Of a stretch of 64,000 nt of DNA, positions 1-64,000 are shown in pieces; position 1 is the first letter of the stretch, and each line of letters begins with the position of its first letter. The stretch is from an uncultured Opitutales bacterium. GTDB lineage: Bacteria; Verrucomicrobiota; Verrucomicrobiia; Opitutales; Intestinicryptomonadaceae. The stretch is from assembly GCA_900545715.1 (NCBI GenBank), contig URAJ01000005.1, forward strand, positions 1-64,000, written 5' to 3'. The translations under genes were made by a program, and so were the position numbers. Below the pieces are notes generated by a model. The model saw only the letters and a list, made by a program, of their open reading frames with translations, made no database searches and was not told the DNA's origin.

Positions 1-73
1 TTCTTCTCTTATCCCCTCTTTCTTCCTCATCCCACTGAGTTTGACGAAGAGCGAATATAAATCGATTCCTTAT

Positions 74-982
74 ATGAGAATTTGTCTCTTTTTAGCTGTA
101 ATCACAGCCGCGGCCGCAATCTGCGCAGCTCCAATAGAATCAATACAATATAATCCGCGCGAAGTCTCCGTCAAAATTCCCGACGGCAAAGACGGCTCAA
201 AAGAAATAAAAATACGTGGCGATTGGTTTGATTCCCCCGCCAGCGGAATCGGCGAAAAAGTCATTGGCGGCGATTCCCCCATTTCCGCATACAATAATGC
301 AATGTACTATCTAAAAAAAGGGAATATCGAAAAATTTTCCTCTTTCTACCCAAAAAAAATGCGCGAAAAGATGTCAAACTCCAAGCTTGCATTCATCGAG
401 CAGCAAATCAAAGGCTATATTTTATCCGGAGACTATTGCTTCATAATTTGTACAAACGGCAGTTTTACTCCCCTAAAATTGGACTCCGGCAAATGGACAA
501 TATCCACTGGCAACTTCCCAACTGGGGAATTGGCAAAATACTATCCAATACTCGAATCCCTCAATAATTCGCCACATATCAGAAATTTGAAAATCTCCAA
601 TCCACGCATTTCAAAAAAACCTAACCAAAAACTTCCGGAATTGTGCAAAAAAATAATCGACGATTTTAGGGCTTCCCAAAATCGAGGCGGTGCCACCCGG
701 CAGTTTTATCTGGCGTACATCCGAAGCGCAAATGGAGAAAATCCAAAATCGGAATTTCTAAAACTTTCCGACTCCATGCGCGACCCGCGCGCAAACGTAA
801 AGATAAAAAATCAGGGCGACTCCACCCTGGCGTTCGATATCGACTGCAATTTCAAAGACGCGTCCTACAAGGGCTCACTCGCCCTTCCCGATAAAAACGG
901 CATTGAATGCATTCTGATTCACGCGTTTTGCGACGACAAAAATAAATCGGAAAAAGTTTTTCTAATTCTCTTTTCGCTTTAA
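74..982 (+). CDS. Secreted protein of unknown function
   Basis: I do not recognise this 302-aa protein. It starts with a short basic residue and a hydrophobic stretch ending around ICA, a typical Sec signal peptide, which argues for the ATG at 74 rather than the in-frame ATG at 41. Residues roughly 70-110 (a segment with NNAMYYLKKGN followed by KFSSFYPKKM) resemble the helical start of NTF2/DUF4878-like lipoproteins, but this is only a weak visual similarity. The C-terminal half is beta-rich with no obvious catalytic motif. The gene stands alone, followed 33 bp later by an unrelated membrane protein. An exported envelope protein is the safest statement. Confidence 0.7.
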   Translation: MRICLFLAVITAAAAICAAPIESIQYNPREVSVKIPDGKDGSKEIKIRGDWFDSPASGIGEKVIGGDSPISAYNNAMYYLKKGNIEKFSSFYPKKMREKMSNSKLAFIEQQIKGYILSGDYCFIICTNGSFTPLKLDSGKWTISTGNFPTGELAKYYPILESLNNSPHIRNLKISNPRISKKPNQKLPELCKKIIDDFRASQNRGGATRQFYLAYIRSANGENPKSEFLKLSDSMRDPRANVKIKNQGDSTLAFDIDCNFKDASYKGSLALPDKNGIECILIHAFCDDKNKSEKVFLILFSL

Positions 983-1015
983 AGCATAAGGATACTAACC
1001 TGTGCCAAATGTACT

Positions 1016-1504
1016 ATGAAATTGCAATGGTTAAAAGCGATTATCGCACTGCCGTTTAATGCAACGGTAACTATACCGTTTATAATATTGTTTTTTACAG
1101 ACAATCTATCGTTTTCAAGCGGCGCGCTTCCGATAGTTTTTGGAGCTCTTATTTTTTTTGCGGGATTGTTCCTTGCCGTATGGACAATGCTACTATTTGC
1201 AAAAATAGGCAAAGGCACACTTGCGCCGTGGGCGCCTACTAAAAAATTGGTAGTATCCGGCCCCTACTCGCACGTCCGCAACCCGATGCTCTCGGGGGTA
1301 ATCATGATGATTATGGGGGAAGCGGCCGTTTTTGCGTCTTTGGGGGTTTTCATCTGGGGAGCCGCATTTTTTATAATAAATACTTTTTACTTCAAATATT
1401 CGGAGGAAATCGGGCTCGAAAAGCGTTTTGGGGAAGAGTATGCAAGATACAAAAAAAACGTCCCGCGCTGGATTCCGCGAATTACAAAATGGGAAGATAA
1501 ATAA
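1016..1504 (+). CDS. Isoprenylcysteine carboxyl methyltransferase (ICMT/PEMT)-family membrane protein
   Basis: A 162-aa protein with four to five hydrophobic segments. The central motif GPYSHVRNPM and the C-terminal EE-x-L-x-x-x-FG-x-EY-x-x-Y-x-x-x-V-x-RW-x-P pattern are the cofactor-binding signatures of the ICMT/PEMT/NnrU group of integral-membrane S-adenosylmethionine-dependent methyltransferases. Members methylate prenylcysteines, phospholipid amines or unknown lipidic substrates; bacterial homologues mostly have no proven substrate. Nothing in the neighbourhood identifies one here. The start has no strong ribosome-binding site, but the first hydrophobic helix begins immediately after it. 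Family assignment is good, substrate unknown. Confidence 0.85.
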   Translation: MKLQWLKAIIALPFNATVTIPFIILFFTDNLSFSSGALPIVFGALIFFAGLFLAVWTMLLFAKIGKGTLAPWAPTKKLVVSGPYSHVRNPMLSGVIMMIMGEAAVFASLGVFIWGAAFFIINTFYFKYSEEIGLEKRFGEEYARYKKNVPRWIPRITKWEDK

Positions 1505-1726
1505 AACTTATCTGCATTCTAAAATTTTATTTTTCCAGTTAATTTATTGCCATAAATATCGCAAGATTCTCTGCCAAATAAACTTTCAAAAACGCGCAGT
1601 ATTTGGCAATTACACCATCTGCAATTTACTTCAATTCCATCGCCCCGCTGTAAGACCCGCCGCTGTCAAAAGATTGCGCCGCGTACCAGCCACTCGCCCC
1701 GCACGTAAACTTCACTTTGCAATAAG
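1505..1726. other. Intergenic region without recognised gene
   Basis: Between the methyltransferase-like gene and tRNA-Arg I see AT-rich sequence with no convincing reading frame, no hairpin followed by a T run, and no repeat. A short frame through the tRNA is an artefact of translating the tRNA gene. Confidence 0.6.
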
Positions 1727-1798
1727 CACTCCCGCGGGGACTCGAACCCCGATTAACGGTACCGGAAACCGTTGCTCTATCCATTGAACTACGGGAGC
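1727..1798 (-). tRNA. tRNA-Arg (CCG anticodon)
   Basis: On the minus strand the sequence folds as a standard cloverleaf. The acceptor stem GCTCCCG pairs with CGGGAGT (first pair G-U). The D stem is GTTC/GAGC, the anticodon stem ACGGT/ACCGT encloses loop TTCCGGT with anticodon CCG, and the T stem CGGGG/CCCCG encloses TTCGAGT. The discriminator is G. CCA is not encoded. The anticodon reads CGG arginine codons. Confidence 0.95.
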
Positions 1799-1937
1799 GT
1801 ATATTTTCCCGGCTTTTATGCCTGCGAATTTTGTTGCCCCAAATTCCAAAACATTAAGACTTGTCTTGCAAGCGCAAAAAATTCGGCCATTTTATTTTTT
1901 GTCCGAATAATGAATCGCAACATACAATAAAGGCGTT

Positions 1938-2720
1938 ATGGCAGCTAAAATTTTCGCAATCGCTAACCAAAAGGGCGGAGTCGGCAAGACAACCACCGCC
2001 GTAAATCTCGCGGCTGGGCTCGCGAGGCGCAGAATCAGAACTGTACTCGTTGACATGGACCAACAGGCCAGCGCCACAAGCGCCCTCGGATACGAAAAAT
2101 CCCTCGGCGGCAGTCTCTACCAAGTTCTCCACGGCGAAGGCTCCGCCCGCGACAAGCTCATTCAGACACAGCGCCAAAACCTATGGATAATCCCCTCGGA
2201 AACAGATATGTCCGCAATAGAGGTCGAGCTGTCTGGCGAGGAAAACTACCTCGTGCGCCTTCGCGACTGCCTGAAACCTTTAAAGGAAAGCGGCGACTTT
2301 GACGCCATTGTAATCGACGCCCCGCCGTCGCTCGGCCTACTGTCAATGAATTCGCTCGCCGCCGCGGACTACCTGCTTATCGCCTTGCAGTGCGAATACT
2401 TGGCAATGGAGGGCTTGGGGCAAATTATGGGGGTTGTCGAACAGCTGCGCAACGCGGGCATCAGCGACACCCTCGAAGTCGGGGGCGTTATCATGACGAT
2501 GTACGACTCGCGCACAAACCTCTCGAAGCAGGTGCTCTCAGAGGTTAAAAACTACATGGGCCCCCTCGTTTTCAAGACACTTATCCCGCGCACGGTAAGG
2601 CTCGCCGAAGCTCCGAGCTTCGGCAAGACAATATTTGAATACGCGAAATGGAACGAGGGCGCATTCGCATACGAAAAGCTCGCCAAGGAAGTCGATAAAC
2701 GTTTCGGCCTGCGCCAATAG
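1938..2720 (+). CDS. parA: ParA/Soj-family ATPase
   Basis: A 260-aa deviant-Walker ParA ATPase of the chromosomal Soj type: Walker A KGGVGKTTT at residues 12-20 with the signature lysine, Walker A' DMDQQ, and Walker B VIDAPPS. Family members bind ATP and non-specific DNA and drive segregation of ParB-parS complexes or position other cargoes. The length is typical of short chromosomal ParAs without an N-terminal DNA-binding domain. No parB follows; rnc starts 2 bp after the stop. A parB elsewhere on the chromosome, or a ParA serving another cargo, cannot be separated from this window alone. A TACAAT hexamer at 1923-1928 could be a -10 element, but I see no matching -35. Confidence 0.93.
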   Translation: MAAKIFAIANQKGGVGKTTTAVNLAAGLARRRIRTVLVDMDQQASATSALGYEKSLGGSLYQVLHGEGSARDKLIQTQRQNLWIIPSETDMSAIEVELSGEENYLVRLRDCLKPLKESGDFDAIVIDAPPSLGLLSMNSLAAADYLLIALQCEYLAMEGLGQIMGVVEQLRNAGISDTLEVGGVIMTMYDSRTNLSKQVLSEVKNYMGPLVFKTLIPRTVRLAEAPSFGKTIFEYAKWNEGAFAYEKLAKEVDKRFGLRQ

Positions 2721-2722
2721 CC

Positions 2723-3682
2723 ATGGACTTGCCAAAATACATAAAGCGCCTATTCAAGCCCTCCGTCACGCGCCGCGCAAAGGCGATGCGCAAGGCGAAA
2801 AAAGCGCGCTCAAAGGCGGCGGAAGCAGCCGAGAACGACTTGTTCTCATCTCTTGAAAAAAGCATTGGGTACAAATTCTCGGACAAATCCCTCCTAAAAG
2901 AGTCGCTGACCCACCCCGGCGCGGTCGGTTTTTCCAAAGGGAAAATAAAATCAAACCAAAGGCTCGAATTTCTCGGAGACGCCATTTTGCAGTCTATTAT
3001 AACCGACACCGTCTTCAAAAAGTTCGGCGAACTCGACGAAGGAGAGCTTACTAAGATACGAATAGCATTGACCCAGGGGGAATTTTTAAGCGGATTGTCG
3101 GAGCACATCGGGATACCCCGCTGCCTGATTTTGCCCAAGGGGTGCGAGTCTCTGCGCGACTCCCAAAGCGCCGCCGAGGACGCCTTTGAAGCCGTAATAG
3201 GCGCCATTTACATGGACAGTTCCTTTGAAAAGACCCGCGATGTCGTTCTATCGTGGTACAAGCGCAAGCTCGACGACCTTCCGACGCTCGTCAGCCAGCA
3301 AAACCCGAAAGGCGCCCTTCAAGAGCTTGCCGCCAAGCACGGCGACAAAATCGAGTACAAGCTATTGTCCCAAACGGGCCCCGACCACAGCAAAGTATTT
3401 GAAGTAGAAGTCCGCATAGGCGGCAAAACTTACGCGAAGGCTTCGGCGAGCTCTAAAAAGTCCGCCGAAACGAAGGCGGCGAGGGCCTCCATAAAAGAAT
3501 ATTCCGCCGAATGCGCGCGGGCTGATTCCGGAAATATTGCGCAAAATTCAAAATCAAAAGCGCCATCTGCTAAAAAGCAGACATCAAAATTTACCGGCGG
3601 CACATTCCCCTTCCCTGAAATCACACTCCAACAATCCGAGGGAGCGGCAAAGAAAAAAACAAAAAACGGCAAAAAAGAATAG
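2723..3682 (+). CDS. rnc: Ribonuclease III with N- and C-terminal extensions
   Basis: A double-strand-specific endoribonuclease for rRNA and mRNA processing. The signature helix reads NQRLEFLGDAIL at residues 78-89, with E82 and D86 as metal ligands and E156 in AFEAVIGAIYMD completing the site. A double-stranded-RNA-binding domain follows at about 200-270, including the segment KSAETKAARASIKEY. The usual first Glu of ERLEFLGD is Gln79 here, a substitution seen in other active family members. At 319 aa it is longer than the usual ~225. It has a Lys/Arg/Ala-rich N-terminal extension of about 40 residues and a Ser/Lys-rich disordered tail of about 60, both plausibly RNA-contacting. It lies 2 bp downstream of parA, so the two are probably co-transcribed. 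Confidence 0.95.
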   Translation: MDLPKYIKRLFKPSVTRRAKAMRKAKKARSKAAEAAENDLFSSLEKSIGYKFSDKSLLKESLTHPGAVGFSKGKIKSNQRLEFLGDAILQSIITDTVFKKFGELDEGELTKIRIALTQGEFLSGLSEHIGIPRCLILPKGCESLRDSQSAAEDAFEAVIGAIYMDSSFEKTRDVVLSWYKRKLDDLPTLVSQQNPKGALQELAAKHGDKIEYKLLSQTGPDHSKVFEVEVRIGGKTYAKASASSKKSAETKAARASIKEYSAECARADSGNIAQNSKSKAPSAKKQTSKFTGGTFPFPEITLQQSEGAAKKKTKNGKKE

Positions 3683-3811
3683 TTTTTTCCGACGCGCAGC
3701 CGATAAATATAGATTGGATTCCCAAAGGCCTGCTTTCGCGCCCACTCGAATTGGCGCGCGGCGCGCATTTTGCGCTTCGGTCTGCGGAAATTGCAAAGGT
3801 CCATTTAGAAA

Positions 3812-6800
3812 ATGAGGGTAGCAAGACCCCAAAAAAATAACTCTTCGTTTTATCCCGACGTGCCTCAGGCGGCGTGGGGATATTTTTGCGCGCGCATTGC
3901 GCGTGAAAATCGCGGGAAAATCGTGCTTGCGGTGCTCGATTCCGCCGCGGAATGCGAGTTTTTCTACCCAAAATTAAAGTACTTTTTAAGCCTCGACGGA
4001 AAGCCTTTCGACGTCAGAATGCTGCCGGAACCCCCGCCAAGCTCATCGAGCGACGCGGCCGGATTCGACATCGCGTGCGAGCGCGTTGGAACATTGAGGG
4101 CAATGGCCGCCGCTGGGGAGTCGGACAGGCAGACTTTTGTAATCGCCACGGCAGAGTCGCTCTTCGCGCCCGCGCCAAACCCCGGGCTTGCGTCGTCAAT
4201 CGCGATATCGCGGGGCGTAAAAATCTCGCCGGCTGCGCTGCGCGAAAACCTTGTAAAATTCGGGTACTACAACGAAACTTTGTGCGAGGCGCCGGGGCAG
4301 TTCGCCGTGCGCGGCGGGATTGTAGATGTCTATCCCGTCTCGGCGGACGCGCCGGTCAGAATCGACTTCTTCGGCGACGAAGTAGATTCTGTCAGAAAAT
4401 TCGACCCCGACACTCAGCTTGCGGACCAAAAAATAGATTCGGTTTCGATAGACCCCGTGCCGGAAATCAACGGCGCGCAATCCTCGTGGAACGCGTGCGA
4501 CTACCTTCCAAAAGGCGAACCCGCCGCATGGTTTTTTTTCGAGTCCTCAGCGATAGCCGCGCGCTCGCCCGAACTATTTCTCGAGCCAGAAGATTTGGCG
4601 CACGCGCACCGCGGCTTCGGCGAAGTTTTCGATAGAATCGCCGACTCTTTCGTCGCAGTATCGTCTCTCGACACTCCGTCGGAATCGTTTTGCGAGTGCG
4701 AAAAAAAGAGTTTTCCGGCGGGCTCGATTGCCGAAGTCGCAGCCATATCGGACGAGAGCGCAATAGGCGGCGACAGGTTTGAGTCCGAGACAAAAAGCCG
4801 CGAAAAGTTCGCCGAAAGGCTCGCTAAATGGGGGGAAGAGGGCATCGACATTTTGATAGCCTCGGAGGGCGAAGGCGACGAAAGGCTCGCGCGCGGAATA
4901 TTCGAGGCGGCGGGAAAAACTTTTAAGGGAAAGTTTGTAGCGGGCGGATTCGGAGAGGGCTTTATAATACCCGACTTCGCAGGCAGGCGCCCGGATTGGA
5001 AAATTCTTTCCGAAAACGCAAAGGGCGTCGTCTTTGCTGGCCCGCGCGAAATTTTCGGGAGGCGGCAGAAAACGCGGCTCGAACCGCGGCGAAGAATGTT
5101 GTCGCGGCGCGCGCAAGTTGACCAGCTCCTCGATTTTTCCGAGCTTTGCGAGGGCGACTACGTCGTCCACCTCGGGCACGGAATATGCCGCTACCACGGC
5201 GTGACCAAGCTTGAGACGGGCGGCAAGAGCGAAGAAGTCATTAAGCTTGAATTTGAAGACTCCGCCACGCTGTATTTGCCGCTCCACAAATCTTATCTGC
5301 TAAGCCGGTACATCGGCCTAGACAAGCGCCACCCTAAACTCTCGCGGCTCGACTCAAAATCGTGGACAAGAATAAAGACCTCCGCCGAACTCGCCGCGCT
5401 CGACTACGCCGCCGAGCTCCTTGAGATGCAATCCCGTCGCGAAATTTCAAAGGGGTACGCCTTCCCAGAGGACGACGACTGGCAGAGGGAATTTGAAGAC
5501 GCATTTGAATTTGCCGAGACGCCCGACCAGCTCCGCGCCGCCGCGGAAGTCAAGGCCGACATGGAGTCCGACAAGCCTATGGACCGCCTTCTTTGCGCCG
5601 ACGTCGGCTTCGGGAAGACGGAAGTCGCAATGCGCGCCGTTTTTAAATGCGCGATGGGCGGAAAGCAGGCGGCAGTCCTCTGCCCGACAACAGTTCTTTG
5701 CCAACAGCACTTCATGAATTTTCGGGAGCGGTTCGGGGGGTATCCGATAGTAGTGGAAATGCTCTCGCGCTTCCGCACAAAGGCGGAGGCCGACAAGATA
5801 AGAAAACAGCTCGCCGCGGGCGAGATAGACGTGCTGATAGGGACGCACGCCATGCTGTCTGACTCCACCGTCTTTAAGGACTTGGGCCTTCTTGTAATCG
5901 ACGAAGAGCACAGGTTTGGGGTCAGGCACAAAGAGAAAATAAAAAAGCTTAAAACCGGCGTCGATGTGCTTTCGATGAGCGCAACCCCAATCCCGCGCAC
6001 GCTCTACTTTGCAATGATGGGCGCGCGCACTATGAGTCTAATGGAGACCCCTCCAAAAAACAGATTCCCGGTCGAAACCATTGTGAGGGAGTATTCCCCC
6101 GAAACTGTAAAAGAGGCGATAGAGCGCGAAGTCTCCCGCGGGGGACAGGTTTTTTATCTGCACAACCGCGTCAAGACAATCCACCAGACCGCCGAAGGGC
6201 TGCGGGCGATGTTCCCGAATCTGAGAATAGGCGTCGGGCACGGGCAGATGTCGGAGCATGCGCTCGAAAAGCTGATGTCAGATTTCATTGGGGGGAAATA
6301 CGACGTGCTCGTCTGCACTACAATAATAGAGTCGGGGCTCGATATTCCAAACTGCAACACTATTATAATAGAGGGCGCCGACAAATTCGGGCTCGCCCAA
6401 CTCTACCAGCTCCGCGGGAGGGTCGGAAGGTTCACGAGGCGCGCGTATGCGTGGCTGTTGCTGCACAGGCATGCGGCGCTCGTCGAGAGCGCTCGAAAGA
6501 GGCTCGGGGCGATACGCCAGTACAACAAGCCCGGCGCCGGATTCAGAATCGCAACCCGCGACTTGCAGCTGCGCGGTTGCGGAAACCTGCTCGGCGCCAA
6601 GCAGAGCGGCCACATTGCGGGGGTCGGATTCGACCTGTATTGCGCGCTCTTAAAGCGCGGAATCGCGCTTCTTCGGGGCGAGAAGACTTCCGGAGTGCTC
6701 CGCGCAAACGTCAACTTCGACTTCATACACCTTGGCGAGGGCGAAAAATTCTCGGTGGACGTCTCACAGGCCGACAACTATTTTCAGGAAATAAGAATGA

Positions 6801-7210
6801 GGGAAATATCCGGCAACAACTCTGAGGTTGTCGGGGCGTATATTCCCGAAAGCTACATACCGCAAACCCAGCTTAGAATCGACCTGTACCGCAGGCTCTC
6901 CATGTCCTCCACCAAAAAAGAGCTCGACGCGCTAATGTTCGAGACAAAAGACCGCTTTGGGCCAATCCCCGACCCGTTGAAATTCTGCTTTTACATGGAG
7001 CGCATAAGAATAATAGCCGAGACGTCGGGAGTCTTGGGAGTTGAGACGCAGGGCGCCCAACTGAAAGTTTTGCTGCCCGGCCCGGGCGGGGGAGAATATT
7101 TCAGGCTAAACGGGCATTTTCCCATCTTGACGAAACGCCGCGCCGTCGCCAAACTTCAAGAGATTGAAAAATTTTTGACATACACCCTTCCCAGCATAAG
7201 GAAAAAATGA
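3812..7210 (+). CDS. mfd: Transcription-repair coupling factor Mfd
   Basis: An 1132-aa protein close to the ~1150 aa of characterised Mfd. It has an N-terminal UvrB-like region, an RNA-polymerase-interacting domain around EGDYVVHLGHGICRYHG (about residues 447-461), and a RecG-like translocase. In the translocase, Walker A is DVGFGKTE (residues 597-604, K602) and the DEEH box is at residues 697-700. A C-terminal TRCF domain ends the protein. Mfd removes RNA polymerase stalled at DNA lesions using ATP and recruits UvrA. Start ATG 3812 gives the expected N terminus. The stop overlaps the start of the following chaperone gene by 4 bp (ATGA), indicating translational coupling. Confidence 0.97.
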   Translation: MRVARPQKNNSSFYPDVPQAAWGYFCARIARENRGKIVLAVLDSAAECEFFYPKLKYFLSLDGKPFDVRMLPEPPPSSSSDAAGFDIACERVGTLRAMAAAGESDRQTFVIATAESLFAPAPNPGLASSIAISRGVKISPAALRENLVKFGYYNETLCEAPGQFAVRGGIVDVYPVSADAPVRIDFFGDEVDSVRKFDPDTQLADQKIDSVSIDPVPEINGAQSSWNACDYLPKGEPAAWFFFESSAIAARSPELFLEPEDLAHAHRGFGEVFDRIADSFVAVSSLDTPSESFCECEKKSFPAGSIAEVAAISDESAIGGDRFESETKSREKFAERLAKWGEEGIDILIASEGEGDERLARGIFEAAGKTFKGKFVAGGFGEGFIIPDFAGRRPDWKILSENAKGVVFAGPREIFGRRQKTRLEPRRRMLSRRAQVDQLLDFSELCEGDYVVHLGHGICRYHGVTKLETGGKSEEVIKLEFEDSATLYLPLHKSYLLSRYIGLDKRHPKLSRLDSKSWTRIKTSAELAALDYAAELLEMQSRREISKGYAFPEDDDWQREFEDAFEFAETPDQLRAAAEVKADMESDKPMDRLLCADVGFGKTEVAMRAVFKCAMGGKQAAVLCPTTVLCQQHFMNFRERFGGYPIVVEMLSRFRTKAEADKIRKQLAAGEIDVLIGTHAMLSDSTVFKDLGLLVIDEEHRFGVRHKEKIKKLKTGVDVLSMSATPIPRTLYFAMMGARTMSLMETPPKNRFPVETIVREYSPETVKEAIEREVSRGGQVFYLHNRVKTIHQTAEGLRAMFPNLRIGVGHGQMSEHALEKLMSDFIGGKYDVLVCTTIIESGLDIPNCNTIIIEGADKFGLAQLYQLRGRVGRFTRRAYAWLLLHRHAALVESARKRLGAIRQYNKPGAGFRIATRDLQLRGCGNLLGAKQSGHIAGVGFDLYCALLKRGIALLRGEKTSGVLRANVNFDFIHLGEGEKFSVDVSQADNYFQEIRMREISGNNSEVVGAYIPESYIPQTQLRIDLYRRLSMSSTKKELDALMFETKDRFGPIPDPLKFCFYMERIRIIAETSGVLGVETQGAQLKVLLPGPGGGEYFRLNGHFPILTKRRAVAKLQEIEKFLTYTLPSIRKK

Positions 7211-8202
7211 AAGACACATTTAAGACGATAGCGTTCATTGCGGCCGCAGTATTTGCGGCATCGGCTTCCGCGCAGGGGCTGCTCGGCAACGCAGGCTCCC
7301 AGGAAACGGGCTCCAACGGGATTCTCGCGGTTGTGGAAGACCGCGTAATTACGCGCGACGAAGTTATGAGGGAAGTCGCCCCGTTCATTCCGCAGATACG
7401 CCAAAAGTCGCTTTCGGAGTTTGAATTTAATAAGAGGGTAAGCGACTACATCAGGGAAATCGTCCAAAATATGGTTGACCGCGAGTTAATCGTAAAAGAA
7501 TTCCGCGAAAGGGGCATGTCAATACCGCAGAGCTTTTTGGACTCGCACTTTGAAGACTACATAAAGAAGGAATTTAACGGCGACCGCGCCGAATTTATAA
7601 AATTTTTGCAGGCGCAGGGCAAAACCATAAAGCAGTTCAAGCAAGACCAGGAAAAGGATTTAATAGTAGGCTACATGCAAAATGAGAAACGCCAAACTGT
7701 CGCCGAAATAAGCCCCAAAAAAATAAAGGAATACTACGAGGCAAACAAGTCCAAATGGTACACTCCCGCAAGCGCAAAAATTAGCCTAATTACTTTAAAG
7801 AGCGGCAGAAACGCGACTCTTGAAGACAACAGGAAGCTCGCGAAAGAGATAGTCGCAAAATACAATGCCGGAGAAAAATTCTCAGACCTTGCGCGCAAGT
7901 ATAGCAAAGACGACAGCTCTGCAAAAGGCGGCGAATGGGGCTGGTACAAAAAGGGCGAGCTCAATCCCCTGCTCGACAAGCAGGCGTTTTCAATAGATGC
8001 GGGCAAAATAACCGAGCCTGTCGAAATCGGCGACATGATTTTCATTTTAAAAGTTGAAGAAAAAAAGCCGGACGGCATAAGCCCTATCGACGACGTTCGC
8101 GAACAGATAGAATGGACTATTGCAGAGCAGAACGGAAGGGCGATGTATCAAAAATGGGTCGAAGGACTCCGCAAAAAGGCTTTTGTAAAATACTATAAAT
8201 AA
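7207..8202 (+). CDS. SurA-like periplasmic peptidyl-prolyl isomerase
   Basis: A 331-aa exported chaperone. A signal peptide (residues 1-22, ending ASASAQ) is followed by an SurA N-terminal-type helical domain (about 30-170). A single parvulin/PpiC domain (about 175-290) carries YSKDDSSAKGGEWGWYKKGE and a final VDDVREQI-like segment. E. coli SurA has two parvulin domains, so this is the one-domain variety. The expected role is folding of outer-membrane proteins in the periplasm. Its ATG lies inside the mfd stop (ATGA), and a strong hairpin terminator sits 7 bp after its stop, so mfd and this gene form the end of one transcription unit. Confidence 0.9.
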   Translation: MKDTFKTIAFIAAAVFAASASAQGLLGNAGSQETGSNGILAVVEDRVITRDEVMREVAPFIPQIRQKSLSEFEFNKRVSDYIREIVQNMVDRELIVKEFRERGMSIPQSFLDSHFEDYIKKEFNGDRAEFIKFLQAQGKTIKQFKQDQEKDLIVGYMQNEKRQTVAEISPKKIKEYYEANKSKWYTPASAKISLITLKSGRNATLEDNRKLAKEIVAKYNAGEKFSDLARKYSKDDSSAKGGEWGWYKKGELNPLLDKQAFSIDAGKITEPVEIGDMIFILKVEEKKPDGISPIDDVREQIEWTIAEQNGRAMYQKWVEGLRKKAFVKYYK

Positions 8203-8209
8203 TTGGAAT

Positions 8210-8241
8210 GCGCCCTGCCTTCTTGGCGGGGCACTTTTTTT
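8210..8241 (+). terminator. Rho-independent terminator after the SurA-like gene
   Basis: GCGCCCTGCC pairs with GGCGGGGCAC across a TTCTT-type loop (one mismatch, one G-U) and is followed by seven T. It begins 7 bp after the chaperone stop. Confidence 0.85.
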
Positions 8242-8435
8242 CGCATTCCCGGAAAAACCGGCGCGCGATAGTTTTTCTTCCAGACCGGCATTTGGCTTTG
8301 CAAACATGCTCTTGCAAAGCTCTTTTTTATGTTTTTGAAAAAATGCTTTCAATTCCGCACGCCATAGATAGACAAGCAATGCGCGCGCAGTAATTAAACA
8401 CAATGCCGGGAATCAGCCAGCCTGTTTTTCCCAAC

Positions 8436-8524
8436 GCGTATGCACCGCGATTAAATCTAAAAAGCTTAGGTGACGCAAAGTGATTCCGCCCGCGCATGAA
8501 CTGCGATTAAATCGAATAAACTTA
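8436..8524. repeat. Two-copy 33-bp direct repeat upstream of the GRE operon
   Basis: Copies at 8436-8468 and 8492-8524 match at 27 of 33 positions; the conserved core is GCGATTAAATC followed by AA-rich sequence and CTTA. Their starts are 56 bp apart. They lie 116 bp before the galM start in a 398-bp stretch (8242-8639) with no gene. Placement suggests a paired binding site for a regulator of the epimerase-GRE-transporter operon; this is inference only, as no regulator gene is adjacent. Confidence 0.6.
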
Positions 8525-8639
8525 TGCGCCAGAAAAGAAATTTTACTCGGCAAATACCCTTGCTCGCCAGCCTGCAAAATAACCCTCGTAAAACTTGTTT
8601 TTTCTGGACTCTATAATGTAAAGATTATTAAATAAATTC

Positions 8640-9710
8640 ATGAAGACGTATTTTTCAAAAGTTGACAAAGCGGCCTTTGAGGGGGAAATAGACTCAAAAA
8701 AGACTGGCCTTTTTATATTGAAAAACGACAACGGGCTTGAATTGTCGGTGACGAACTTCGGCGCGCGCGTGGTGGAACTTTTTGTGCCCGACCGCAACGG
8801 AGATTTTGCCGATGTCGTCCTCGGGCACGCTTCGCTCGACAAATACGTAAACTTTCCCGGCGAGAGATTCTATGGAGCTACAATCGGCCGTTTCGGCAAC
8901 AGAATCGCGGGTGGAAAATTCACCCTAAACGGAAAGGAATACACCCTTCCGCAAAACGACGGCAACAACTGCCTGCACGGCGGCATAAAGGGATTTGACA
9001 TGAAAGTCTGGGACATTCTTGAAATAGCCCCCGACATGCTGAAATTCGGACTTGTATCTCCCGACGGCGACCAGGGTTTCCCCGCCGAGCTGAAAGTGAC
9101 CATGACCTACCGCCTGACTTCCGACAACCGCTTTGAGGTGGAACACTTGGCCGAGTCGGGCGCCGACACAGTCGTGAACCTCACCCACCATTCATTCTTC
9201 AATCTGCGCGGCGAAGGCAACGGCGATGTAAACGCGCACATAATGCAAATAAACGCCGACAAATACACGCCCGTAAAATCCGACCTCATACCTACTGGGG
9301 AAATAGCGGACGTATCCGGAACGCCCTTCGACTTCCGCTCGCCGACGCCCATAGGCGCGCGCGTCAACGACGAGAACGAGCAACTTGCGCGCGGGCGCGG
9401 ATACGACCACAACTGGGTTCTCAACCGCAAGATACCGGAGGCTCTTGAATTTGCGGCGAAAGTCTTAGAGCCCGATAGCGGAAGGGTTCTCGAAGTCTAT
9501 ACGACCGAGCCCGCAATGCAGTTCTACGGCGGGAACTTCCTCAACGGCGAGATGGGCAAGAACGGCAAGCCGTACATTTATAGAGGCGCATTTGCGCTTG
9601 AAACGCAGCATTTCCCGGACAGCCCCAACCAGCCGGAATTTCCATCGACACTCCTGAGGGCGGGCGAAAAATACTGCCACGTTTGCTCGTACAATTTCTC
9701 TGTCGAGTAA
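8640..9710 (+). CDS. galM: Aldose 1-epimerase (mutarotase)
   Basis: A 356-aa cytoplasmic mutarotase interconverting alpha and beta anomers of aldoses. The catalytic residues are visible: H113 in NNCLHGG, H183 in LTHHSFFNL, and the general base E321 in ALETQHFPDSPN, with GYDHNWVLN as substrate loop. Length and order match the GalM family. The stop overlaps the activase start (TAATG), so this is the first gene of an operon with a glycyl radical activase, a glycyl radical enzyme and an MFS sugar porter. That implies the operon handles a free, unphosphorylated aldose or a sugar-derived compound. Which sugar cannot be read from the sequence. Confidence 0.95.
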   Translation: MKTYFSKVDKAAFEGEIDSKKTGLFILKNDNGLELSVTNFGARVVELFVPDRNGDFADVVLGHASLDKYVNFPGERFYGATIGRFGNRIAGGKFTLNGKEYTLPQNDGNNCLHGGIKGFDMKVWDILEIAPDMLKFGLVSPDGDQGFPAELKVTMTYRLTSDNRFEVEHLAESGADTVVNLTHHSFFNLRGEGNGDVNAHIMQINADKYTPVKSDLIPTGEIADVSGTPFDFRSPTPIGARVNDENEQLARGRGYDHNWVLNRKIPEALEFAAKVLEPDSGRVLEVYTTEPAMQFYGGNFLNGEMGKNGKPYIYRGAFALETQHFPDSPNQPEFPSTLLRAGEKYCHVCSYNFSVE

Positions 9711-10465
9711 TGGAAGGAACTATTTTTTCAATCGAGGAATTCGCCGTCAACGACGGCCCCGGAATACGCACGACAGTCTTTTTAAAAGGCTGCCCGCTGC
9801 GTTGCCAGTGGTGCCACAACCCCGAGGGAATTTCATTTGAGCCGCAAATTCTCAAAAAGAAAAACGGCGTAGAGGAGATGTGCGGGGAAAAAATCTCCGC
9901 CAAGGCTCTCGCCGACAAGCTGCTGCGCAACGAAAAAATCTTCAAGATGAACGAGGGAGGGGTCACCTTCACTGGCGGGGAGCCCCTTGCACAGGCGCAG
10001 TTTCTGTTTGAAACAATGAGGCTGCTTAAAGATAGAGTGCACATCGCGATAGAAACGAGCGGATTCGCCAAAGCTTCGGTATTTAAAGAGGCAGTAGGAT
10101 TGGCAGACCTGATTCTCATGGACAACAAGTCGTGCGATCCGCAAGTCCACAAGAAGTTTACAGGAGTTGACAACAATCAAATACTCGAAAATTTAAGATT
10201 TTTGTGCCGGGCAGACACCGATTTTATAGTGCGCGTTCCGCTGATACCCGGAGTGAACGATACTCTCGAAAATATGGAAGCGCTGTCGGAGATTTTAAAA
10301 GGGGCAAAACGGCTCAAAAGAGTGGAACTTTTAAGGTATAATAAAATTGCCGGCGCAAAATATTATATGCTTGGCAAAAAGTATTCTCCGGATTTTAATA
10401 CAAGTATTCAACCTGATATACACGATACTTTTACAGCCAATTCAATTCCATTTATAGTGTTATGA
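9710..10465 (+). CDS. Glycyl-radical enzyme activating protein (radical SAM)
   Basis: A 251-aa radical SAM activase that installs the glycyl radical on its partner using SAM and a [4Fe-4S] cluster. Cluster cysteines are C28, C32 and C35 in GCPLRCQWCHNP. The SAM-binding TGGEP is at residues 88-92, and the N-terminal IEEFAVNDGPGIRT is diagnostic of the PflA group. Between residues 40 and 62 there is only one cysteine (C58), so the ferredoxin-like two-cluster insert common in dehydratase activases is absent. The start is ATG 9710, overlapping the galM stop; an upstream in-frame ATG at 9683 would lie inside galM. The stop overlaps the GRE start (ATGA), fixing the pair as enzyme and activase. Confidence 0.95.
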   Translation: MEGTIFSIEEFAVNDGPGIRTTVFLKGCPLRCQWCHNPEGISFEPQILKKKNGVEEMCGEKISAKALADKLLRNEKIFKMNEGGVTFTGGEPLAQAQFLFETMRLLKDRVHIAIETSGFAKASVFKEAVGLADLILMDNKSCDPQVHKKFTGVDNNQILENLRFLCRADTDFIVRVPLIPGVNDTLENMEALSEILKGAKRLKRVELLRYNKIAGAKYYMLGKKYSPDFNTSIQPDIHDTFTANSIPFIVL

Positions 10466-12528
10466 ACGAGCGTATAGAAAACTTAAAAAAATATACAACC
10501 ATAGACAAGTCCCACCGCAAATACCGCAAGAGCTCGGCCGAAGCGGGGCTTGCCGAATTGCCTGAAGATTTCAGAGCCTCCGGAATGGGATTTCAGGAGA
10601 GGGCCGGCAATATGCTCGCCGCTTTCCTCGACGCGGAAACTCCGGTAATACTCCCCGAAGAAAAAATAGTATTCACCCGCACTATAAAAGATATTCCCGA
10701 CTACGTGACTCCATCTGAATGGCAGGATATCCGCAAGTCGCACTTCGTACACGAGAAGGGAGAAGTATTCAACATATCTGCGGACTTTGAAGGAATACTC
10801 AATAAGGGACTTGAAGCCAGAAGGTTGGAGGCCGAAAAGCTCGCCGCTTCATCGGAAGGAGAAACAAAAATTTTCGCGGAATCGGTAGAAAAAGTTCTCG
10901 CCGCCCTGCAAAGGCTGATTGGCAGATACGCCGACGCCGCCGAAAAGCTCGGCAAGGACGATATCGCAAAAACGCTCCGCGCCGTGCAGAAAAATCCCGC
11001 AAGCTCTTTCCGCGAAGCCTTGCAGCTCCTCAGAGCCGTCCACTTTGCAATATGGGCCTCCGGCAGCTACCACAACACGCTCGGTAGGCTCGACCAATAC
11101 CTGTATCCGTTCTATAAATCCGACGTCGAGTCCGGCAAAATTTCCAAAGACGAAGCCTTTGAGCTGCTCGAAGAATTCTTCCTCGCCTGCAACCGCGACA
11201 GCGACCTATATCCGGGAATGCAGCAGGGCGACAACGGACAAAGCCTCGTCCTCGGCGGCCGCGATCCCTCGGGGAAACGCGCTTTCAACGAACTGTCGGA
11301 AATGGCGCTTAAAGCCAGCTACGAACTCGCACTCATCGATCCCAAAATAAACATACGCGTCGATTCAGAAACACCGATAGAAATTTTTGAGATGGGCTCG
11401 CGCCTGACAAAAATAGGGCTCGGGTTCCCGCAATACTCGAACGACGACGTCGTAATCCCGAGCCTCGTTGAGAAGGGCTACGATCTCGCCGACGCTTGCG
11501 AGTACGTAGTTGCCGCATGCTGGGAATTTATAATCCCAAAATGCGCGCTCGACATTCCGAATATCGACGCCGTGTCGCTCGCAGACTGCGTAAACTCTTG
11601 CGTGCCGGACCTCGAAACGTGCGCCTCGTTCGAGGACTTCTACGAGCTCGTCGAGCGCGAAATACGCCGCCGCGCCGACGCAATGGTTCAGAAGCACAAA
11701 AATATCTTTATGAAGCCCTCGCCGATAATGTCGGCATTCTCCGTCGGGGCGCTCGAAAATGGGCACGACATTTCCCTCGGAATGAAATACAACAATTACG
11801 GGGTCCACGGAACTGGGGTCGCCACGGCGGTCGATTCGCTCGCGGCGATAAAAAAGTATTGTTTTGACGAAAAATCCGTCGGAAAGCGCGAGCTTATCAA
11901 CGCGCTCAAAAACGATTTTGAAGGCAACGAAAAGCTTCTAAAAAAACTGCGCTATGAAGCGCCGAAAATGGGCACCGACGACGACTTTGCGGACGATATT
12001 GCAACTAAGCTTCTCGACTCTTTTGCGGCGGCGTTTAAGGATAAGAGGAACGAGCGCGGCGGCTGCTACCGCGTTGGCACGGGGTCTGCAATGTTTTACA
12101 TCGCCCACGCCACGGGCCTCGGCGCAACTGCCGACGGCAGGAGAAAGGGCGAAGTGCTCCCGGCAAACTATTCGCCTTCGCTTTTCATGAAGCAAAAAGG
12201 CCCGATTTCAGTCGTAAAATCCTTCGCGAAGCCGCATCTTAAAAACGTCGCAAACGGCGGGCCGCTGACGCTCGAATTCGACAGCTCCGTTTTCAGGAAC
12301 GACGAATCCATAAAAAAGCTCGCAATGCTCGTGCGGACTTTCATAAAGCTCGGCGGCCACCAACTCCAGCTCAACACAATCGACAGAGACAAGCTGCTCG
12401 ACGCCAAAGTCCACCCCGAAAAATATCCGCACTTAATAGTTAGAGTGTGGGGTTGGAGCGGATATTTCGTCGAACTCGACGAATGCTATCAAGACCACGT
12501 CATAAGAAGGATAGAGTTCTCACTCTAA
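10462..12528 (+). CDS. Divergent glycyl radical enzyme, putative dehydratase/eliminase
   Basis: A 688-aa PFL-fold enzyme, shorter than the usual 750-850. Family landmarks are GRLDQYLYPFYKSDVESG, LGGRDPSGKRAFNELS and DDVVIPSLVEKGYDLADA. The cysteine-loop motif is AACWEF: C353 aligns with the thiyl-radical Cys, and E355 sits where dehydratases have the Glu of GCVE; the CC pair of pyruvate formate-lyase is absent. The glycyl motif near the C terminus is RVWGWSGYF with G664, 24 residues from the end, Trp replacing the usual Tyr of RVxGY. C-x-E favours a dehydratase or other elimination mechanism over C-C cleavage. Substrate is unknown; the mutarotase and sugar porter in the operon point to a sugar or polyol. 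Oxygen sensitivity is expected. Confidence 0.9.
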   Translation: MNERIENLKKYTTIDKSHRKYRKSSAEAGLAELPEDFRASGMGFQERAGNMLAAFLDAETPVILPEEKIVFTRTIKDIPDYVTPSEWQDIRKSHFVHEKGEVFNISADFEGILNKGLEARRLEAEKLAASSEGETKIFAESVEKVLAALQRLIGRYADAAEKLGKDDIAKTLRAVQKNPASSFREALQLLRAVHFAIWASGSYHNTLGRLDQYLYPFYKSDVESGKISKDEAFELLEEFFLACNRDSDLYPGMQQGDNGQSLVLGGRDPSGKRAFNELSEMALKASYELALIDPKINIRVDSETPIEIFEMGSRLTKIGLGFPQYSNDDVVIPSLVEKGYDLADACEYVVAACWEFIIPKCALDIPNIDAVSLADCVNSCVPDLETCASFEDFYELVEREIRRRADAMVQKHKNIFMKPSPIMSAFSVGALENGHDISLGMKYNNYGVHGTGVATAVDSLAAIKKYCFDEKSVGKRELINALKNDFEGNEKLLKKLRYEAPKMGTDDDFADDIATKLLDSFAAAFKDKRNERGGCYRVGTGSAMFYIAHATGLGATADGRRKGEVLPANYSPSLFMKQKGPISVVKSFAKPHLKNVANGGPLTLEFDSSVFRNDESIKKLAMLVRTFIKLGGHQLQLNTIDRDKLLDAKVHPEKYPHLIVRVWGWSGYFVELDECYQDHVIRRIEFSL

Positions 12529-12542
12529 TTGCGGAAAAATTT

Positions 12543-13868
12543 ATGGAAAAAGCGAAGAAATTCATGTTTTACGTCGCGTTTGTCGCGTCGTTGGGCGGCT
12601 TCCTGTTTGGCTTCGACACAGTGGTTGTATCGGGGGCGGAAAAGGGAATACAAAATTACTATCAGCTCTCGGGCTGGCTGCACGGATTCACAATGGCGGT
12701 GGCCCTTTTCGGGACTATCGCGGGAGCCCTTTTCTGCGGCAGGCCAGCCGAAAAATTCGGAAGGTTGGCAAGTCTGAAAGCCATCGCATATTTGTATCTA
12801 TTTTCCGCCCTCGGCTGCGCATTCGCTACAAACTGGTGGATTTTGATTTTCTTCCGCTTTATGGGCGGTGTGGCAGTTGGCGCGTCTAGCGTCGTGGGGC
12901 CGATGTACATAGCGGAAATTGCCCCGGCGGATTGGCGCGGCAGATTCGTCGCGTTCTTTCAGTTCAATATCGTTCTCGGGCTCGTGACGGCGTACATTTC
13001 AAACTGGTGGCTAAGCGGGCTTCAGCTCACAGACGACTGGCGGTGGATGCTCGGCGTTCTCGCCCTGCCGTCCGTGCTGTTCGCCGCCCTGCTCTATACG
13101 ATACCTGAGAGCCCGAGATGGCTCGTGCTGATGGGCAGAGACTCTGACGCCGGAAGTGTTCTCAGCAGAATAGGCGATTCCAACGTCACTGCGGCACTAA
13201 ACCAGATAAAGGACTCCATATCGCAGACGGAAATCTCGGAGCCTCTATTCCAAAAAAAATACTGGAAGCCGATTCTAATCGCGTTTTTCGTTGCAACATT
13301 CAACCAGCTCTCCGGCATAAACGCAATAAACTACTACGCGCCGAGAATACTCGAAGCGGCGGGCGTCTTCCGCGAATCGGCTCTATTGCAGTCGATTTTC
13401 ATCGGAATGACAAACCTCATATTTACCATGCTCGGAATGGTTGTCATCGACAAATTTGGGCGCAAAAACCTGCTGTATATCGGCTCTGTCTTTATGACTA
13501 TCGCGCTGCTTTCCGTGGCGGCGGGCTTTAAGTACGAGTCTCTTGGCGGATATTATATGTTGTTCTCGCTGATGCTGTATATTGCGGCGTTTGCGATGTC
13601 TCTCGGAGCCGTAATATGGGTTCTAATATCGGAGGTTTTCCCGACGAGCGTGCGCGCCAAAGGGCAGGTTTTCGGAAGCATGACGCACTGGGCGTGGTGC
13701 GCGATACTTACATGGGTATTCCCCACCCTCGTAGAGAGCGGATTGTCCGTGCCGACCTTCTGTTTCTTTGCGCTTATGGCGGCTCTCACCTTTGTATTCG
13801 CTCTAAAACTTCCGGTGACAAAAAACAAGTCGCTCGAAGAAATCCAAAAGGAACTTACCAGCCAATAG
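12543..13868 (+). CDS. MFS sugar porter-family transporter
   Basis: A 441-aa, 12-helix permease of the sugar porter family (XylE/GalP/GLUT type), normally proton-coupled or facilitative uptake of hexoses or pentoses. The first helix carries LGGFLFGFDTVVVSG (residues 17-31). The loop after helix 6 has ESPRWLV, and helix 7 has FNQLSGINAINYYAPRI, the classic sugar-contacting QLS and NxxNYYxP pattern. The usual PETKG after helix 12 is altered to LPVTKNKSLEEI. Start ATG 12543 follows the GRE stop by 14 bp; the longer frame from 12447 would overlap GRE coding sequence. As the last gene of the operon it likely imports the GRE substrate. Confidence 0.95.
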   Translation: MEKAKKFMFYVAFVASLGGFLFGFDTVVVSGAEKGIQNYYQLSGWLHGFTMAVALFGTIAGALFCGRPAEKFGRLASLKAIAYLYLFSALGCAFATNWWILIFFRFMGGVAVGASSVVGPMYIAEIAPADWRGRFVAFFQFNIVLGLVTAYISNWWLSGLQLTDDWRWMLGVLALPSVLFAALLYTIPESPRWLVLMGRDSDAGSVLSRIGDSNVTAALNQIKDSISQTEISEPLFQKKYWKPILIAFFVATFNQLSGINAINYYAPRILEAAGVFRESALLQSIFIGMTNLIFTMLGMVVIDKFGRKNLLYIGSVFMTIALLSVAAGFKYESLGGYYMLFSLMLYIAAFAMSLGAVIWVLISEVFPTSVRAKGQVFGSMTHWAWCAILTWVFPTLVESGLSVPTFCFFALMAALTFVFALKLPVTKNKSLEEIQKELTSQ

Positions 13869-13884
13869 AGCCTTTCGCCGCCCA

Positions 13885-14060
13885 CCGCGCTTTCGCAAAG
13901 AGCGCGGGGCGGAAAAAACGATAAAAATCCGCGGCGCGGGGCAAAGGGCGCGAGAAATGATGGGAGCGCGGAGCTGAAAAGACGATAAAAAATCCGAGGT
14001 TCGGCGCAGAATACGCGGTAAATGAAATCGGCGCGCGGGGCGAAAAAATGATAAGATCCA
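13885..14060. repeat. Degenerate GC/A-rich repeat tract after the sugar porter
   Basis: The 469-bp space after the transporter gene begins with a hairpin (CCGCGCT at 13885-13891 pairing with AGCGCGG at 13901-13907). It then repeats a loose unit of GCGCGGGGC followed by A-rich sequence and GATAA-AATCC, at about 13902, 13934, 13965 and 14032. The unit is imperfect, about 30-60 bp apart, and has no coding potential. It may be decayed terminators or a local slippage expansion. Confidence 0.45.
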
Positions 14061-14089
14061 CAGCGCAAAACAAATTGGAAATGAAATAC

Positions 14090-14121
14090 GCGCGGGGCGA
14101 AACGCTCCGCGCTTTTTTTTT
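14090..14121 (+). terminator. Rho-independent terminator ending the GRE operon region
   Basis: GCGCGGGGCG at 14090-14099 pairs with CGCTCCGCGC at 14103-14112 (one G-U) across an AAA loop, followed by nine T. It is the only clear terminator between the sugar porter and the next gene. Confidence 0.85.
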
Positions 14122-14337
14122 GAAAACTAATCGGAAGCAAAATAATCTTTTTGGAGTTTAAACCTATTAGCGTAGCTGTCACATAAATAAAAAACTTTCC
14201 ATTCCGACGCGAAATTTATCGGTGCTTTTGGCGTCAATTCTCCACAATAAAAAAAGCCCGCGCACCGAAGCAAAATTTATCGGCATTTTCCCCGAAGCGA
14301 TACGCCGACGCGCCGACGCATAAGAAACCCGACAATT

Positions 14338-14973
14338 CTAATTTAGCCTCTCCAAAAAGAGCTCTATCGACCGTATTCCCGCCGACAGTTTTTTCTTATC
14401 GTTTCCGTCGGAGGTATTGGATATTTCCGAACGGAGGGTTGCAAGATACCTTTCAAGGCGCTCTTTGCGGGGCATTTTCCAGCATATTTTCCGTTCATCT
14501 GTTTCAAGTTCCTCTTTGCCCAATCTTTCCAGAGCGTAGGTATGCTCAAGCCTATCGGCAAGCTCGCGGTGCTCGGGCTTTACAAATGTCTCAATTACGC
14601 TTCCGCCGCCCGGCAAGCTGCGCTTAGTTGTTACAAAAATATCTTCCCTTTTGAGATTCAATTTTTTTAGGTATCGGCTGTCGTATGCGGCGCATTGAAG
14701 GCCCGGGTAATATCCCTCGCACACCACGATAAAAATTTCGGAAAACATGGAGAAATCGCGCATTTGACCATTTGTATCCGTAAGCCCTATAAAATAGCTA
14801 TCCACGACGGGAAAGAGTTTTGGATTTTTTGAGGATAAAACCATTGCGTTTGCGATAGGTTCTCCCGTTTTGGCGTCTATCGCCGCAAGGCGGTTTTCTA
14901 CGCACCCCAAAAGCGGTATAATTAATAGTGCGCAAAGCGCGCATTTTAAAATCCTATTTGTTTTTCCGTTCAT
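14338..14973 (-). CDS. Lipoprotein with carboxypeptidase-regulatory-like fold
   Basis: A 211-aa predicted lipoprotein: N-terminal basic residues, a hydrophobic stretch and the lipobox LLGC with acylated C24. Residues about 30-75 contain DAKTGEPIANAMV and GLTDTNGQM, the pattern of a carboxypeptidase-regulatory-like beta-sandwich that decorates many envelope proteins. The C-terminal half is charged and helical. The gene stands alone on the minus strand, convergent with the GRE operon and divergent from valS. Role unknown; it is probably anchored in a membrane facing the periplasm. Confidence 0.75.
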   Translation of the reverse strand: MNGKTNRILKCALCALLIIPLLGCVENRLAAIDAKTGEPIANAMVLSSKNPKLFPVVDSYFIGLTDTNGQMRDFSMFSEIFIVVCEGYYPGLQCAAYDSRYLKKLNLKREDIFVTTKRSLPGGGSVIETFVKPEHRELADRLEHTYALERLGKEELETDERKICWKMPRKERLERYLATLRSEISNTSDGNDKKKLSAGIRSIELFLERLN

Positions 14974-15364
14974 ATTTTATGGCACAGAATGAAAAACATA
15001 AAATAATTTTATCCAGTACGCCAAAATTTACAATAAAAATTGCCTATTCTGCGCGCAAAGATACATATGCACGCATACTTCACACATTGCCCGGCATGGC
15101 TCAAAAAAAGCAATAAAGTCCACACATTAAACTCCACTGCGCGGCAAGAATCAAAAACGGTGTACACCGTAAATTTCCACCGTTTAGCGGCAGGGCGCAA
15201 AGAAGAAAAATACGCGGCTAATCTATAAAAAATTCTCCCCGCCTGCTCTTTTTTCCCGCGCAAAAATTAGCAAAATCCGCAATGCCAACGACCCGAAGCA
15301 AAAGCAATAGTCTTGACACGCCGCCTTCTTTTAAAATCCTTGTACAGTTTACTGTAATATAATA
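14974..15364. promoter_or_regulatory. Divergent upstream region of valS with two perfect palindromes
   Basis: This 391-bp space has no credible gene. ACGGTGTACACCGT at 15157-15170 is a perfect 14-bp palindrome. TACAGTTTACTGTA at 15343-15356 has perfect 6-bp arms with a 2-bp centre and ends only 8 bp before the valS ATG. TTGACA at 15313-15318 is a good -35 hexamer, but no well-spaced TATAAT follows. The palindromes look like operator sites; no regulator can be named. No Shine-Dalgarno sequence precedes valS. Confidence 0.45.
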
Positions 15365-18052
15365 ATGAGCGAAATTTCAAAAGCATACAACCCTTCGGAA
15401 GTGGAGGACAAATGGTATAAAGTCTGGGTGGAATCCGGCTGCTTCAAGGCTAAAAAAGATTCCAACGCCGAGCCGTTTTCAATAGTCATTCCCCCGCCGA
15501 ACGTCACGGGCGTGCTTACGATGGGCCATGTCCTAAACAACACAATTCAGGACATTCTCGTACGCCGCGCCCGCCAGCTTGGGAAAAACGCCGTATGGAT
15601 ACCCGGCACCGACCACGCGGGCGTCGCAACGCAGACAAAAGTCGAGGCGTATCTGCGCAAGGAAAAGAAAACCTCCGCAAGAGAGCTCGGCCGCGAAAAA
15701 TTTATAGAAATCGCCAAACAGTGGCGCGACAAGCACGGCGGCATAATCATTGAGCAGCTGAAAAAACTCGGAGCCTCGTGCGACTGGGACAGGCTCGTCC
15801 ACACTCTCGACGACGACTACTCAAAAGCCGTCCTCACAGCGTTCGTAAAGCTCTTTAAAGAAGGCTACATCTACCGCGGCAAGCGAATGGTAAACTGGTG
15901 CCCCGTAAACCTCACAGCCCTTTCCGACGAAGAAGTCATAATGACCCACTGCAAAAGCAAGCTCTACAAAATGAAGTACGAGCTCGCCGAACAGCCGGGA
16001 GTTTTTCTGCAAATTTCCACAACCCGCCCGGAAACCATTATGGGCGACACGGCCGTCGCCGTAAACCCGAAGGACGAACGCTACGCCCACCTCATCGGCA
16101 AACACGCAATCCGCCCCTTCCCACGCGCGGAAATCCCGATTATCGGCGACGAATACGTGGATATGACATTCGGAACGGGCGTATTGAAAGTCACCCCCGC
16201 TCACGACCCAGCCGACTTTGAAATAGGCCAGCGCCACAACCTCGAAGTAATCGACGTAATGAACCCCGACGGCACAATGAACGCGCTTGCGGGAAAAGAT
16301 TTCGAGGGGCTCGACAGGTTCAAGGCGCGCGAGCTCGCCGTAAAAAAGCTCGACGAACTCGGACAGCTCGTCGCCGTGGAGGACTACGAAAACAATATCG
16401 GATACTCCGAGCGCGGAAACGTTCCGATTGAGCCGCGCCTGTCCGACCAATGGTTCATGCGCTATCCGAAAGTCAAGGAGGCAAAGGCGGCGGTCGAATC
16501 GGGAGCAATAAAATTCTGGCCCCAGCGCTGGGAAAAAACCTACACGCACTGGCTCGACAATATCCGCGACTGGTGCATCTCTCGCCAAATCTGGTGGGGG
16601 CACAGGATTCCCGTGTGGTATAAGAAGGGAGTAGAAACCCCCGACATCAACAATCCGGACGAAGTGCACGTTTCGGTCGAAGGGCCGTCGGACCCCGAAA
16701 ACTGGGTGCAGGACGAGGATTCCCTCGACACTTGGGCAAGCTCGTGGCTCTGGCCCTTCGCAACAATGGGCTGGCCCGACGAAGAAAAAATGCGCGAACT
16801 TCAAATGGATAAATTCTACCCGACAACCGACCTCGTCACGGGGCCCGACATCATATTCTTCTGGGTCGCGCGAATGATTATGGCGGGGCTGGAATTTCTG
16901 CCGGGCACGATGAGCTCGCGCATTCCGTTCAAAAACGTGTATTTCACGGGAATTATCCGCGACATGCAGGGGCGCAAGATGTCCAAGAGCCTCGGCAATT
17001 CCCCCGACCCGCTCGACATCATTTCCCGCTACGGCGCCGACGGCTTGCGCTTCGGCGTCATGAACTGCGCGCCGCAAGGCCAAGACATACTTTTCAGCGA
17101 GGAAAGAGTCGAGCTCGGAAGGAACTTCTGCAACAAGCTCTGGAATGCATGCCGCTTCAGGCAGATGGCGGGGGCGACGGCGGACAACTCGTCGATAAAG
17201 GCGATAGCAAAGCGCATAAATCCCGCGAAGCTCGACGCGAACGACCACTCTATTCTCGTAAATCTGCGCAAGTGCGCGGAAAATGTCGCGCGCGACTACC
17301 AAGCGTACCAATTCAACTCCATCACCCAGGAGATCTACGCATTTTTCTGGAACGACTTCTGCGGCTGGTACCTCGAAGTTTCAAAGGCGAGAATGGCGGA
17401 CGAATCGGCAAAAGATACCGTTCTGGCCGTCCAAGACTTGTGCCTGCGCCAAACATTGCTGCTGCTGCACCCCTTTACGCCGTTTATTACGGAGGAGCTT
17501 TGGCACAGCATGGGCTTTGGAAAAGACGGAGATTTCATTCAAAACCAGTCGCCCGAGTTTGACGAAGAAAGCCTCGGATTTATGCTCGACGAATCCGCGG
17601 CGGAATCAGTAGAGAAGCTCAAAGACTTTGCCACAAAGGCGCGCGCGCTAAAAGCGCAGGCGAAACAGGCTTCCCGCAAGGATTCAAAACTTAGGGTTGT
17701 CTGCGACTCCGACAGTTCTAAAAAACTCCTAACCGACAATATTGAGAACCTCATGAAGCTCGTGGGCGCCTCGGAGATAAGCGTTGTTGAATCTTTCGAC
17801 GGCCCCGCCCAGATAACGGAGCTCGGCACAGTCTATATAGACGTAAGCGGCGCCGACGCAAGCCCGGAGGACATCAAGAGATTGGAGAAAGAGCTGGAAA
17901 AATTAACCGGCGTCGAGAAGGCGACAGTCGCGCGCTTGGCGAACGAGGCGTTTGTTTCAAAGGCGCCGCCGAAGGTCATCGAGGGCGCAAAAAAACAGCT
18001 GGAAGACTGCCGCGCGAAAATCGCTGAAATTTCAAAGCTTTTAAAGCGTTAG
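15365..18052 (+). CDS. valS: Valyl-tRNA synthetase
   Basis: An 895-aa class I aminoacyl-tRNA synthetase that charges tRNA-Val. The HIGH-type motif is TMGH at 52-55 following PPPNVTGVL, and KMSKS is at 538-542 followed by LGNSPDP. An editing domain with TTRPETIMGDTAVAV lies near residues 218-232. A C-terminal coiled-coil arm (about 835-895) is rich in Lys and Glu, as is typical. Length fits the bacterial family. The start is set by MSEISKAYNPSEVEDKWY, the conserved N terminus. A downstream reading frame begins 44 bp later in the same direction. Confidence 0.98.
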   Translation: MSEISKAYNPSEVEDKWYKVWVESGCFKAKKDSNAEPFSIVIPPPNVTGVLTMGHVLNNTIQDILVRRARQLGKNAVWIPGTDHAGVATQTKVEAYLRKEKKTSARELGREKFIEIAKQWRDKHGGIIIEQLKKLGASCDWDRLVHTLDDDYSKAVLTAFVKLFKEGYIYRGKRMVNWCPVNLTALSDEEVIMTHCKSKLYKMKYELAEQPGVFLQISTTRPETIMGDTAVAVNPKDERYAHLIGKHAIRPFPRAEIPIIGDEYVDMTFGTGVLKVTPAHDPADFEIGQRHNLEVIDVMNPDGTMNALAGKDFEGLDRFKARELAVKKLDELGQLVAVEDYENNIGYSERGNVPIEPRLSDQWFMRYPKVKEAKAAVESGAIKFWPQRWEKTYTHWLDNIRDWCISRQIWWGHRIPVWYKKGVETPDINNPDEVHVSVEGPSDPENWVQDEDSLDTWASSWLWPFATMGWPDEEKMRELQMDKFYPTTDLVTGPDIIFFWVARMIMAGLEFLPGTMSSRIPFKNVYFTGIIRDMQGRKMSKSLGNSPDPLDIISRYGADGLRFGVMNCAPQGQDILFSEERVELGRNFCNKLWNACRFRQMAGATADNSSIKAIAKRINPAKLDANDHSILVNLRKCAENVARDYQAYQFNSITQEIYAFFWNDFCGWYLEVSKARMADESAKDTVLAVQDLCLRQTLLLLHPFTPFITEELWHSMGFGKDGDFIQNQSPEFDEESLGFMLDESAAESVEKLKDFATKARALKAQAKQASRKDSKLRVVCDSDSSKKLLTDNIENLMKLVGASEISVVESFDGPAQITELGTVYIDVSGADASPEDIKRLEKELEKLTGVEKATVARLANEAFVSKAPPKVIEGAKKQLEDCRAKIAEISKLLKR

Positions 18053-18096
18053 GCAAATTCGGGGCGTTCGGAAATCGAATAGCCCCGAATCTTTTC

Positions 18097-18783
18097 ATGG
18101 ACTACATAGCAGAAGAAATTTTTAAGGACAAAACGCCCGACTCAAAAGCCTTGCTATTGCACGGATTCAAGCGCAAAGGTGGCGCGTTTGTACGCGAATA
18201 CGAGATTCTCGGCGGGCAATTTGTCCTTTCCGTAAAAATATCGACAGACGTATCAACAAAACTCACCGAAGAAGAATTTGGAGACGAATACACCCTTCAT
18301 CTCGTCCCCAATGCCACTGGGGATTTTGTCGGGAAAATAAGGGACGCCTACAAAAAAATACTATCGGAAATAGCCGAAGAATGTTTTGAAAGAAACGCGT
18401 TTAAATGCGAGCAGACGAAGAAAATAATCTCCCACATATCTAAAAAATACGGCGACGAACCGCAATTTCTGTGGGAAAAATATTCAGACTGCGCAGTTTT
18501 CCGCAGAAAGAGCAGCGGAAAGTGGTATGGAGTCCTCCTTACGGTAGGAAAAGACAAACTCATTCCCGGCTCTTGCGGGAAAGTTGAGATAATTGACCTT
18601 AGAATCGACCCTTCTTCGCCCGCCGCCAAAGAAAAAAAATACATGCCGGCATACCACATGAACAAGACAAGGTGGATAACCGTAATTCTCGACGGATCCG
18701 TATCTACGAGGGAAATTTACAGGCTGATTGACGCAAGCTACGAGCTCGCCGACGCAAAAACTTCCGCGCGCAGACAGCGTTAA
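18097..18783 (+). CDS. MmcQ/YjbR-family protein with extra N-terminal domain
   Basis: A 228-aa protein. Residues about 115-220 form the YjbR/MmcQ (CyaY-like) domain, recognisable by PQFLWEKYSDCAVFRRKSSGKWYGVLL, the segment PAYHMNKTRWITVILDGS and the closing IYRLIDASYELA. About 100 N-terminal residues form a second alpha/beta module found in two-domain members. Some YjbR proteins are annotated DNA-binding because of fold similarity; a biochemical role is not established. It follows valS by 44 bp and may be co-transcribed. Confidence 0.85.
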   Translation: MDYIAEEIFKDKTPDSKALLLHGFKRKGGAFVREYEILGGQFVLSVKISTDVSTKLTEEEFGDEYTLHLVPNATGDFVGKIRDAYKKILSEIAEECFERNAFKCEQTKKIISHISKKYGDEPQFLWEKYSDCAVFRRKSSGKWYGVLLTVGKDKLIPGSCGKVEIIDLRIDPSSPAAKEKKYMPAYHMNKTRWITVILDGSVSTREIYRLIDASYELADAKTSARRQR

Positions 18784-18919
18784 TTGAAGCTTTCAAGTGC
18801 AGAATGCCACAATTCCGCGTTTCATGCCGCAATCCCGAGCGCTTGCACAAAATCACGATTCGCGCTCCTCGACTTTCTCCCAAATGCGCGCCGCCTTTCT
18901 ATTTACTGCGCAACCTTAT

Positions 18920-20890
18920 TTACGCCGATATAGCCCCTTTGGCAAGCGCGGCCATCGGGAAGTAATGGCAATAGTTCCCGTACCTTAGCATAAACCCGCG
19001 CGACAATTCTTTTCCTTGCGGAAGCGGCTTGCCGTTTTTTATGTCAAGCTTTGCGCCAAGTCCGTACCCTGGGAACCCTGTGCCGGTGTACTCCTCTTCA
19101 ATCCATGTGCCGTCCTTTGTCTGGGTATCCCTTAAAAATTTCAATCCCATGCCTATTTCTTTTGAGTAGCCAGAATCGAACGACATCAAGCCTATCAGCG
19201 CCCAAGCCGTCTGCGACGCAGTAGATTTTGATGCGCTCCCTGGCGTCATGTACGTCGAGGCGCTTTCCCCCCAACCTCCGTCTTTGTTTTGGATTCCGGC
19301 AAGCCAGTCCAGCGCCTTTTTAACCACAGGAGAGGACGAATCGAAGCCGACGGCCTTCAAAGCACTAAGTGCGCACCATGTCCCGTAGATATAATTTATT
19401 CCCCATCTGCCAAACCATGAGCCGTCGCTTTCCTGTTCGCTCAAAATAAATTTAACGGCCGCTTTTATGCCCGCGCTGTCTTTCGGAACGCCGCAGGAGA
19501 CGAGCGCCTCGACCACGTGGGCAGTGACATCAACGCTTGGAGGGTCGAGCACTTCGCCGAAGTCGCAGAAAGGAATTTTTGTAATGAGAGACTTGTCGTT
19601 ATTTTTATCGAATGCGCCCCAGCCCCCGTTTCTGGACTGCATCGCCTCAAGCCACGATATCGAGCGCTTTATCGCCCCGTCAACGCGCCTACCGCGCGCG
19701 TCGCCCTCAGGAAGCAGCTTTCTAAATTTTTCGAGGGCTATCATGGCGACAGCGGTGTCGTCGATATCCGGATAAAACTTGTTCGCACGCTGGAACGACC
19801 ATCCGGTAGGCTCCACGTTGCGCCCCAATTTTTCCGACCAATCTCCGTAGGTCTTATTTTCGTTTTCAAGCAGGTAATCCACAGCCTTTAAAATTCTCTC
19901 GTCGTCCGCGCCGACCCCCGCGTCGAGGAGTGAGTTTAGGGCGAGCATTGTATCCCAAACGGGGCTTTCGGTTGCCTTTACGCGCGTCCCCTTTTCGGTT
20001 TTTTCAGTCCAGTGTAGGTTTAGTGCGTTTATTGCGGCGGCCATATTTTTCTGTTTTGGGGAAAATCCAAGTATGTGCATTGCAATAATCGCGTAAATCC
20101 ACGGAGGCTGGATACCGCCCCAGAAACCGTCGTCGTCCTGGTGTTTCAGAATCCAATTCATGGCGGAATTCATGCTTTTGCGCCTAAACGAAGTGTCCGC
20201 CATTTTCTCGTTGTAGAAGTGGATTATTTTATCGGTCAGCAAAAATATGTCGGAGAGCGAAAATTTTGACGGTGTGCTAGTTTCGATTTTGGGATAGATT
20301 CGGCCGTTTGGGAAGAGCTCGTCGGCGCGCAATTCGTCCGGAAGCCTTTTTACGGGGCGCATGGATGCGACAACCGCAAGCGGCATAATTGTCGCGCGCG
20401 CCCACGAAGAAAAATTGTATATGTTAAACGGAAACCATTTAGGAAAGCATATAATTTCAGGCATTAGGGCCGGAGTTTTTTTCCAATCCCATTCGCCGAA
20501 GAGCGCGAGCCAATATTTTGTAAAAACCCTTATATTGTTTATCCAGTTGTTTTCCAAGAGCCACAGGCGCGCGGATTTCATAAAGGAGAGGTTTTTATTG
20601 AATCCAGATATCCTAAGCGCAAAATAACATTCGAGAGTCGTATTTACGTCGCCGTTTTCGGCATTTCTGTAAACGTCCCAACTGCCGTCCTCCCTCTGCG
20701 AATTTATTATATATTTTATAATCGACTCCTCCTGCCCGCTTTTTATGCCGCAAAATTTTGAGGCCATGAGCCATTGGGCCTCCATGCAGCAGTTTGTCTC
20801 GAGCTCAGCATTCCAGTAGCCGCCATCGCACTGTTTTGAAAGAAGCCATTTTACGGCGCTTTTAATATGTGTGTCGGAATCGTTTTTCAT
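18920..20890 (-). CDS. shc: Squalene-hopene cyclase
   Basis: A 656-aa class II triterpene cyclase that converts squalene to hopene/hopanol at the inner membrane. The catalytic acid motif is DIDDTA at residues 375-380. At least six QW repeats are seen, for example MQSRNGGWGAF and IQNKDGGWGES. The C terminus has GTGFPGYG and RYGNYCHYFPM, as in the family. The start is ATG 20890 giving MKNDSDTHIKSAV; an open frame continues upstream to 21097 but runs through two hairpin palindromes and has no family similarity. No squalene-synthesis (hpnCDE) genes are nearby. The gene ends convergently with the YjbR-type gene. Confidence 0.93.
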   Translation of the reverse strand: MKNDSDTHIKSAVKWLLSKQCDGGYWNAELETNCCMEAQWLMASKFCGIKSGQEESIIKYIINSQREDGSWDVYRNAENGDVNTTLECYFALRISGFNKNLSFMKSARLWLLENNWINNIRVFTKYWLALFGEWDWKKTPALMPEIICFPKWFPFNIYNFSSWARATIMPLAVVASMRPVKRLPDELRADELFPNGRIYPKIETSTPSKFSLSDIFLLTDKIIHFYNEKMADTSFRRKSMNSAMNWILKHQDDDGFWGGIQPPWIYAIIAMHILGFSPKQKNMAAAINALNLHWTEKTEKGTRVKATESPVWDTMLALNSLLDAGVGADDERILKAVDYLLENENKTYGDWSEKLGRNVEPTGWSFQRANKFYPDIDDTAVAMIALEKFRKLLPEGDARGRRVDGAIKRSISWLEAMQSRNGGWGAFDKNNDKSLITKIPFCDFGEVLDPPSVDVTAHVVEALVSCGVPKDSAGIKAAVKFILSEQESDGSWFGRWGINYIYGTWCALSALKAVGFDSSSPVVKKALDWLAGIQNKDGGWGESASTYMTPGSASKSTASQTAWALIGLMSFDSGYSKEIGMGLKFLRDTQTKDGTWIEEEYTGTGFPGYGLGAKLDIKNGKPLPQGKELSRGFMLRYGNYCHYFPMAALAKGAISA

Positions 20891-20894
20891 GAAT

Positions 20895-20953
20895 AAAAAA
20901 AGAGCAGTTGCTCTTTTTTTGTCAACATAAAAATGAGCGTTCGCTCTTTTTTT
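20895..20953 (-). promoter_or_regulatory. Tandem palindromes immediately upstream of shc
   Basis: Palindrome 1 (20895-20920) has perfect 12-bp arms, seven A plus GAGCA and TGCTC plus seven T, around a GT centre. Palindrome 2 (20929-20953) is GAGCG-TT-CGCTC with A/T-run flanks and one mismatch. Centres are 33 bp apart, about three helical turns. On the minus strand TTGACA lies between them and the shc ATG follows palindrome 1 by 4 bp. Either a TetR-type operator pair (many TetR sites are of the form TGAnCG-n2-CGnTCA) or an attenuator/insulating terminator in the shc leader would fit. Confidence 0.55.
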
Positions 20954-21364
20954 AGAAAAGCTATTTGATACCTCCCGCACGCGCCGCGGTTTTTCGCCGG
21001 GCGCATATGTCCGCAGGGTAATTTCTAACTTTGATTTAGTTATCCGCACGGCAATCAAAAATAAAACACGCAAAATCCGCTTTTTCGCCGGTCGCATCGT
21101 ACAGGCTCAAAAATGCAGAAATTTAGCATTTCCGCCACCGCATCTCTTAGGCAAAAGTCGGGAACTTATGCCGCCCCCCAGCACTTCGTAAGCGCAAAAA
21201 TTTTCCTCTAACCGTATTTATCCAAACCGAAAAATTATAAAATCCCCGCGCTCCGCAAATTATGCAATGCGATAATCTCTCCTCGCACCCGCGATTCATT
21301 ATTTATATATCCAGCCGATTTATTCAAAATCCACGCGCAAGTTTAAAATTCGCACGCCGAAACA
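20954..21364. other. Gene-free region upstream of shc
   Basis: About 410 bp of AT-rich sequence between the shc leader palindromes and the EF-hand gene terminator. I see no credible reading frame, RNA gene or repeat. It presumably holds the shc promoter. Confidence 0.5.
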
Positions 21365-21391
21365 CAAAAAAACCCGGACAATATATCCGGG
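21365..21391 (-). terminator. Terminator of the EF-hand protein gene
   Basis: Read on the minus strand: TCCCGGATATATTGTCCGGG-type hairpin (stem CCCGGA/TCCGGG, 7-nt loop) followed by seven T. It lies about 100 bp after the EF-hand gene stop. Confidence 0.85.
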
Positions 21392-21491
21392 ATTTCTAAA
21401 AATTCATTTTTATAAATAGGCGCGCACCCCATTTCCAGCCCGGCAGTCACCGGGCTAAATATGGAGCGCATCACGCCCAAGATTAACTTCA

Positions 21492-22139
21492 CTACGCTCC
21501 GGGCGGCGGCGGAGGTGGTGGCGGATTGCCAATCATGCGCTTCATCATCTCCTGCACCTCGGGATCCTGAATCAATTTCGTCTTTTCGGCATCGTTTAAC
21601 TTGCCGTCGCCGTCGGCGTCGTACTTCTTTATGAGAGCCTCGCGTTTTTTTCGGGCTTCGTCGAACATGGCGCGGCGCTCCTCGCGGCTGAGCTTGCCGT
21701 CGCCGTCCTTGTCGAACTTGGCAAGAATCTCCTTCGGGGGTACGAAGTCGCGTCCGCGCCTGAAATTGCGCCTGCCGGCGTCAAACACCCTGCGCTGCTC
21801 TTCCAGAAATTCCATAAGCTCTTCCACGCCGAGTTTGCCGTCGCCGTCCTTGTCGAACTTGGCAATTATCTCTTGAGCAAACTTCTTGCGCATTTGCTCC
21901 AAATCGGCGGTTTTGTCCTTCAACGCCTTCATAGCTTCCGCGCGCTCTTCGTCGTTGAGCCTGCCGTCGCCGTCCTTGTCAAACTGCTTCATCAGCTGAA
22001 TGCGGGTTTTCAAATCCAGGCCCGGCATGTCGAACTTGGCAGCGCCGCCGCCCGGCCCGCCTTTCAAGCCTCTCGCCTCCTGCGCGAACAAAGCCGCCCC
22101 CGCAAGAGCTGCAACCATTATAAGCATCGTCTTTTTCAT
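21492..22139 (-). CDS. Exported EF-hand calcium-binding protein
   Basis: A 215-aa protein with signal peptide MKKTMLIMVAALAGAALFAQ. Four canonical EF-hand loops follow: DKDGDGRLNDEE, DKDGDGKLGVEE, DKDGDGKLSREE and DADGDGKLNDAE. Each has Asp at 1, 3 and 5, Gly at 6 and Glu at 12, so all should bind calcium. The linkers are Lys/Arg/Glu-rich helices, and the tail ends in a run of eight Pro followed by GA. The start at 22139 has AAGGA about 10 nt upstream; the frame open to 22670 lacks a signal peptide at its N terminus and runs through the divergent gene. Similar calspermin/calmodulin-like secreted proteins occur in Planctomycetes-Verrucomicrobia. Function unknown; perhaps calcium-dependent surface or periplasmic binding. 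Confidence 0.88.
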   Translation of the reverse strand: MKKTMLIMVAALAGAALFAQEARGLKGGPGGGAAKFDMPGLDLKTRIQLMKQFDKDGDGRLNDEERAEAMKALKDKTADLEQMRKKFAQEIIAKFDKDGDGKLGVEELMEFLEEQRRVFDAGRRNFRRGRDFVPPKEILAKFDKDGDGKLSREERRAMFDEARKKREALIKKYDADGDGKLNDAEKTKLIQDPEVQEMMKRMIGNPPPPPPPPGA

Positions 22140-22262
22140 ATTCTTAAATTCCTTTGCTGTATGAAAAACGTAAATTTTCATAAAAAGTTTCATCTCATTT
22201 TTGTTTGAAGATTTTTTTTTTGCGTTTAGCGTATCCCAAAAAATAAACAAAAAAAGGAAAAA

Positions 22263-22619
22263 ATGTACCAGGTGACTTTCAGCAAACAGGCAATGGCCGA
22301 ACTCAATAAGCTCGGAAAGCTCGCCCAGCTCGAAATTATCGACGCATTCGGCTCCTTGACCTCGGAGCAGCTGGAGGGCGGATTGAAAGATATCGGGAGA
22401 ATACACCGCGAAGGCAAAGTCTATTACCGCCTGCGCACCGGCGACTACCGCATATATTTTGAACTTATCGAAGAAACCCAAACCCTTCACGCACACTACA
22501 TTCTGCACCGAAGCACAATCGCCGACTTCGTATTTAGATTCAAGCTGCCATTCAAAGAAGAAACTATGTTTGAGCAGGAGGACAACTTCTGGAAATACCT
22601 CGAATCCCTGAAAAAATGA
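22263..22619 (+). CDS. RelE/ParE-superfamily toxin-like protein without antitoxin
   Basis: A 118-aa protein whose first 90 residues follow the RelE/ParE fold: QVTFSKQAMAELNKL, a central helix, then GKVYYRLRTGDYRIYFEL, matching the KxxYRLRxGDYRIxY core strand pair of RelE. The last 30 residues (acidic and aromatic, FEQEDNFWKYLESLKK) are an extension beyond the toxin fold. No antitoxin-like frame lies upstream (123 bp to the divergent EF-hand gene) or downstream. Its stop overlaps the pssA ATG (ATGA), so it is translationally coupled to phospholipid synthesis. It may be a domesticated RelE-fold protein rather than an active toxin; I cannot judge activity from sequence. Confidence 0.75.
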   Translation: MYQVTFSKQAMAELNKLGKLAQLEIIDAFGSLTSEQLEGGLKDIGRIHREGKVYYRLRTGDYRIYFELIEETQTLHAHYILHRSTIADFVFRFKLPFKEETMFEQEDNFWKYLESLKK

Positions 22620-23533
22620 GCGACAACCAAAAGTCAGAACAGTCCCTTTGGGAAAATGTGCACCAGGCAAGCAAAATATTCATTTTGCCAAACAGCTTTA
22701 CCGCGGGAAATCTGTTTTTCGGGTTTCTCTCGATAATCTTGTGCATACAGGGAAAATTCAACGCCGAATCCACCGACAGGACAATCGACCACATTGCAGC
22801 CCTAATAACGCCTAACTACACTGCCGGCGCAGACGCCCCAAGCACGGGATATTATGTATTGGCAATAATCTGCATATTGGCGTCGTTCATGTGCGACGCT
22901 CTCGACGGGCGCGTCGCGCGCGCAAGCGGCAAGACTTCGCTTTTTGGGAAAGAATTCGACTCTCTCGCCGACAGCGTGTCTTTCGGAATCGCGCCATGCC
23001 TTCTAATGTATTTTCTCATATTGCAGCCCTCCGACATTCTGTCGGAAACATGGGCGCGCCTCCTTAGAAATACCGGTTGGCTAATCGGATTTATATTTAT
23101 GTTGTGCGCGGCAATACGGCTTGCGCGGTTCAACGTTCTGACAAACCCGTACATAAACGGGCACGAGAAATATGAAAAGGGCGATTTTAGCGGCCTGCCT
23201 GCGCCCGCCGCCGCCGGGACTGTCGCGTCAATAGCGCTGACCATACTGAGTTTCGATTTGCAGCTGTTTACGCCGCTTTTGATTCCGCTTATGCTGCTTA
23301 TTGCATGGCTTATGATAAGCAATTTTCCCTATCCGTCCTTCAAGCATATTAATTGGACAACCAGCATGAGATTCCGCTCATTCGTGGCTCTAATAATTTG
23401 CATAATACTAATAATATGGCTTAGGGAGTGCAGTTTTGCGATAATATTCTTGGCGTATGTATTTTATCCTCCAATAAAATATATCCCGAGGGCGCTTAAA
23501 ATTTTTTCATATCTGCGCAAGCGAAGAAGCTAA
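22616..23533 (+). CDS. pssA: CDP-diacylglycerol--serine O-phosphatidyltransferase
   Basis: A 305-aa membrane enzyme making phosphatidylserine from CDP-diacylglycerol and serine, the precursor of phosphatidylethanolamine. The CDP-alcohol phosphotransferase motif D-G-x2-A-R-x8-G-x3-D-x3-D is complete in CDALDGRVARASG followed by GKEFDSLAD. About eight hydrophobic helices follow the type II PssA arrangement, with an unusual polar loop between helices 1 and 2 (about residues 45-80). It is coupled by a 4-bp overlap to the RelE-fold gene. No psd gene is in the window. Confidence 0.95.
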   Translation: MSDNQKSEQSLWENVHQASKIFILPNSFTAGNLFFGFLSIILCIQGKFNAESTDRTIDHIAALITPNYTAGADAPSTGYYVLAIICILASFMCDALDGRVARASGKTSLFGKEFDSLADSVSFGIAPCLLMYFLILQPSDILSETWARLLRNTGWLIGFIFMLCAAIRLARFNVLTNPYINGHEKYEKGDFSGLPAPAAAGTVASIALTILSFDLQLFTPLLIPLMLLIAWLMISNFPYPSFKHINWTTSMRFRSFVALIICIILIIWLRECSFAIIFLAYVFYPPIKYIPRALKIFSYLRKRRS

Positions 23534-23588
23534 CGCCCATATGCACCTTTGAATATAAAATTTAAAAAAAACAAAAGATGAAAATATC

Positions 23589-25040
23589 ATGAAAAGCTCA
23601 ATTCTAAAAACAACGATGTTAGGCGGATTCATATTTGCCAACTGCTGTATCTACGCAGCGGAAAACATATATTTTAATGAGAGCAAAAGCACAACAGAAC
23701 CGACCCGCTACTTAAACCAAAGCAACAACTGGTATATTGATGAAGAAAGAACACAGCAGTTTACCGGAACTCTCGGGAACAACTATAACGGCATATTCAA
23801 TGCCGAAAATGGCGCTTGCGCAACGGTTCTGAATACATTGGCATTAAACTCCCTAACTTACAACATCGCTTCAAGCTCCACAAGCAACAACTATCTTGTC
23901 TCTTTCGGATACGGCGGTATAGTAAACCTCGCGGAAGACTTTAACCTTAATGTTGTAATGAACCCTTATGCCGCAGGGGAAGTCGCTCAGACAATAAGAA
24001 TGTACGGAAGCAATCAATTCAACATCGGCGGAGACTTTAATATCGATTACAATAGAAATAAAAGCGGCGGATACATTGGAATAAATATTATAAACGACCC
24101 GTCAGTAAGCCAAATAAGCTCATTTACTGTAAAAGGTAACCTCAATACTATATCTCGCCAGCAAGACGCGCGAATCCGCCTAAATACGGATGTAAATACT
24201 TTCACAGTGGAGGGGGTTGCAAATATTGCAGATTTAGTCTGGACAATCGGCAACGCAAGCAGCTCAAACGGGACAATATCTGTGGGAGGCATGAATACTA
24301 TCGGCGGACCAACTTCCATTATGAGGTTAAACAATATGAAAACTCCTACTACCCTTACCCTTACAAACGCCTCAAAACAGGAAGCTGTCACAACGCTCGG
24401 ATACGTTGACCAGCCGACGGCATTAGGCATCACAATGCGCGCTACCGACGCAAAGAACGGCTACCAAATCATAAGATATAGAAAAGGAGTTCTTGACGCC
24501 ACTGACGCCAATCTAGGATATGTAATAGTAGATACGGGACGCCTCGATATTGGAATGTATGAAGGCATGAAAGGCTCGTACCTATCGATGTCAGGGCGCG
24601 ACGCAATATTCAGCGCTACATCAAGCGACAGCGGAAACGCAGGCACAGTGACGTTCGATTCCGGCGAATGGTATGCCGGCAAAATCGTTATCGATATTGA
24701 AGGCGAAGTCGCATACGATAAGATAGCATTTGAAGGGAAATTTAATAATACTGGGAATATAAATGACATGGCGCTTGAATTTGTATTCGACGGCTATTCT
24801 ATGAAGGAATTCATAAATGCCAAAGGCGGGGAATTTACGTTGTCCGACGTAATAACATATGAAACCGGCAGCACCATGAAAGGAACCGTTTTTGAAGGAA
24901 ATACAAACGGTTTTGAATGGGAGGCTGTATTTGGCGACACTGCTCTATCGGTGACTTTCACAATTCCCGAACCAGCGGGAATATCTGCCTTACTTGGCGC
25001 TCTTGTTCTTGCAATTGCAATAATACGCAGAAGAAAGTAG
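23589..25040 (+). CDS. PEP-CTERM-tagged surface protein
   Basis: A 483-aa exported protein with a signal peptide (MKSSILKTTMLGGFIFANCCIYA) and a C-terminal sorting tag: IPEPAGISALLGA, a hydrophobic helix and the basic end IIRRRK. PEP-CTERM tags are recognised by exosortase and are common in Verrucomicrobiota with exopolysaccharide systems. The body is rich in Asn, Ser, Thr and Gly with beta-strand repeats resembling autotransporter passengers. No enzyme motif is visible. The exosortase gene is not in this window. Probably a cell-surface or extracellular matrix protein. Confidence 0.88.
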   Translation: MKSSILKTTMLGGFIFANCCIYAAENIYFNESKSTTEPTRYLNQSNNWYIDEERTQQFTGTLGNNYNGIFNAENGACATVLNTLALNSLTYNIASSSTSNNYLVSFGYGGIVNLAEDFNLNVVMNPYAAGEVAQTIRMYGSNQFNIGGDFNIDYNRNKSGGYIGINIINDPSVSQISSFTVKGNLNTISRQQDARIRLNTDVNTFTVEGVANIADLVWTIGNASSSNGTISVGGMNTIGGPTSIMRLNNMKTPTTLTLTNASKQEAVTTLGYVDQPTALGITMRATDAKNGYQIIRYRKGVLDATDANLGYVIVDTGRLDIGMYEGMKGSYLSMSGRDAIFSATSSDSGNAGTVTFDSGEWYAGKIVIDIEGEVAYDKIAFEGKFNNTGNINDMALEFVFDGYSMKEFINAKGGEFTLSDVITYETGSTMKGTVFEGNTNGFEWEAVFGDTALSVTFTIPEPAGISALLGALVLAIAIIRRRK

Positions 25041-25065
25041 GCTTTATCTATTTTTATACATAAGG

Positions 25066-25095
25066 CGCGCGGCACGATGTGCTGCGCGTTTTTTT
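25066..25095 (+). terminator. Terminator after the PEP-CTERM gene
   Basis: CGCGCGGCAC and GTGCTGCGCG form a 10-bp stem (one G-U) around a GAT-type loop, followed by seven T, 25 bp after the stop. Confidence 0.88.
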
Positions 25096-25244
25096 ACAAA
25101 AACTTTTAGGCAATACAGCGGCCGAATCAGCGACAAAAAAGAATGTTTTATAGCTTTAATTTCCTAAAAACATAAAAATACTTAGAACAGCGCAGTGCGC
25201 TATTAACAAATAATCTAACGCGCAATTATAGCTTATGCTTAAAA

Positions 25245-25339
25245 AAAACGGGGGGAAGGCGAGTATAGAAAAAGGCGTCAAGGGCGCGTGGCGTGTTTGA
25301 CATACGTAAGTGGCCTCGGCGCCTTTTCTAACGGAGCAT
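25245..25339. repeat. 95-bp structured intergenic repeat, copy 1
   Basis: It starts AAAACGGGGGGAAGGCG and ends CTAACGGAGCAT. It is identical in length to copy 2, with seven differences out of 95. An internal inverted repeat (AGAAAAAGGCGTCAAGG against CCTCGGCGCCTTTTCT) is partly maintained by G-U pairing. The core TTGACATACGTAAG is unchanged between copies. No coding function; a short frame crossing both copies is not supported. Confidence 0.8.
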
Positions 25340-25381
25340 CTTTTAATCAAATACACAATAATACAGATTCCACCAACACAC

Positions 25382-25512
25382 AAAAAACGCGTCAAAACGG
25401 GGGGAAGGCGAGTATAGAAAAAGGCGTCAAGGGCGCGCTGCGTATTTGACATACGTAAGCGGTCTTGACGCCTTTTCTAACGGAGCATAACCCCCGTTTT
25501 CACGCGTTTTTT
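25382..25512. repeat. 95-bp structured repeat, copy 2, nested in a 22-bp inverted repeat
   Basis: The repeat itself is 25394-25488, starting 149 bp after copy 1. Its inner arms AGAAAAAGGCGTCAAG and CTTGACGCCTTTTCT pair over 15 bp with one bulged A. Outer arms at 25382-25403 and 25491-25512 pair over 22 bp with one mismatch, ending in six T on the plus strand and touching the fabF stop codon at 25511-25513. The whole unit can fold as one long hairpin between two convergent genes. It could be a terminator-like RNA structure or a small non-autonomous mobile repeat. Confidence 0.75.
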
Positions 25513-26761
25513 ATGCGGTTTTGAACTTGCGGAATAACAAAGCTCCGTTGTGGCCGCCGAAACCGAGGTTTGTGCTAATCGCCACATTCACATCGGCTTT
25601 TCTCGCAACATTCGGCACATAATCCAAATCGCAATCCGGATCCTTATGCTCGTAATTTATAGTCGGCGGAACAATTCCCGTTTCGATAGTTTTTGCGCAC
25701 ACCGCAGCTTCTATCGCGCCTGCCGCGCCCAGCATATGCCCAGTCATGCTCTTTGTAGAGCTGACCATAAGCTTATCGGCCGCCTCCCCAAAAACTTTTC
25801 TTATCGCCGCAGTTTCAAATTTATCATTGTACGGCGTTGATGTTCCATGGGCGTTTATGTAATCGACTTCCTCGGGCTTGACACCGGCGTCCTCCATTGT
25901 GCGGCACAGGCATTGCGCCAATCCGCGCCCTTCAATATCCGGGCTTGTGATATGGTAGGCATCGCAGGTTGCTCCGTATCCGGAAATCTCGCAGTATATT
26001 TTCGCTCCGCGCGCGACAGCGTGGTCGTAGCGCTCCAGAACTATAACTCCCGCGCCTTCACCCATGACAAATCCGCATCTGTCTGCGTCAAACGGGCGCG
26101 ACGCACGCTGGGGTTCGTCGTTAAAATTGGTGGCCATAGCCTTCATCGCGCAAAAGCCCGCAAAGCTCAACGGTGTGACTGCCGCCTCGCTGCCCCCCGC
26201 CAAAATAACGTCTTCGCGCCCCATTTGCAAATGCAAGAGAGCCTCTCCTATCGCGTGGGTACCGGTAGCGCACGCGCTTACGACGCTGAAATTTACGCCC
26301 TTTGCGCCGACGTCAATCGCGACAACCCCAGAGGACATATTTGCCAGAAGGTTCGGTATCATAAACGGCGATACGCGCCTCGGCCCACGCTCAATAAACG
26401 CGCGCGACTGTTTTTCAATGGTGTCCATTCCGCCTACGCCCGAGCCGATTAGAACTCCGAATCTTTCGGGATCGACGTCGCCCTCTTTGATATTGGCGTC
26501 TTTTAGGGCGAGTTTTGCGGCGGCGACGGCAAAATGAGTGTAGCGGTCGCTACGTTTTGCCTCTTTGGGATCCATATATTTTGTGGCGTCAAATTCCTTG
26601 CATTCGGCGGCCACGCGGCAATTAAGCTCTGTGGCGTCGAACAAGGTCACGGGGCCTATGCCGCTTTTGCCTGTTGAAACGGCGTCCCAAAACGGATTTA
26701 TTCCGTCTCCGAAAGGGGATATGACGCCGAGCCCGGTAATTACAATGCGTTGTTTTGGCAT
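25511..26761 (-). CDS. fabF: 3-oxoacyl-[acyl-carrier-protein] synthase II
   Basis: A 416-aa condensing enzyme of fatty acid elongation that joins malonyl-ACP to acyl-ACP. The active-site cysteine is C164 in SACATGTHAIGEA. The two catalytic histidines are in HGTSTPYND and MTGHMLGAAG, and GGHNGALLF closes the C terminus. The start at 26761 gives MPKQRIVITGLGVISPFGDG, the canonical N terminus; the frame open to 26839 adds an unrelated stretch. It lies downstream of acpP on the same strand, the usual acpP-fabF order, though 287 bp of gene-free sequence separates them. Confidence 0.97.
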   Translation of the reverse strand: MPKQRIVITGLGVISPFGDGINPFWDAVSTGKSGIGPVTLFDATELNCRVAAECKEFDATKYMDPKEAKRSDRYTHFAVAAAKLALKDANIKEGDVDPERFGVLIGSGVGGMDTIEKQSRAFIERGPRRVSPFMIPNLLANMSSGVVAIDVGAKGVNFSVVSACATGTHAIGEALLHLQMGREDVILAGGSEAAVTPLSFAGFCAMKAMATNFNDEPQRASRPFDADRCGFVMGEGAGVIVLERYDHAVARGAKIYCEISGYGATCDAYHITSPDIEGRGLAQCLCRTMEDAGVKPEEVDYINAHGTSTPYNDKFETAAIRKVFGEAADKLMVSSTKSMTGHMLGAAGAIEAAVCAKTIETGIVPPTINYEHKDPDCDLDYVPNVARKADVNVAISTNLGFGGHNGALLFRKFKTA

Positions 26762-27048
26762 GATGTTTTCCTGATTGTTTGTTTTAATCTTTGCCGCATG
26801 CGCCTTCAAAGAACTTATCTTTTTATGCGCCAAATGCAAATACCGTTGGATTTTACGCAGAAATTATTTCCCTTACAATCTGCTATCAACCGCTCCGTCG
26901 TCGACGAGGCGCTTGGCAACATATCGCCGTAATTTGCGCGTACACCTTCGGAATTGGCGGCGTGCATCTGATATTGTATTTTTATCAAAAAAACAACCCG
27001 CACGATGTCGAAACACGGCGGGCCGTCGGAAAAAGTCGCCGGTCGTTA

Positions 27049-27303
27049 TTAGGCCTTGGACTTCGATTTTATATAATCGATAACCTTGCCGACTGTCGTG
27101 AGTTGTTCAGCGTCAGATTCGGGGATTTCCTCTCCGCCCATCTGGTCCTTAAACTCCTCTTCGAAAGCCATAATGAGCTCAACGGTGTCAAGCGAATCGG
27201 CGCCGAGGTCGTCTATAAAGCTGGCCTCGGGGGTGATTTGCTCTTCGTTTACATTGAGCTGGTTTACGATTATCTCTTTAACTCTTTGTTCGATATCTGA
27301 CAT
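27049..27303 (-). CDS. acpP: Acyl carrier protein
   Basis: An 84-aa acidic carrier of fatty acid synthesis. S37 in [12 protein letters not shown] is the 4'-phosphopantetheine attachment site, and helices flank it as in all AcpP proteins. The C terminus is extended by a few Lys/Ser residues. It precedes fabF on the same strand. The 26762-27048 spacer holds no gene or obvious terminator. A divergent promoter region of 359 bp (27304-27662) separates it from the FadL-type gene. Confidence 0.97.
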
Positions 27304-27662
27304 GTCGTCTCTTGTTGGATGTTAGTCTCGAAATTTGGAATTATGTTAAAGTAGAAACTCATTCGATATTTTTGTAAAGCTTTTTTTAAAGCAGCGTTAA
27401 GCTGAGGTTAGACGTAAAAAATAAAGCACCTTCACAAAATGTTTATCCGCCGACACCGGACTGAATGTATATGCATGCGCGCAGCATACAACGTCCGCCT
27501 ACTTTAAGCTCTATACAATGCGGCAAAAAATAAAATATGCGCAAAACATACAAAAAAATTTACCATACAATTTTATGCTTCACAAACAAATATAAAAAGA
27601 GCATAATGCGCGACTGTGTTTCTTTTTTTATAGAGACATTTTTTAACAATCATATTATTGCC
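27304..27662. promoter_or_regulatory. Divergent acpP/fadL upstream region
   Basis: A 359-bp AT-rich stretch between divergent acpP and the FadL-type porin. No credible gene is present; the open frame preceding the fadL ATG is not signal-peptide-like. I see no clear operator, so only the layout supports a promoter role. Confidence 0.4.
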
Positions 27663-28934
27663 ATGATAAAGAAAGCTTACGCATTGTGCGCACTGTTTGG
27701 CGCATGCGCGACTTTTGGTGCAGGTTTCCAGGTTTTGGAACAAGGCGCATCAAATCTCGGCTCGGCACTCGCCGGTTCAACCGTAAACGCGAATGCGGAC
27801 GCGTCGTCCGCGTTCTGGAATCCGTCCGCCTCGTTCGCCATGGACCTGAGGCCGGGCGACACTGTGATGGACAGCGGAATGAATTTTGTAGTTCCGTCAT
27901 TTTCTTTTAGCGGGAAAGGATACGCAATGGGCCAGGAGGTATCCGGCTCGGACGGCGGCAACGCAGGCGTCACTTCGTACGTTCCAAACTTTTACCTCGT
28001 GCACCAATTTACCGAGAACCTTCTCGGAACGTTTGCGGTCACTTCCCCCTACGGGCTTGAAACAGATTATGAGAACGACTGGGTTGGGCGCTACCAAGCA
28101 CTGAATAGCGACCTCGTAACTGTCGATATAAACCCGAGCATAGCATATAAAGTGACCGACTGGCTTACAATCGGCGGCGGCGTCTCCCTCCAATACCTGC
28201 ACGCAGAGCTCACGCAGGCGACCCCCATCGCTCCAGGAAGGGACGCAACCGTAAGCCTTCGCGGTCAAAGCTGGGGAGTCGGCGGCAATGTAGGATTCAC
28301 AATAAAGTACGCTGAAGGCGGACGAATCGGCTTCAACTGGCGCAGTGAAGTATCGCAAGACATCAAGGGCAACCAGCATCTCGAAATGGGAATGACAGAC
28401 ATCATAATGAACCCCATAGACACAAATATCGTCCTGCCCCAAACTTTCAACGTAGGCATATACCAGCGCCTATGGGGTGCGCTCGACAGATTTGCCGTGA
28501 TGGCGGACTACTCCTTCACTTGCTGGAATTCCTTTAATGAGCTGGACATCAAAAATTCCGACACCGGACAAACCGTTGGAGGCGAAGCAGTGCACGAAAA
28601 TTGGAAAAACGTATCCCGCGTTTCGGTAGGTCTGCACTATTACCCGGAATTTGACGAAAATCTCGTATTGAGAATAGGCGCCACTTGGGACGAATCTCCG
28701 GTAGTTGGCCCCAAAAACAGAACCGCGAGAATCCCCTGCGCCGACAGGGCTTGGCTCGCCGGAGGATTGGGTTATTCATATAAGAATATGACATTTAATA
28801 TATCCTACATGTACATATTTTTCTACAACGATTCTGGAATAGACCACACCACATCAAACGGCGCGTACCAGACAATCGGTAAATATACGGGCCACGCGCA
28901 AGTTGTCTCAATTCAAGCAGGCATATCATTCTAA
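27663..28934 (+). CDS. FadL-family outer-membrane transport protein
   Basis: A 423-aa beta-barrel with a signal peptide (MIKKAYALCALFGACATFGA). The family's N-terminal hatch motif follows as GFQVLEQGASNLGSALAGSTV and ASSAFWNPSAS, corresponding to the NPA-type turn of FadL. Alternating beta strands run to the terminal FKVSIQAGISF-like strand ending in Phe, the outer-membrane insertion signal. FadL proteins import long-chain fatty acids or other hydrophobic compounds. The start is placed at 27663, just before the signal peptide. Its position beside acpP/fabF fits lipid metabolism, but the substrate is not proven. Confidence 0.9.
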   Translation: MIKKAYALCALFGACATFGAGFQVLEQGASNLGSALAGSTVNANADASSAFWNPSASFAMDLRPGDTVMDSGMNFVVPSFSFSGKGYAMGQEVSGSDGGNAGVTSYVPNFYLVHQFTENLLGTFAVTSPYGLETDYENDWVGRYQALNSDLVTVDINPSIAYKVTDWLTIGGGVSLQYLHAELTQATPIAPGRDATVSLRGQSWGVGGNVGFTIKYAEGGRIGFNWRSEVSQDIKGNQHLEMGMTDIIMNPIDTNIVLPQTFNVGIYQRLWGALDRFAVMADYSFTCWNSFNELDIKNSDTGQTVGGEAVHENWKNVSRVSVGLHYYPEFDENLVLRIGATWDESPVVGPKNRTARIPCADRAWLAGGLGYSYKNMTFNISYMYIFFYNDSGIDHTTSNGAYQTIGKYTGHAQVVSIQAGISF

Positions 28935-28950
28935 TAAGCTGCGTCGATAA

Positions 28951-28988
28951 AACCGCGTCTGGAAATTTTGAACGGGCGCGGTTTTTTT
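28951..28988 (+). terminator. Terminator after the FadL-family gene
   Basis: AACCGCG at 28951-28957 pairs with CGCGGTT at 28977-28983, continuing into a T run, 17 bp after the stop. Confidence 0.85.
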
Positions 28989-29196
28989 GTGTCATAATAA
29001 AAAATGGCAAGTGTAGCCGCGCCGTCGGGGAAGACAGGCGGGGGTTTTTATATTGCTTGGGAAGCACGCCGCCTAATATGCCGAATTTAGGCAACGTTCA
29101 TTTTAAGCTTGAAAATTTCACGCAAAAAATCCTTGACGGATAGCGACAAGCGCACAAAATGCTTTTTTTTAATCATTTTAACAACAAAGCGATACC

Positions 29197-29478
29197 ATGC
29201 CGGAAATCGAAACAGTCAGAGTTTTATCAGTCCAGAACAAGATGGGCATACACGCCCGTCCCGCAGCTATGATTGTGCGTATTTCCAATAAATATCCGTC
29301 TACTGAGCTATGGGTTGAGAAAGACGGGGAGGAAGTCAACGGCAAGAGCATAATGAGCCTAATGATGCTCGCGGCAGGCAAGGGGTCGGAGCTTAAATTC
29401 ATAGCACAGGGCGACGACGCCCAGATTATGCTCGATGAAATAGAGGCTCTATTTAACCGCAAATTCGACGAAGAATAA
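29197..29478 (+). CDS. ptsH: HPr-family phosphocarrier protein
   Basis: A 93-aa HPr. The phosphorylated histidine is H19 in MGIHARPAAM, and S51 in NGKSIMSLMML matches the regulatory Ser46 phosphorylated by HPr kinase. Both sites are intact. No EI or EII genes are nearby. In many Gram-negative bacteria lacking sugar PTS transporters, HPr works in an incomplete regulatory PTS with HprK; that may apply here. The gene is a single-gene unit, bounded by terminators on both sides. Confidence 0.95.
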   Translation: MPEIETVRVLSVQNKMGIHARPAAMIVRISNKYPSTELWVEKDGEEVNGKSIMSLMMLAAGKGSELKFIAQGDDAQIMLDEIEALFNRKFDEE

Positions 29479-29521
29479 TTTTGTTGTTTTATAGGGGATA
29501 TTCTCGCACAGTTGGATTTTT

Positions 29522-29550
29522 AAACCGCTTAAAAAAAGGCGGTTTTTTTT
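29522..29550 (+). terminator. Terminator after ptsH
   Basis: AAACCGC at 29522-29528 pairs with GCGGTTT at 29539-29545, and the T run continues to 29550; 43 bp after the stop. Confidence 0.88.
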
Positions 29551-29770
29551 GTCTAAATTTTGTCTAAACAAAAAAACTCCGCATGCCGCAAATTTGTTAA
29601 CCCAAAGGCAAAGGGGAAAAACTCGCTGGGCGCATAAAATTGCAGGCATTCATAAAAATTACCGATGTGGTAAGTGCGCCTCAATTTATGCAATATAAAT
29701 TTTGCGGGATTCGCGTAAAAAAATTTTTCCGCTCAACCCTCACCGCATCTAAAAGATACCCTAAAAAACT

Positions 29771-30946
29771 TTAAAAACCGCCCTTCAAGCAAAGCCATTG
29801 GGCAGCTGAAAGACTCGGAGGGGAATGCAGCAATCCCCTTAGGATTTTTGCGTATTCCGCGAAATTTTTTCGCGCGGAAGGTTTTAGGCACTCTTTCATA
29901 TATTCTGCCAAAGGCTGGGCGGAAGCGTCGAACTGGATGAACTCCCGCCATGCAGGCTTATCGAGCAATATATTGGCAATACTTAAATACTTTATTTTTA
30001 CCAATGCCCTGCCGACAAAATATGTAAAGGGGTTGGCCTTGTAAACTATCGCCCCAGGAATCCCTTGCAGGGAACACGCAAGCGACATTGTCCCGGAACT
30101 CATCATTACCGCCTTTGCGGCAAGCGCGGAAGAGCCTCCGTTGGGAACTATGCGAACCCTGTCTTTTAGAGCGGGCCTGCGGGAAATCTCCTTCTGCAAA
30201 ATATTCTTTATCCTTTCGGTGGGATAGACCGCCACGGCTTTTGCCCCGTCAATTCTTTCAAGAGCCCCGCACATTACGGGAAAAATTCTCGAAACTGCAA
30301 TTTCCCTGCTCCCCGACAAAAGAAGTATTTCCCCGTCTGTATCGTACACTACCGGCGGCTGGTATGAGTCCGACAGAAACGGATGCCCGACAAAATGCGT
30401 GTCGAGATTCGTATCGGCGTAGCATTTAGTTTCGAAAGGAAAGATTACCGCGAGAGAATCCAGCAATTCCGCCATTTTAAATCTGCGCGAAGCTTTCCAA
30501 GCCCATATTTGCGGGCTGATATAATATAAGAGTCTCACGTCTCCACCGCCTTTTTGGCTTATTCCGCGCCGCTTCAATATGGACGCTATGTGGAGATTGA
30601 ACCCCGGGTAATCGACAAAACAAACCGCCTTGGGCCGGTATTTGCCAATCCAATCCACAACCGCCTCGGAAAGCTTTTTGAAAAAGCCGTAGTTCTTCAA
30701 TACCTCAACGAGACCCACAACAGAAAAACTCGTCATGTCGAAGAGAAGCTGCGCCCCGCACTCGGAGAGCTTTTCGCCCCCGAATGCGCATATTTTGAGG
30801 TCGGGATTGATCTTTAAGGCGTCGGATACCATGCGCGCCGACTGCTCGTCGCCCGAATGCTCTCCGGCAATTACAAGCAAGTCGCACCTTCCTTCGGCGG
30901 GAGCCGCAAAATGGAAGGAGCGCATTTTTAGCACGTCTGGATTCAT
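29771..30946 (-). CDS. lpxB: Lipid-A-disaccharide synthase
   Basis: A 391-aa GT19 glycosyltransferase that condenses UDP-diacylglucosamine with lipid X in lipid A synthesis. Family marks are GEHSGDEQSARM near residue 28, FVDYPGFNLHIA, YYISPQIWAWK, FPFE and FVGHPFLSD. The core length is usual. It lies 26 bp downstream of a Gfo/Idh/MocA oxidoreductase on the same strand, an arrangement linked to amide-type lipid A precursor synthesis in other phyla. Together with FadL- and SurA-type proteins it confirms an LPS-bearing outer membrane. Confidence 0.95.
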   Translation of the reverse strand: MNPDVLKMRSFHFAAPAEGRCDLLVIAGEHSGDEQSARMVSDALKINPDLKICAFGGEKLSECGAQLLFDMTSFSVVGLVEVLKNYGFFKKLSEAVVDWIGKYRPKAVCFVDYPGFNLHIASILKRRGISQKGGGDVRLLYYISPQIWAWKASRRFKMAELLDSLAVIFPFETKCYADTNLDTHFVGHPFLSDSYQPPVVYDTDGEILLLSGSREIAVSRIFPVMCGALERIDGAKAVAVYPTERIKNILQKEISRRPALKDRVRIVPNGGSSALAAKAVMMSSGTMSLACSLQGIPGAIVYKANPFTYFVGRALVKIKYLSIANILLDKPAWREFIQFDASAQPLAEYMKECLKPSARKNFAEYAKILRGLLHSPPSLSAAQWLCLKGGF

Positions 30947-30972
30947 ACGCGGCTTTCCGGCAAAACGGGAAA

Positions 30973-31908
30973 CTACTTTTGGAGAGCCTTTATCTGGCGG
31001 GTGATTTCAAGCGCAACTTCAAGCGCGCTCATGCCGAGAACCGCGTCAACTTTCGGGCGGCGCTTGTTTATCACGCAATCCGCAAAGCTCGCAAGCTCTA
31101 TCTTAAGGGGCTCGCTCTTTTCAATCGGAACTTCCTCGGGTATAATCTCTGTGCGGTCCTTGACGCGGATTACATGCCCCTTCTGGTTTAGGAAGTCGAG
31201 CGACATATACATGCCCTCTTGGAAAATTCTGATGTCGCGGAGTTTTTTAAGGCTTACGCGGCTTACATTCAGGTTTGCCACACACCCGTTTTCAAAAACT
31301 ATCCTCGCATTTGCGATGTCCTCGTTGCGGCTCAGCACGCCTACCCCCACCGCCTCAATGCGCGAAACGTGAGAATTTGCGAGCTTCAATACGACTCCTA
31401 TGTCGTGAATCATGAGATCCAGCACAACCCCGACTTCCGTGCCGCGCGGATTAAACGGCGCAAGCCTGTCCGCGGTAATAAATTTCGGGCTGTGGACGCG
31501 CTCCTCCATAAATTTCATTACGGGATTGAAGTGCTCTATGTGCCCAACCTGCACTATGAGCTTTTTGCTCTTTGCAATATCGACGATTTTTTCGGCGTCG
31601 GCGATTGAAGTGCATATCGGTTTTTCGATTAGCAGATCGCAATTTTTGTCGAAAAGCTGCATCGCGACCTCCGTGTGCCTGTCGGTCGGGACTACGACGC
31701 TCACTGCGTGGCAAGCCTCGCCTAGTTCGGCTACTGAATTAAATACCTTGCAGCCGAATTTATCGGCTATTTCCCTGGCTCTGTCCACATTGGCGTCGCA
31801 TACGCCGACGAGCTCGGTTGTTTCAAGTTCGGAATATATGCGGGCATGGTGCTGTCCGAGGTACCCTACGCCGACAACCCCGCACTTCAATTTTTCTCCG
31901 TTATTCAT
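30973..31908 (-). CDS. Gfo/Idh/MocA oxidoreductase, GnnA-like
   Basis: A 311-aa NAD(P)-dependent oxidoreductase. The Rossmann motif GVGYLGQHHARIY is near the N terminus, LIEKPICTS holds the catalytic-site Lys-Pro, and HIGHD-like residues appear as MIHDIGVVL. Family members oxidise sugars, inositols or sugar nucleotides. Because it directly precedes lpxB, a GnnA-like role (oxidation of UDP-GlcNAc at C3 before transamination to the 3-amino sugar) is plausible. The partner aminotransferase gnnB is not in the window, so this remains inference. Confidence 0.88.
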   Translation of the reverse strand: MNNGEKLKCGVVGVGYLGQHHARIYSELETTELVGVCDANVDRAREIADKFGCKVFNSVAELGEACHAVSVVVPTDRHTEVAMQLFDKNCDLLIEKPICTSIADAEKIVDIAKSKKLIVQVGHIEHFNPVMKFMEERVHSPKFITADRLAPFNPRGTEVGVVLDLMIHDIGVVLKLANSHVSRIEAVGVGVLSRNEDIANARIVFENGCVANLNVSRVSLKKLRDIRIFQEGMYMSLDFLNQKGHVIRVKDRTEIIPEEVPIEKSEPLKIELASFADCVINKRRPKVDAVLGMSALEVALEITRQIKALQK

Positions 31909-32097
31909 AGAAAGCCACAGTAGCGCGCCTGCCGCCGATTACAAGCAAATACTCGGCTTGTAAATTCGCTAAATAGACGCTTGGCACAACATTTTCGCGT
32001 CGGCGAATCCGCCTTCATGAGAGGTCGGAAGGCATATGGCAGGCTTGTGCGCGGCTTAAAATCAAAAGTCTGTATCGAACTGCGCGCGCAATTTCCG

Positions 32098-34989
32098 TCA
32101 CAATGATTCCCTTATGTTTTCGAGAATCTTGTCCCCGCTCTGGATAAGGTTGAGCGGCTTTACCTGCATTCCGACCGACGGATCGGAAATTTTTCCGTCG
32201 ACAGTCACCTGAATGACGCTTGATATCGGGCTTACGATGGTTGCAATTCCCGTCATAATCATGCCCTTTGCACCGTCAAACGGGTACATTACCATAGCCG
32301 CGTCTATATCGTCGTTTACAAAGTCGTATGAAGCAGCGCCCTTTATGCGCATTGCGTCTCCGCCCATTTCAAGGTCGGGAAATTCCACAACGCCGCCGTG
32401 TATTTGCACTGCGCTGTTTGCGTAAGTTATCTCGAATGTTCCAAGCGGAAGCCTAAGCGCCGCAAACGCCCTCGACAACACCCCGAACATATTCAGCTTC
32501 ATAAGATCCGGGTTATTAAGAGTCGCATGCCCGCTCCCGACAGAATGGGCGATGTCGGCAACGTCGCCCTTTAAGCTCAAATTCATATCCACCAATCCGC
32601 TCTCGCCGCCGTCGAGGAATCCCTTTTCGTCAGCTCCCTCTTTCTTTGAGCCGGCCCCGCCTTGTCTATCCCCGCCGCCAGACGCCTGCAAGTTTTCCGC
32701 GCCGCCCTGCGCCGCCGCACCTACCTGCCCGGAAGGTTCCTCGGAGCCCTCCAAATCTTTCGACGGATCGAGCGTTATCAAAAATTTTGTAAACTCTGCC
32801 TGGTTCATTTTTGACGCCTTAGCGGAGGCGTCAAAAAGCATCTTGCCGTCTTTCTTTTCAAGCGTGATTTTCCCGTCGGCATGCCCTCCGCAAAATTCAA
32901 AGGAGGCTTCGTCAACGCTTGTGAGAATCTTGTCGCTCTTGGCCGAAAACCTCAGATTTTGCAATACGGCCGTTTCAATCATAGTCTGTTTGGGCGCAAA
33001 ACCGGACACATTGAATATGTCGGGAAGCTTGTCTGGGTTGTTCGACGGATTGCGCATAATCCCGCTCACGGTAATTTCCGGCGCCTCCGAAAATTTTACA
33101 ACTTCAAAAATATCGGACACGTCCTTTCCTCCGAGAGACACAAGCTCCGAAGGCGACAACCCCGACACTATAAAGAGTGTCTGGCGGTCAAATCTCGTTA
33201 GCCCCTTTGGCCCGTAAAGCCATTGCACATTGCCGTGCGCGTTGCGGTTCTGGCATCTAAGGCGTATATCGTACAGAGAAATTCTCGACGGATTAACCCA
33301 TACGTTTAGAGAAAATTCGTCGAACTTAGAGCCGTTGTATAGGGCGTCCGTACCATTCGCGCTCCCATAGCACCATATAAAGTCGGGGCTTCCCCACTTT
33401 CCCTCGACGTAAAAATCCGCCTTCGGGAATCTTCCGTCCGCAAATTCAAAAGACTTAAACACCCTTCTCCACCACGGCGCCATAAAATGCGATATTGCCA
33501 TTGGGCGCACGGAGCCGTCCACATATATTTTATACACAAAGTCCCTTATGTTTTGGACAAATCTCCCGGAGGCCTTCCACCCCTCTACCGCCTGCACTTC
33601 AAGTTTTGAAGCGTCTATTATTCCAGTAGCCGAATCGTATTCCACCTTCCCTGCGGCGCGCCTTACGGGAATATCCATTATCACGCAATCCGAGGCCTCA
33701 AAATCTACGCTCGCATCGAGATCTTTTTCGACAAAGTCGCAATTCAAATTACCTTTTAGGGAAATACCCCTGTCGAACGAAAATTTTTTCAATTCCGCAA
33801 TGTCGGAAAAAAACTTATGCCCCGTAAATATTTTTGGATCGATAGAGCCGGAAAACTCCGCGGAAAGCTTCATATACTTGTCGAGCGAAAATCTCGCCCC
33901 AAAGCGATAGTCGTCAAAGGCCGCAAAAGCGTACCAGTCGTCGCCAAGCGTTTCCGAGTCGAGATAGTCTTTTTTTAGCGAAACATTGTCGATTTTTAGA
34001 CCCTCGTACTCCATATTTCCCACGGACACCCCGACATTCGAGAGCACTATGGATTCTCCCGCCCCGTAAAGGTTTGCGGACGTCGAGAGATTTTTGCAGT
34101 GCGGCATTCCCTCGCAAAAAAATCGTTCCGCGCGCGCTCCGAAAAATAGGCCGTCCGATATTTTACCGCCGTCGTACCTTATTCCGAACCTCAGGTTTTC
34201 CACGCGCGCCTCGAGATTTTTTATCGGGAACACCGCCTCCCCCGAATAAAACCTAAACCGCCCCCTGCTCGACTCCGCGTCCGACAAAAAAATTCTCGCC
34301 GAGCAAACGGGAGACTCAAAAATATCCAAATACCCCGAATACTTCTCGAGCGCGGCAAACGCTGCATTTATTCTCGACGACAAAGGCGGCTCCTTGCCTT
34401 TGGCCTCTGGCAGGTCGAGCCCGTTTTTTCCCAAAAACTCTGCGACGGAAAACTTTTCTGAAATATCGACCGTAGCTGACGCCGTAAGCTTTCCGATTTT
34501 AAAATGCGACGAATCGACACTCCACCATTGCCCAGACTTTGAAACGCTCAAATACAAATGCGAAACCGCCGCCTCGCCCACGCCGCGTATAGTGTCGCCG
34601 AGCGAACCGTTGTACACGCGTATGTTTCTCGGCACGGCCTCCCCGTTAAAGAGGCGCGTGAGCCATAGGGAAAGATCTATTTTTTCTGCGGAAAAAAACG
34701 CCGAAGGCGTCCCTTCGGCGCGCAGAGTCACGTCGTTTATTTTGATTCTTCCGTCAACGGAAATGCTCGCGGAAGAGTAGCGCAAGTCGAAGCCGTATTT
34801 CGAAGCTGCGCGGGCTACGGCCTCATTGACAAATTCCGGCAACGGAAACTCTCTTTTATTGAGGGCGTAAAAAAAAACCGCCTGCGCGCAAAATATTAGA
34901 ATCAAAAGGAAATTCAGCGGATACAGCGCCCTCCAAAACGCATTCAGCGCATGCGTCCTAAAAGACATTTCTTTTTGCTGGTTTTCCAA
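32098..34989 (-). CDS. Large AsmA-like inner-membrane protein
   Basis: A 963-aa protein with one N-terminal membrane helix (LNFLLILIFCAQAVFFYAL) and a long beta-rich periplasmic body. The C terminus, from about residue 815, carries the AsmA-like pattern of GHATLNNPDLMKLNMFG, LGTFEITYANSAVQI and GKISDPSVGMQVKPLN. A low-complexity Gly/Ser/Glu linker lies at about 745-790. AsmA/TamB-like proteins form rod-like hydrophobic grooves proposed to move phospholipids across the periplasm. It is the last gene of a five-gene operon with a Gld-type ABC transporter and starts 2 bp after the preceding stop. Confidence 0.85.
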   Translation of the reverse strand: MENQQKEMSFRTHALNAFWRALYPLNFLLILIFCAQAVFFYALNKREFPLPEFVNEAVARAASKYGFDLRYSSASISVDGRIKINDVTLRAEGTPSAFFSAEKIDLSLWLTRLFNGEAVPRNIRVYNGSLGDTIRGVGEAAVSHLYLSVSKSGQWWSVDSSHFKIGKLTASATVDISEKFSVAEFLGKNGLDLPEAKGKEPPLSSRINAAFAALEKYSGYLDIFESPVCSARIFLSDAESSRGRFRFYSGEAVFPIKNLEARVENLRFGIRYDGGKISDGLFFGARAERFFCEGMPHCKNLSTSANLYGAGESIVLSNVGVSVGNMEYEGLKIDNVSLKKDYLDSETLGDDWYAFAAFDDYRFGARFSLDKYMKLSAEFSGSIDPKIFTGHKFFSDIAELKKFSFDRGISLKGNLNCDFVEKDLDASVDFEASDCVIMDIPVRRAAGKVEYDSATGIIDASKLEVQAVEGWKASGRFVQNIRDFVYKIYVDGSVRPMAISHFMAPWWRRVFKSFEFADGRFPKADFYVEGKWGSPDFIWCYGSANGTDALYNGSKFDEFSLNVWVNPSRISLYDIRLRCQNRNAHGNVQWLYGPKGLTRFDRQTLFIVSGLSPSELVSLGGKDVSDIFEVVKFSEAPEITVSGIMRNPSNNPDKLPDIFNVSGFAPKQTMIETAVLQNLRFSAKSDKILTSVDEASFEFCGGHADGKITLEKKDGKMLFDASAKASKMNQAEFTKFLITLDPSKDLEGSEEPSGQVGAAAQGGAENLQASGGGDRQGGAGSKKEGADEKGFLDGGESGLVDMNLSLKGDVADIAHSVGSGHATLNNPDLMKLNMFGVLSRAFAALRLPLGTFEITYANSAVQIHGGVVEFPDLEMGGDAMRIKGAASYDFVNDDIDAAMVMYPFDGAKGMIMTGIATIVSPISSVIQVTVDGKISDPSVGMQVKPLNLIQSGDKILENIRESL

Positions 34990-34991
34990 GG

Positions 34992-36872
34992 CTATTTTTT
35001 CGGTGGGAGCGGGGGAGTTTTTTTCAGCTCGGTAGGCTCCGAAGCGTTGGATATTATTTCAAAAACCGCGTCGATAAATTCCTGTCCGGGGACAAAAACC
35101 GCGTCGTCGGCTTTTATTCCGCCGTATTGGGTCGTGCCGCCTAAGCGCTCCGTAAGCAGTATTTCGCGGGTTTTTAGCGCGGTGGTTCCGGCTCCCGGCA
35201 AATCGACAGCCACAGTGACAGAATACGCCCACGGGAACTTCTTGCCTTCAACCTCCACACCATTTTGCGAAAACTTTAACGGCAGATACCTCGACACCGC
35301 AAACAACTTTGCGCAAGACGCGATTTCTCCGACTGCCGCCGCCTCGCGCGCAGGCAAGGCTTTGACCGAATCCGCAAAGCTGCGGCCGGCCGTTGCGCCA
35401 ACTTCAAAAATTGTGGACGAATCCGACACCCTCGCTATTTTGACGGACGCAACAGACGCCTTTTCGGGAAGAGTCCACAGCACTTTCGAGCGGTACTTTA
35501 AAATGTCGGTGCTCGCGGCCTCGGCAAGCTCCTTGCTTATGCCGTAAACGGCGCTTCCGGAGCCGGTCTTGGCGTACATCAAGGGCTCTCCCGCGTTGTC
35601 GTACTCGGAACCTATTTGAAGGGTATCCATTGCGCCGTCGTCGCGCTTGACCGATATTCTTAGTGAATTTTGGCCAATGCCGTATTTTGAAACGTCGGTG
35701 GCGGAATCGCTTATAAAGCTTCGCGCCTTTACTTTTGAGAGCTTGTTTAATACGTCGCTTACAGCAGCCAAGTCTGCGCTCATGCCGACTTTCTTACCGT
35801 CGGCGTCGCTTCCGACCACGTCCCACAATCCGCCCGCAAGCTTGTGCAAAGACACGGTTTTCCCGCCCTTCGATATTTCAAGAGCAGTAGCACGGTCGGC
35901 GTCAAACCTGAAAAACGATTTGTCGCGCAAGGTGGTTTGGAGATTTTCAAGGCTTTTTAGGAATGTTGAGTCGAGCGTAAACAGGGTTGGATTGTCTTCG
36001 AGGCGCGCGTACACTTGCGAGCCGTCCTTTGTTTTTGAGCCAATCAGGAGCACCTGCCTCCTGTTTGTGCCTTGCAGTGTTATGCTCGCCGGCAGCGTGC
36101 CGCCGTCAAACCCCGCCTCCGACAAACTCACATTCTGCGGGAAACCAAGCGCGCATATTCGGCATATCTCGTCGAGGAACGCGTCAACTTCCCGCGGATC
36201 GGCCGCGGCGGCTATCGGCGTTTCAATCTTCCATTTACCGGCGTCGCTAACTACGCCTATCCTTAAAAAGTTTGTCCGCGGGTCGGCCGGAGACACCACT
36301 ATCGGCAGACGCACCGAAAACGCCGAAACCTCAAACCGCGGTATGTCGAAAACCGACTGGTTTCTCAGGCGTTCCATATCCACGACAAGCCCGTCAACGA
36401 ACTCCTTGTCAACAACCACAACCCTGTCGGAAAAAGAGTCCAACAGGTATATACGGTTGCCTATCGGCGCGCCCTTGCCGACTTTCAAAGTGTACATTTT
36501 CTCGCCGTTGCCGTACTTGAAAATGTAAGCCGGGTCGTCGAGCCCGTACTCGGCAAGCCCGTGCCCGCGTTTGAGAGCCTCCTCAACCGAGAAGCCCGTC
36601 TCTTTTTCGAGAAATTCAAGCTGGTTTATTATGCGGTTTACGGCAAAGAGATTGGCGGGCCATTCTATCGGAGATACTATGCGCCACCTGTTGTTTTCGA
36701 GCTTTAATATGCGCGGCTTTTCGACCGACTTGCCCTCAATTTCAAGCAGGGTAATCGGCGCCATATCGCGGCGCTCTGTCGAATCGGAAGATTTTTCCCT
36801 CTCCAAGCCCCATATCGCCGCAAAGAGCGCAAGGTTTGCCACCAAAAGAAAAATTGTAAATCTAAACCTCAT
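34992..36872 (-). CDS. DUF4340 domain protein
   Basis: A 626-aa protein with a single N-terminal membrane helix (RFTIFLLVANLALFAAIWGL) and a periplasmic body with repeated beta modules. Typical phrases of DUF4340 are YGLDDPAYIFKYG, TLKVGKGAPIGNRIYLL and KYGIGQNSLRISV. The domain occurs almost always beside GldG-type ABC components and its function is unknown. The start at 36872 is chosen because the membrane helix follows; the frame open to 36950 overlaps the upstream gene by 73 bp. Both neighbours are in the same operon. Confidence 0.88.
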   Translation of the reverse strand: MRFRFTIFLLVANLALFAAIWGLEREKSSDSTERRDMAPITLLEIEGKSVEKPRILKLENNRWRIVSPIEWPANLFAVNRIINQLEFLEKETGFSVEEALKRGHGLAEYGLDDPAYIFKYGNGEKMYTLKVGKGAPIGNRIYLLDSFSDRVVVVDKEFVDGLVVDMERLRNQSVFDIPRFEVSAFSVRLPIVVSPADPRTNFLRIGVVSDAGKWKIETPIAAAADPREVDAFLDEICRICALGFPQNVSLSEAGFDGGTLPASITLQGTNRRQVLLIGSKTKDGSQVYARLEDNPTLFTLDSTFLKSLENLQTTLRDKSFFRFDADRATALEISKGGKTVSLHKLAGGLWDVVGSDADGKKVGMSADLAAVSDVLNKLSKVKARSFISDSATDVSKYGIGQNSLRISVKRDDGAMDTLQIGSEYDNAGEPLMYAKTGSGSAVYGISKELAEAASTDILKYRSKVLWTLPEKASVASVKIARVSDSSTIFEVGATAGRSFADSVKALPAREAAAVGEIASCAKLFAVSRYLPLKFSQNGVEVEGKKFPWAYSVTVAVDLPGAGTTALKTREILLTERLGGTTQYGGIKADDAVFVPGQEFIDAVFEIISNASEPTELKKTPPLPPKK

Positions 36873-36877
36873 AATTT

Positions 36878-38368
36878 TCAGTTCCTCCTTGCCAGCCACA
36901 CGAATAGCGACATCGCCAATACCACCGCCGGCAGTATCATAAAGCGCCACCCTAGCCCCGCAATCTCGTTGAGCGACAACGTAAGCGAGAACGATTCAAG
37001 CTGCCGCGCGGGAATATTGAGCATCGAGTTTTCGTCGAACATCCAATTTACAGTGTTTACTGCAAGCATTGCGTTTCCGAGCCTGTTAAACCAGCGGTTT
37101 GCCGCAAAATTTTCGTCTCCGTAAACAACGAGCCTTCCCCCGGGAATTGTAAGCCCAAGCTCGTCGCCGCCCACGCGCGAGGCCGCCATTGCCAGCGGAA
37201 GCGGCCCCGGCAAATCGACGGAGTCGTCGTATCGCTGCATTCCCGCCCTGCGGTACGACATTTCCGCCCAGCTCGTCGGGCCGCTCAAAATTATGGGATC
37301 CACTTTAAGCGAGTCGTCGAGCGGAGCGCCCATATCGGGGCGCACGGGGCGCACGGATCCGAACTGGACCGGCATATCGATGTCAACAAGGTATTTTGCA
37401 ATCGGGTGCGGAGTCTTGGGGAAGCTCCTTGCGATTAGGTCTCCCGCGGAGCTCTCGTAGTCTCCGCTGGTGTCGAGGACAAGCTTGTCGTCGCTCATAA
37501 GCCCCCATTCAAAGAGTATGTCTTCAAGCCCTCCGAGAGGCCCGAGAGACAATAGTATCAACACCCTTCCGTTAGATTTCATCAGGTATTTGCGTAGCTC
37601 GTCTATCTCGCGCGGCAGGAAAGCCGCCTGTGCGCCGGCTATCACCACGAGCCCGGCGTCTTGCGGAACCTGCTTTGCCTCGTTGAGGTCGAGCTCCTCG
37701 ACAGCGTAGTTGCGCGACTTAAGAGCCGCGGCAAATTCGGAGAGCCCGTATGTTGAGGACGCATCCTTAAAGCTCATTTCCCCGTGCCCTTTGAGGAAAT
37801 ATATCTTTTGCTGATCGCCTTTTGATACGTTTAAAATGGCGGAAGTCACGAGCCTCTCTCCGTCAAATTTCGGGGGCTTGCCCTCCTCTACCGCATAAAA
37901 ATCGGTAAACGGAATCTTTTTGAATTTCTGCCCGCACGCGACTATTACCATATCCTCAATGTCGTTTCCGAACCTGCGCGCAAGCTCCTCCGCGCGCGAG
38001 TTCTCAATATGGGCTTGCACAAAGCTGTACTTCACCGGAGCCGCCTTGCCCGATATGTATTCGTACTGCGAAAACAGAGACCTCAAATCCCTTCGGGCAA
38101 GCCTTATTTCAGGATCCTCCGCCGACTTCGAGCCGAACACCGCAAATATCTCAACCGGCGCTTTTAGATTCTCAACGTACGCGACGCTTTCGGGGGAAAG
38201 CGAGTGCGCGCCGCTCTTTGAAAAGTCAAAATTAGCGTAGTGGCGCGCCGCCAAAAAATTCAGCCCCACAAAAAGAAGCGTACCCAGAAATATCTGCGCG
38301 AACAAGTTCAGGGCGCGAATGCGCGTAGTGTATTTAAAGTCGTCGAATCTGCTGATATTTTTGCTCAT
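36878..38368 (-). CDS. GldG-family ABC-type accessory membrane protein
   Basis: A 496-aa protein: N-terminal helix (LFAQIFLGTLLFVGLNFLAA), a large periplasmic domain of the ABC-type uncharacterised/GldG kind (SLSPESVAYVENLKAPVEI, FLKGHGEMSF, VVIAGAQAAFLPREIDELRKYL), and a C-terminal helix ending in ARRN. In gliding Bacteroidota GldA/F/G form an ABC complex; outside gliding bacteria homologues are common and uncharacterised. Its start overlaps the permease stop by 4 bp. No other gliding genes are seen, so a motility role should not be assumed. Confidence 0.9.
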   Translation of the reverse strand: MSKNISRFDDFKYTTRIRALNLFAQIFLGTLLFVGLNFLAARHYANFDFSKSGAHSLSPESVAYVENLKAPVEIFAVFGSKSAEDPEIRLARRDLRSLFSQYEYISGKAAPVKYSFVQAHIENSRAEELARRFGNDIEDMVIVACGQKFKKIPFTDFYAVEEGKPPKFDGERLVTSAILNVSKGDQQKIYFLKGHGEMSFKDASSTYGLSEFAAALKSRNYAVEELDLNEAKQVPQDAGLVVIAGAQAAFLPREIDELRKYLMKSNGRVLILLSLGPLGGLEDILFEWGLMSDDKLVLDTSGDYESSAGDLIARSFPKTPHPIAKYLVDIDMPVQFGSVRPVRPDMGAPLDDSLKVDPIILSGPTSWAEMSYRRAGMQRYDDSVDLPGPLPLAMAASRVGGDELGLTIPGGRLVVYGDENFAANRWFNRLGNAMLAVNTVNWMFDENSMLNIPARQLESFSLTLSLNEIAGLGWRFMILPAVVLAMSLFVWLARRN

Positions 38369-39132
38369 GCGTTTTTTGACTCCGTAATCAGCGATGTGAA
38401 CGCCACAAAAACCGCGGCAGTGCTCAAATAGAAAAAGAACGGGCGCGTATCAAGCAAGGCCCCTGTAAATTCGTCAAGATGTTTAAACGTGTCCACGTAC
38501 GACACCGCCGGCCCCAGCCACGAGAGCGCACCCGTGGACTCCGCCGGGAACCTGGAAACCAATCCCGCCCCGACTATCGCCAAAAACAACATTCCAAACG
38601 ACAGCATTCCGGCCACAAAAGTAGTACGCGTAAGGGAGCTCGCAAATATGCCTATGGAAACATACATCGCCCCGCTTATGAGTATAAAAATATATCCGGT
38701 CACAGCCTGCTCGGAAAACAGCAGCCGCGAGTCTGCCGAAGCCTGCGGGAGATAAAAGCTCGTTATAAGCGGGAATACGAGGGTAGCCGCCCAAAGAAGC
38801 GCGTAAAAGAAATACGCCGCCAAAAATTTCGACAGCACTATTTCAAACGCCGTCACAGGGGTTGTCATCATCGTCCCGAGAGTCCCCATTCGGCGCTCTT
38901 CCGACAAGCTACGCATCGTAAGAAGCGGAACCATAAACAGCACCGGTATCCAAAATGCGGACAGAAAAATCTCGGTCGGGGACCGCCCTATTGTGCCTCG
39001 GCTAACCTCTATCAGGGAGTAGAGGTACATCACCCCCATGAATGTCAGGAACAGAAACGCCGCTATGTACGTAGACGGCGATATGAACATCTGCTTTAGC
39101 TGTTGATTGAAAAGATACCCGAATTTCCTCAT
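38365..39132 (-). CDS. ABC-2 type permease, GldF-like
   Basis: A 255-aa permease with six predicted membrane helices and the ABC-2 pattern (FMVPLLTMRSLSEERRMGT before helix 3, TPVTAFEIVLSKFLAAYFF). It pairs with the ATPase encoded upstream and the GldG-type protein downstream; all three overlap by 4 bp at their ends, showing a stoichiometric complex. Substrate unknown. Confidence 0.93.
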   Translation of the reverse strand: MRKFGYLFNQQLKQMFISPSTYIAAFLFLTFMGVMYLYSLIEVSRGTIGRSPTEIFLSAFWIPVLFMVPLLTMRSLSEERRMGTLGTMMTTPVTAFEIVLSKFLAAYFFYALLWAATLVFPLITSFYLPQASADSRLLFSEQAVTGYIFILISGAMYVSIGIFASSLTRTTFVAGMLSFGMLFLAIVGAGLVSRFPAESTGALSWLGPAVSYVDTFKHLDEFTGALLDTRPFFFYLSTAAVFVAFTSLITESKNA

Positions 39133-40151
39133 TTTCTTATCCTATTCTTATCGGCGGTATCGGGAAGTTCGGAAGTCTGTTCCCAGCTGCGGCGCGTTGC
39201 CGCCATGAAAATTTCTTCGAGGCTCGGCTTATTGTGATAGACCTCCCTCAATCCCAAGGCGGAATCCTTGGAAAATTCCCTAATTAAAGTGCAGCCCAAG
39301 TCCGAATTTTCGTCGGTCGAGAGTATGTAGTCGTAGTATCCGGCGGAGTCGGGCTTGGATTCGGAAACTATCTCCACCCCACTGCATATGCACCCGAGCA
39401 TTTCGCGCATTTTGGCGGGGTCGGCTTTCAGGGAAATCCCGTACTTGTCACGGGATATGAACTCTTTCCGCAGGCTTTCTGGCGAGCCGCTTGCGACTAT
39501 CGTACCCTGGTTTATAATCATCACCCTGTCGCACATCAGCTCTATTTCCGGAAGTATGTGGCTGCTTATTATTACGCTCATTTTTCCGCGCAGCGAATTT
39601 ATGAGGGCGCGTATTGCGAGAATCTGGTGGGGGTCCAGGCCTATTGTGGGCTCGTCCATGATTATCACCTCTGGGCGAGACAATATTGCGTCGGCTATCC
39701 CGACCCTTTGGCGGAAGCCTTTAGACAGGTTGCCGATTATTTTGTTTGAAGCCTTGCGCAGCAGCTGGCAAATATCCATGGACTCATCTACCCTCGCCCT
39801 GATTTCAGAGCGCGGCACTCCCTTTATCCCTGCGCGGAAAGTGAGGTATTCGCGCACTCTGAGATCTTCCGGCAGCGGATTGTTTTCGGGCATAAAGCCG
39901 ATATGCCTTCGGGCCGCGTCGGGGTTTATCGCCACGCTTTCCCCGCATATGCTGACGCTTCCGGAAGTTGCCGGCATAAGCCCAGATATAATGCGCATCG
40001 TAGTGCTCTTTCCCGCGCCGTTGGGCCCGAGAAATCCCACCACTTCGCCCTTGCCTATGCGAAACGACACATTGTCTATCGCCTTCACTCCTCCGTAGAT
40101 TTTTGTCAGGCGACGCACCACGACGGAATTAGGCTCTTCCGAATTGTCCAT
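39129..40151 (-). CDS. ABC transporter ATP-binding protein, GldA-like
   Basis: A 340-aa ATPase. Walker A is GPNGAGKST (residues 42-50), the signature region is NLSKGFRQRVGIADA, and Walker B is VIIMDEPTIGLDP with the following switch histidine in ISSHILPEIE. A C-terminal extension of about 100 residues is typical of ATPases pairing with ABC-2 permeases. It is the first gene of the operon ATPase-permease-GldG-DUF4340-AsmA; 150 bp to the next gene upstream contains no clear promoter that I can name. Confidence 0.95.
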   Translation of the reverse strand: MDNSEEPNSVVVRRLTKIYGGVKAIDNVSFRIGKGEVVGFLGPNGAGKSTTMRIISGLMPATSGSVSICGESVAINPDAARRHIGFMPENNPLPEDLRVREYLTFRAGIKGVPRSEIRARVDESMDICQLLRKASNKIIGNLSKGFRQRVGIADAILSRPEVIIMDEPTIGLDPHQILAIRALINSLRGKMSVIISSHILPEIELMCDRVMIINQGTIVASGSPESLRKEFISRDKYGISLKADPAKMREMLGCICSGVEIVSESKPDSAGYYDYILSTDENSDLGCTLIREFSKDSALGLREVYHNKPSLEEIFMAATRRSWEQTSELPDTADKNRIRK

Positions 40152-40300
40152 ATTGAGGTAATAATTTGCGCTATATTAATATTCGATAATCGGTTCGGGC
40201 GATGCAAGCAATGCGCCGCCCAGCGACGCGCGCCAATTTGCTTTGTTGCGGAAATCCCCAAAACTTAGGGAAATCCGCCGGGGTATTGCGCGCGGGAAGG

Positions 40301-40669
40301 CTATCCCATCTTGGCCGCTATGTATGCCTTTATGTCTCCGAGCGTATGAATCTTCTGAACGTCTTCGTTGTCGATGCTCGCGCCGGTCGCGTCTTCGACC
40401 GCCAGAACAATCTCGACCATCGTCAGGGAATCGAGCCCGAGGTCGTCAACCATTCTCAAAGAGTCTTGCGGATTTTTTAAGAGGTCGCGTTTTTCGGGTT
40501 CGAGAAAACGCTCGATTATCCCTATAACCACAGGGCCTGCGAGCTCCGCGTTTCCGGTTTTTCTGAGTTCTACGGCCTTTTCTATGGTTTCCGGCGAGCA
40601 GCGTTTCAGGGTTTCGCGCAATGCCGCCTCGTCTTCAGATGTAAAATTTTGTGGATTCATGTGATTCAT
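40301..40669 (-). CDS. Acyl carrier protein-like protein with N-terminal extension
   Basis: A protein of about 122 aa whose C-terminal 75 residues are an acyl carrier domain: S81 in DLGLDSLTMVEIVLAVED is the phosphopantetheine site. The N-terminal ~50 residues (helical, with LKRCSPETIEKAVELRK) are not part of a standard ACP. The start is uncertain between 40669 and 40660; no strong ribosome-binding site exists. A dedicated acyl carrier for a lipid or secondary-metabolite pathway is possible. The genes around it (the ABC operon on one side, rsmE on the other) do not include a condensing enzyme or acyltransferase. Confidence 0.85.
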   Translation of the reverse strand: MNHMNPQNFTSEDEAALRETLKRCSPETIEKAVELRKTGNAELAGPVVIGIIERFLEPEKRDLLKNPQDSLRMVDDLGLDSLTMVEIVLAVEDATGASIDNEDVQKIHTLGDIKAYIAAKMG

Positions 40670-40752
40670 ATCAACATATCCGCGCGCGCATTTCAACAAT
40701 TTAAAAATACCACGCTCAATTTTTATTTACACGCCGCCCGCCATTCATTTTA

Positions 40753-41493
40753 ATGCAGTTAATGAATTGCGTGCTGTTTCCCAAAGGCTCTGCCATGAGG
40801 CTCGATTCCGGCTCTCCGAAAATTGAACATATAAAAGACGTTCTAAAAATCGGCGACGGCGGGGAAATTTTTGCGGGCAATATCGGCGGGAAAATATATA
40901 TATGCCGCATTAACTTTGGCAAAGACGGCTCCGCAATATTTTCACCTCTAAGGGAAGTTGAGACTCACCCGCCTATGAAAATATCGGTGGCTGTCGCCTT
41001 TACAAGGCCCCAGATAGCAAAAAGAATTTTATTCGAGGCAGCGTGCGCCGGCATTTCCCGCCTTATATTTTACCCCGCCTCAAAGGGAGAGGCGGCATAC
41101 GCCAAAAGTTCGCTATACTCCGGCGCAAGCGTTCTCGAGTGCATGGAAAAGGGCGCCGAGCAAGCGTGCGCGGCGGATATCCCGGAATTTTCGACATGCA
41201 TGTCGCTCGAAGAAGCCTGCCGCGAACTTGCGATAGACTCGCCTGACTCCATAAAAATCGCTCCGGACTTGTACGAAGCCACTGCCGACCTCGGCGAGCT
41301 TTCTTGCAAAATATCTCCCGAATCCCATATTTGCGCCGCAATGGGCGGCGAGAGGGGGTTCTCAAATCCCGACAGGATTCTGCTCAGGCAAATGGGTTGG
41401 ACTCTCGTCTCTATGGGGCGGCGCGTCTTGCGCACCGACACGGCATTCATCACTTTATGCGGCGTTCTCCGCGTTCTCCTGAAAAAACGATAA
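40753..41493 (+). CDS. rsmE: 16S rRNA m3U1498 methyltransferase, RsmE family
   Basis: A 246-aa SPOUT methyltransferase that methylates U1498 of 16S rRNA. The knot region has GGERGFSNPDR and SMGRRVLRTDTA, the SAM-binding signature of RsmE, and the N-terminal PUA-like domain precedes it (residues 1-70). Length is normal. The start may be ATG 40753 or 40762; both give the same fold. It ends 10 bp before the following secreted-protein gene, so the two could be co-transcribed. Confidence 0.93.
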   Translation: MQLMNCVLFPKGSAMRLDSGSPKIEHIKDVLKIGDGGEIFAGNIGGKIYICRINFGKDGSAIFSPLREVETHPPMKISVAVAFTRPQIAKRILFEAACAGISRLIFYPASKGEAAYAKSSLYSGASVLECMEKGAEQACAADIPEFSTCMSLEEACRELAIDSPDSIKIAPDLYEATADLGELSCKISPESHICAAMGGERGFSNPDRILLRQMGWTLVSMGRRVLRTDTAFITLCGVLRVLLKKR

Positions 41494-41503
41494 TAAGATA
41501 ATT

Positions 41504-42682
41504 ATGAAAAATATACTAATACCAATCGCGGCGGCTCTAATGCCGCTTACAGTATTCGCTGACACCTCATCGGAAAAATTGTCCGACCCAAAATTCGAGC
41601 AGAAGCTTGAAACGCTGTGGGATAAGACTGCAAAAACTTTCTACTCACCCAAAACCAATATTTTCTATACAAGAAGCATAGATAAAATTCCCGGGCCCGA
41701 ATTAATCAACGAATACAAGCCGCTAAAGAAAAACGGAGATCCAAACTATATGGGCGGCGGAACCGGAACTGAAGACTGCTCGATGCTCTGCGGAATAATG
41801 CTCGCCGGCCTTTGCGACAAGTACGAAATAAAAAAGGACGCCGAAACAGCAGACTGGGCGCGGAAGATTGCCAAGGGTCTGATGCTCGCCGACACTGTCC
41901 ACGGCGACCCCGGCTTTGTCGCCCGAGGCGTTTCGCCAGTTGACGGCAAAAGCGTCTATCCCGAAACCTCCCGCGACCAATACACGCACAATATCCACGG
42001 CCTGTGGCGGTACTTCAATTCGCCGATAGCGACCGACGCCGAGAAAAAGGAAATTGCCGCAATTTTTTGCGCCGTCGCGGAAAAGATGAAAAGGGAAATC
42101 CGCCCCGACACAAACCCTCCGTACACCTACAAGCTCCATAAAGGTGTTCCCGACAAACGCGGCGTGGCAAAAATGCACGATGTTCACCCGCACGAAGCCG
42201 CGAGGCTCGCAATGCTCTACGCCGCCGCGTACGACGCTACAAAAAATAAAAAATACCTAAACTGGTACAGGGCTGTGTACGACGACGCAGTAGGCGGCTC
42301 GGCAAAGTTCATCGGCATGCGCGAGACATACTACAAGCATCTTGTCCCGCCCTACTCCATCGCGCAAATGAACGCCTCTCTCGAGCTCATAAGAGAAGTT
42401 GAACCCGACCCAAGCCGCAAGTTGCAAATTTCAATAATTATGGACGCCGTATCTGATTTTATCGACAAGTACAAAGTCTACCACGTATCGGATAAGAGCG
42501 TCCGCGACGCCGCCGAGATAATGTGGGGGCAGATGCTCGCCAACGGCTACCGCCTAAGCCCGGCTCGTGAAAACATACTTAAACAAAACATAATAAAAAT
42601 ACACGAGCGCGACCCGTACGGCGCCTACATGGTGTTTTCCGCATACTGGCGCGCCCGTCTCGACGAGGAAAGGGGCAAGTAA
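41504..42682 (+). CDS. Secreted six-hairpin-like (alpha/alpha barrel) protein
   Basis: A 392-aa protein with signal peptide (MKNILIPIAAALMPLTVFA). The body is mainly helical with conserved-looking blocks GGGTGTEDCSMLCGIML, FVARGVSP and SRDQYTHNIHGLWRYF, and a run of helices such as HPHEAARLAMLYAAAY. This arrangement resembles six-hairpin glycosidase-type proteins found in Verrucomicrobiota and Lentisphaerae. The D/E residues around SRDQYTH could be catalytic, but I cannot name a family with confidence. It is likely periplasmic or extracellular and carbohydrate-related; the specific substrate is unknown. Confidence 0.75.
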   Translation: MKNILIPIAAALMPLTVFADTSSEKLSDPKFEQKLETLWDKTAKTFYSPKTNIFYTRSIDKIPGPELINEYKPLKKNGDPNYMGGGTGTEDCSMLCGIMLAGLCDKYEIKKDAETADWARKIAKGLMLADTVHGDPGFVARGVSPVDGKSVYPETSRDQYTHNIHGLWRYFNSPIATDAEKKEIAAIFCAVAEKMKREIRPDTNPPYTYKLHKGVPDKRGVAKMHDVHPHEAARLAMLYAAAYDATKNKKYLNWYRAVYDDAVGGSAKFIGMRETYYKHLVPPYSIAQMNASLELIREVEPDPSRKLQISIIMDAVSDFIDKYKVYHVSDKSVRDAAEIMWGQMLANGYRLSPARENILKQNIIKIHERDPYGAYMVFSAYWRARLDEERGK

Positions 42683-42850
42683 GACCTTTTTCCGCATACC
42701 GGCGCGCGAGGGAGCGAATAGTAAGACTCAGCCATCTTTTAACTGACGTCCGACTTATCGCTTGCTGGCGCGCGGGCGCGAATAGAGAGGCGGCAAGCCT
42801 GTAAATATCGAGCCGAGACTACGCGGGCATACCGACGCGCGAGTGGAGAA
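42635..42850 (+). repeat. Degenerate echoes of the six-hairpin gene 3' end
   Basis: The end of the gene reads TTTTCCGCATAC-TGGCGCGC and then GTAAGAC at its stop. A second copy starts at about 42687 (TTTTTCCGCATACCGGCGCGC then GTAAGAC), with weaker echoes near 42762 (TTGCTGGCGCGCGG) and 42828 (GCATACCGACGCGCGAG). The remaining gene-free stretch to 43213 holds no credible frame, terminator or RNA gene. It looks like tandem duplication of a gene end followed by decay. Confidence 0.5.
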
Positions 42851-43213
42851 ATGCGTAGCTCGCAAATTTGCGCAACGCTAACCGCACTCGGTATAGTCGG
42901 AGCTCGGGCGGCGGCAGGCGCATTGCGCGGTTGTTAAAGTTTTTTGCATTGCCGCCCATGCGCCACTTCCTACCGCGCATGCAATTTTGCAAAGCGGCTT
43001 AGCTTTAAATCGGCAACCAACCTTGCAAAAGAAAATTTATAAAAAAAGCAATCCCAGCCAATATGTCTTTAAAGCCGCCATGTGCCGACGGTAAAATACC
43101 GGCAAAATTTGCGGCGCAAAACTTATGTTATTTCAAAGCAAAATTCCACAATAGACGCACGTCTGTGATACATTTAATGTTGAAAGACGCGCGTTTTACC
43201 ATAATATAAAAAT

Positions 43214-44224
43214 ATGAAATTTATAAAAAGCGCAATATTTGCGGCGGCTCTTGCCTTGTGCGTAGCGTGTTATTCGAGCCCGCAAAAGGTTATTTTCGAT
43301 ACAGACATGGGCAACGATGTTGACGACGCCCTCGCGCTTGCGATGCTCTACGGATACCACAAGTCCGGCAAGGCGGAGCTCGCGGGGATACTCGTAAACA
43401 AAGGCAATCCCAACGCGCCAAAATTTTGCGCCGCGCTAAATAAATATTACGGGCTGCCCGCCATCCCTATCGGATTTATCTCCAATGGAAAGACTCCGGA
43501 AGACGGAGCTTTCAACGCAAAAATTCTCTCGGAAAAAAATGCGGACGGCGCGCCAAAATACCCATTTGAAATGCCCCGCGGCGGTTTTCCGGACTCCGTA
43601 AAATTGGCGAGAAAAATTCTTGCCGAGTCCGAAGACAAGAGCGTCGTGTACATCTCCGTGGGGTTTCTGACGAACATAGTGCGCCTGTTAGAGTCTGCAC
43701 CCGACGAAATATCGCCTCTCGACGGCAAGAGCCTCGCCGCAAAAAAAATAAAATACTTTTCCGTCATGGGCGGCGACTTCAAAAATCCCGGCTCTCCCGA
43801 ATACAATATCCAATGCGACGTAAAATCCGCGCAAATATTTGCCGCAACCACTCCGTGCGACTCCGTATTCGGCGGATTTGAGATTGGCAGCGCCCTAAAA
43901 TTTCCACAGCGCGAAATGGAGGCCCGAATGTCGCCCGACAATCCCATAAACGCCGCCTACAAGCTCTACGCAAAAATGCTAAGCCGCGGCAAATCCGACA
44001 GGCACGACCGCCCTTCGTGGGATTTGGCAAGCGTCCTCTTCGTTTTCGAGCCTGAATTGTTCGATATGTCCGATAGAGTTGCGGTTTCATTCGACAACAA
44101 AGGGCGCTCGACATATGCTCCGGACAAAAATGGCAAATGCAGATTCCTTAAAATACCGCACGGCGGAGAGGAAAAAATTCTAAAAAAACTCGTTGAAGAT
44201 GCTGCGTATGAACCTGGCAATTAA
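43214..44224 (+). CDS. Exported inosine/uridine-type nucleoside hydrolase
   Basis: A 336-aa nucleoside hydrolase. The calcium-binding N-terminal motif VIFDTDMGNDVDDALAL at residues 26-42 is complete (aspartates 29, 31, 35, 37 and 38), and later metal or ribose contacts include PEYNIQCDVKSA. The enzyme cleaves the N-glycosidic bond of ribonucleosides. Unlike cytosolic IunH, it has a signal-like N terminus (KSAIFAAALALCVACYS) that may end in a lipoprotein-type Cys, although the -3 position is atypical. Secreted versions occur in carbohydrate- and nucleoside-scavenging bacteria. The stop overlaps the next gene by 17 bp, so the two are coupled. Confidence 0.9.
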   Translation: MKFIKSAIFAAALALCVACYSSPQKVIFDTDMGNDVDDALALAMLYGYHKSGKAELAGILVNKGNPNAPKFCAALNKYYGLPAIPIGFISNGKTPEDGAFNAKILSEKNADGAPKYPFEMPRGGFPDSVKLARKILAESEDKSVVYISVGFLTNIVRLLESAPDEISPLDGKSLAAKKIKYFSVMGGDFKNPGSPEYNIQCDVKSAQIFAATTPCDSVFGGFEIGSALKFPQREMEARMSPDNPINAAYKLYAKMLSRGKSDRHDRPSWDLASVLFVFEPELFDMSDRVAVSFDNKGRSTYAPDKNGKCRFLKIPHGGEEKILKKLVEDAAYEPGN

Positions 44225-45041
44225 AATATGCACCTCGGCTGTGCTGATTGCGGCGGCAAGCGCATTCGCCGAAAACGTAAAGACATTGGAACTGACGCCA
44301 ACCGAGGGAATGACGCGCGCAAACTTGTCCTACATAATTCCGGAGGGGGTAAAAAAACCTGGGGGATTTTTGCTTTTGGCGTCGGGATACAACAGCGACG
44401 GAACTTTTCTCATAAAAAAAACAGAATGGATTGAATTTGCAAAAAAGCACGATCTCATACTTGTGGGGCTTTCGTTCGCCTCCAATACCGACGACCTGAC
44501 AAACGGCAAGGGATACTATTACGCCTCAAAAGGCTCTGGGCAGGTTTTTCTCGACGGGCTTGATAAAATCCAGGGCGGAGAGCTTCCAATATATATGTAC
44601 GGATTTTCCGGCGGGGCGCATTTTACAGCGCGCTTTGCCGAATGGAAGCCCGAGCGCATCGGCTCCCTCTGCGCGTACGCCGCCGGCTGGTGGGACTTTC
44701 CCCGCCGCCTAAAAAAGGACTTTCCCGCAATAATAGCCTGCGGCGAAAAAGATATCCGCCTCAAAGCGTGCTTCGACTATTTTACATGGGGACGAAAACT
44801 CGGCAGAAAATGGACATGGATAAAACTCGCCGACACTGGGCACTCACACTCGGCTAAGCTCGATAAATTTGTCCGCGAATATTTTGAATGCGTGCTCGAC
44901 AAGTCTCCCAAGAGGCCTGTATGCGCGGACCTATCCACAGGCAAGGCCATGCCAGAGATGTTTACGAGGTCGTCGAAAAAGCTCACATCGTATTTTCCGG
45001 ACGCCCCCCTCGCAAAATCCGCCCCGGCAAAATACGATTAG
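44208..45041 (+). CDS. Exported alpha/beta-hydrolase fold protein
   Basis: A 277-aa protein with a signal peptide (MNLAIKICTSAVLIAAASAFA). The nucleophile elbow is GFSGGAH, with the oxyanion region FLLLASGYNSDG before it and a late His in DTGHSHSAK, so a Ser-His-acid triad is likely. An esterase or a depolymerase-like hydrolase is the probable class. Start ATG 44208 has GAAG 9 nt upstream; ATG 44199 and TTG 44193 are also in frame but have poorer signals. It overlaps the nucleoside hydrolase stop and is therefore in the same operon. Confidence 0.85.
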   Translation: MNLAIKICTSAVLIAAASAFAENVKTLELTPTEGMTRANLSYIIPEGVKKPGGFLLLASGYNSDGTFLIKKTEWIEFAKKHDLILVGLSFASNTDDLTNGKGYYYASKGSGQVFLDGLDKIQGGELPIYMYGFSGGAHFTARFAEWKPERIGSLCAYAAGWWDFPRRLKKDFPAIIACGEKDIRLKACFDYFTWGRKLGRKWTWIKLADTGHSHSAKLDKFVREYFECVLDKSPKRPVCADLSTGKAMPEMFTRSSKKLTSYFPDAPLAKSAPAKYD

Positions 45042-45128
45042 CCATTTGGAAGCAGGCCGCTTTTGCAGAATTTTTTTCTTTATAAAATAATGTTTGTGCG
45101 TTAACGTGCTTGGAAAAAGTTTCATATT

Positions 45129-45794
45129 ATGCGAAACATTCTTCCATTTTTTATTTTATTTGCGCTTTTTATTGGAGCGCCCGCGGCTTTTTCGCAAACA
45201 GCCCCCGCCCCATCGACGGCATGCGTGTTTGTATCCATAGACACCGTAAAGCGCGACGACATAAAGGCGTACGCCAACTCCCAAAAGGATTTTGAGAGCG
45301 CCGCCAAGAAGGCGCCCGGCTGCCTGCGCGCGCTTTTTATGCAAAACGTATTTTATAAAGACAAATTTATAAAATACGCCGAGTTCGCCTCCACCGCCGA
45401 TGCAAAAGAATTTGCGAAGTCCCAAGGCGCACTTAAAACGCAAGCCAAGTCGGAAGTGTCTATATACGAAGTTGTGAAAAATTCCTCAAACGATACACCG
45501 TTAATCATAGCGGTTGACCTCGATGAAGTGCCGACTGCGTTTATTCCCGAATTTATAAAAATATCAAAGCCTTTGCGCGACGGCACCAACACGGAAAAGG
45601 ACACTTTGTCGTACGAGCTATATTCGTCGCCGCAAAACCCCTCAAAATTCTTTCTATTTGAGCTGTATAAGAACCGTGCGGCGCACGCATTCCATTCAAA
45701 ACAGCCCCATTTCACACAGTGGAATAAGAAATGCGCCGATTTAAAAATAGGCCGCAAGGGAAAATTTCTGGATATTGCAGCAAAATCGAAATAA
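45129..45794 (+). CDS. Exported tandem ABM (antibiotic biosynthesis monooxygenase-like) protein
   Basis: A 221-aa secreted protein: signal peptide MRNILPFFILFALFIGAPAAFSQ, then two ferredoxin-like alpha/beta halves. The second half shows the ABM pattern LSYELYSSPQNPSKFFLFE and AHAFHSKQPHFTQW, where the paired His and Phe line a small cofactor-free cavity. ABM proteins are quinol monooxygenases or have unknown roles. The first half (residues 30-115) is a degenerate version of the same fold. A terminator ends the unit. Transcription could continue from the esterase gene, 87 bp upstream. Confidence 0.78.
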   Translation: MRNILPFFILFALFIGAPAAFSQTAPAPSTACVFVSIDTVKRDDIKAYANSQKDFESAAKKAPGCLRALFMQNVFYKDKFIKYAEFASTADAKEFAKSQGALKTQAKSEVSIYEVVKNSSNDTPLIIAVDLDEVPTAFIPEFIKISKPLRDGTNTEKDTLSYELYSSPQNPSKFFLFELYKNRAAHAFHSKQPHFTQWNKKCADLKIGRKGKFLDIAAKSK

Positions 45795-45875
45795 TTCCTC
45801 CAGCGCGCAGAATTTGCGATGAGAGCATATTTCTGTTCCTGCCCAAAAAAAATCGAAACAATTTCTCAATCACAC

Positions 45876-45903
45876 AGCCGGCCTTTGACCGGCTATTTTT
45901 TTT
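45876..45903 (+). terminator. Terminator after the ABM-like gene
   Basis: AGCCGG at 45876-45881 pairs with CCGGCT at 45889-45894 across a 7-nt loop, then an A and a run of eight or more T. Confidence 0.88.
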
Positions 45904-46295
45904 AAATATCCGCAAAAAGAAAGGCGATTTTTGCAGAGTTTTTGGGAACTCCCGCGCATAGAAAAATAATGCGTTGAAGCCTGCAAATAATATCCGCAAA
46001 GTTAAAAAAAACGCCGCAAGAAAGAGCCTTCCAGTTTGCATAATTTTCGGCTCTTAGATTTCATTTGGGTGCAAGCACTGGCGCGCAAAGCATTGTTGCA
46101 CCGCAAAATTTGAGCGCCGCAATGCGCAACACCGAATGCCCTAAACCGCATAAACGCCCCTTCCGCCAATTAAGAAGGCGGCAAAGAATTTTATGCCGCC
46201 CTACGTATGAAAAATCGCGGACATTTATGAATGAGACTCAAAACACAAGGAGCGCGGTCGCCCCTAAAACAGCCCCCCCGCGCTAAAAATGCCGC
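45904..46295. other. Gene-free region
   Basis: About 390 bp between a plus-strand terminator and the end of a minus-strand gene. It includes short hairpins such as CCGCC-n9-GGCGG near 46166 and GCGCGG/CCGCGC near 46253-46284, but no T-run terminator, open reading frame or RNA gene that I can support. Confidence 0.5.
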
Positions 46296-47726
46296 CTAAC
46301 CTTCCGACGTGTCCCAACCGAAGAACGAATACATTACAACCATGAAAGACGCCACAACAGCAACATTCTCAAAGGGATTTCTAACGCATCCGAGGAATAA
46401 CATAATCGCAATAGTCGCGCCGAGAACGAACGACGGCAAACTAATTTTTAACCTAAACAACCAACCCAATAAGAACAGGGCGGGCGCAACCATCATAATA
46501 GCAAGCCCCGCATAACCGTTTTCAGCAAGGCATCTTTGGAGGTCGGATTTTGGGGAATCCCAAGAGTTTCCCCCCAAGTCGTCGCCTTGGAAAAAGGAGA
46601 ATACGGTGGTGAAAGACGATTCCCCCCAGCCAAACATCGTACGGTTTGCAGTCATTTCCTTAAAATCCTCATCGTAGGCTTTTATTTGGCGGTCCGTAAG
46701 CGGGAACTCCGCGGAGGGATCAAAAGACAGCGATTCTGCACCCCCGCATACACCATATTGTTTCCATGACAGAAACAATAAAGACGCAAGCGCAACTACA
46801 TACACGATAAATGGAATCTTTCCCCTCAATTTTATCGAAAATCCACCTCTAATTCTTCCTATCTTGTATTTTTTGAGGTTCGACTTTGACGGGAAAACAT
46901 CTAAAGCGAGCGCAAAGATTCCCGCCACAAGAACAACCGTAGCCAAAAATCTTTCTACCGAGACGCCGCAAATTTGCACGCTACCCCACAATAACATAGA
47001 AAACACTATTGCCCAAAAACGCAGCGAGCACAAGACGTGCTCCACAGCGAAACGCTGGGCGGAATAAACTGCCGCAGCCAAAGCCGCCCCCTGCCAGATT
47101 ATTGCAAATCCGCACCACGAATCGGAATCCGGGAATAGAGAGAATCCCTCCGCCCCAAACCCCACGGCGCTATCATGGGCAAAAGCGGCAACCGCGCGTA
47201 TTACAAAGCCTATAAGAGCCAAAATTCCCGCAAAGAGCGAGCAATACAGGAAAATCCGCCTAAATACAAATTTTGAGGTTACGACAAAGTATATGGACAT
47301 TCCGCAAGCCGCCGCCGATAATGTTGCCAATACTGACGTAATCGGATAAACGGGGCTCAAAGTGCCGGATACGATTGCCAAATCCGGATTGTCCGACAAC
47401 CTCACCCATTCTTTCCCCGAAACATACACCGACTCGACCACGGGATTTAAAACCGCAACTACCGTAATGATGAACATCGCGATATACGGCAGCAGCAATA
47501 GCGGAAATTTCCACGAAGCGCCGTCTCTTACAGTGCGCCAGTTAGAGACGCTGTGGTAGAGGTTTATCGGGGCGAGTATGCCGAGCGCAATCAGCGCCCC
47601 AACCCCCCACGCGGAATCGCCCCCCAACATAAACGCGGGAACACATACTGCGGCAACCGCGTAGAATACGGACATTGTCTCGCCCGTATTCCTATTTGTC
47701 TTTAAAAGCACTTCCTCGTCTAACAT
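46296..47726 (-). CDS. O-antigen ligase/polymerase-like membrane protein
   Basis: A 476-aa protein with about ten to twelve hydrophobic helices and a large hydrophilic loop near the C terminus. That loop has GWGESSFTTVFSFFQGDD then SPKSDLQRCLAENGYAGLAIM. The pattern G-x-G-x-x-x-F and later LAE-x-G-x-x-G is that of the Wzy/WaaL O-antigen ligase superfamily, which polymerises or transfers lipid-linked glycans in the periplasm. Sequence similarity is weak, so the exact glycan is unknown. It starts at the stop of the DJ-1 gene (TAATG overlap) in an rsmA-hydrolase-DJ-1-ligase operon. Confidence 0.78.
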   Translation of the reverse strand: MLDEEVLLKTNRNTGETMSVFYAVAAVCVPAFMLGGDSAWGVGALIALGILAPINLYHSVSNWRTVRDGASWKFPLLLLPYIAMFIITVVAVLNPVVESVYVSGKEWVRLSDNPDLAIVSGTLSPVYPITSVLATLSAAACGMSIYFVVTSKFVFRRIFLYCSLFAGILALIGFVIRAVAAFAHDSAVGFGAEGFSLFPDSDSWCGFAIIWQGAALAAAVYSAQRFAVEHVLCSLRFWAIVFSMLLWGSVQICGVSVERFLATVVLVAGIFALALDVFPSKSNLKKYKIGRIRGGFSIKLRGKIPFIVYVVALASLLFLSWKQYGVCGGAESLSFDPSAEFPLTDRQIKAYDEDFKEMTANRTMFGWGESSFTTVFSFFQGDDLGGNSWDSPKSDLQRCLAENGYAGLAIMMVAPALFLLGWLFRLKISLPSFVLGATIAIMLFLGCVRNPFENVAVVASFMVVMYSFFGWDTSEG

Positions 47727-48280
47727 TATCCGCGCCCGTTTCTATAACAAATTGATTTTGAGACCTCCGCCGCCTTTGCCTCCCCAAAAATCGCTTCAAC
47801 AATTTCAAGGGCGAATTTCACCGCCGTGCCTGCTCCCTGCGAAGTTATGAGGTTGCCGTCGCGCAAGGTTGAAAAATCCGTGCGCGCTCCGCCGAGGACA
47901 TCGGCCACCGATGGGTGCGACGCGCATTTACGGCCGCCTATAATCCCAGCGCGCATAAAAACAGAAGGCGCGGCGCAAATTGCGCACATTAGCGCGCCCT
48001 TCCCGTTTTGCGCTGCGAGAAAATCGGCTATTTGTTGGTTGGATATTATTTCCGAAGTGCCGGGGCCGCCTGGCAGCACCACGGCGTCGTAATCGGCATT
48101 GGCCGCGTCGGAGAAAAGCGAGTCCGCCTTTGCGAAAATACCGCTCCTGCCGCATATTTCAAGTTTGCCGCCCACTGCCGCCGTCACCACATCGGCGCCG
48201 GCGCGCCGCAAAATATCGACGGGCGCAAATGCCTCCACCTCTTCAACCTTGTCGAACAGTATTACGAGAACTTTTTTCAT
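47726..48280 (-). CDS. DJ-1/PfpI-family protein
   Basis: A 184-aa DJ-1/YajL/ThiJ-family protein. The oxidation-sensitive nucleophile-elbow cysteine is C102 in MCAICAAPSVF, and E16 corresponds to the glutamate that lowers its pKa in DJ-1 proteins. Members are proposed protein/nucleotide deglycases, chaperones or glyoxalases; the activity is debated. Its stop overlaps the O-antigen-ligase-like start and it begins just downstream of the hydrolase stop, so it is in the same operon. Confidence 0.93.
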   Translation of the reverse strand: MKKVLVILFDKVEEVEAFAPVDILRRAGADVVTAAVGGKLEICGRSGIFAKADSLFSDAANADYDAVVLPGGPGTSEIISNQQIADFLAAQNGKGALMCAICAAPSVFMRAGIIGGRKCASHPSVADVLGGARTDFSTLRDGNLITSQGAGTAVKFALEIVEAIFGEAKAAEVSKSICYRNGRG

Positions 48281-48281
48281 T

Positions 48282-49076
48282 TTAACGCCGTTTAGAATGT
48301 CCGCCCGACTTTATAAATTCCACAATTTCGCGCCAATACTCACCATTTTCCGAAAGGCCGTAGTGTCCGCATTCGGGAAATTCAACGAGTTTCCCAAGTC
48401 CGTCGGGCGCGGACCTGAGGTTTTCGCGCGCATTTCTGAACGGCACGATTATATCGCGGCGGCCGTGCAGAAAAAGTATAGGGATTTTAAATTGCGAGAT
48501 TTTCGAAGAATTGTCGAGCATTTCCCACGGAATTATATCGACCGGTAAAACCGCTTTGACCGCTTTTGAGAAGCCTCCGACTATGACAGCGCACCTGAGG
48601 TTGGGGTGGCGGGAAATTATCTCGCATGCGGCGGCCGACCCAAGGGAGTATCCGACTACGGCTATGTTTGAATCCGCAAATCTGAGCTTTTGGGACACAT
48701 AGCAGTACGCCGCCTCCGCCGCCTCTTTTAGGCCTTCGATGGAGGGCTTGCCGGTGCTTAGCCCGTATCCCGGATAGTCGTAGGCAAATACGGAAATTCC
48801 GCGCCGGGCGTATTCCGAGAGAATCGGGCGGATTTCTCCTATATCTTCGCCATTGCCGTGGCTATATATCGCGCACAGGTCGGAGCCTTTTGACGGAATC
48901 CATACAGCGGCAATTTCTCCGCCGCCTGGAAGAGGTATATGCAGAATATCCCCACTGTCCGAATACGACCCAGATGGGGCCGGGAATATTATCTTTTCCG
49001 CAAACAGCCTCGCAAATACAAGGAGCGCAGCGTACGCAAGCGCTATTGATATTAAAATTATAAAAAACACTTTCAT
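48282..49076 (-). CDS. Membrane-anchored alpha/beta hydrolase
   Basis: A 264-aa protein with an N-terminal membrane helix (VFFIILISIALAYAALLVF), then a serine-hydrolase fold of the FrsA/ABHD12 type. The nucleophile is in GYSLGSAAA, an Asp in LHGRRDIIVP, and a His in FPECGHYGL. Likely substrates are esters, lipids or peptides; none can be assigned. It follows rsmA by 68 bp and precedes the DJ-1 gene by 1 bp. Confidence 0.88.
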   Translation of the reverse strand: MKVFFIILISIALAYAALLVFARLFAEKIIFPAPSGSYSDSGDILHIPLPGGGEIAAVWIPSKGSDLCAIYSHGNGEDIGEIRPILSEYARRGISVFAYDYPGYGLSTGKPSIEGLKEAAEAAYCYVSQKLRFADSNIAVVGYSLGSAAACEIISRHPNLRCAVIVGGFSKAVKAVLPVDIIPWEMLDNSSKISQFKIPILFLHGRRDIIVPFRNARENLRSAPDGLGKLVEFPECGHYGLSENGEYWREIVEFIKSGGHSKRR

Positions 49077-49144
49077 TTCGGCAAAATATTTTAGTCGGCA
49101 ACGGCGCAGTCGGCTGGAATGGAAAATCCCTCAGGGGAAAGTGC

Positions 49145-49978
49145 CTACCTTTGGGATAAAATTTTATCGAGCAGCCTCCATTGCTGCACGCCGACAGCTT
49201 CCGGGCGCAGGCGCGGGTCTATGCCGGCGGCGTCTATCCATTCGGATATGTCGCCTGAGCCTTCGCTCTTTGCAATGCTCCCCAACTGCTTGCGCCTAAA
49301 AGAAAAAATCTTTCTTATGAGCGACTTCGCCGCCGGGCAGTACACATGCGGCTCTTTTTTTATTGAAAGCGGCAGCAGCATCGAATCCACCCCCGGCCTC
49401 GGGAAGAAGCACGCCGCAGAAACCTTGTGCGGCTGCCCAACATCGTACGCCTCGGACAAAAATATTGAAATCGGAGAATACTCGCCCGAGGAGTTTTTCG
49501 CCGAAAATCTCAGCGCCGCCTCCTTTTGCAGCATAAGAGACATTTTCGACGGCAATTTTCCGGAAAGTACGGCATCGAGCCACGGGGTGCTTATCGCGTA
49601 CGGAAGGTTTGCTACTATCTTAAAATCGCGCACCTGCTCAGGGAGCGCCGCGAGCGGGAAATCGACAGCATCGGCATTTATCAGGTTTAGATTGGCATTT
49701 CCCGCAAAATACGAGCGCAGATGGGCGAAGAGTTTTTTGTCGAGCTCAACGGCAAAGACTTTTGCGCCGCGCTCCAAAAGCGCGCCTGTGAGCGTCCCAA
49801 GCCCCGGTCCGACCTCCACGACATAGTCGCCCGCCGATACTTCCGCCAATTCGAGAGATTTCCGAACAATATTTGAATCCACGAGAAAGTTCTGGCCGAG
49901 CTTTTTTGAGGGATTATGCCCAAGCTCCCTTAAAATCTCGCATGTCTGGGTGGGAGTAAATTGTCCGTTATTTTCCAT
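49145..49978 (-). CDS. rsmA: 16S rRNA dimethyladenosine transferase (KsgA)
   Basis: A 277-aa methyltransferase that dimethylates A1518 and A1519 in 16S rRNA. SAM-binding motif VVEVGPGLGTLTGALL and the catalytic NLPYAIST are intact, and the N-terminal KKLGQNFLVDSNIV fits KsgA. Length is normal. It is the first gene of the minus-strand operon rsmA-hydrolase-DJ-1-ligase-like. Confidence 0.96.
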   Translation of the reverse strand: MENNGQFTPTQTCEILRELGHNPSKKLGQNFLVDSNIVRKSLELAEVSAGDYVVEVGPGLGTLTGALLERGAKVFAVELDKKLFAHLRSYFAGNANLNLINADAVDFPLAALPEQVRDFKIVANLPYAISTPWLDAVLSGKLPSKMSLMLQKEAALRFSAKNSSGEYSPISIFLSEAYDVGQPHKVSAACFFPRPGVDSMLLPLSIKKEPHVYCPAAKSLIRKIFSFRRKQLGSIAKSEGSGDISEWIDAAGIDPRLRPEAVGVQQWRLLDKILSQR

Positions 49979-50289
49979 GGCGCAAATTTATTTTAACGGC
50001 GCGCATTTAGGCAACATTATTTGCCTTCAAAAGAATATTTCCGGCATCGAAACGCTGCAATCCGACTTTGGCGCACCGCAAATTTTTTTGCGTCGCATGC
50101 GGCGCTCTCCACCGCTTTTTCACCCTTTTTGAGAAGGAAGAAGGGATAAAAGATTAAAAATTTTCCACATAAAAAAATTGCCGCGGCAAACGTCAAAGGC
50201 AAAACGAAGTACTGCGAAAATATTAAGAGTAAAAATGGAAAATCTCATAAAGCTTGATATTGTAAATGCCGAATTTTATATCAAAGGCA

Positions 50290-50934
50290 ATGAAGGAAAA
50301 TTCGACAAAAACCCTAATCGAAATAATAAAGCGCCTGCGCGCCCCTGACGGGTGCCCGTGGGACAGAAAACAGACGCATAAATCAGTGCGCGGGCATCTC
50401 GTCGAAGAATGCGCCGAACTGCTGGAAGCAATAGACAACGACGACGACAACGGCATGCGCGAGGAGCTCGGCGACGTGCTTATGCATATTCTGCTACACT
50501 GCGAAATAGCCTCCGAGCAGGGGAAGTTCGATTTTGACGAAGTCGCGCAAGAACTCGCCGAAAAACTCGTGCGCCGCCACCCGCACGTCTTTGGCGGCCA
50601 AAGCGCAAAAGACGCCGACGAAGTTTTGGGGATATGGCAGAAAGTAAAAGAGCTCGAGCATAAAAAGCGCGCCGTAGGCGGACTTTTCGACGGCATACCT
50701 CCGCAGCTCTCCGCCCTGCGATACGCCCTCGACATCGCCAAAAAGGCGGATTCCGAAACTCTCGCCGAAGCCCGCAAACGGGTATCCGAAAAAAGCTCCC
50801 CCGACCTCGAATTGGGCCAAAAAATATTCGACTGCGTAAAAGAGGCGGCTGACAAAAAAATCGAGCCCGAGGGCGCCTTGCGAGACTACATTGCGGAAAT
50901 AAAAAAAGCTTACGAACAATCCTCCCAAAAGTAG
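50290..50934 (+). CDS. mazG: Nucleoside triphosphate pyrophosphohydrolase MazG
   Basis: A protein of about 214 aa, one of the MazG/NTP-PPase superfamily that hydrolyses NTPs to NMP and pyrophosphate. The EExxE metal site appears in VEECAELLEAID, and EELGDVLMHILLH and FDEVAQELAEKLVRRHPHVFGG follow the family exactly. The start is placed at 50290 because residues before it (to ATG 50266) do not match family members; 50266 remains possible. It precedes the YgjP-like gene by 6 bp, so the two are probably co-transcribed. Confidence 0.93.
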   Translation: MKENSTKTLIEIIKRLRAPDGCPWDRKQTHKSVRGHLVEECAELLEAIDNDDDNGMREELGDVLMHILLHCEIASEQGKFDFDEVAQELAEKLVRRHPHVFGGQSAKDADEVLGIWQKVKELEHKKRAVGGLFDGIPPQLSALRYALDIAKKADSETLAEARKRVSEKSSPDLELGQKIFDCVKEAADKKIEPEGALRDYIAEIKKAYEQSSQK

Positions 50935-50940
50935 TGCCTT

Positions 50941-51666
50941 ATGGCGCAACCCCAAGCCTCAATTTTCCATATCGAATGCCCGCGCATCGGAACAGTGCGC
51001 GTCGCCGTCAGAAACTCCGCAAAATCGAGAAATTTTAGGCTTTGGGCGGATTCGCCAAATTCCGCCGTGCTCTCAAAACCCTACTACGCTTCCGTCAACG
51101 ATGCCTTGGAGTTCGCGCGCGCCAACGCCGAATGGCTCTCAAAAGCCTTAGAAAAATTTTCGCCCGCCATTGCGCTGTGTGAATATTTTGAAGATAATCC
51201 GCGCATTTTCGGCGAGGAAGGCGAAATTAAAGTATGGCTGAAGCCGTCAAGCTTAAACGAATTTTTTGTACAGGCAAAGGGGGAATTGGCAATAGTCTAT
51301 AAGGCAGGCGACAAGGCGGGATCGGTTGAAAGGGTGTTCAAAGATTTTGCGCGGGGGCTCGTGGAGCGGGAATGCGCAAGAATCTCGGCGGAAACGGGCC
51401 TTGGGTATTCAAGAATTTCCCTCAGGAACCAGAACAGCTGCTGGGGCTCGCGTTCGGCGACGGGCACGATGTCCTTTAACTGGCGGGTTGCGCTGCTGCC
51501 ATACAATCTAAGGCAATACGTATTCCATCACGAATTTGCCCATGTAAAATTTATGGACCACTCCACAGCCTTCTGGATATTCTTAAACCGCCTGATTCCG
51601 GGCGCCAAAAGGCTCGACTCCCAGCTGTCGAAAATCGGCGGGGAAATTTTCCGCGTCGGAAGGTGA
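50941..51666 (+). CDS. YgjP-like zinc metallopeptidase
   Basis: A 241-aa protein of the YgjP/DUF45 group (peptidase family M48-related). The zinc motif HEFAH is at residues 197-201, followed by a third ligand in FMDHSTAFW. The preceding strand SLRNQNSCWGSRSATGTMSFNWR is characteristic of this family. The role is probably protein quality control or peptidase activity; substrates are unknown. It lies directly after mazG. Confidence 0.9.
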   Translation: MAQPQASIFHIECPRIGTVRVAVRNSAKSRNFRLWADSPNSAVLSKPYYASVNDALEFARANAEWLSKALEKFSPAIALCEYFEDNPRIFGEEGEIKVWLKPSSLNEFFVQAKGELAIVYKAGDKAGSVERVFKDFARGLVERECARISAETGLGYSRISLRNQNSCWGSRSATGTMSFNWRVALLPYNLRQYVFHHEFAHVKFMDHSTAFWIFLNRLIPGAKRLDSQLSKIGGEIFRVGR

Positions 51667-51925
51667 TTTTTGCGCCTTTCCCGCGGCTCCAGCCTTTTCA
51701 TTATGAGTCGCCAGGGCTACGCTCGTCACAAGAAAAGCGCATGCCGAAAATCCCGCGGCAGCGTTTCGTAAAAAAATTTTACGGAAACTGTTTTCCGGGT
51801 TTAACCAATAGAAAAAAATATTATAATACTTCCTTAAATTTTAAAAATTAGCCGTGTTTCGCCAAGCTCTAAAACATTAAAAAAAACTCGACACTGTATA
51901 ATCCCAAGTTAAAATTTTTTTTGAT

Positions 51926-53149
51926 ATGACACGCATAAATTTATTCCGCATTGCCGCCGTATTTCTGCTTTTCGCTCCACTTTTCGCGCACGCCGAAAAA
52001 AAGCCCCCCATGAAGGCTTTCGCCGCAATAACAAGAGCCGGACCGAATCTCGATTTCATAGCAAAAGTTCCCATGAATACGGTGCTTGTCCCGAGCACTG
52101 CCGAACTCTATAAGAACGATGTGGCCTACTACCTCGCAAGCGCGGTGGCAGTCGTTGAAAACGACGGCGACGAATTTGAGCTTAAATATAAAATATACGC
52201 AGGCAAAGTCGGGGAACCTTTAAAAAAAGCCTATGAAGAAACTTTTAAGGGAAAGTTGGAAAACAAACAATTAATCGTCAATTTTCCGACTACTATCAAA
52301 TATATGTTTGAGGACTCGGACGAATACGGCGACTACGAATTTCGCCTTGAAGTCGAGAATCTGAAAACGGGTGAACGCGCCGAGGCAAAAACCCCGGTAA
52401 AGCTCGCGAAATGGGAAAAGCCAGAGCCGATTAAAGACGGGAAAGAATTAAGCAAGGCTATGGCGCAGTATAACTCGTCCTTCAACCCCAAAATAATATA
52501 CGCGATTTTTACGAGCCCGCACATGTCATACTCGGACAACAAGGGGAATTTTGCCTACGCCGTATATGGATTCACAAAAACCGCATTTACGCGTAATAAA
52601 TTTTTGCTTACAGAGCTCGAAAAGGATTTTCCGAAAGCCGACAAGATACAGCGAAAAAATACCATACAGCTTTTTGAAATGCTTGGAGAGGGATATAGGC
52701 TGAAAGGCCTCGATAAATCTGAGCAAGGCCTGCGGGACTCCATGTGGGACGTAGTCACCTCAATTCCCAAGACTGATTCCATTCCCGATTCCGGCGCAGC
52801 TCTCGATATTCTTTGGGGAGAATTTTTCGTAAGCGGCGAATGCGCCCCCATAGAAAAAATAATATTATGCGTCATAAATAATTCAGCCAACTGCATAAAA
52901 TTTTCGGAACTGATTTGCGCCGGAAAAAACGTTAAGGACGAAATGAGCGATATTGAATCATTCATGGGAGCCACCGCAATATCAGCATGCTGGAGCCTCC
53001 TTTCCAATTATAATACCAACCCTCTCGCAAAAAAATATATAAGCTGGTCGCTCAGCAAACTGCCCCAAGAGCGTCTGGGGGCTTTTAACTCCGCATTAAA
53101 TGCAACAACGAAATACCTGTCGCACGTGAGGCAAGAGAATAAAGAGTAG
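51926..53149 (+). CDS. Secreted protein of unknown function
   Basis: A 407-aa protein with a signal peptide (MTRINLFRIAAVFLLFAPLFAHA). Residues 25-170 are beta-rich, including KTPVKLAKWEKPEPI at the end, which suggests an Ig-like or lectin-like domain. The C-terminal half is helical with few Gly and no recognisable catalytic motif. It is a single-gene unit between the YgjP-like gene and tRNA-Tyr. I do not recognise a family. Confidence 0.7.
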   Translation: MTRINLFRIAAVFLLFAPLFAHAEKKPPMKAFAAITRAGPNLDFIAKVPMNTVLVPSTAELYKNDVAYYLASAVAVVENDGDEFELKYKIYAGKVGEPLKKAYEETFKGKLENKQLIVNFPTTIKYMFEDSDEYGDYEFRLEVENLKTGERAEAKTPVKLAKWEKPEPIKDGKELSKAMAQYNSSFNPKIIYAIFTSPHMSYSDNKGNFAYAVYGFTKTAFTRNKFLLTELEKDFPKADKIQRKNTIQLFEMLGEGYRLKGLDKSEQGLRDSMWDVVTSIPKTDSIPDSGAALDILWGEFFVSGECAPIEKIILCVINNSANCIKFSELICAGKNVKDEMSDIESFMGATAISACWSLLSNYNTNPLAKKYISWSLSKLPQERLGAFNSALNATTKYLSHVRQENKE

Positions 53150-53360
53150 CGCGCCAAAAGCCCTTTTTTACTTTTAGCAAAGCCGGAATTTCCGCACAGC
53201 GTGCGATTGCAACATTCGTTTTGCCGCCCATTGCGTTTATGCAAGCGCAACGGCGGCCGCGCGCCAACGCCGGACACCATTCCTCAGAGAGGCAACATCC
53301 ATCAAAATCGCAAAAAAAAGACTTATGGGAAATCCATAAGCCGCAAAAAAAATTACACAG

Positions 53361-53444
53361 TGGTAGGGACTGGATTCGAACCAGTGAACAGCAAAGCTGA
53401 ACGGATTTACAGTCCGCGCCCTTTAGCCACTTGGATACCCTACC
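53361..53444 (-). tRNA. tRNA-Tyr (GTA anticodon)
   Basis: On the minus strand GGTAGGG pairs with CCCTACC in the acceptor stem with an A discriminator. The anticodon loop has GTA in GGACTGTAAATCC, there is a long variable arm (CAGCTTTGCTG region) and a T loop TTCGAAT. The long arm and anticodon identify tRNA-Tyr. CCA is not encoded. The 53150-53360 and 53445-53592 flanks contain no gene. Confidence 0.96.
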
Positions 53445-53592
53445 ATCGTGTAAATTGAGTTTCAAAAATACATAACGGTGTTTGCCGCACAAGCTTTTTT
53501 TTCATTTTTTTTGGAAATTTTGCCCATCCCCGCCAAATTGGAGCCGAACGCGCCGGCTTACGCGGCAAACTGCCTCCGAGCAAATGGCAAAA

Positions 53593-55653
53593 CTATTTGC
53601 GCTCCATCAACAAGCCTTCGTACCCTGCGGGAATCAGTATCCGACCGTTCCAGAAGTCGGGAGTGTCGGGATTCCCCGATATTTTCGCCTTCCATATAAG
53701 TTTCGGATTTTTCTCGTCGGAGAAGTCCGCAAGCCATATGTCGCGGTTAATCCTATGGGTGAATGCGACGGTGTTCTTCCCGTCCCATGCGGGAAGCGCC
53801 GCAACTTTTTCGCCGCCGACCTTCACGCCTTTCCATTGGCTGCCGTCCGGATTTTCAGGGCAATTCGCCTCCAATAACACAGCCTCGCCGGCCCGATTCG
53901 TCCACAAAACCCTATCCTTAAAAACGCAGCAGCCGTTTGAAACACCGGGGTTATTCTTATAGCTCGCGTTTGCAGGCTTCGGCTTTTCGCCAGACAAGTC
54001 AAACCATTCAAAGCGGCTGTTTGCGTACGACATTCCCGCGTATTTTCCGCCTACGACATCGCCCGAAAAATACTTGTTCCACCCCGGGCATCCGCCCTTG
54101 TTGAACGCGACTTTCATATTTTTTAAATCCCGCGCGTCTATAAAAAATATGCCACTTTGCCTGTCGGTTGCCGCAATGAAATTTCCTTTCGGAACCCATA
54201 CCCACAAGACGAGCGACGAGGCCGCGCTCAATGATTTAAGCCTTCCAATCTCAGAAAAGTTTCCGGGGGATTTTATATCGTAAACCGCGAGTCCTTCCAT
54301 TCCTTCCGCGGCGTAAAGCCTGCCGTTTTTTACTTTAAGGTCGCCCGCAAATGGCATTTTCATCTGCGCGACCTTTTTAAACCCGGAATCCGAAAGCTTT
54401 AACGTCACAATCCCCTCCGAGCCGCATGCGGCGTACGCGTAGTCGCCGTCAATAGCGACGGCGCGCACTTGCACGCTTCTATCGGGCTTCCATGAGAAAA
54501 ACTTTTTGTTGTCGCTCGGATACTCCGCCCGAAACGCAACATTCTTCGGGAGAATCCCCTTCTTTTCAGTAGGCGCCTTCGCAGGCTTCGACTCGACCGC
54601 AAAAACCCCTCCTTTTAGAGCCGACAAATATACCACGCCGTCTCCGAGAGCAATCGAGCTTATCGGAACCGACGGGCTTTTCCCGTCGGCGGGCGGAACG
54701 GTAATCCGGCCTACTATCGAGGGGGATTTAACGTCGGATATATCAATCGCGTAAAGCCCATTGTAGGTGTCCGCGGCAAAAACTACATTGCCCGAGCAGC
54801 GGGGCGTCCAATAGTCGTTGCCTATCCTGTAGAATTTCGGAAATTTTATAGACGAAAGCTTTTTTGGGTTTGAGATGTCGGAAATATCGAATATTTCAAG
54901 TCCGTGCCCAAGCCCGAAGCGCTCCTCCTTCGTTTTTCCAAGAGTCTTTGAATGGTGGCCAGTAGAGGCGAATAGCAGATTCCCGCACAAGTCAATGCCG
55001 TCGCCATAGCCGTCCATTTGCGGTTTAGACACCACTTTTATATCAGCCATGTCGCGCGCGTCAAAAATCGTCACCTCCCCCGAATGCCACTCGCCGCTAA
55101 ACAAATAACCGTCGCGGTATTTCACAGACTGGGACTCCGGAGTTTTCACAATCCGGATGTGCTCCGGATTCGCCGGATCTGAAATGTCGATGAACTCGAC
55201 CCCGTTGTTTCGCTGTCCCAAAAAGGCAACGTCGCCCGCAACATCTATGCCAGTCGCAAGCTCTATGCAATCGTAGCGCGACAGAACTTTTGGCGATTTA
55301 GGATTGCGCGCGTCAACTATCCACAAGCCGCTCTCGCGCGCCGCCACATACGCAATTCCGTTCTGAACGGCAATCTGCCTGACATTTCCAAGTCCGCCGA
55401 TTTTCCCCAATACTTTCGGATCCATCGGCTCGGAAATATCGACCGTGTAGAGGTAGTGGGAGCTGCCTGCGTAAAGTATCTTGCCCTCTATGCAAAGAGC
55501 CATTGCGTTGGGGGCAATGCCTTCTATTTTTGCCGCTTTGCCGAACGCGTCCCCGCGCAAATTTTCAATTTTGATGCCGCCAGTCTCCGCAAAAATTGAG
55601 ACTGGCAAACACGCCACTAAAATAAAAAATATTCGGAGAATTATTTTTTCCAT
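53593..55653 (-). CDS. LVIVD-repeat beta-propeller protein
   Basis: A 686-aa exported protein: signal peptide (MEKIILRIFFILVACLPVSIFA) followed by repeated LVIVD modules, each ending in phrases such as YTVDISEPMDPKVLGKI, WIVDARNPKSPKVLSRY, EFIDISDPANPEH and YAIDISDVKSPSIV. There are about nine to ten such modules, in two blocks separated around residue 365-385. LVIVD repeats form beta-propellers on extracellular proteins and probably bind carbohydrates or partner proteins. No enzyme motif is visible. The Sel1-repeat lipoprotein gene is transcribed toward it from upstream. Confidence 0.9.
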   Translation of the reverse strand: MEKIILRIFFILVACLPVSIFAETGGIKIENLRGDAFGKAAKIEGIAPNAMALCIEGKILYAGSSHYLYTVDISEPMDPKVLGKIGGLGNVRQIAVQNGIAYVAARESGLWIVDARNPKSPKVLSRYDCIELATGIDVAGDVAFLGQRNNGVEFIDISDPANPEHIRIVKTPESQSVKYRDGYLFSGEWHSGEVTIFDARDMADIKVVSKPQMDGYGDGIDLCGNLLFASTGHHSKTLGKTKEERFGLGHGLEIFDISDISNPKKLSSIKFPKFYRIGNDYWTPRCSGNVVFAADTYNGLYAIDISDVKSPSIVGRITVPPADGKSPSVPISSIALGDGVVYLSALKGGVFAVESKPAKAPTEKKGILPKNVAFRAEYPSDNKKFFSWKPDRSVQVRAVAIDGDYAYAACGSEGIVTLKLSDSGFKKVAQMKMPFAGDLKVKNGRLYAAEGMEGLAVYDIKSPGNFSEIGRLKSLSAASSLVLWVWVPKGNFIAATDRQSGIFFIDARDLKNMKVAFNKGGCPGWNKYFSGDVVGGKYAGMSYANSRFEWFDLSGEKPKPANASYKNNPGVSNGCCVFKDRVLWTNRAGEAVLLEANCPENPDGSQWKGVKVGGEKVAALPAWDGKNTVAFTHRINRDIWLADFSDEKNPKLIWKAKISGNPDTPDFWNGRILIPAGYEGLLMERK

Positions 55654-55713
55654 GCCTATTGTTTCTTAAAAAATTTATTCTTTGTATAGCCTTATTTTCA
55701 TACAGATAATAAA

Positions 55714-55735
55714 TATGCCATAAAAATATGGCATA
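55714..55735. promoter_or_regulatory. Perfect palindrome between the Sel1 and LVIVD genes
   Basis: TATGCCATA-AAAA-TATGGCATA has perfect 9-bp arms with a 4-bp centre. It sits 60 bp upstream of the LVIVD start and 28 bp below the Sel1 stop. There is no T run, so it is more like an operator than a terminator. Confidence 0.4.
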
Positions 55736-55763
55736 CGCGGCCATAATCGGGCTTCTTAGGATT

Positions 55764-57368
55764 CTATTTATTGAAATTACCCTTGAAATATTCCTCGGCG
55801 AGCTTCTTTGCGCGCTCGATTTCCCCCTTGTCCATCTGTTTTTCCAATTCGGCAAGTTTGGAAGTTAAATCTTCCAATCCGTTTTTGACGCTCAGAAAAA
55901 TCCACGCATACCCAATTACATTGTCGCGCTTTTCCTGAATATAATACAGGCCTAAATTGCGTTGCGCATTCGCGTCCCCTTGTTCCGCAACCTTCCTATA
56001 CCATTTTGCAGCCTCCGCAAGATTCTTATCTACCCCCTCGCCTTTTTCATAACATACACCCAAATTATACTGCGCTTCCGCATTTCCCTGCTCCGCCGCC
56101 TTTTTAAACCACTTTATAGCTTCGACGATATCCTTCTCCATACCTTTACCAATATAATAATACCCTCCTAAAACGGACTGCGCTTTCGCATGCCCCTGCT
56201 CCGCCGCCTTCTTCTCCCACTTTGCAGACTCTGCTAAATTTTTCCCTACGCCTTCGCCTTTGTAATAGCATACACCTAAATTATGCTGCGCACTCGCATG
56301 TCCCTGCTCCGCTGCCTTCCTAAACCACTTCACAGCCTCGGACAAATTCTTTTCTATTCCGTCGCCTTTGTAATAGCTTACGCCTAAATTATACTGCGCT
56401 TCCGCATGCCCCTGCTCCGCCGCCTTCTTGTACCATTTTATCGCCTCAGAATGATTCTTCTCTACTCCCTCGCCTTTGTAATAGCTTACGCCTAAATTAT
56501 ACTGCGCTCTCGCATGTCCATGCTCCGCCGCCCTCTTGTACCACTTTATCGCTTCTACAAGATTCTTCTCTACCCCATCGCCATTTTCATAACATACACC
56601 TAAATTATATTGCGCTTCCGCATGCCCCTGCTCCGCACCCTTTCTAAACCACTTTATAGCTTCGACAATATCCTTCTCCACTCCTTTGCCATTATAATAA
56701 TATCCCCCTAAAACGGACTGCGCTTTCGCATGCCCCTGCTCCGCCGCTCTCTTGTACCACTTTGCAGACTCTGCTAAACTTTTCCCTACTCCTTCGCCTT
56801 TGTAATAGCATATGCCTAAATTAAACTGCGCACTCTCCTGCCCCTGCTCCGCCGCCTTCCTAAACCACTTTACAGCCTCTGTTAAATTTTTCTCAACTCC
56901 ATTGCCGTAATAATAATATATTCCCAATGCATACTGGGCGTCCGCATCCCCCTGCACTACGGCTTTTTTAATCCATTTTAGCGACTCCGATAAACTTTTT
57001 TCAATTCCATCGCCTTTAGCATAGCATATGCCTAAATTATATTGAGCTTCCGCATGTCCCTGCTCCGCCGCCTTCCTAAACCACTTTACAGCCTCGGAAT
57101 GATTCTTCTCAACCCCGTCTCCCGTGTAATAGCGTATTCCCAATTTATACTGCGCATCCGCATTATTTTGTTCAAAAAGTTTTTCGATCCGGTTTGCGGC
57201 CTCCGCAAAGTTCTTATACACTTCTTCGCTTTTTACGCAGCATTCTTCCGATATAAATTTAGCCTCGGCGTCCCCGCCGCTAACATTGTTCTTAATCACG
57301 GATTTATTAGCCCCGCAGGCAATAATAAACGCCGTAGAAAACAAAACCAATATTAACGACCTTTTCAT
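55764..57368 (-). CDS. Sel1-repeat lipoprotein
   Basis: A 534-aa protein with a lipoprotein signal (lipobox IIAC) and 11 full Sel1-like repeats plus one partial, each 36 residues with consensus AEAQYNLGVCYYKGEGV and EAIKWYKKAAEQGH. Sel1 repeats form helix-turn-helix solenoids that mediate protein-protein contact. Repeats 4-6 and 9-11 are near copies of each other, 540 bp apart, showing internal duplication. A C-terminal tail (residues 475-534) is unique, with KQMDKGEIERAKKLAEEYFKGN. The gene is upstream of the LVIVD gene on the same strand. Confidence 0.93.
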   Translation of the reverse strand: MKRSLILVLFSTAFIIACGANKSVIKNNVSGGDAEAKFISEECCVKSEEVYKNFAEAANRIEKLFEQNNADAQYKLGIRYYTGDGVEKNHSEAVKWFRKAAEQGHAEAQYNLGICYAKGDGIEKSLSESLKWIKKAVVQGDADAQYALGIYYYYGNGVEKNLTEAVKWFRKAAEQGQESAQFNLGICYYKGEGVGKSLAESAKWYKRAAEQGHAKAQSVLGGYYYNGKGVEKDIVEAIKWFRKGAEQGHAEAQYNLGVCYENGDGVEKNLVEAIKWYKRAAEHGHARAQYNLGVSYYKGEGVEKNHSEAIKWYKKAAEQGHAEAQYNLGVSYYKGDGIEKNLSEAVKWFRKAAEQGHASAQHNLGVCYYKGEGVGKNLAESAKWEKKAAEQGHAKAQSVLGGYYYIGKGMEKDIVEAIKWFKKAAEQGNAEAQYNLGVCYEKGEGVDKNLAEAAKWYRKVAEQGDANAQRNLGLYYIQEKRDNVIGYAWIFLSVKNGLEDLTSKLAELEKQMDKGEIERAKKLAEEYFKGNFNK

Positions 57369-57560
57369 ACAGCAATTATTACATAATATGGCTCAAATGT
57401 CGATTAAATTATATTATTTAAAATATAATAAAAAAAATAATCCGCACCGCATTTTATAAACTTTTCCCGACTTAAAAAAACAGCTAAATAGAGTTTCGCG
57501 GCTTGCCGTTTCTTTTTGAATTGAAAAACATAAGATTCCAATTACCTTATTCGTATAATT

Positions 57561-58616
57561 ATGAAAAATAAAACGGCTCTAATAACTGGAATAACTGGGC
57601 AAGACGGCTCGTATCTTGCGGAAATACTTCTGCAAAAAGGCTACGATGTCCACGGCATAATACGCCGCTCAAGCTCTTTCAACACCAACAGAATCGACCA
57701 CCTTTACAACGACGAATCCCTTAACGACAGGTTCTTCCTGCATTACGGGGATTTGACGGACTCCTCGAACCTAAACAGAATACTCGAAAAAACCCAGCCC
57801 GACGAAATCTACAATCTCGGCGCCCAAAGCCACGTCAAAGTGAGCTTTGAAGTTCCCGAGTACACCGCAGATGTTGACGCCGTCGCAACCCTGAGGTTTC
57901 TCGACGCAATAAAAGATATGGGGCTAACAAGGCAGGTAAGATTCTACCAAGCCTCCACCTCCGAGCTATTCGGGAAAGTCCAGGAAATTCCCCAAAAGGA
58001 GACAACGCCGTTCTATCCGCGCAGCCCCTATGCGGTAGCCAAGCAATACGCATACTGGATTGTCATAAACTACCGCGAAGCGTACGGCATATTCGCAAGC
58101 AACGGCATTCTTTTTAACCACGAATCCGAACGCCGCGGAGAAACTTTTGTCACGCGCAAAATCACAAGAGCCGCCGGAAGGATCAAGCTCGGGCTTCAAG
58201 ATAGGCTCGTACTCGGCAATATGGACTCCAAGCGCGACTGGGGATACGCTCCGGAATACGCCGAGGGCATGTGGAGAATCTTGCAGGCGCAGACCCCCGG
58301 GGAATACGTCTTAGCCACGAACGAAACCCACACCGTAAGGGAATTTACGGAGCTTGCTTTCGCGCGGCTGGGAATGGAAATTGAATGGGTCGGCAAAGAG
58401 GAGAACGAAAAGGGCATATGCAAAAAAACAGGAAAAATTCTCGTAGAGGTAAACCCGCGCTACTACCGCCCGACCGAAGTGGATTTTCTCCTCGGAGACC
58501 CATCAAAGGCAAAGAGGGAACTCGGCTGGGAACCCAAGACTACATTTAAGCGCCTCGTCGAGATAATGACAGACGCCGACTTCAAGCTCGCCGAGCGCGA
58601 GGCCGCCTTGAAATAG
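57561..58616 (+). CDS. gmd: GDP-mannose 4,6-dehydratase
   Basis: A 351-aa short-chain dehydrogenase-type enzyme making GDP-4-keto-6-deoxymannose. The dinucleotide motif is [15 protein letters not shown] and the active-site [10 protein letters not shown] follows later. The segment [21 protein letters not shown] is a Gmd signature. Length is normal. It precedes fcl by 4 bp, giving the two-step path to GDP-L-fucose. A TATAAT hexamer at 57554-57559 abuts the ATG and is too close to be a normal -10 element. Confidence 0.97.
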
Positions 58617-58620
58617 AGCA

Positions 58621-59571
58621 ATGAAAAAAACTGACAAGATATACGTTGCCGGCAACGGCGGAATGGTCGGCTCCGCAATAGAAAGAGCCTTGCGCCGCAA
58701 CGGCTATGACTGCGTTATAGGGCGCTCCCACAAGGAGCTCGACCTCACAAACCAAGCCCAGACGCTCGACTTCTTTGTGAAAGAGCGCCCGAAAGTAGCG
58801 GTAATCGCCGCGGCGAAAGTGGGCGGCATATACGCCAATGCGACCTTCCCGGCCGAATTTATAGAAATAAACTTGTCAATCGCGCTAAACACGATTACTG
58901 CCGCATATAAAGCCGGCGTCGAGCGCCTTCTATATTTGGGAAGCACTTGCATTTACCCGCGAATGGCCCCACAGCCGATTCCGGAGAGCGCCCTTCTAAC
59001 CGGACCTCTTGAAAAGACGAACGAAGCTTACGCCGTCGCAAAAATCGCAGGGCTGAAACTGTGCGAATTTTTTAGGAAGCAATACGGCGTATGCTACCAT
59101 AGCGCAATGCCGACAAACCTCTACGGCGAGGGCGACAACTACCACGAAAAAAATTCGCATGTGCTACCAGCGTTAATAAGGCGTTTCCACGAAGCAAAAG
59201 AAAAAAATCTCGATAAAGTCGAGCTCTGGGGAACAGGCTCTCCGCTTCGCGAATTTCTGCATGTTGACGACCTCGCAGACGCATGCCTTATGCTCCTTAA
59301 TCTCGACAATCCCCCGGATCTTGTGAATCTCGGAAGCGGCGAGGAAGTGAGCATTGCGGAACTCGCAAAAATTGTAGCCGAAACTGTAGGGTACAAGGGC
59401 GAAATAGTTCACGACCTCTCAAAGCCGGACGGCACTCCGCGCAAGCTGTGCGACACTTCCCTGCTGCGCTCTTTTGGCTGGAAGCCGAAGTACGACATCC
59501 GCTCGGGCGTTAAGGCGGCATACGGAAGTTTCCTGTCGGAGCTTGCGTCCGGGAAAATAAGAGGCATGTAA
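58621..59571 (+). CDS. fcl: GDP-L-fucose synthase
   Basis: A 316-aa epimerase/reductase that converts GDP-4-keto-6-deoxymannose to GDP-L-fucose. NADP motif [25 protein letters not shown] and YAVAKIAG are as in WcaG/Fcl. It forms a two-gene operon with gmd and is followed by a strong terminator 29 bp later. Fucosylation of capsule, O-antigen or glycoproteins would use the product; the glycosyltransferases are not in this window. Confidence 0.97.
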
Positions 59572-59600
59572 TAAATCCTTAAAGGCAACATCTCACAATA

Positions 59601-59630
59601 AAAAACTCCCGCAGACAACGGGAGTTTTTT
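59601..59630 (+). terminator. Terminator after fcl
   Basis: ACTCCCG and CGGGAGT form a 7-bp stem around CAGACAA, with six T after the stem. Confidence 0.92.
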
Positions 59631-59810
59631 CATTCATAGACAGGCAGTTGAGCATTTAAGCTAGCCCCCCTTACGCCAATTATGAAAATCATCACAATCG
59701 GTTCAGCAGGCGGTCTTGCGGCAATAAATAATTTGCGTATTTATATTTTAACTTAATGCAAATTTTATGCGGGCGCATTTTTCCGACGCATAAAATCCAT
59801 GGATAGATTA

Positions 59811-60068
59811 TCAATTATTTTTCCAAAAACCGCCGCTTCCGTCAGGAATTATACGTCCTTTCCCATTAGGAAGCCAATACCCCCCGTTGCCGTCCGACAT
59901 AATGCGGCCCTTGCCGTTCGGAAGCCAAAAACCGCCGCTTCCGTCCGACATTATACGGCCTTTGCCGTTCGGAAGCCAGTATCCGCCGTTGCCGTCCGAC
60001 TGGAAATGATTTCCGTAGGAAACAAGACACATAACGAATACAAGTATTGATAAAATTTTTGTCTTCAT
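59811..60068 (-). CDS. Small secreted protein of 17-residue repeats
   Basis: An 85-aa protein: signal peptide (MKTKILSILVFVMCLVSYGN) followed by three perfect-length repeats of consensus SDGNGGYWLPNGKGRIM and a fourth partial one ending PDGSGGFWKNN. Each 51-bp unit differs by one or two bases, so the array is recent or under conversion. Each repeat has a glycine-rich turn (DGxGG) followed by an aromatic pair and a second turn (PNGKG), suggesting two-strand beta hairpins. I know of no function for this repeat. The gene stands alone; 240 bp to the fcl stop and 425 bp to glgB are otherwise gene-free. Confidence 0.8.
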   Translation of the reverse strand: MKTKILSILVFVMCLVSYGNHFQSDGNGGYWLPNGKGRIMSDGSGGFWLPNGKGRIMSDGNGGYWLPNGKGRIIPDGSGGFWKNN

Positions 60069-60165
60069 ACTTAGTATAACGGATAATCAGAATAAAAGTT
60101 TCATTAATTATCGCCCACTGCTTTTAGAAAGTTTAAGCCTATTTTTTTACGTGTGCCCCCGCTCT

Positions 60166-60300
60166 ATTCGCGCGCAATTTTTCTTACGCTAGCTACCACC
60201 AACATTCGCGCACAATTTTTTCTTGCATCAACCTGAACCATTCGCGCGAATTTTTTTCTTATTATAAACCTAAACTATTCGCGCACAATTTATTACAATT
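60166..60300. repeat. Four-copy ~37-bp direct repeat array
   Basis: Units start at 60166, 60204, 60240 and 60277 (periods 38, 36 and 37). Each begins ATTCGCGC followed by A/G, CAATTTTTTCTT, then a spacer ending in an AACC-like motif. The last unit is partial. The array lies in a 425-bp gene-free stretch between the repeat peptide gene and the glgB 3' end. Repeats are too short and spacers too similar for a CRISPR; iteron-like protein-binding or local slippage are the alternatives. Confidence 0.6.
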
Positions 60301-60493
60301 ATAAAAAAAACGTGCCTTGCAAGGGATATTTTTACGAGAGTTCGGTCTTATTATTTTTAGTTGCCTGCGGAAGTTTTGCGTGCGCTTTATGCAGTCGCAA
60401 GATAGCGTACATTAAATACATACGCACTCCAACACCCATGCGGCATTTGTCCGCCGGCATATTCTCAACACACGAAAAAAATTTTGACAGGCT

Positions 60494-62692
60494 TTACAAG
60501 TATCCAAGCAAGACGACAGTCGAAAGCGGGGGAACGACCATATCGCAACCGAAAGGCCGCCTATTTGCCGCTTTCTCCGCGACAGCCTCAACTTTGCCCA
60601 TATTTCCCCTGCCTCCGCCGCCATAAGTTTTGGCGTCGGTATTTAGCACCTCTTTCCATACGCCGCCGCAAGGTAAACCCAGCCGGTACGCGCGCTGCTC
60701 GACCGGCGTAAAGTTGCTTACTGTAGCGTAGCACCTCTTGCCGTCGCTCGTAAAGCGCAGGAAAGAAAATACGCTGTTGTCGCCGTCGTCGGCATTTATC
60801 CACTCAAACCCTATGCTGTTAAAGTCGTTCTCGGCAAGCTCGGCGTCGGACAGATACAGTTTCGCGACATCGCGCACAGACTCGCGCACTCCCTCGTGCT
60901 GTATGTACTTTAAAAGCGACCATTCGAGCGATTCGTCATAGCGCCATTCGTGCCCCTGTGCAATCTCGTCGCCCATAAACAGAGTTTTCTTGCCGGGCCA
61001 CATCCACATGTACGCGTAAAGCGCGCGAAGCGTCGCTATTTTGTCGTCCCAGTACCCCGACCCCATCTTGCCAACCATCGGGCTTTTCCCGTGTACGACC
61101 TCGTCGTGCGAATACACGAGCATGAACTTTTCCGTAAACTGAAACATCGATGGGAAAGTCATTTTATTGTGGTGGTACTTGCGGTTTATCGGATCCTCCT
61201 TCAAGTAGTCGAGTGTATCGTGCATCCAGCCGAGATTCCATTTGAAGTCGAACCCCAAGCCGCCTTCGCCAACCGGCTTGGTCACCCCTGCAAAAGTCGT
61301 GCTTTCCTCCGCTATTGTAATTGTGCCTGGATAGTCGGAGTGAATTACAGAGTTTACGTGCTTCAGAAAATCTATTGCGTCGAGATTCTCGCTTCCGCCG
61401 TACTTGTTCGGTATCCAGTTGTCGCGCGAGAAATTGAGGTAGAGCATGGAGGCAACCGCATCGAACCGCAATCCGTCTATATGGAAGCGGTCGAGCCATG
61501 CGAGCGCGCTCCCGAGCAGGAAGTTTGCGACCTCCTTGCGCCCGTAGTTGAAGCAGAGGGTCCCCCAGTCTGGATTCGCCCCGAGCCTCGGGTCTTCGTG
61601 TTCGTACAGGCACGATCCGTCGAAGCCCGCAAGCGCAAATGCGTCGCGCGGGAAGTGCGCCGGCACCCAGTCCATTATCACGCCTATCCCGTTTTGGTGG
61701 AGGACATCGATCATCTCCATAAACTCGCGCGGGCTTCCATATCTGTGCGTGGGCGCGTAAAAGCCCGTCACTTGGTATCCCCACGACCCGTCGAACGGAT
61801 ACTCGGTAAGCGGCATAAATTCTACATGCGTAAAGTTCATCTGCACGCAGTATTCCGCAAGCTGGCGCCCTATTTCGGCATAGGAAAGTGGCCTAAAACC
61901 GTCCTCCGGGACTCTTTTCCAAGAGCCCAAATGAACCTCGTAAACAGAGACGGGCTTTTTAGCCCAATCGGTTTCCATGCGGTTTTTTATCCATTTTTCG
62001 TCCGACCACCCGTATCCGGCAATGTCGCAAACGACAGAGCTGTTGTGCGGCGGGGGCTCGAACCGCACGGCGTACGGGTCCGACTTTAAAAACGGGGTGT
62101 CGTTATTGGCGGCGAGTATTTCGTATTTATATTTTGCGCCTTCGCCAACCCCCGGAATAAAAATTTCCCAAACGCCGGAAGTTTCGAGCGGGCGCATCGG
62201 AAAATACCTTCCGTCCCATTCGTCGAAGTCGCCTACAACGCTGACTCTCCGCGCGGTCGGCGCCCACACTGCAAACGCCGTGCCCTTTACCCCGTCTATT
62301 TCGCGCAAATGCGATCCGAGGTGCTCGTAAACCTTTCTGTCGTCTCCAAGCCCGAACAGGTACAATTCCTCGTCAGTGAGGCTCGGCGGGAAGGAGTACG
62401 CGTCGGCAAACTCGCGGATTTCGCCGTCGTACCTCTCAACGCGGAAGCGGTACGGAAAAGGCTTGCGCGCGCCCTTTATAAAAAGCTCGAAAAATCCTGA
62501 TGGGTCGAGTTTTTCCATTTCGGCGGATTTCCGCGCGGATTTCCGCAAATCGACAAGATGGCAGCTTTTGGCGTTTACTATGTATGCGCGCACCACTATG
62601 CCGCCCTTGCACTTGTGCATTCCCAAAAACTCCTGCGGCAAACCGCACCGCGCCGATACTATGCTTTTTAGCTCGTCTTTCGATATTACCAT
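60494..62692 (-). CDS. glgB: 1,4-alpha-glucan branching enzyme
   Basis: A 732-aa GH13 enzyme that introduces alpha-1,6 branches into glycogen. An N-terminal region of the extended type (residues 1-100) precedes the CBM48 domain with FAVWAPTARRVSVVGDF. The catalytic barrel has the nucleophile Asp in DGLRFDAVASM, the acid Glu in TIAEES and the stabilising SHDEVVHGKSPM. Length and order are normal. Its start overlaps the stop of the preceding gene by 7 bp, showing co-transcription. No other glycogen genes are in the window. Confidence 0.97.
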   Translation of the reverse strand: MVISKDELKSIVSARCGLPQEFLGMHKCKGGIVVRAYIVNAKSCHLVDLRKSARKSAEMEKLDPSGFFELFIKGARKPFPYRFRVERYDGEIREFADAYSFPPSLTDEELYLFGLGDDRKVYEHLGSHLREIDGVKGTAFAVWAPTARRVSVVGDFDEWDGRYFPMRPLETSGVWEIFIPGVGEGAKYKYEILAANNDTPFLKSDPYAVRFEPPPHNSSVVCDIAGYGWSDEKWIKNRMETDWAKKPVSVYEVHLGSWKRVPEDGFRPLSYAEIGRQLAEYCVQMNFTHVEFMPLTEYPFDGSWGYQVTGFYAPTHRYGSPREFMEMIDVLHQNGIGVIMDWVPAHFPRDAFALAGFDGSCLYEHEDPRLGANPDWGTLCFNYGRKEVANFLLGSALAWLDRFHIDGLRFDAVASMLYLNFSRDNWIPNKYGGSENLDAIDFLKHVNSVIHSDYPGTITIAEESTTFAGVTKPVGEGGLGFDFKWNLGWMHDTLDYLKEDPINRKYHHNKMTFPSMFQFTEKFMLVYSHDEVVHGKSPMVGKMGSGYWDDKIATLRALYAYMWMWPGKKTLFMGDEIAQGHEWRYDESLEWSLLKYIQHEGVRESVRDVAKLYLSDAELAENDFNSIGFEWINADDGDNSVFSFLRFTSDGKRCYATVSNFTPVEQRAYRLGLPCGGVWKEVLNTDAKTYGGGGRGNMGKVEAVAEKAANRRPFGCDMVVPPLSTVVLLGYL

Positions 62693-63348
62693 ACGGCAAA
62701 CCTTTCACTATCGTCCCTCAGAGAGAGCGGCTTTGATACTATTTCGGACATTACAAACGCCTTTCGGAGATCGTCGGCGCTGTCGAGCGCAACTCCGAAA
62801 ACTCCGCCGCCGTTTTCCGAAGAATGTTCTAAATCTCCCTCCGCAAAACCGTCCCAACTGCGGGGCACAAAATTCTCCGCTTCGCGCTGTACCATAGACG
62901 CCGGAGTGCCCATTTTATATGCGTCGGATTCCGTCACATCGCGCAATCTCGCCCCGTAGTCTATGCTTCCGCCACCATTTGAAGGCTGCGCGGCGGCAGC
63001 TCTTTCATGGGGCTCGGGCGCCTCTTGAAAAGTTTCGCCCGGAAAATCCGCCGCGTCAATTTTTTCGTCGCCGCTTTCGTCGTCGTACGCAAGCTCTATG
63101 CCGCCGACAGTTCGAGGCAACCCGTCTGAGTCCCCGCGCGAATGCCCGCTTGCGGAGCTTCTCGCCGCGCGCTCTTTCATTTCCCTAACCATTTCCGCGG
63201 CGGCATCGAAATCCGGGTCTGAGCCTTCGTCTGGAGGAAGTTCGTTCCCGCGCGGCGCCGAACTATCCGTTTTAGAGGCCTTCACAAAATTTACGAACGC
63301 CACCAGAACGATTATCAGAATCGGAAGAATGTCGGAAAATATATCCAT
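62686..63348 (-). CDS. Membrane-anchored protein of unknown function between floA and glgB
   Basis: A 220-aa protein: an N-terminal membrane helix (IFSDILPILIIVLVAFVNFV), then a long charged and Gly/Ser-rich disordered region. It ends with a short ordered motif DDLRKAFVMSEIVSKPLSLRDD. I recall that final motif only as a recurring C-terminal tag in small proteins beside flotillin-like genes in related phyla, but I cannot confirm it here. It starts 175 bp after the floA stop. It may be a partner of FloA or a membrane adaptor. Confidence 0.72.
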   Translation of the reverse strand: MDIFSDILPILIIVLVAFVNFVKASKTDSSAPRGNELPPDEGSDPDFDAAAEMVREMKERAARSSASGHSRGDSDGLPRTVGGIELAYDDESGDEKIDAADFPGETFQEAPEPHERAAAAQPSNGGGSIDYGARLRDVTESDAYKMGTPASMVQREAENFVPRSWDGFAEGDLEHSSENGGGVFGVALDSADDLRKAFVMSEIVSKPLSLRDDSERFAVW

Positions 63349-63523
63349 TTTTTGCAGTTTAAAAATATGTTAGCCGCATTGCACGCTGCGCCTTTGAGCG
63401 CAAGCCTCATGGCGGACTGGACCTGCGCGCACGCGCGCTTTGCATCACAAGCCCAAGGGGGGAATGGGGCTGCGCGCGTGGTCTCAATCCCAAAACGCGC
63501 CTCACCCATGCCGTCCGTTCCGC

Positions 63524-64000
63524 CTATTTTTTAGGTTTGTCCGCCGAAGATATGTTTTCGCGCATGGCGGTGTCGGCCTGAATGTTCTTCATTCTATAAT
63601 AGTCCATAAACCCCATGTTGCCGCTCCTCAAAGACTCCGCGAGCGCAAGCGGAACTTGCGCTTCCGCCTCCACGACTTTCGCCCGCATATCGACAACCTT
63701 TGCGCGCATTTCCTGCTCCGCCGCGACCGCCGCCGCGCGCCGTATTTCAGCCTGCGCCTGCGCCATATTCTTGTTGGCGATTGCCTGGGCTTCTTGCAGC
63801 TTCGCCCCAATGTTTTCGCCAACATCGACGTCGGCAATGTCTATCGAGAGAATCTCGTATGCGGTTCCGGAATCGAGACCGCGCTCGAGAACTACCTTTG
63901 AAATTCTGTCGGGGTGTTCGAGAACGAATTTGTACGTGTCGGCCGAGCCTATCGTAGTCACGATGCCTTCGCCTACGCGCGCTATAATCGTCTCCTCCTG
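63524..64000 (-). CDS. floA: Flotillin-like protein FloA, C-terminal part (truncated by window edge)
   Basis: The reading frame runs off the window at 64000, so only the last 158 residues are present. [23 protein letters not shown] opens the visible part, which matches the SPFH-domain end of FloA. It continues through [23 protein letters not shown] and [20 protein letters not shown], the coiled coil and tail typical of FloA (formerly YqfA). FloA organises membrane microdomains. The gene is followed by the membrane-anchored unknown and glgB on the same strand. Confidence 0.93.

Follow-up and report, generated by a model that had tools for sequence, protein, structure and literature searches.

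The window, a 64,000-nucleotide stretch of DNA from an uncultured Opitutales bacterium, carries a four-gene operon that, on balance, probably imports a free, unphosphorylated sugar, likely of plant-glycan origin, whose breakdown would start with a radical C-O cleavage yielding a deoxy-sugar. Its glycyl radical enzyme (GRE) belongs to a sharply defined family in gut and rumen anaerobes (taxonomy from record titles), for which no characterised member was found. Gene linkage and conservation in this family are observed, and the conserved Cys/Glu pair together with the fold suggests a C-O eliminase as the chemistry class.

The operon is confirmed as the sequence-only reading described it, with four close-set or overlapping genes on the forward strand whose open reading frames, families and junctions all agree; profile searches of the ORFs gave, in gene order, the Pfam-type families Aldose_epim, Radical_SAM, PFL-like plus Gly_radical, and Sugar_tr. 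The first gene (8640..9710, 356 aa; PF01263, 291 bits) encodes a GalM-type aldose 1-epimerase (mutarotase) that scores below the TIGR02636 cut-off (337.4 bits, cut-off 397.65) and passes that of the NF008277 subfamily model. A single base, position 9710, is common to its stop codon and the ATG of the radical SAM GRE activase (9710..10465, 251 aa), which exceeds the TIGR02494 cut-off (233.3 bits against 174.35, scored on the ORF from 9683), contains CX3CX2C (CPLRCQWC) and, by cysteine count, lacks a ferredoxin-like cysteine insert. The activase gene overlaps the GRE gene (10462..12528, 688 aa) by four bases. Downstream lies a XylE-like MFS transporter of the sugar porter family (12543..13868, 441 aa), most likely starting at ATG 12543, 14 bp past the GRE stop; position 12447 is merely the first start codon in its ORF. 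Scored on the ORF from 12447, the transporter reached 338.7 bits with PF00083 and 334.1 bits with the TIGR00879 sugar porter model (cut-off 237.8), and its best structure matches were the D-xylose/H+ symporter (257 bits).

Terminator-like hairpins, each followed by a T run, stand on the forward strand between a SurA-like gene and the operon (8212-8232; 8 pairs, 7 G-C) and 3' of the MFS gene (14090-14112; 10 pairs, 9 G-C). They lend weak support to the operon limits, because the scan found 13 such sites and shuffled sequences gave 10.9 +/- 2.9. The flanking genes are a SurA-type PPIase, named by profile match, and mfd and valS, named by sequence look only; none of these neighbours was recognised as a kinase, aldolase or isomerase. 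The earlier observation to this effect stands for the surroundings of the operon, but it is a local fact, because five other genomes have a family GRE beside both a kinase and an aldolase.

The GRE has the mid-chain thiyl cysteine and PFL-like barrel of its superfamily. Its thiyl-radical loop AACWEF (residues 351-356; 11512..11529), invariant in the family alignment, holds C353 and E355, and its glycyl radical motif RVWGW (residues 661-665; 12442..12456) holds G664; this numbering and the length of 688 residues had been given correctly. C353, E355 and the C353-W354 pair occur in 43/43 family rows, which bears out the Cys-X-Glu loop of the eliminase group. AACWE and RVWGW are each present in 80/80 homologous loci and are therefore marks of the family. 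Their description as non-canonical was not upheld: the C-terminal GRE fingerprint in a 2024 JACS paper is RVXG[FWY] (PMC11528403), which allows W and so places RVWGW within the GRE norm, and one of the seven other GREs compared (L128, from Hungatella, 33% identical) also has ACWE and RVWGF.

Further residues set the family apart in a sequence alignment whose seven comparison rows are partial sequences, two of them (L125 and L126) closely related to each other. Within a family-typical polar loop (DSDLYPGMQQGDNGQS, residues 246-261; 11197..11244), D246, S247, D248, Y250, Q254, Q255 and N258 are found in 43/43 family rows versus 0/7 other GREs, and S261 in 42/43 versus 0/7. Asparagine at position 367 (11560..11562) is found in 43/43 family rows and 1/7 others. 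In an ungapped reading, N367 takes the place of Asp447 of glycerol dehydratase, and H281, S282 and D447, the diol ligands of glycerol/propanediol dehydratase, correspond to Y203, H204 and N367; phmmer placed gaps in this region, and the mapping is uncertain.

The surroundings of the GRE were surveyed in 80 homologous loci, 45 from Bacteroidota/Verrucomicrobiota according to record titles and 35 others, including three whose records name no phylum (L069, L071, L079). Gene presence was counted by tblastn, because in some loci (L005, L015, L026, L035, L039, L044, L070) greedy ORF calling had chosen an antisense reading frame in place of the activase. By record titles the family ranges over Opitutales, Bacteroidales, Clostridia and Spirochaetes, and named strains include Parabacteroides chinchillae DSM 29073, Hungatella hathewayi DSM 13479 and Diplocloster agilis ASD5720. 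The activase was detected in 76/80 loci and in the window, within 150 bp of the GRE in 66; L004, L038, L048 and L079 gave no activase match passing the cut-off, and of these L038 and L048 have 154 and 645 bases of upstream DNA. In L020-L023, L027, L029 and L062 it lies 1.2-1.4 kb ahead of the GRE, with a GntR-type gene called on the opposite strand between them.

A XylE-like porter lies within 4.2 kb of the GRE in all 41 Bacteroidota/Verrucomicrobiota loci with room, meaning at least 1 kb downstream (L020, L027, L034 and L043 were dropped), and immediately 3' in 36. In L043, the porter is upstream of the GRE. Among the 35 other loci, 19 have Rbs- or Mal-like ABC genes, and 11 showed none of the queried sugar genes, some of these on short contigs. 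Mutarotase was found in 18 of the 41 loci with room, not in the other 23 within the surveyed span, and in 4/35 others. The neighbourhood check proposed earlier returned a porter constant in the Bacteroidota/Verrucomicrobiota loci with room and a mutarotase that is frequent, not obligatory. An AKR query matched 0/45 Bacteroidota/Verrucomicrobiota loci at the cut-off used, and mutarotase is frequent in these same loci, so that the imported form seems to be a free aldose. Of the earlier proposal of an unphosphorylated sugar or polyol taken up by the porter, the unphosphorylated sugar is plausible, and the evidence bears out part of the whole interpretation.

Glycosidase genes also accompany the family. 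GH127-type genes occur in 18/80 loci by single-linkage ORF clustering, with four members Pfam-checked, and tblastn with a coverage limit found GH127 in 14 loci for each of two main queries. More than one subtype is represented; the L007 protein has its best match to 6ex6 (645.9 bits), which we take to be the aceric acid hydrolase BT1003. GH127 activities are several, including arabinofuranosidase and aceric acid hydrolase, and so GH127 cannot name the sugar. At other loci, GH106, GH78 or GH36 genes replace it. L-arabinose released by GH127 was dropped as a candidate on account of the mixed subtypes and these replacements.

For the proposed route, family membership suggests that the MFS porter would bring the sugar in by H+ symport and that the mutarotase would equilibrate the anomers of substrate or product. 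The activase is predicted from family and motif to put the glycyl radical on G664, from which it would move to C353. The C353 thiyl radical would then take a C-H next to a hydroxyl, with E355 as the base; the neighbouring C-O bond, to a hydroxyl or the ring oxygen, would be expelled as in glycerol/propanediol dehydratases and PflD/YbiW; and C353 would hand the hydrogen back to give a deoxy keto- or aldo-sugar. This product may then be phosphorylated and split by an aldolase, and a XylB-like kinase and DeoC are co-clustered in the C. symbiosum/Diplocloster group. A tentative, specific form of the route makes a free aldopyranose the direct GRE substrate: the mutarotase would supply one anomer, C1-H (or C2-H) would be taken, and expulsion of the adjacent C-O would lead either to a 2-deoxy-aldonolactone or to a 1-deoxy/anhydro-ketose. 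The lactone product would agree with the SGL-like propeller, of the SMP-30/gluconolactonase type, that five genomes encode close to the GRE. If true, sugar catabolism would be entered by a radical step that dispenses with isomerase, oxidised cofactor and prior phosphorylation.

It is also possible, though doubtful, that the GRE does on unphosphorylated substrates what PflD/YbiW do on phosphorylated ones, opening or forming a 1,5-anhydro ring by C2-H abstraction and C1-O cleavage and giving a 1-deoxyketose for a XylB-like kinase. XylB acts on 1-deoxyxylulose, the closest solved relative by sequence is Streptococcus dysgalactiae PflD (8id0, 254.5 bits), PflD is tied for best by structure, and the closest relatives include PflD/YbiW structures solved with 1,5-anhydromannitol-6-P and with 1,5-anhydroglucitol-6-P. 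In addition, PflD and YbiW convert anhydrohexitol 6-phosphates to 1-deoxyfructose-6-P, according to a review (PMC12441222). Identity to PflD/YbiW is, however, merely 22-28%, glycerol dehydratase ties PflD in Z, and the stretch RSxSSAxxFAGFPTGYT carried by both PflDs is replaced in the window family by DSDLYxGxQQGDNGQS, five residues fewer. A non-reducing anhydro sugar would need no mutarotase, and no TAL/FSA aldolase was found in G001, the window's closest relative, whose GRE is 85% identical.

A polyol substrate appears unlikely. Here the GRE would act as a 1,2-diol dehydratase on an AKR-made alditol, and the resulting 2-deoxyaldose would pass through a kinase and then DeoC to acetaldehyde and a triose phosphate. 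The fold is near that of diol dehydratases, and the Diplocloster cluster encodes a DeoC (TIGR00126, 230 bits, cut-off 117.3), a XylB-like FGGY kinase (372.6 bits, cut-off 380.25) and an AKR resembling YghZ/L-glyceraldehyde-3-P reductase (411.1 bits, cut-off 448). The same genes recur in related clusters. In the C. symbiosum/Diplocloster group, a label preferred to Lachnospiraceae because that assignment would rest on record titles, five genomes (G005-G008 and G190) add an SGL-like propeller, an FGGY kinase, a dehydrogenase and DeoC to the GRE cluster. Against this reading stand the AKR and mutarotase counts in Bacteroidota/Verrucomicrobiota and the occurrence of the kinase/DeoC-type module apart from the GRE. 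The SGL-ADH-kinase module was originally noticed next to the GRE, and the P value for their co-occurrence is uncorrected for kinship. Of the 12 SGL-bearing genomes, 7 have no window-family GRE, so the kinase module does not depend on it. In a Bacteroides sample of 251 genomes, three have the GRE and three the kinase (two of these kinases only 38% identical), and the two coincide in one genome, where the module had already been found; the other two GRE-bearing genomes have no kinase match at E <= 1e-100. The G001 genome lacks a TIGR00126-type DeoC; it gave a single FGGY match and, for the wider DeoC/LacD family, a single weak one (74 bits). A strict reading in which the GRE feeds DeoC is weakened by modules without the GRE and by GRE genomes without modules.

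It is very improbable that the GRE is unlinked to sugar, with porter, mutarotase and glycosidases as chance or local neighbours. Twelve of the 80 loci, several on short contigs, do show the activase alone or none of the queried genes (L034, L042, L048, L051, L056, L057, L058, L061, L069, L071, L077, L079), but the porter is present in every Bacteroidota/Verrucomicrobiota locus with room and Rbs/Mal-like ABC genes in 19 of the 35 other loci. Mutarotase, at 18/41, also exceeds the ~2% expected per 20 kb span from 3-5 copies per 2.7-6.0 Mb genome (G001-G003), an informal comparison because the loci are related. Some database homologues are automatically named 'pyruvate formate lyase', but C-C or ketoacid lyase activity of the PFL type is rejected as extremely improbable, since CW replaces the adjacent cysteine pair CC, TIGR01255 gives 82.2 bits where its cut-off is 994.2, and the PFL fold scores 10 Z units below PflD and glycerol dehydratase.

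Database entries that name family members mostly call them pyruvate formate lyase or formate C-acetyltransferase. If the GRE acts on free sugars, as we favour, anaerobes fermenting plant-glycan sugars would have an added route, and another metabolism would be hidden among the 'pyruvate formate lyase' genes counted in gut data. The clusters carrying kinase and DeoC make the question open to direct testing.

Finally, among characterised enzymes glycerol dehydratase and PflD/YbiW come nearest, with glycerol dehydratase and PflD tied for best in structure comparison, and whole-chain identity of solved GREs to the window GRE is at most 29%. The absence of a characterised match, claimed earlier from a list that left out PflD and YbiW, holds with these included: the GRE falls below every NCBIfam equivalog cut-off listed, including that of NF007437 (PRK09983; 277.7 bits, cut-off 1109), presumably the PflD model. 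It also lies outside the isofunctional group of PflD/YbiW, whose substrates are, according to the review, PTS-made 6-phosphates (PMC12441222); the window family instead has an MFS or ABC importer. Compared with B12-independent glycerol/1,2-propanediol dehydratase, the window GRE is ~100 residues shorter and has C-W-E in place of C-V-E. Trans-4-hydroxyproline dehydratase, choline TMA-lyase, sulfopropanediol dehydratase and the arylacetate decarboxylases share its superfamily and activation chemistry, but it scores far under each cut-off (HypD 284.3 bits, cut-off 1100; CutC 242.2, 1050; HPAD 181.6, 1150; IAD 191.1, 1100; sulfopropanediol dehydratase models 261.4 and 252.7, 1000). Pyruvate formate-lyase has the superfamily in common, without its Cys-Cys pair recurring in the window family. 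The uncharacterised Hungatella GRE L128 (open frame 693 aa) may represent a sister family: besides ACWE and RVWGF it has equivalents of D293, K295 and N367, but its 33% identity extends over 142-684, YHN is absent and little of the DSDLY..QQGDN loop is present. Aminoacyl radical enzymes, noncanonical homologues of GREs that carry Ala, Ser or Thr, likewise pair a GRE-like protein with an activase, whereas the window family retains the glycine in all 80 loci.

The four open reading frames that the sequence-only reading had placed in one operon were borne out in position by ORF calling, and Pfam and NCBIfam describe their products as a mutarotase (GalM, 8640-9710), a radical SAM activase (9710-10465), a PFL-like/glycyl radical protein (10462-12528) and a sugar porter (12543-13868). 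The GalM and activase genes have one base in common, the activase and glycyl radical enzyme (GRE) genes overlap by 4 bases, and a 14 bp gap separates the GRE stop codon from the ATG of the porter. Terminator-like hairpins stand on both sides of the operon, in a scan that as a whole yielded barely more than shuffled sequences, with a SurA-type gene as neighbour on one side and a valS-looking gene on the other. Genes belonging to the same clusters flank the operon in a Puniceicoccaceae locus (L005) whose GRE is 85% identical. Elsewhere, the window carries a squalene-hopene cyclase gene on the minus strand (18920-21097; PF13243, PF13249) and two genes that resemble, on a look at the sequence, GDP-mannose 4,6-dehydratase and GDP-fucose synthase (57561-59571). 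At E 1e-5, Pfam gave no match for the proteins of 963 aa (32098-34989, minus strand) and 392 aa (41504-42682, plus strand).

A protein search in which the best 7998 candidates were scored returned 7510 matches, general GREs included. The 120 matches listed of these share 59% identity or more with the query, and all except four (644, 682, 694 and 717 residues) have a length of 686-691 residues. On genome contigs, 577 of the 595 pattern-bearing stretches among the matches listed encode relatives, a count in which a locus may appear twice; 80 loci were retained from this search, and AACWE and RVWGW are both present in 80/80. Across 13 genomes, the best family match per genome is 49-85% identical to the window GRE, a second family member (43%) occurs in one, and non-family GREs reach at most 36% over spans of at least 400 residues. 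The window GRE also falls far under all NCBIfam equivalog cut-offs listed for characterised GREs. An excerpt of PMC6453916 describes a sequence network resolving activities at ~60% identity, in which uncharacterised clusters remained in 2019. These sequence comparisons place the window GRE within a family and not as a one-off. The distribution is patchy: at E <= 1e-150, a sample of 299 genomes centred on Clostridium symbiosum has 11 with a family GRE, and a sample of 251 centred on a Bacteroides has 3. The CWE/RVWG pattern is not exclusive to the family, since a Hungatella GRE (L128, G004:C1:3574994-3576580; 693-aa frame) has SACWEP and RVWGF at 33% identity to the window GRE, and possibly represents a sister family of short GREs. 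In one locus (L025, 3367-5298), a stop lies within the frame of the GRE match as read, so that either the assembly is faulty or this copy is broken.

An activase was found in 76/80 loci, within 150 bp of the GRE in 66. Among ORFs recovered by clustering, with one row lacking CX3CX2C excluded per group, a ferredoxin-like cysteine motif occurs in 3/36 activases from Bacteroidota/Verrucomicrobiota (the window counted) versus 27/31 elsewhere. By this motif, the activases vary by lineage in a predicted ferredoxin-like cysteine insert, mostly absent in the former group and mostly kept elsewhere.

The AlphaFold2 model of the GRE is confident (pLDDT 92.6, pTM 0.92), and its top structural neighbours are eliminases (PflD, glycerol dehydratase, propanediol dehydratase and CutC), whereas PFL lies ten and class III ribonucleotide reductase twenty Z units beneath them. 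Two kinds of neighbour are sugar GREs missing from the characterised enzymes against which the sequence-only reading had set this one: PflD of S. dysgalactiae in a structure with 1,5-anhydromannitol-6-phosphate, and YbiW of E. coli in one with 1,5-anhydroglucitol-6-phosphate. According to part of a review (PMC12441222), PflD and YbiW convert these anhydrohexitol phosphates to 1-deoxyfructose-6-phosphate by cleavage. C353 and E355 are conserved across the family, and a tryptophan directly follows the cysteine in 43/43 family rows versus 1/7 other GREs (partial sequences). A further comparison of these rows gave 32 positions conserved in at least 41 of the 43 and in none of the seven, taking in a polar stretch around DSD.Y...QQ..N. 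In an ungapped alignment reading, whose mapping is uncertain, the diol ligands H281, S282 and D447 of glycerol dehydratase correspond to Y203, H204 and N367. The catalytic pair is thus retained, while the substrate contacts, insofar as the mapping holds, look different.

All 41 Bacteroidota/Verrucomicrobiota loci with 1 kb or more of downstream sequence have a XylE-like porter; it immediately follows the GRE in 36, and in the remaining five lies upstream of it or 4.1 kb beyond it. It was not found in any of the 35 loci outside these phyla, 19 of which have Rbs- or Mal-like ABC genes and 11 none of the queried sugar genes. A mutarotase accompanies 18/41 and 4/35 loci, respectively; from the 3 to 5 copies per 2.7-6.0 Mb genome in G001-G003 (G001 being the window's nearest relative), we estimate the chance of one within 10 kb at ~2%. 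GH127-type genes occur at 18 loci, GH106 at three Verrucomicrobiota loci, and GH78 at two and GH88 at four Clostridia loci. GH127 covers beta-L-arabinofuranosidases and the aceric acid hydrolase BT1003, according to portions of PMC10850190 and PMC5698469. In three Bacteroidales loci (L032, L039, L044), the GRE sits within a long, mostly co-oriented gene run; for four L032 proteins (484-901 aa), Pfam gave no match at E 1e-6, and these are possible unnamed glycan-active families.

Five genomes (C. symbiosum G005; Diplocloster G006, G007 and, from locus L075, G008; and G190) have as GRE neighbours an Rbs-type ABC system, GH88, a YghZ-like aldo-keto reductase, an SGL-like beta-propeller, a zinc dehydrogenase, a XylB-like kinase and a DeoC family gene, in varying order and with the G190 kinase ~11 kb off. 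GH78 is also present in G005, G006, G007 and G190, the four in which a wider region was read. The Diplocloster DeoC exceeds its equivalog cut-off, and the motifs KTSTG and KAAGGIR are intact in the four genomes checked. This module is a clue to a pathway. In the 299-genome sample, the GRE occurs in 11 genomes and the SGL gene in 12; five carry both (expected 0.44), linked in three of the five and unlinked in G004 and G215; a GRE-bearing Bacteroides has relatives of SGL (54%), kinase (47%), dehydrogenase (37%) and DeoC (54%) grouped on a separate contig. The GRE is absent from seven SGL-bearing genomes of this sample, and in three such genomes (G160, G176, G219) SGL, dehydrogenase and kinase adjoin, with DeoC in two. 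The kinase is absent from 2/3 GRE genomes of the Bacteroides sample, and G001 has no TIGR00126 DeoC or TAL/FSA aldolase, a single FGGY match and, for the wider DeoC/LacD family, a single weak one. The GRE and the SGL/kinase module are therefore linked in some lineages without being constant partners. Among the proteins encoded alongside the module in GRE-free clusters are ThuA, a short-chain dehydrogenase, a phosphotriesterase-family protein and a cupin-type isomerase, and these do not name the sugar. The conserved SGL-dehydrogenase-kinase module was seen in Clostridia and one Bacteroides (L159 on G002:C80, L168, L170-L172, L141-L146), with or without the GRE and with GH88 or DeoC in several. 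On a look at the sequence, the SGL protein of the Bacteroides resembles a secreted lipoprotein, and its gene is separated from that of the kinase by genes for two small membrane-like proteins.

In total, we are fairly sure that the window GRE is an eliminase acting on a sugar, or a close derivative of one, that is imported unphosphorylated. Its family is a real and widespread variant inside a known superfamily, and not a new kind of system.
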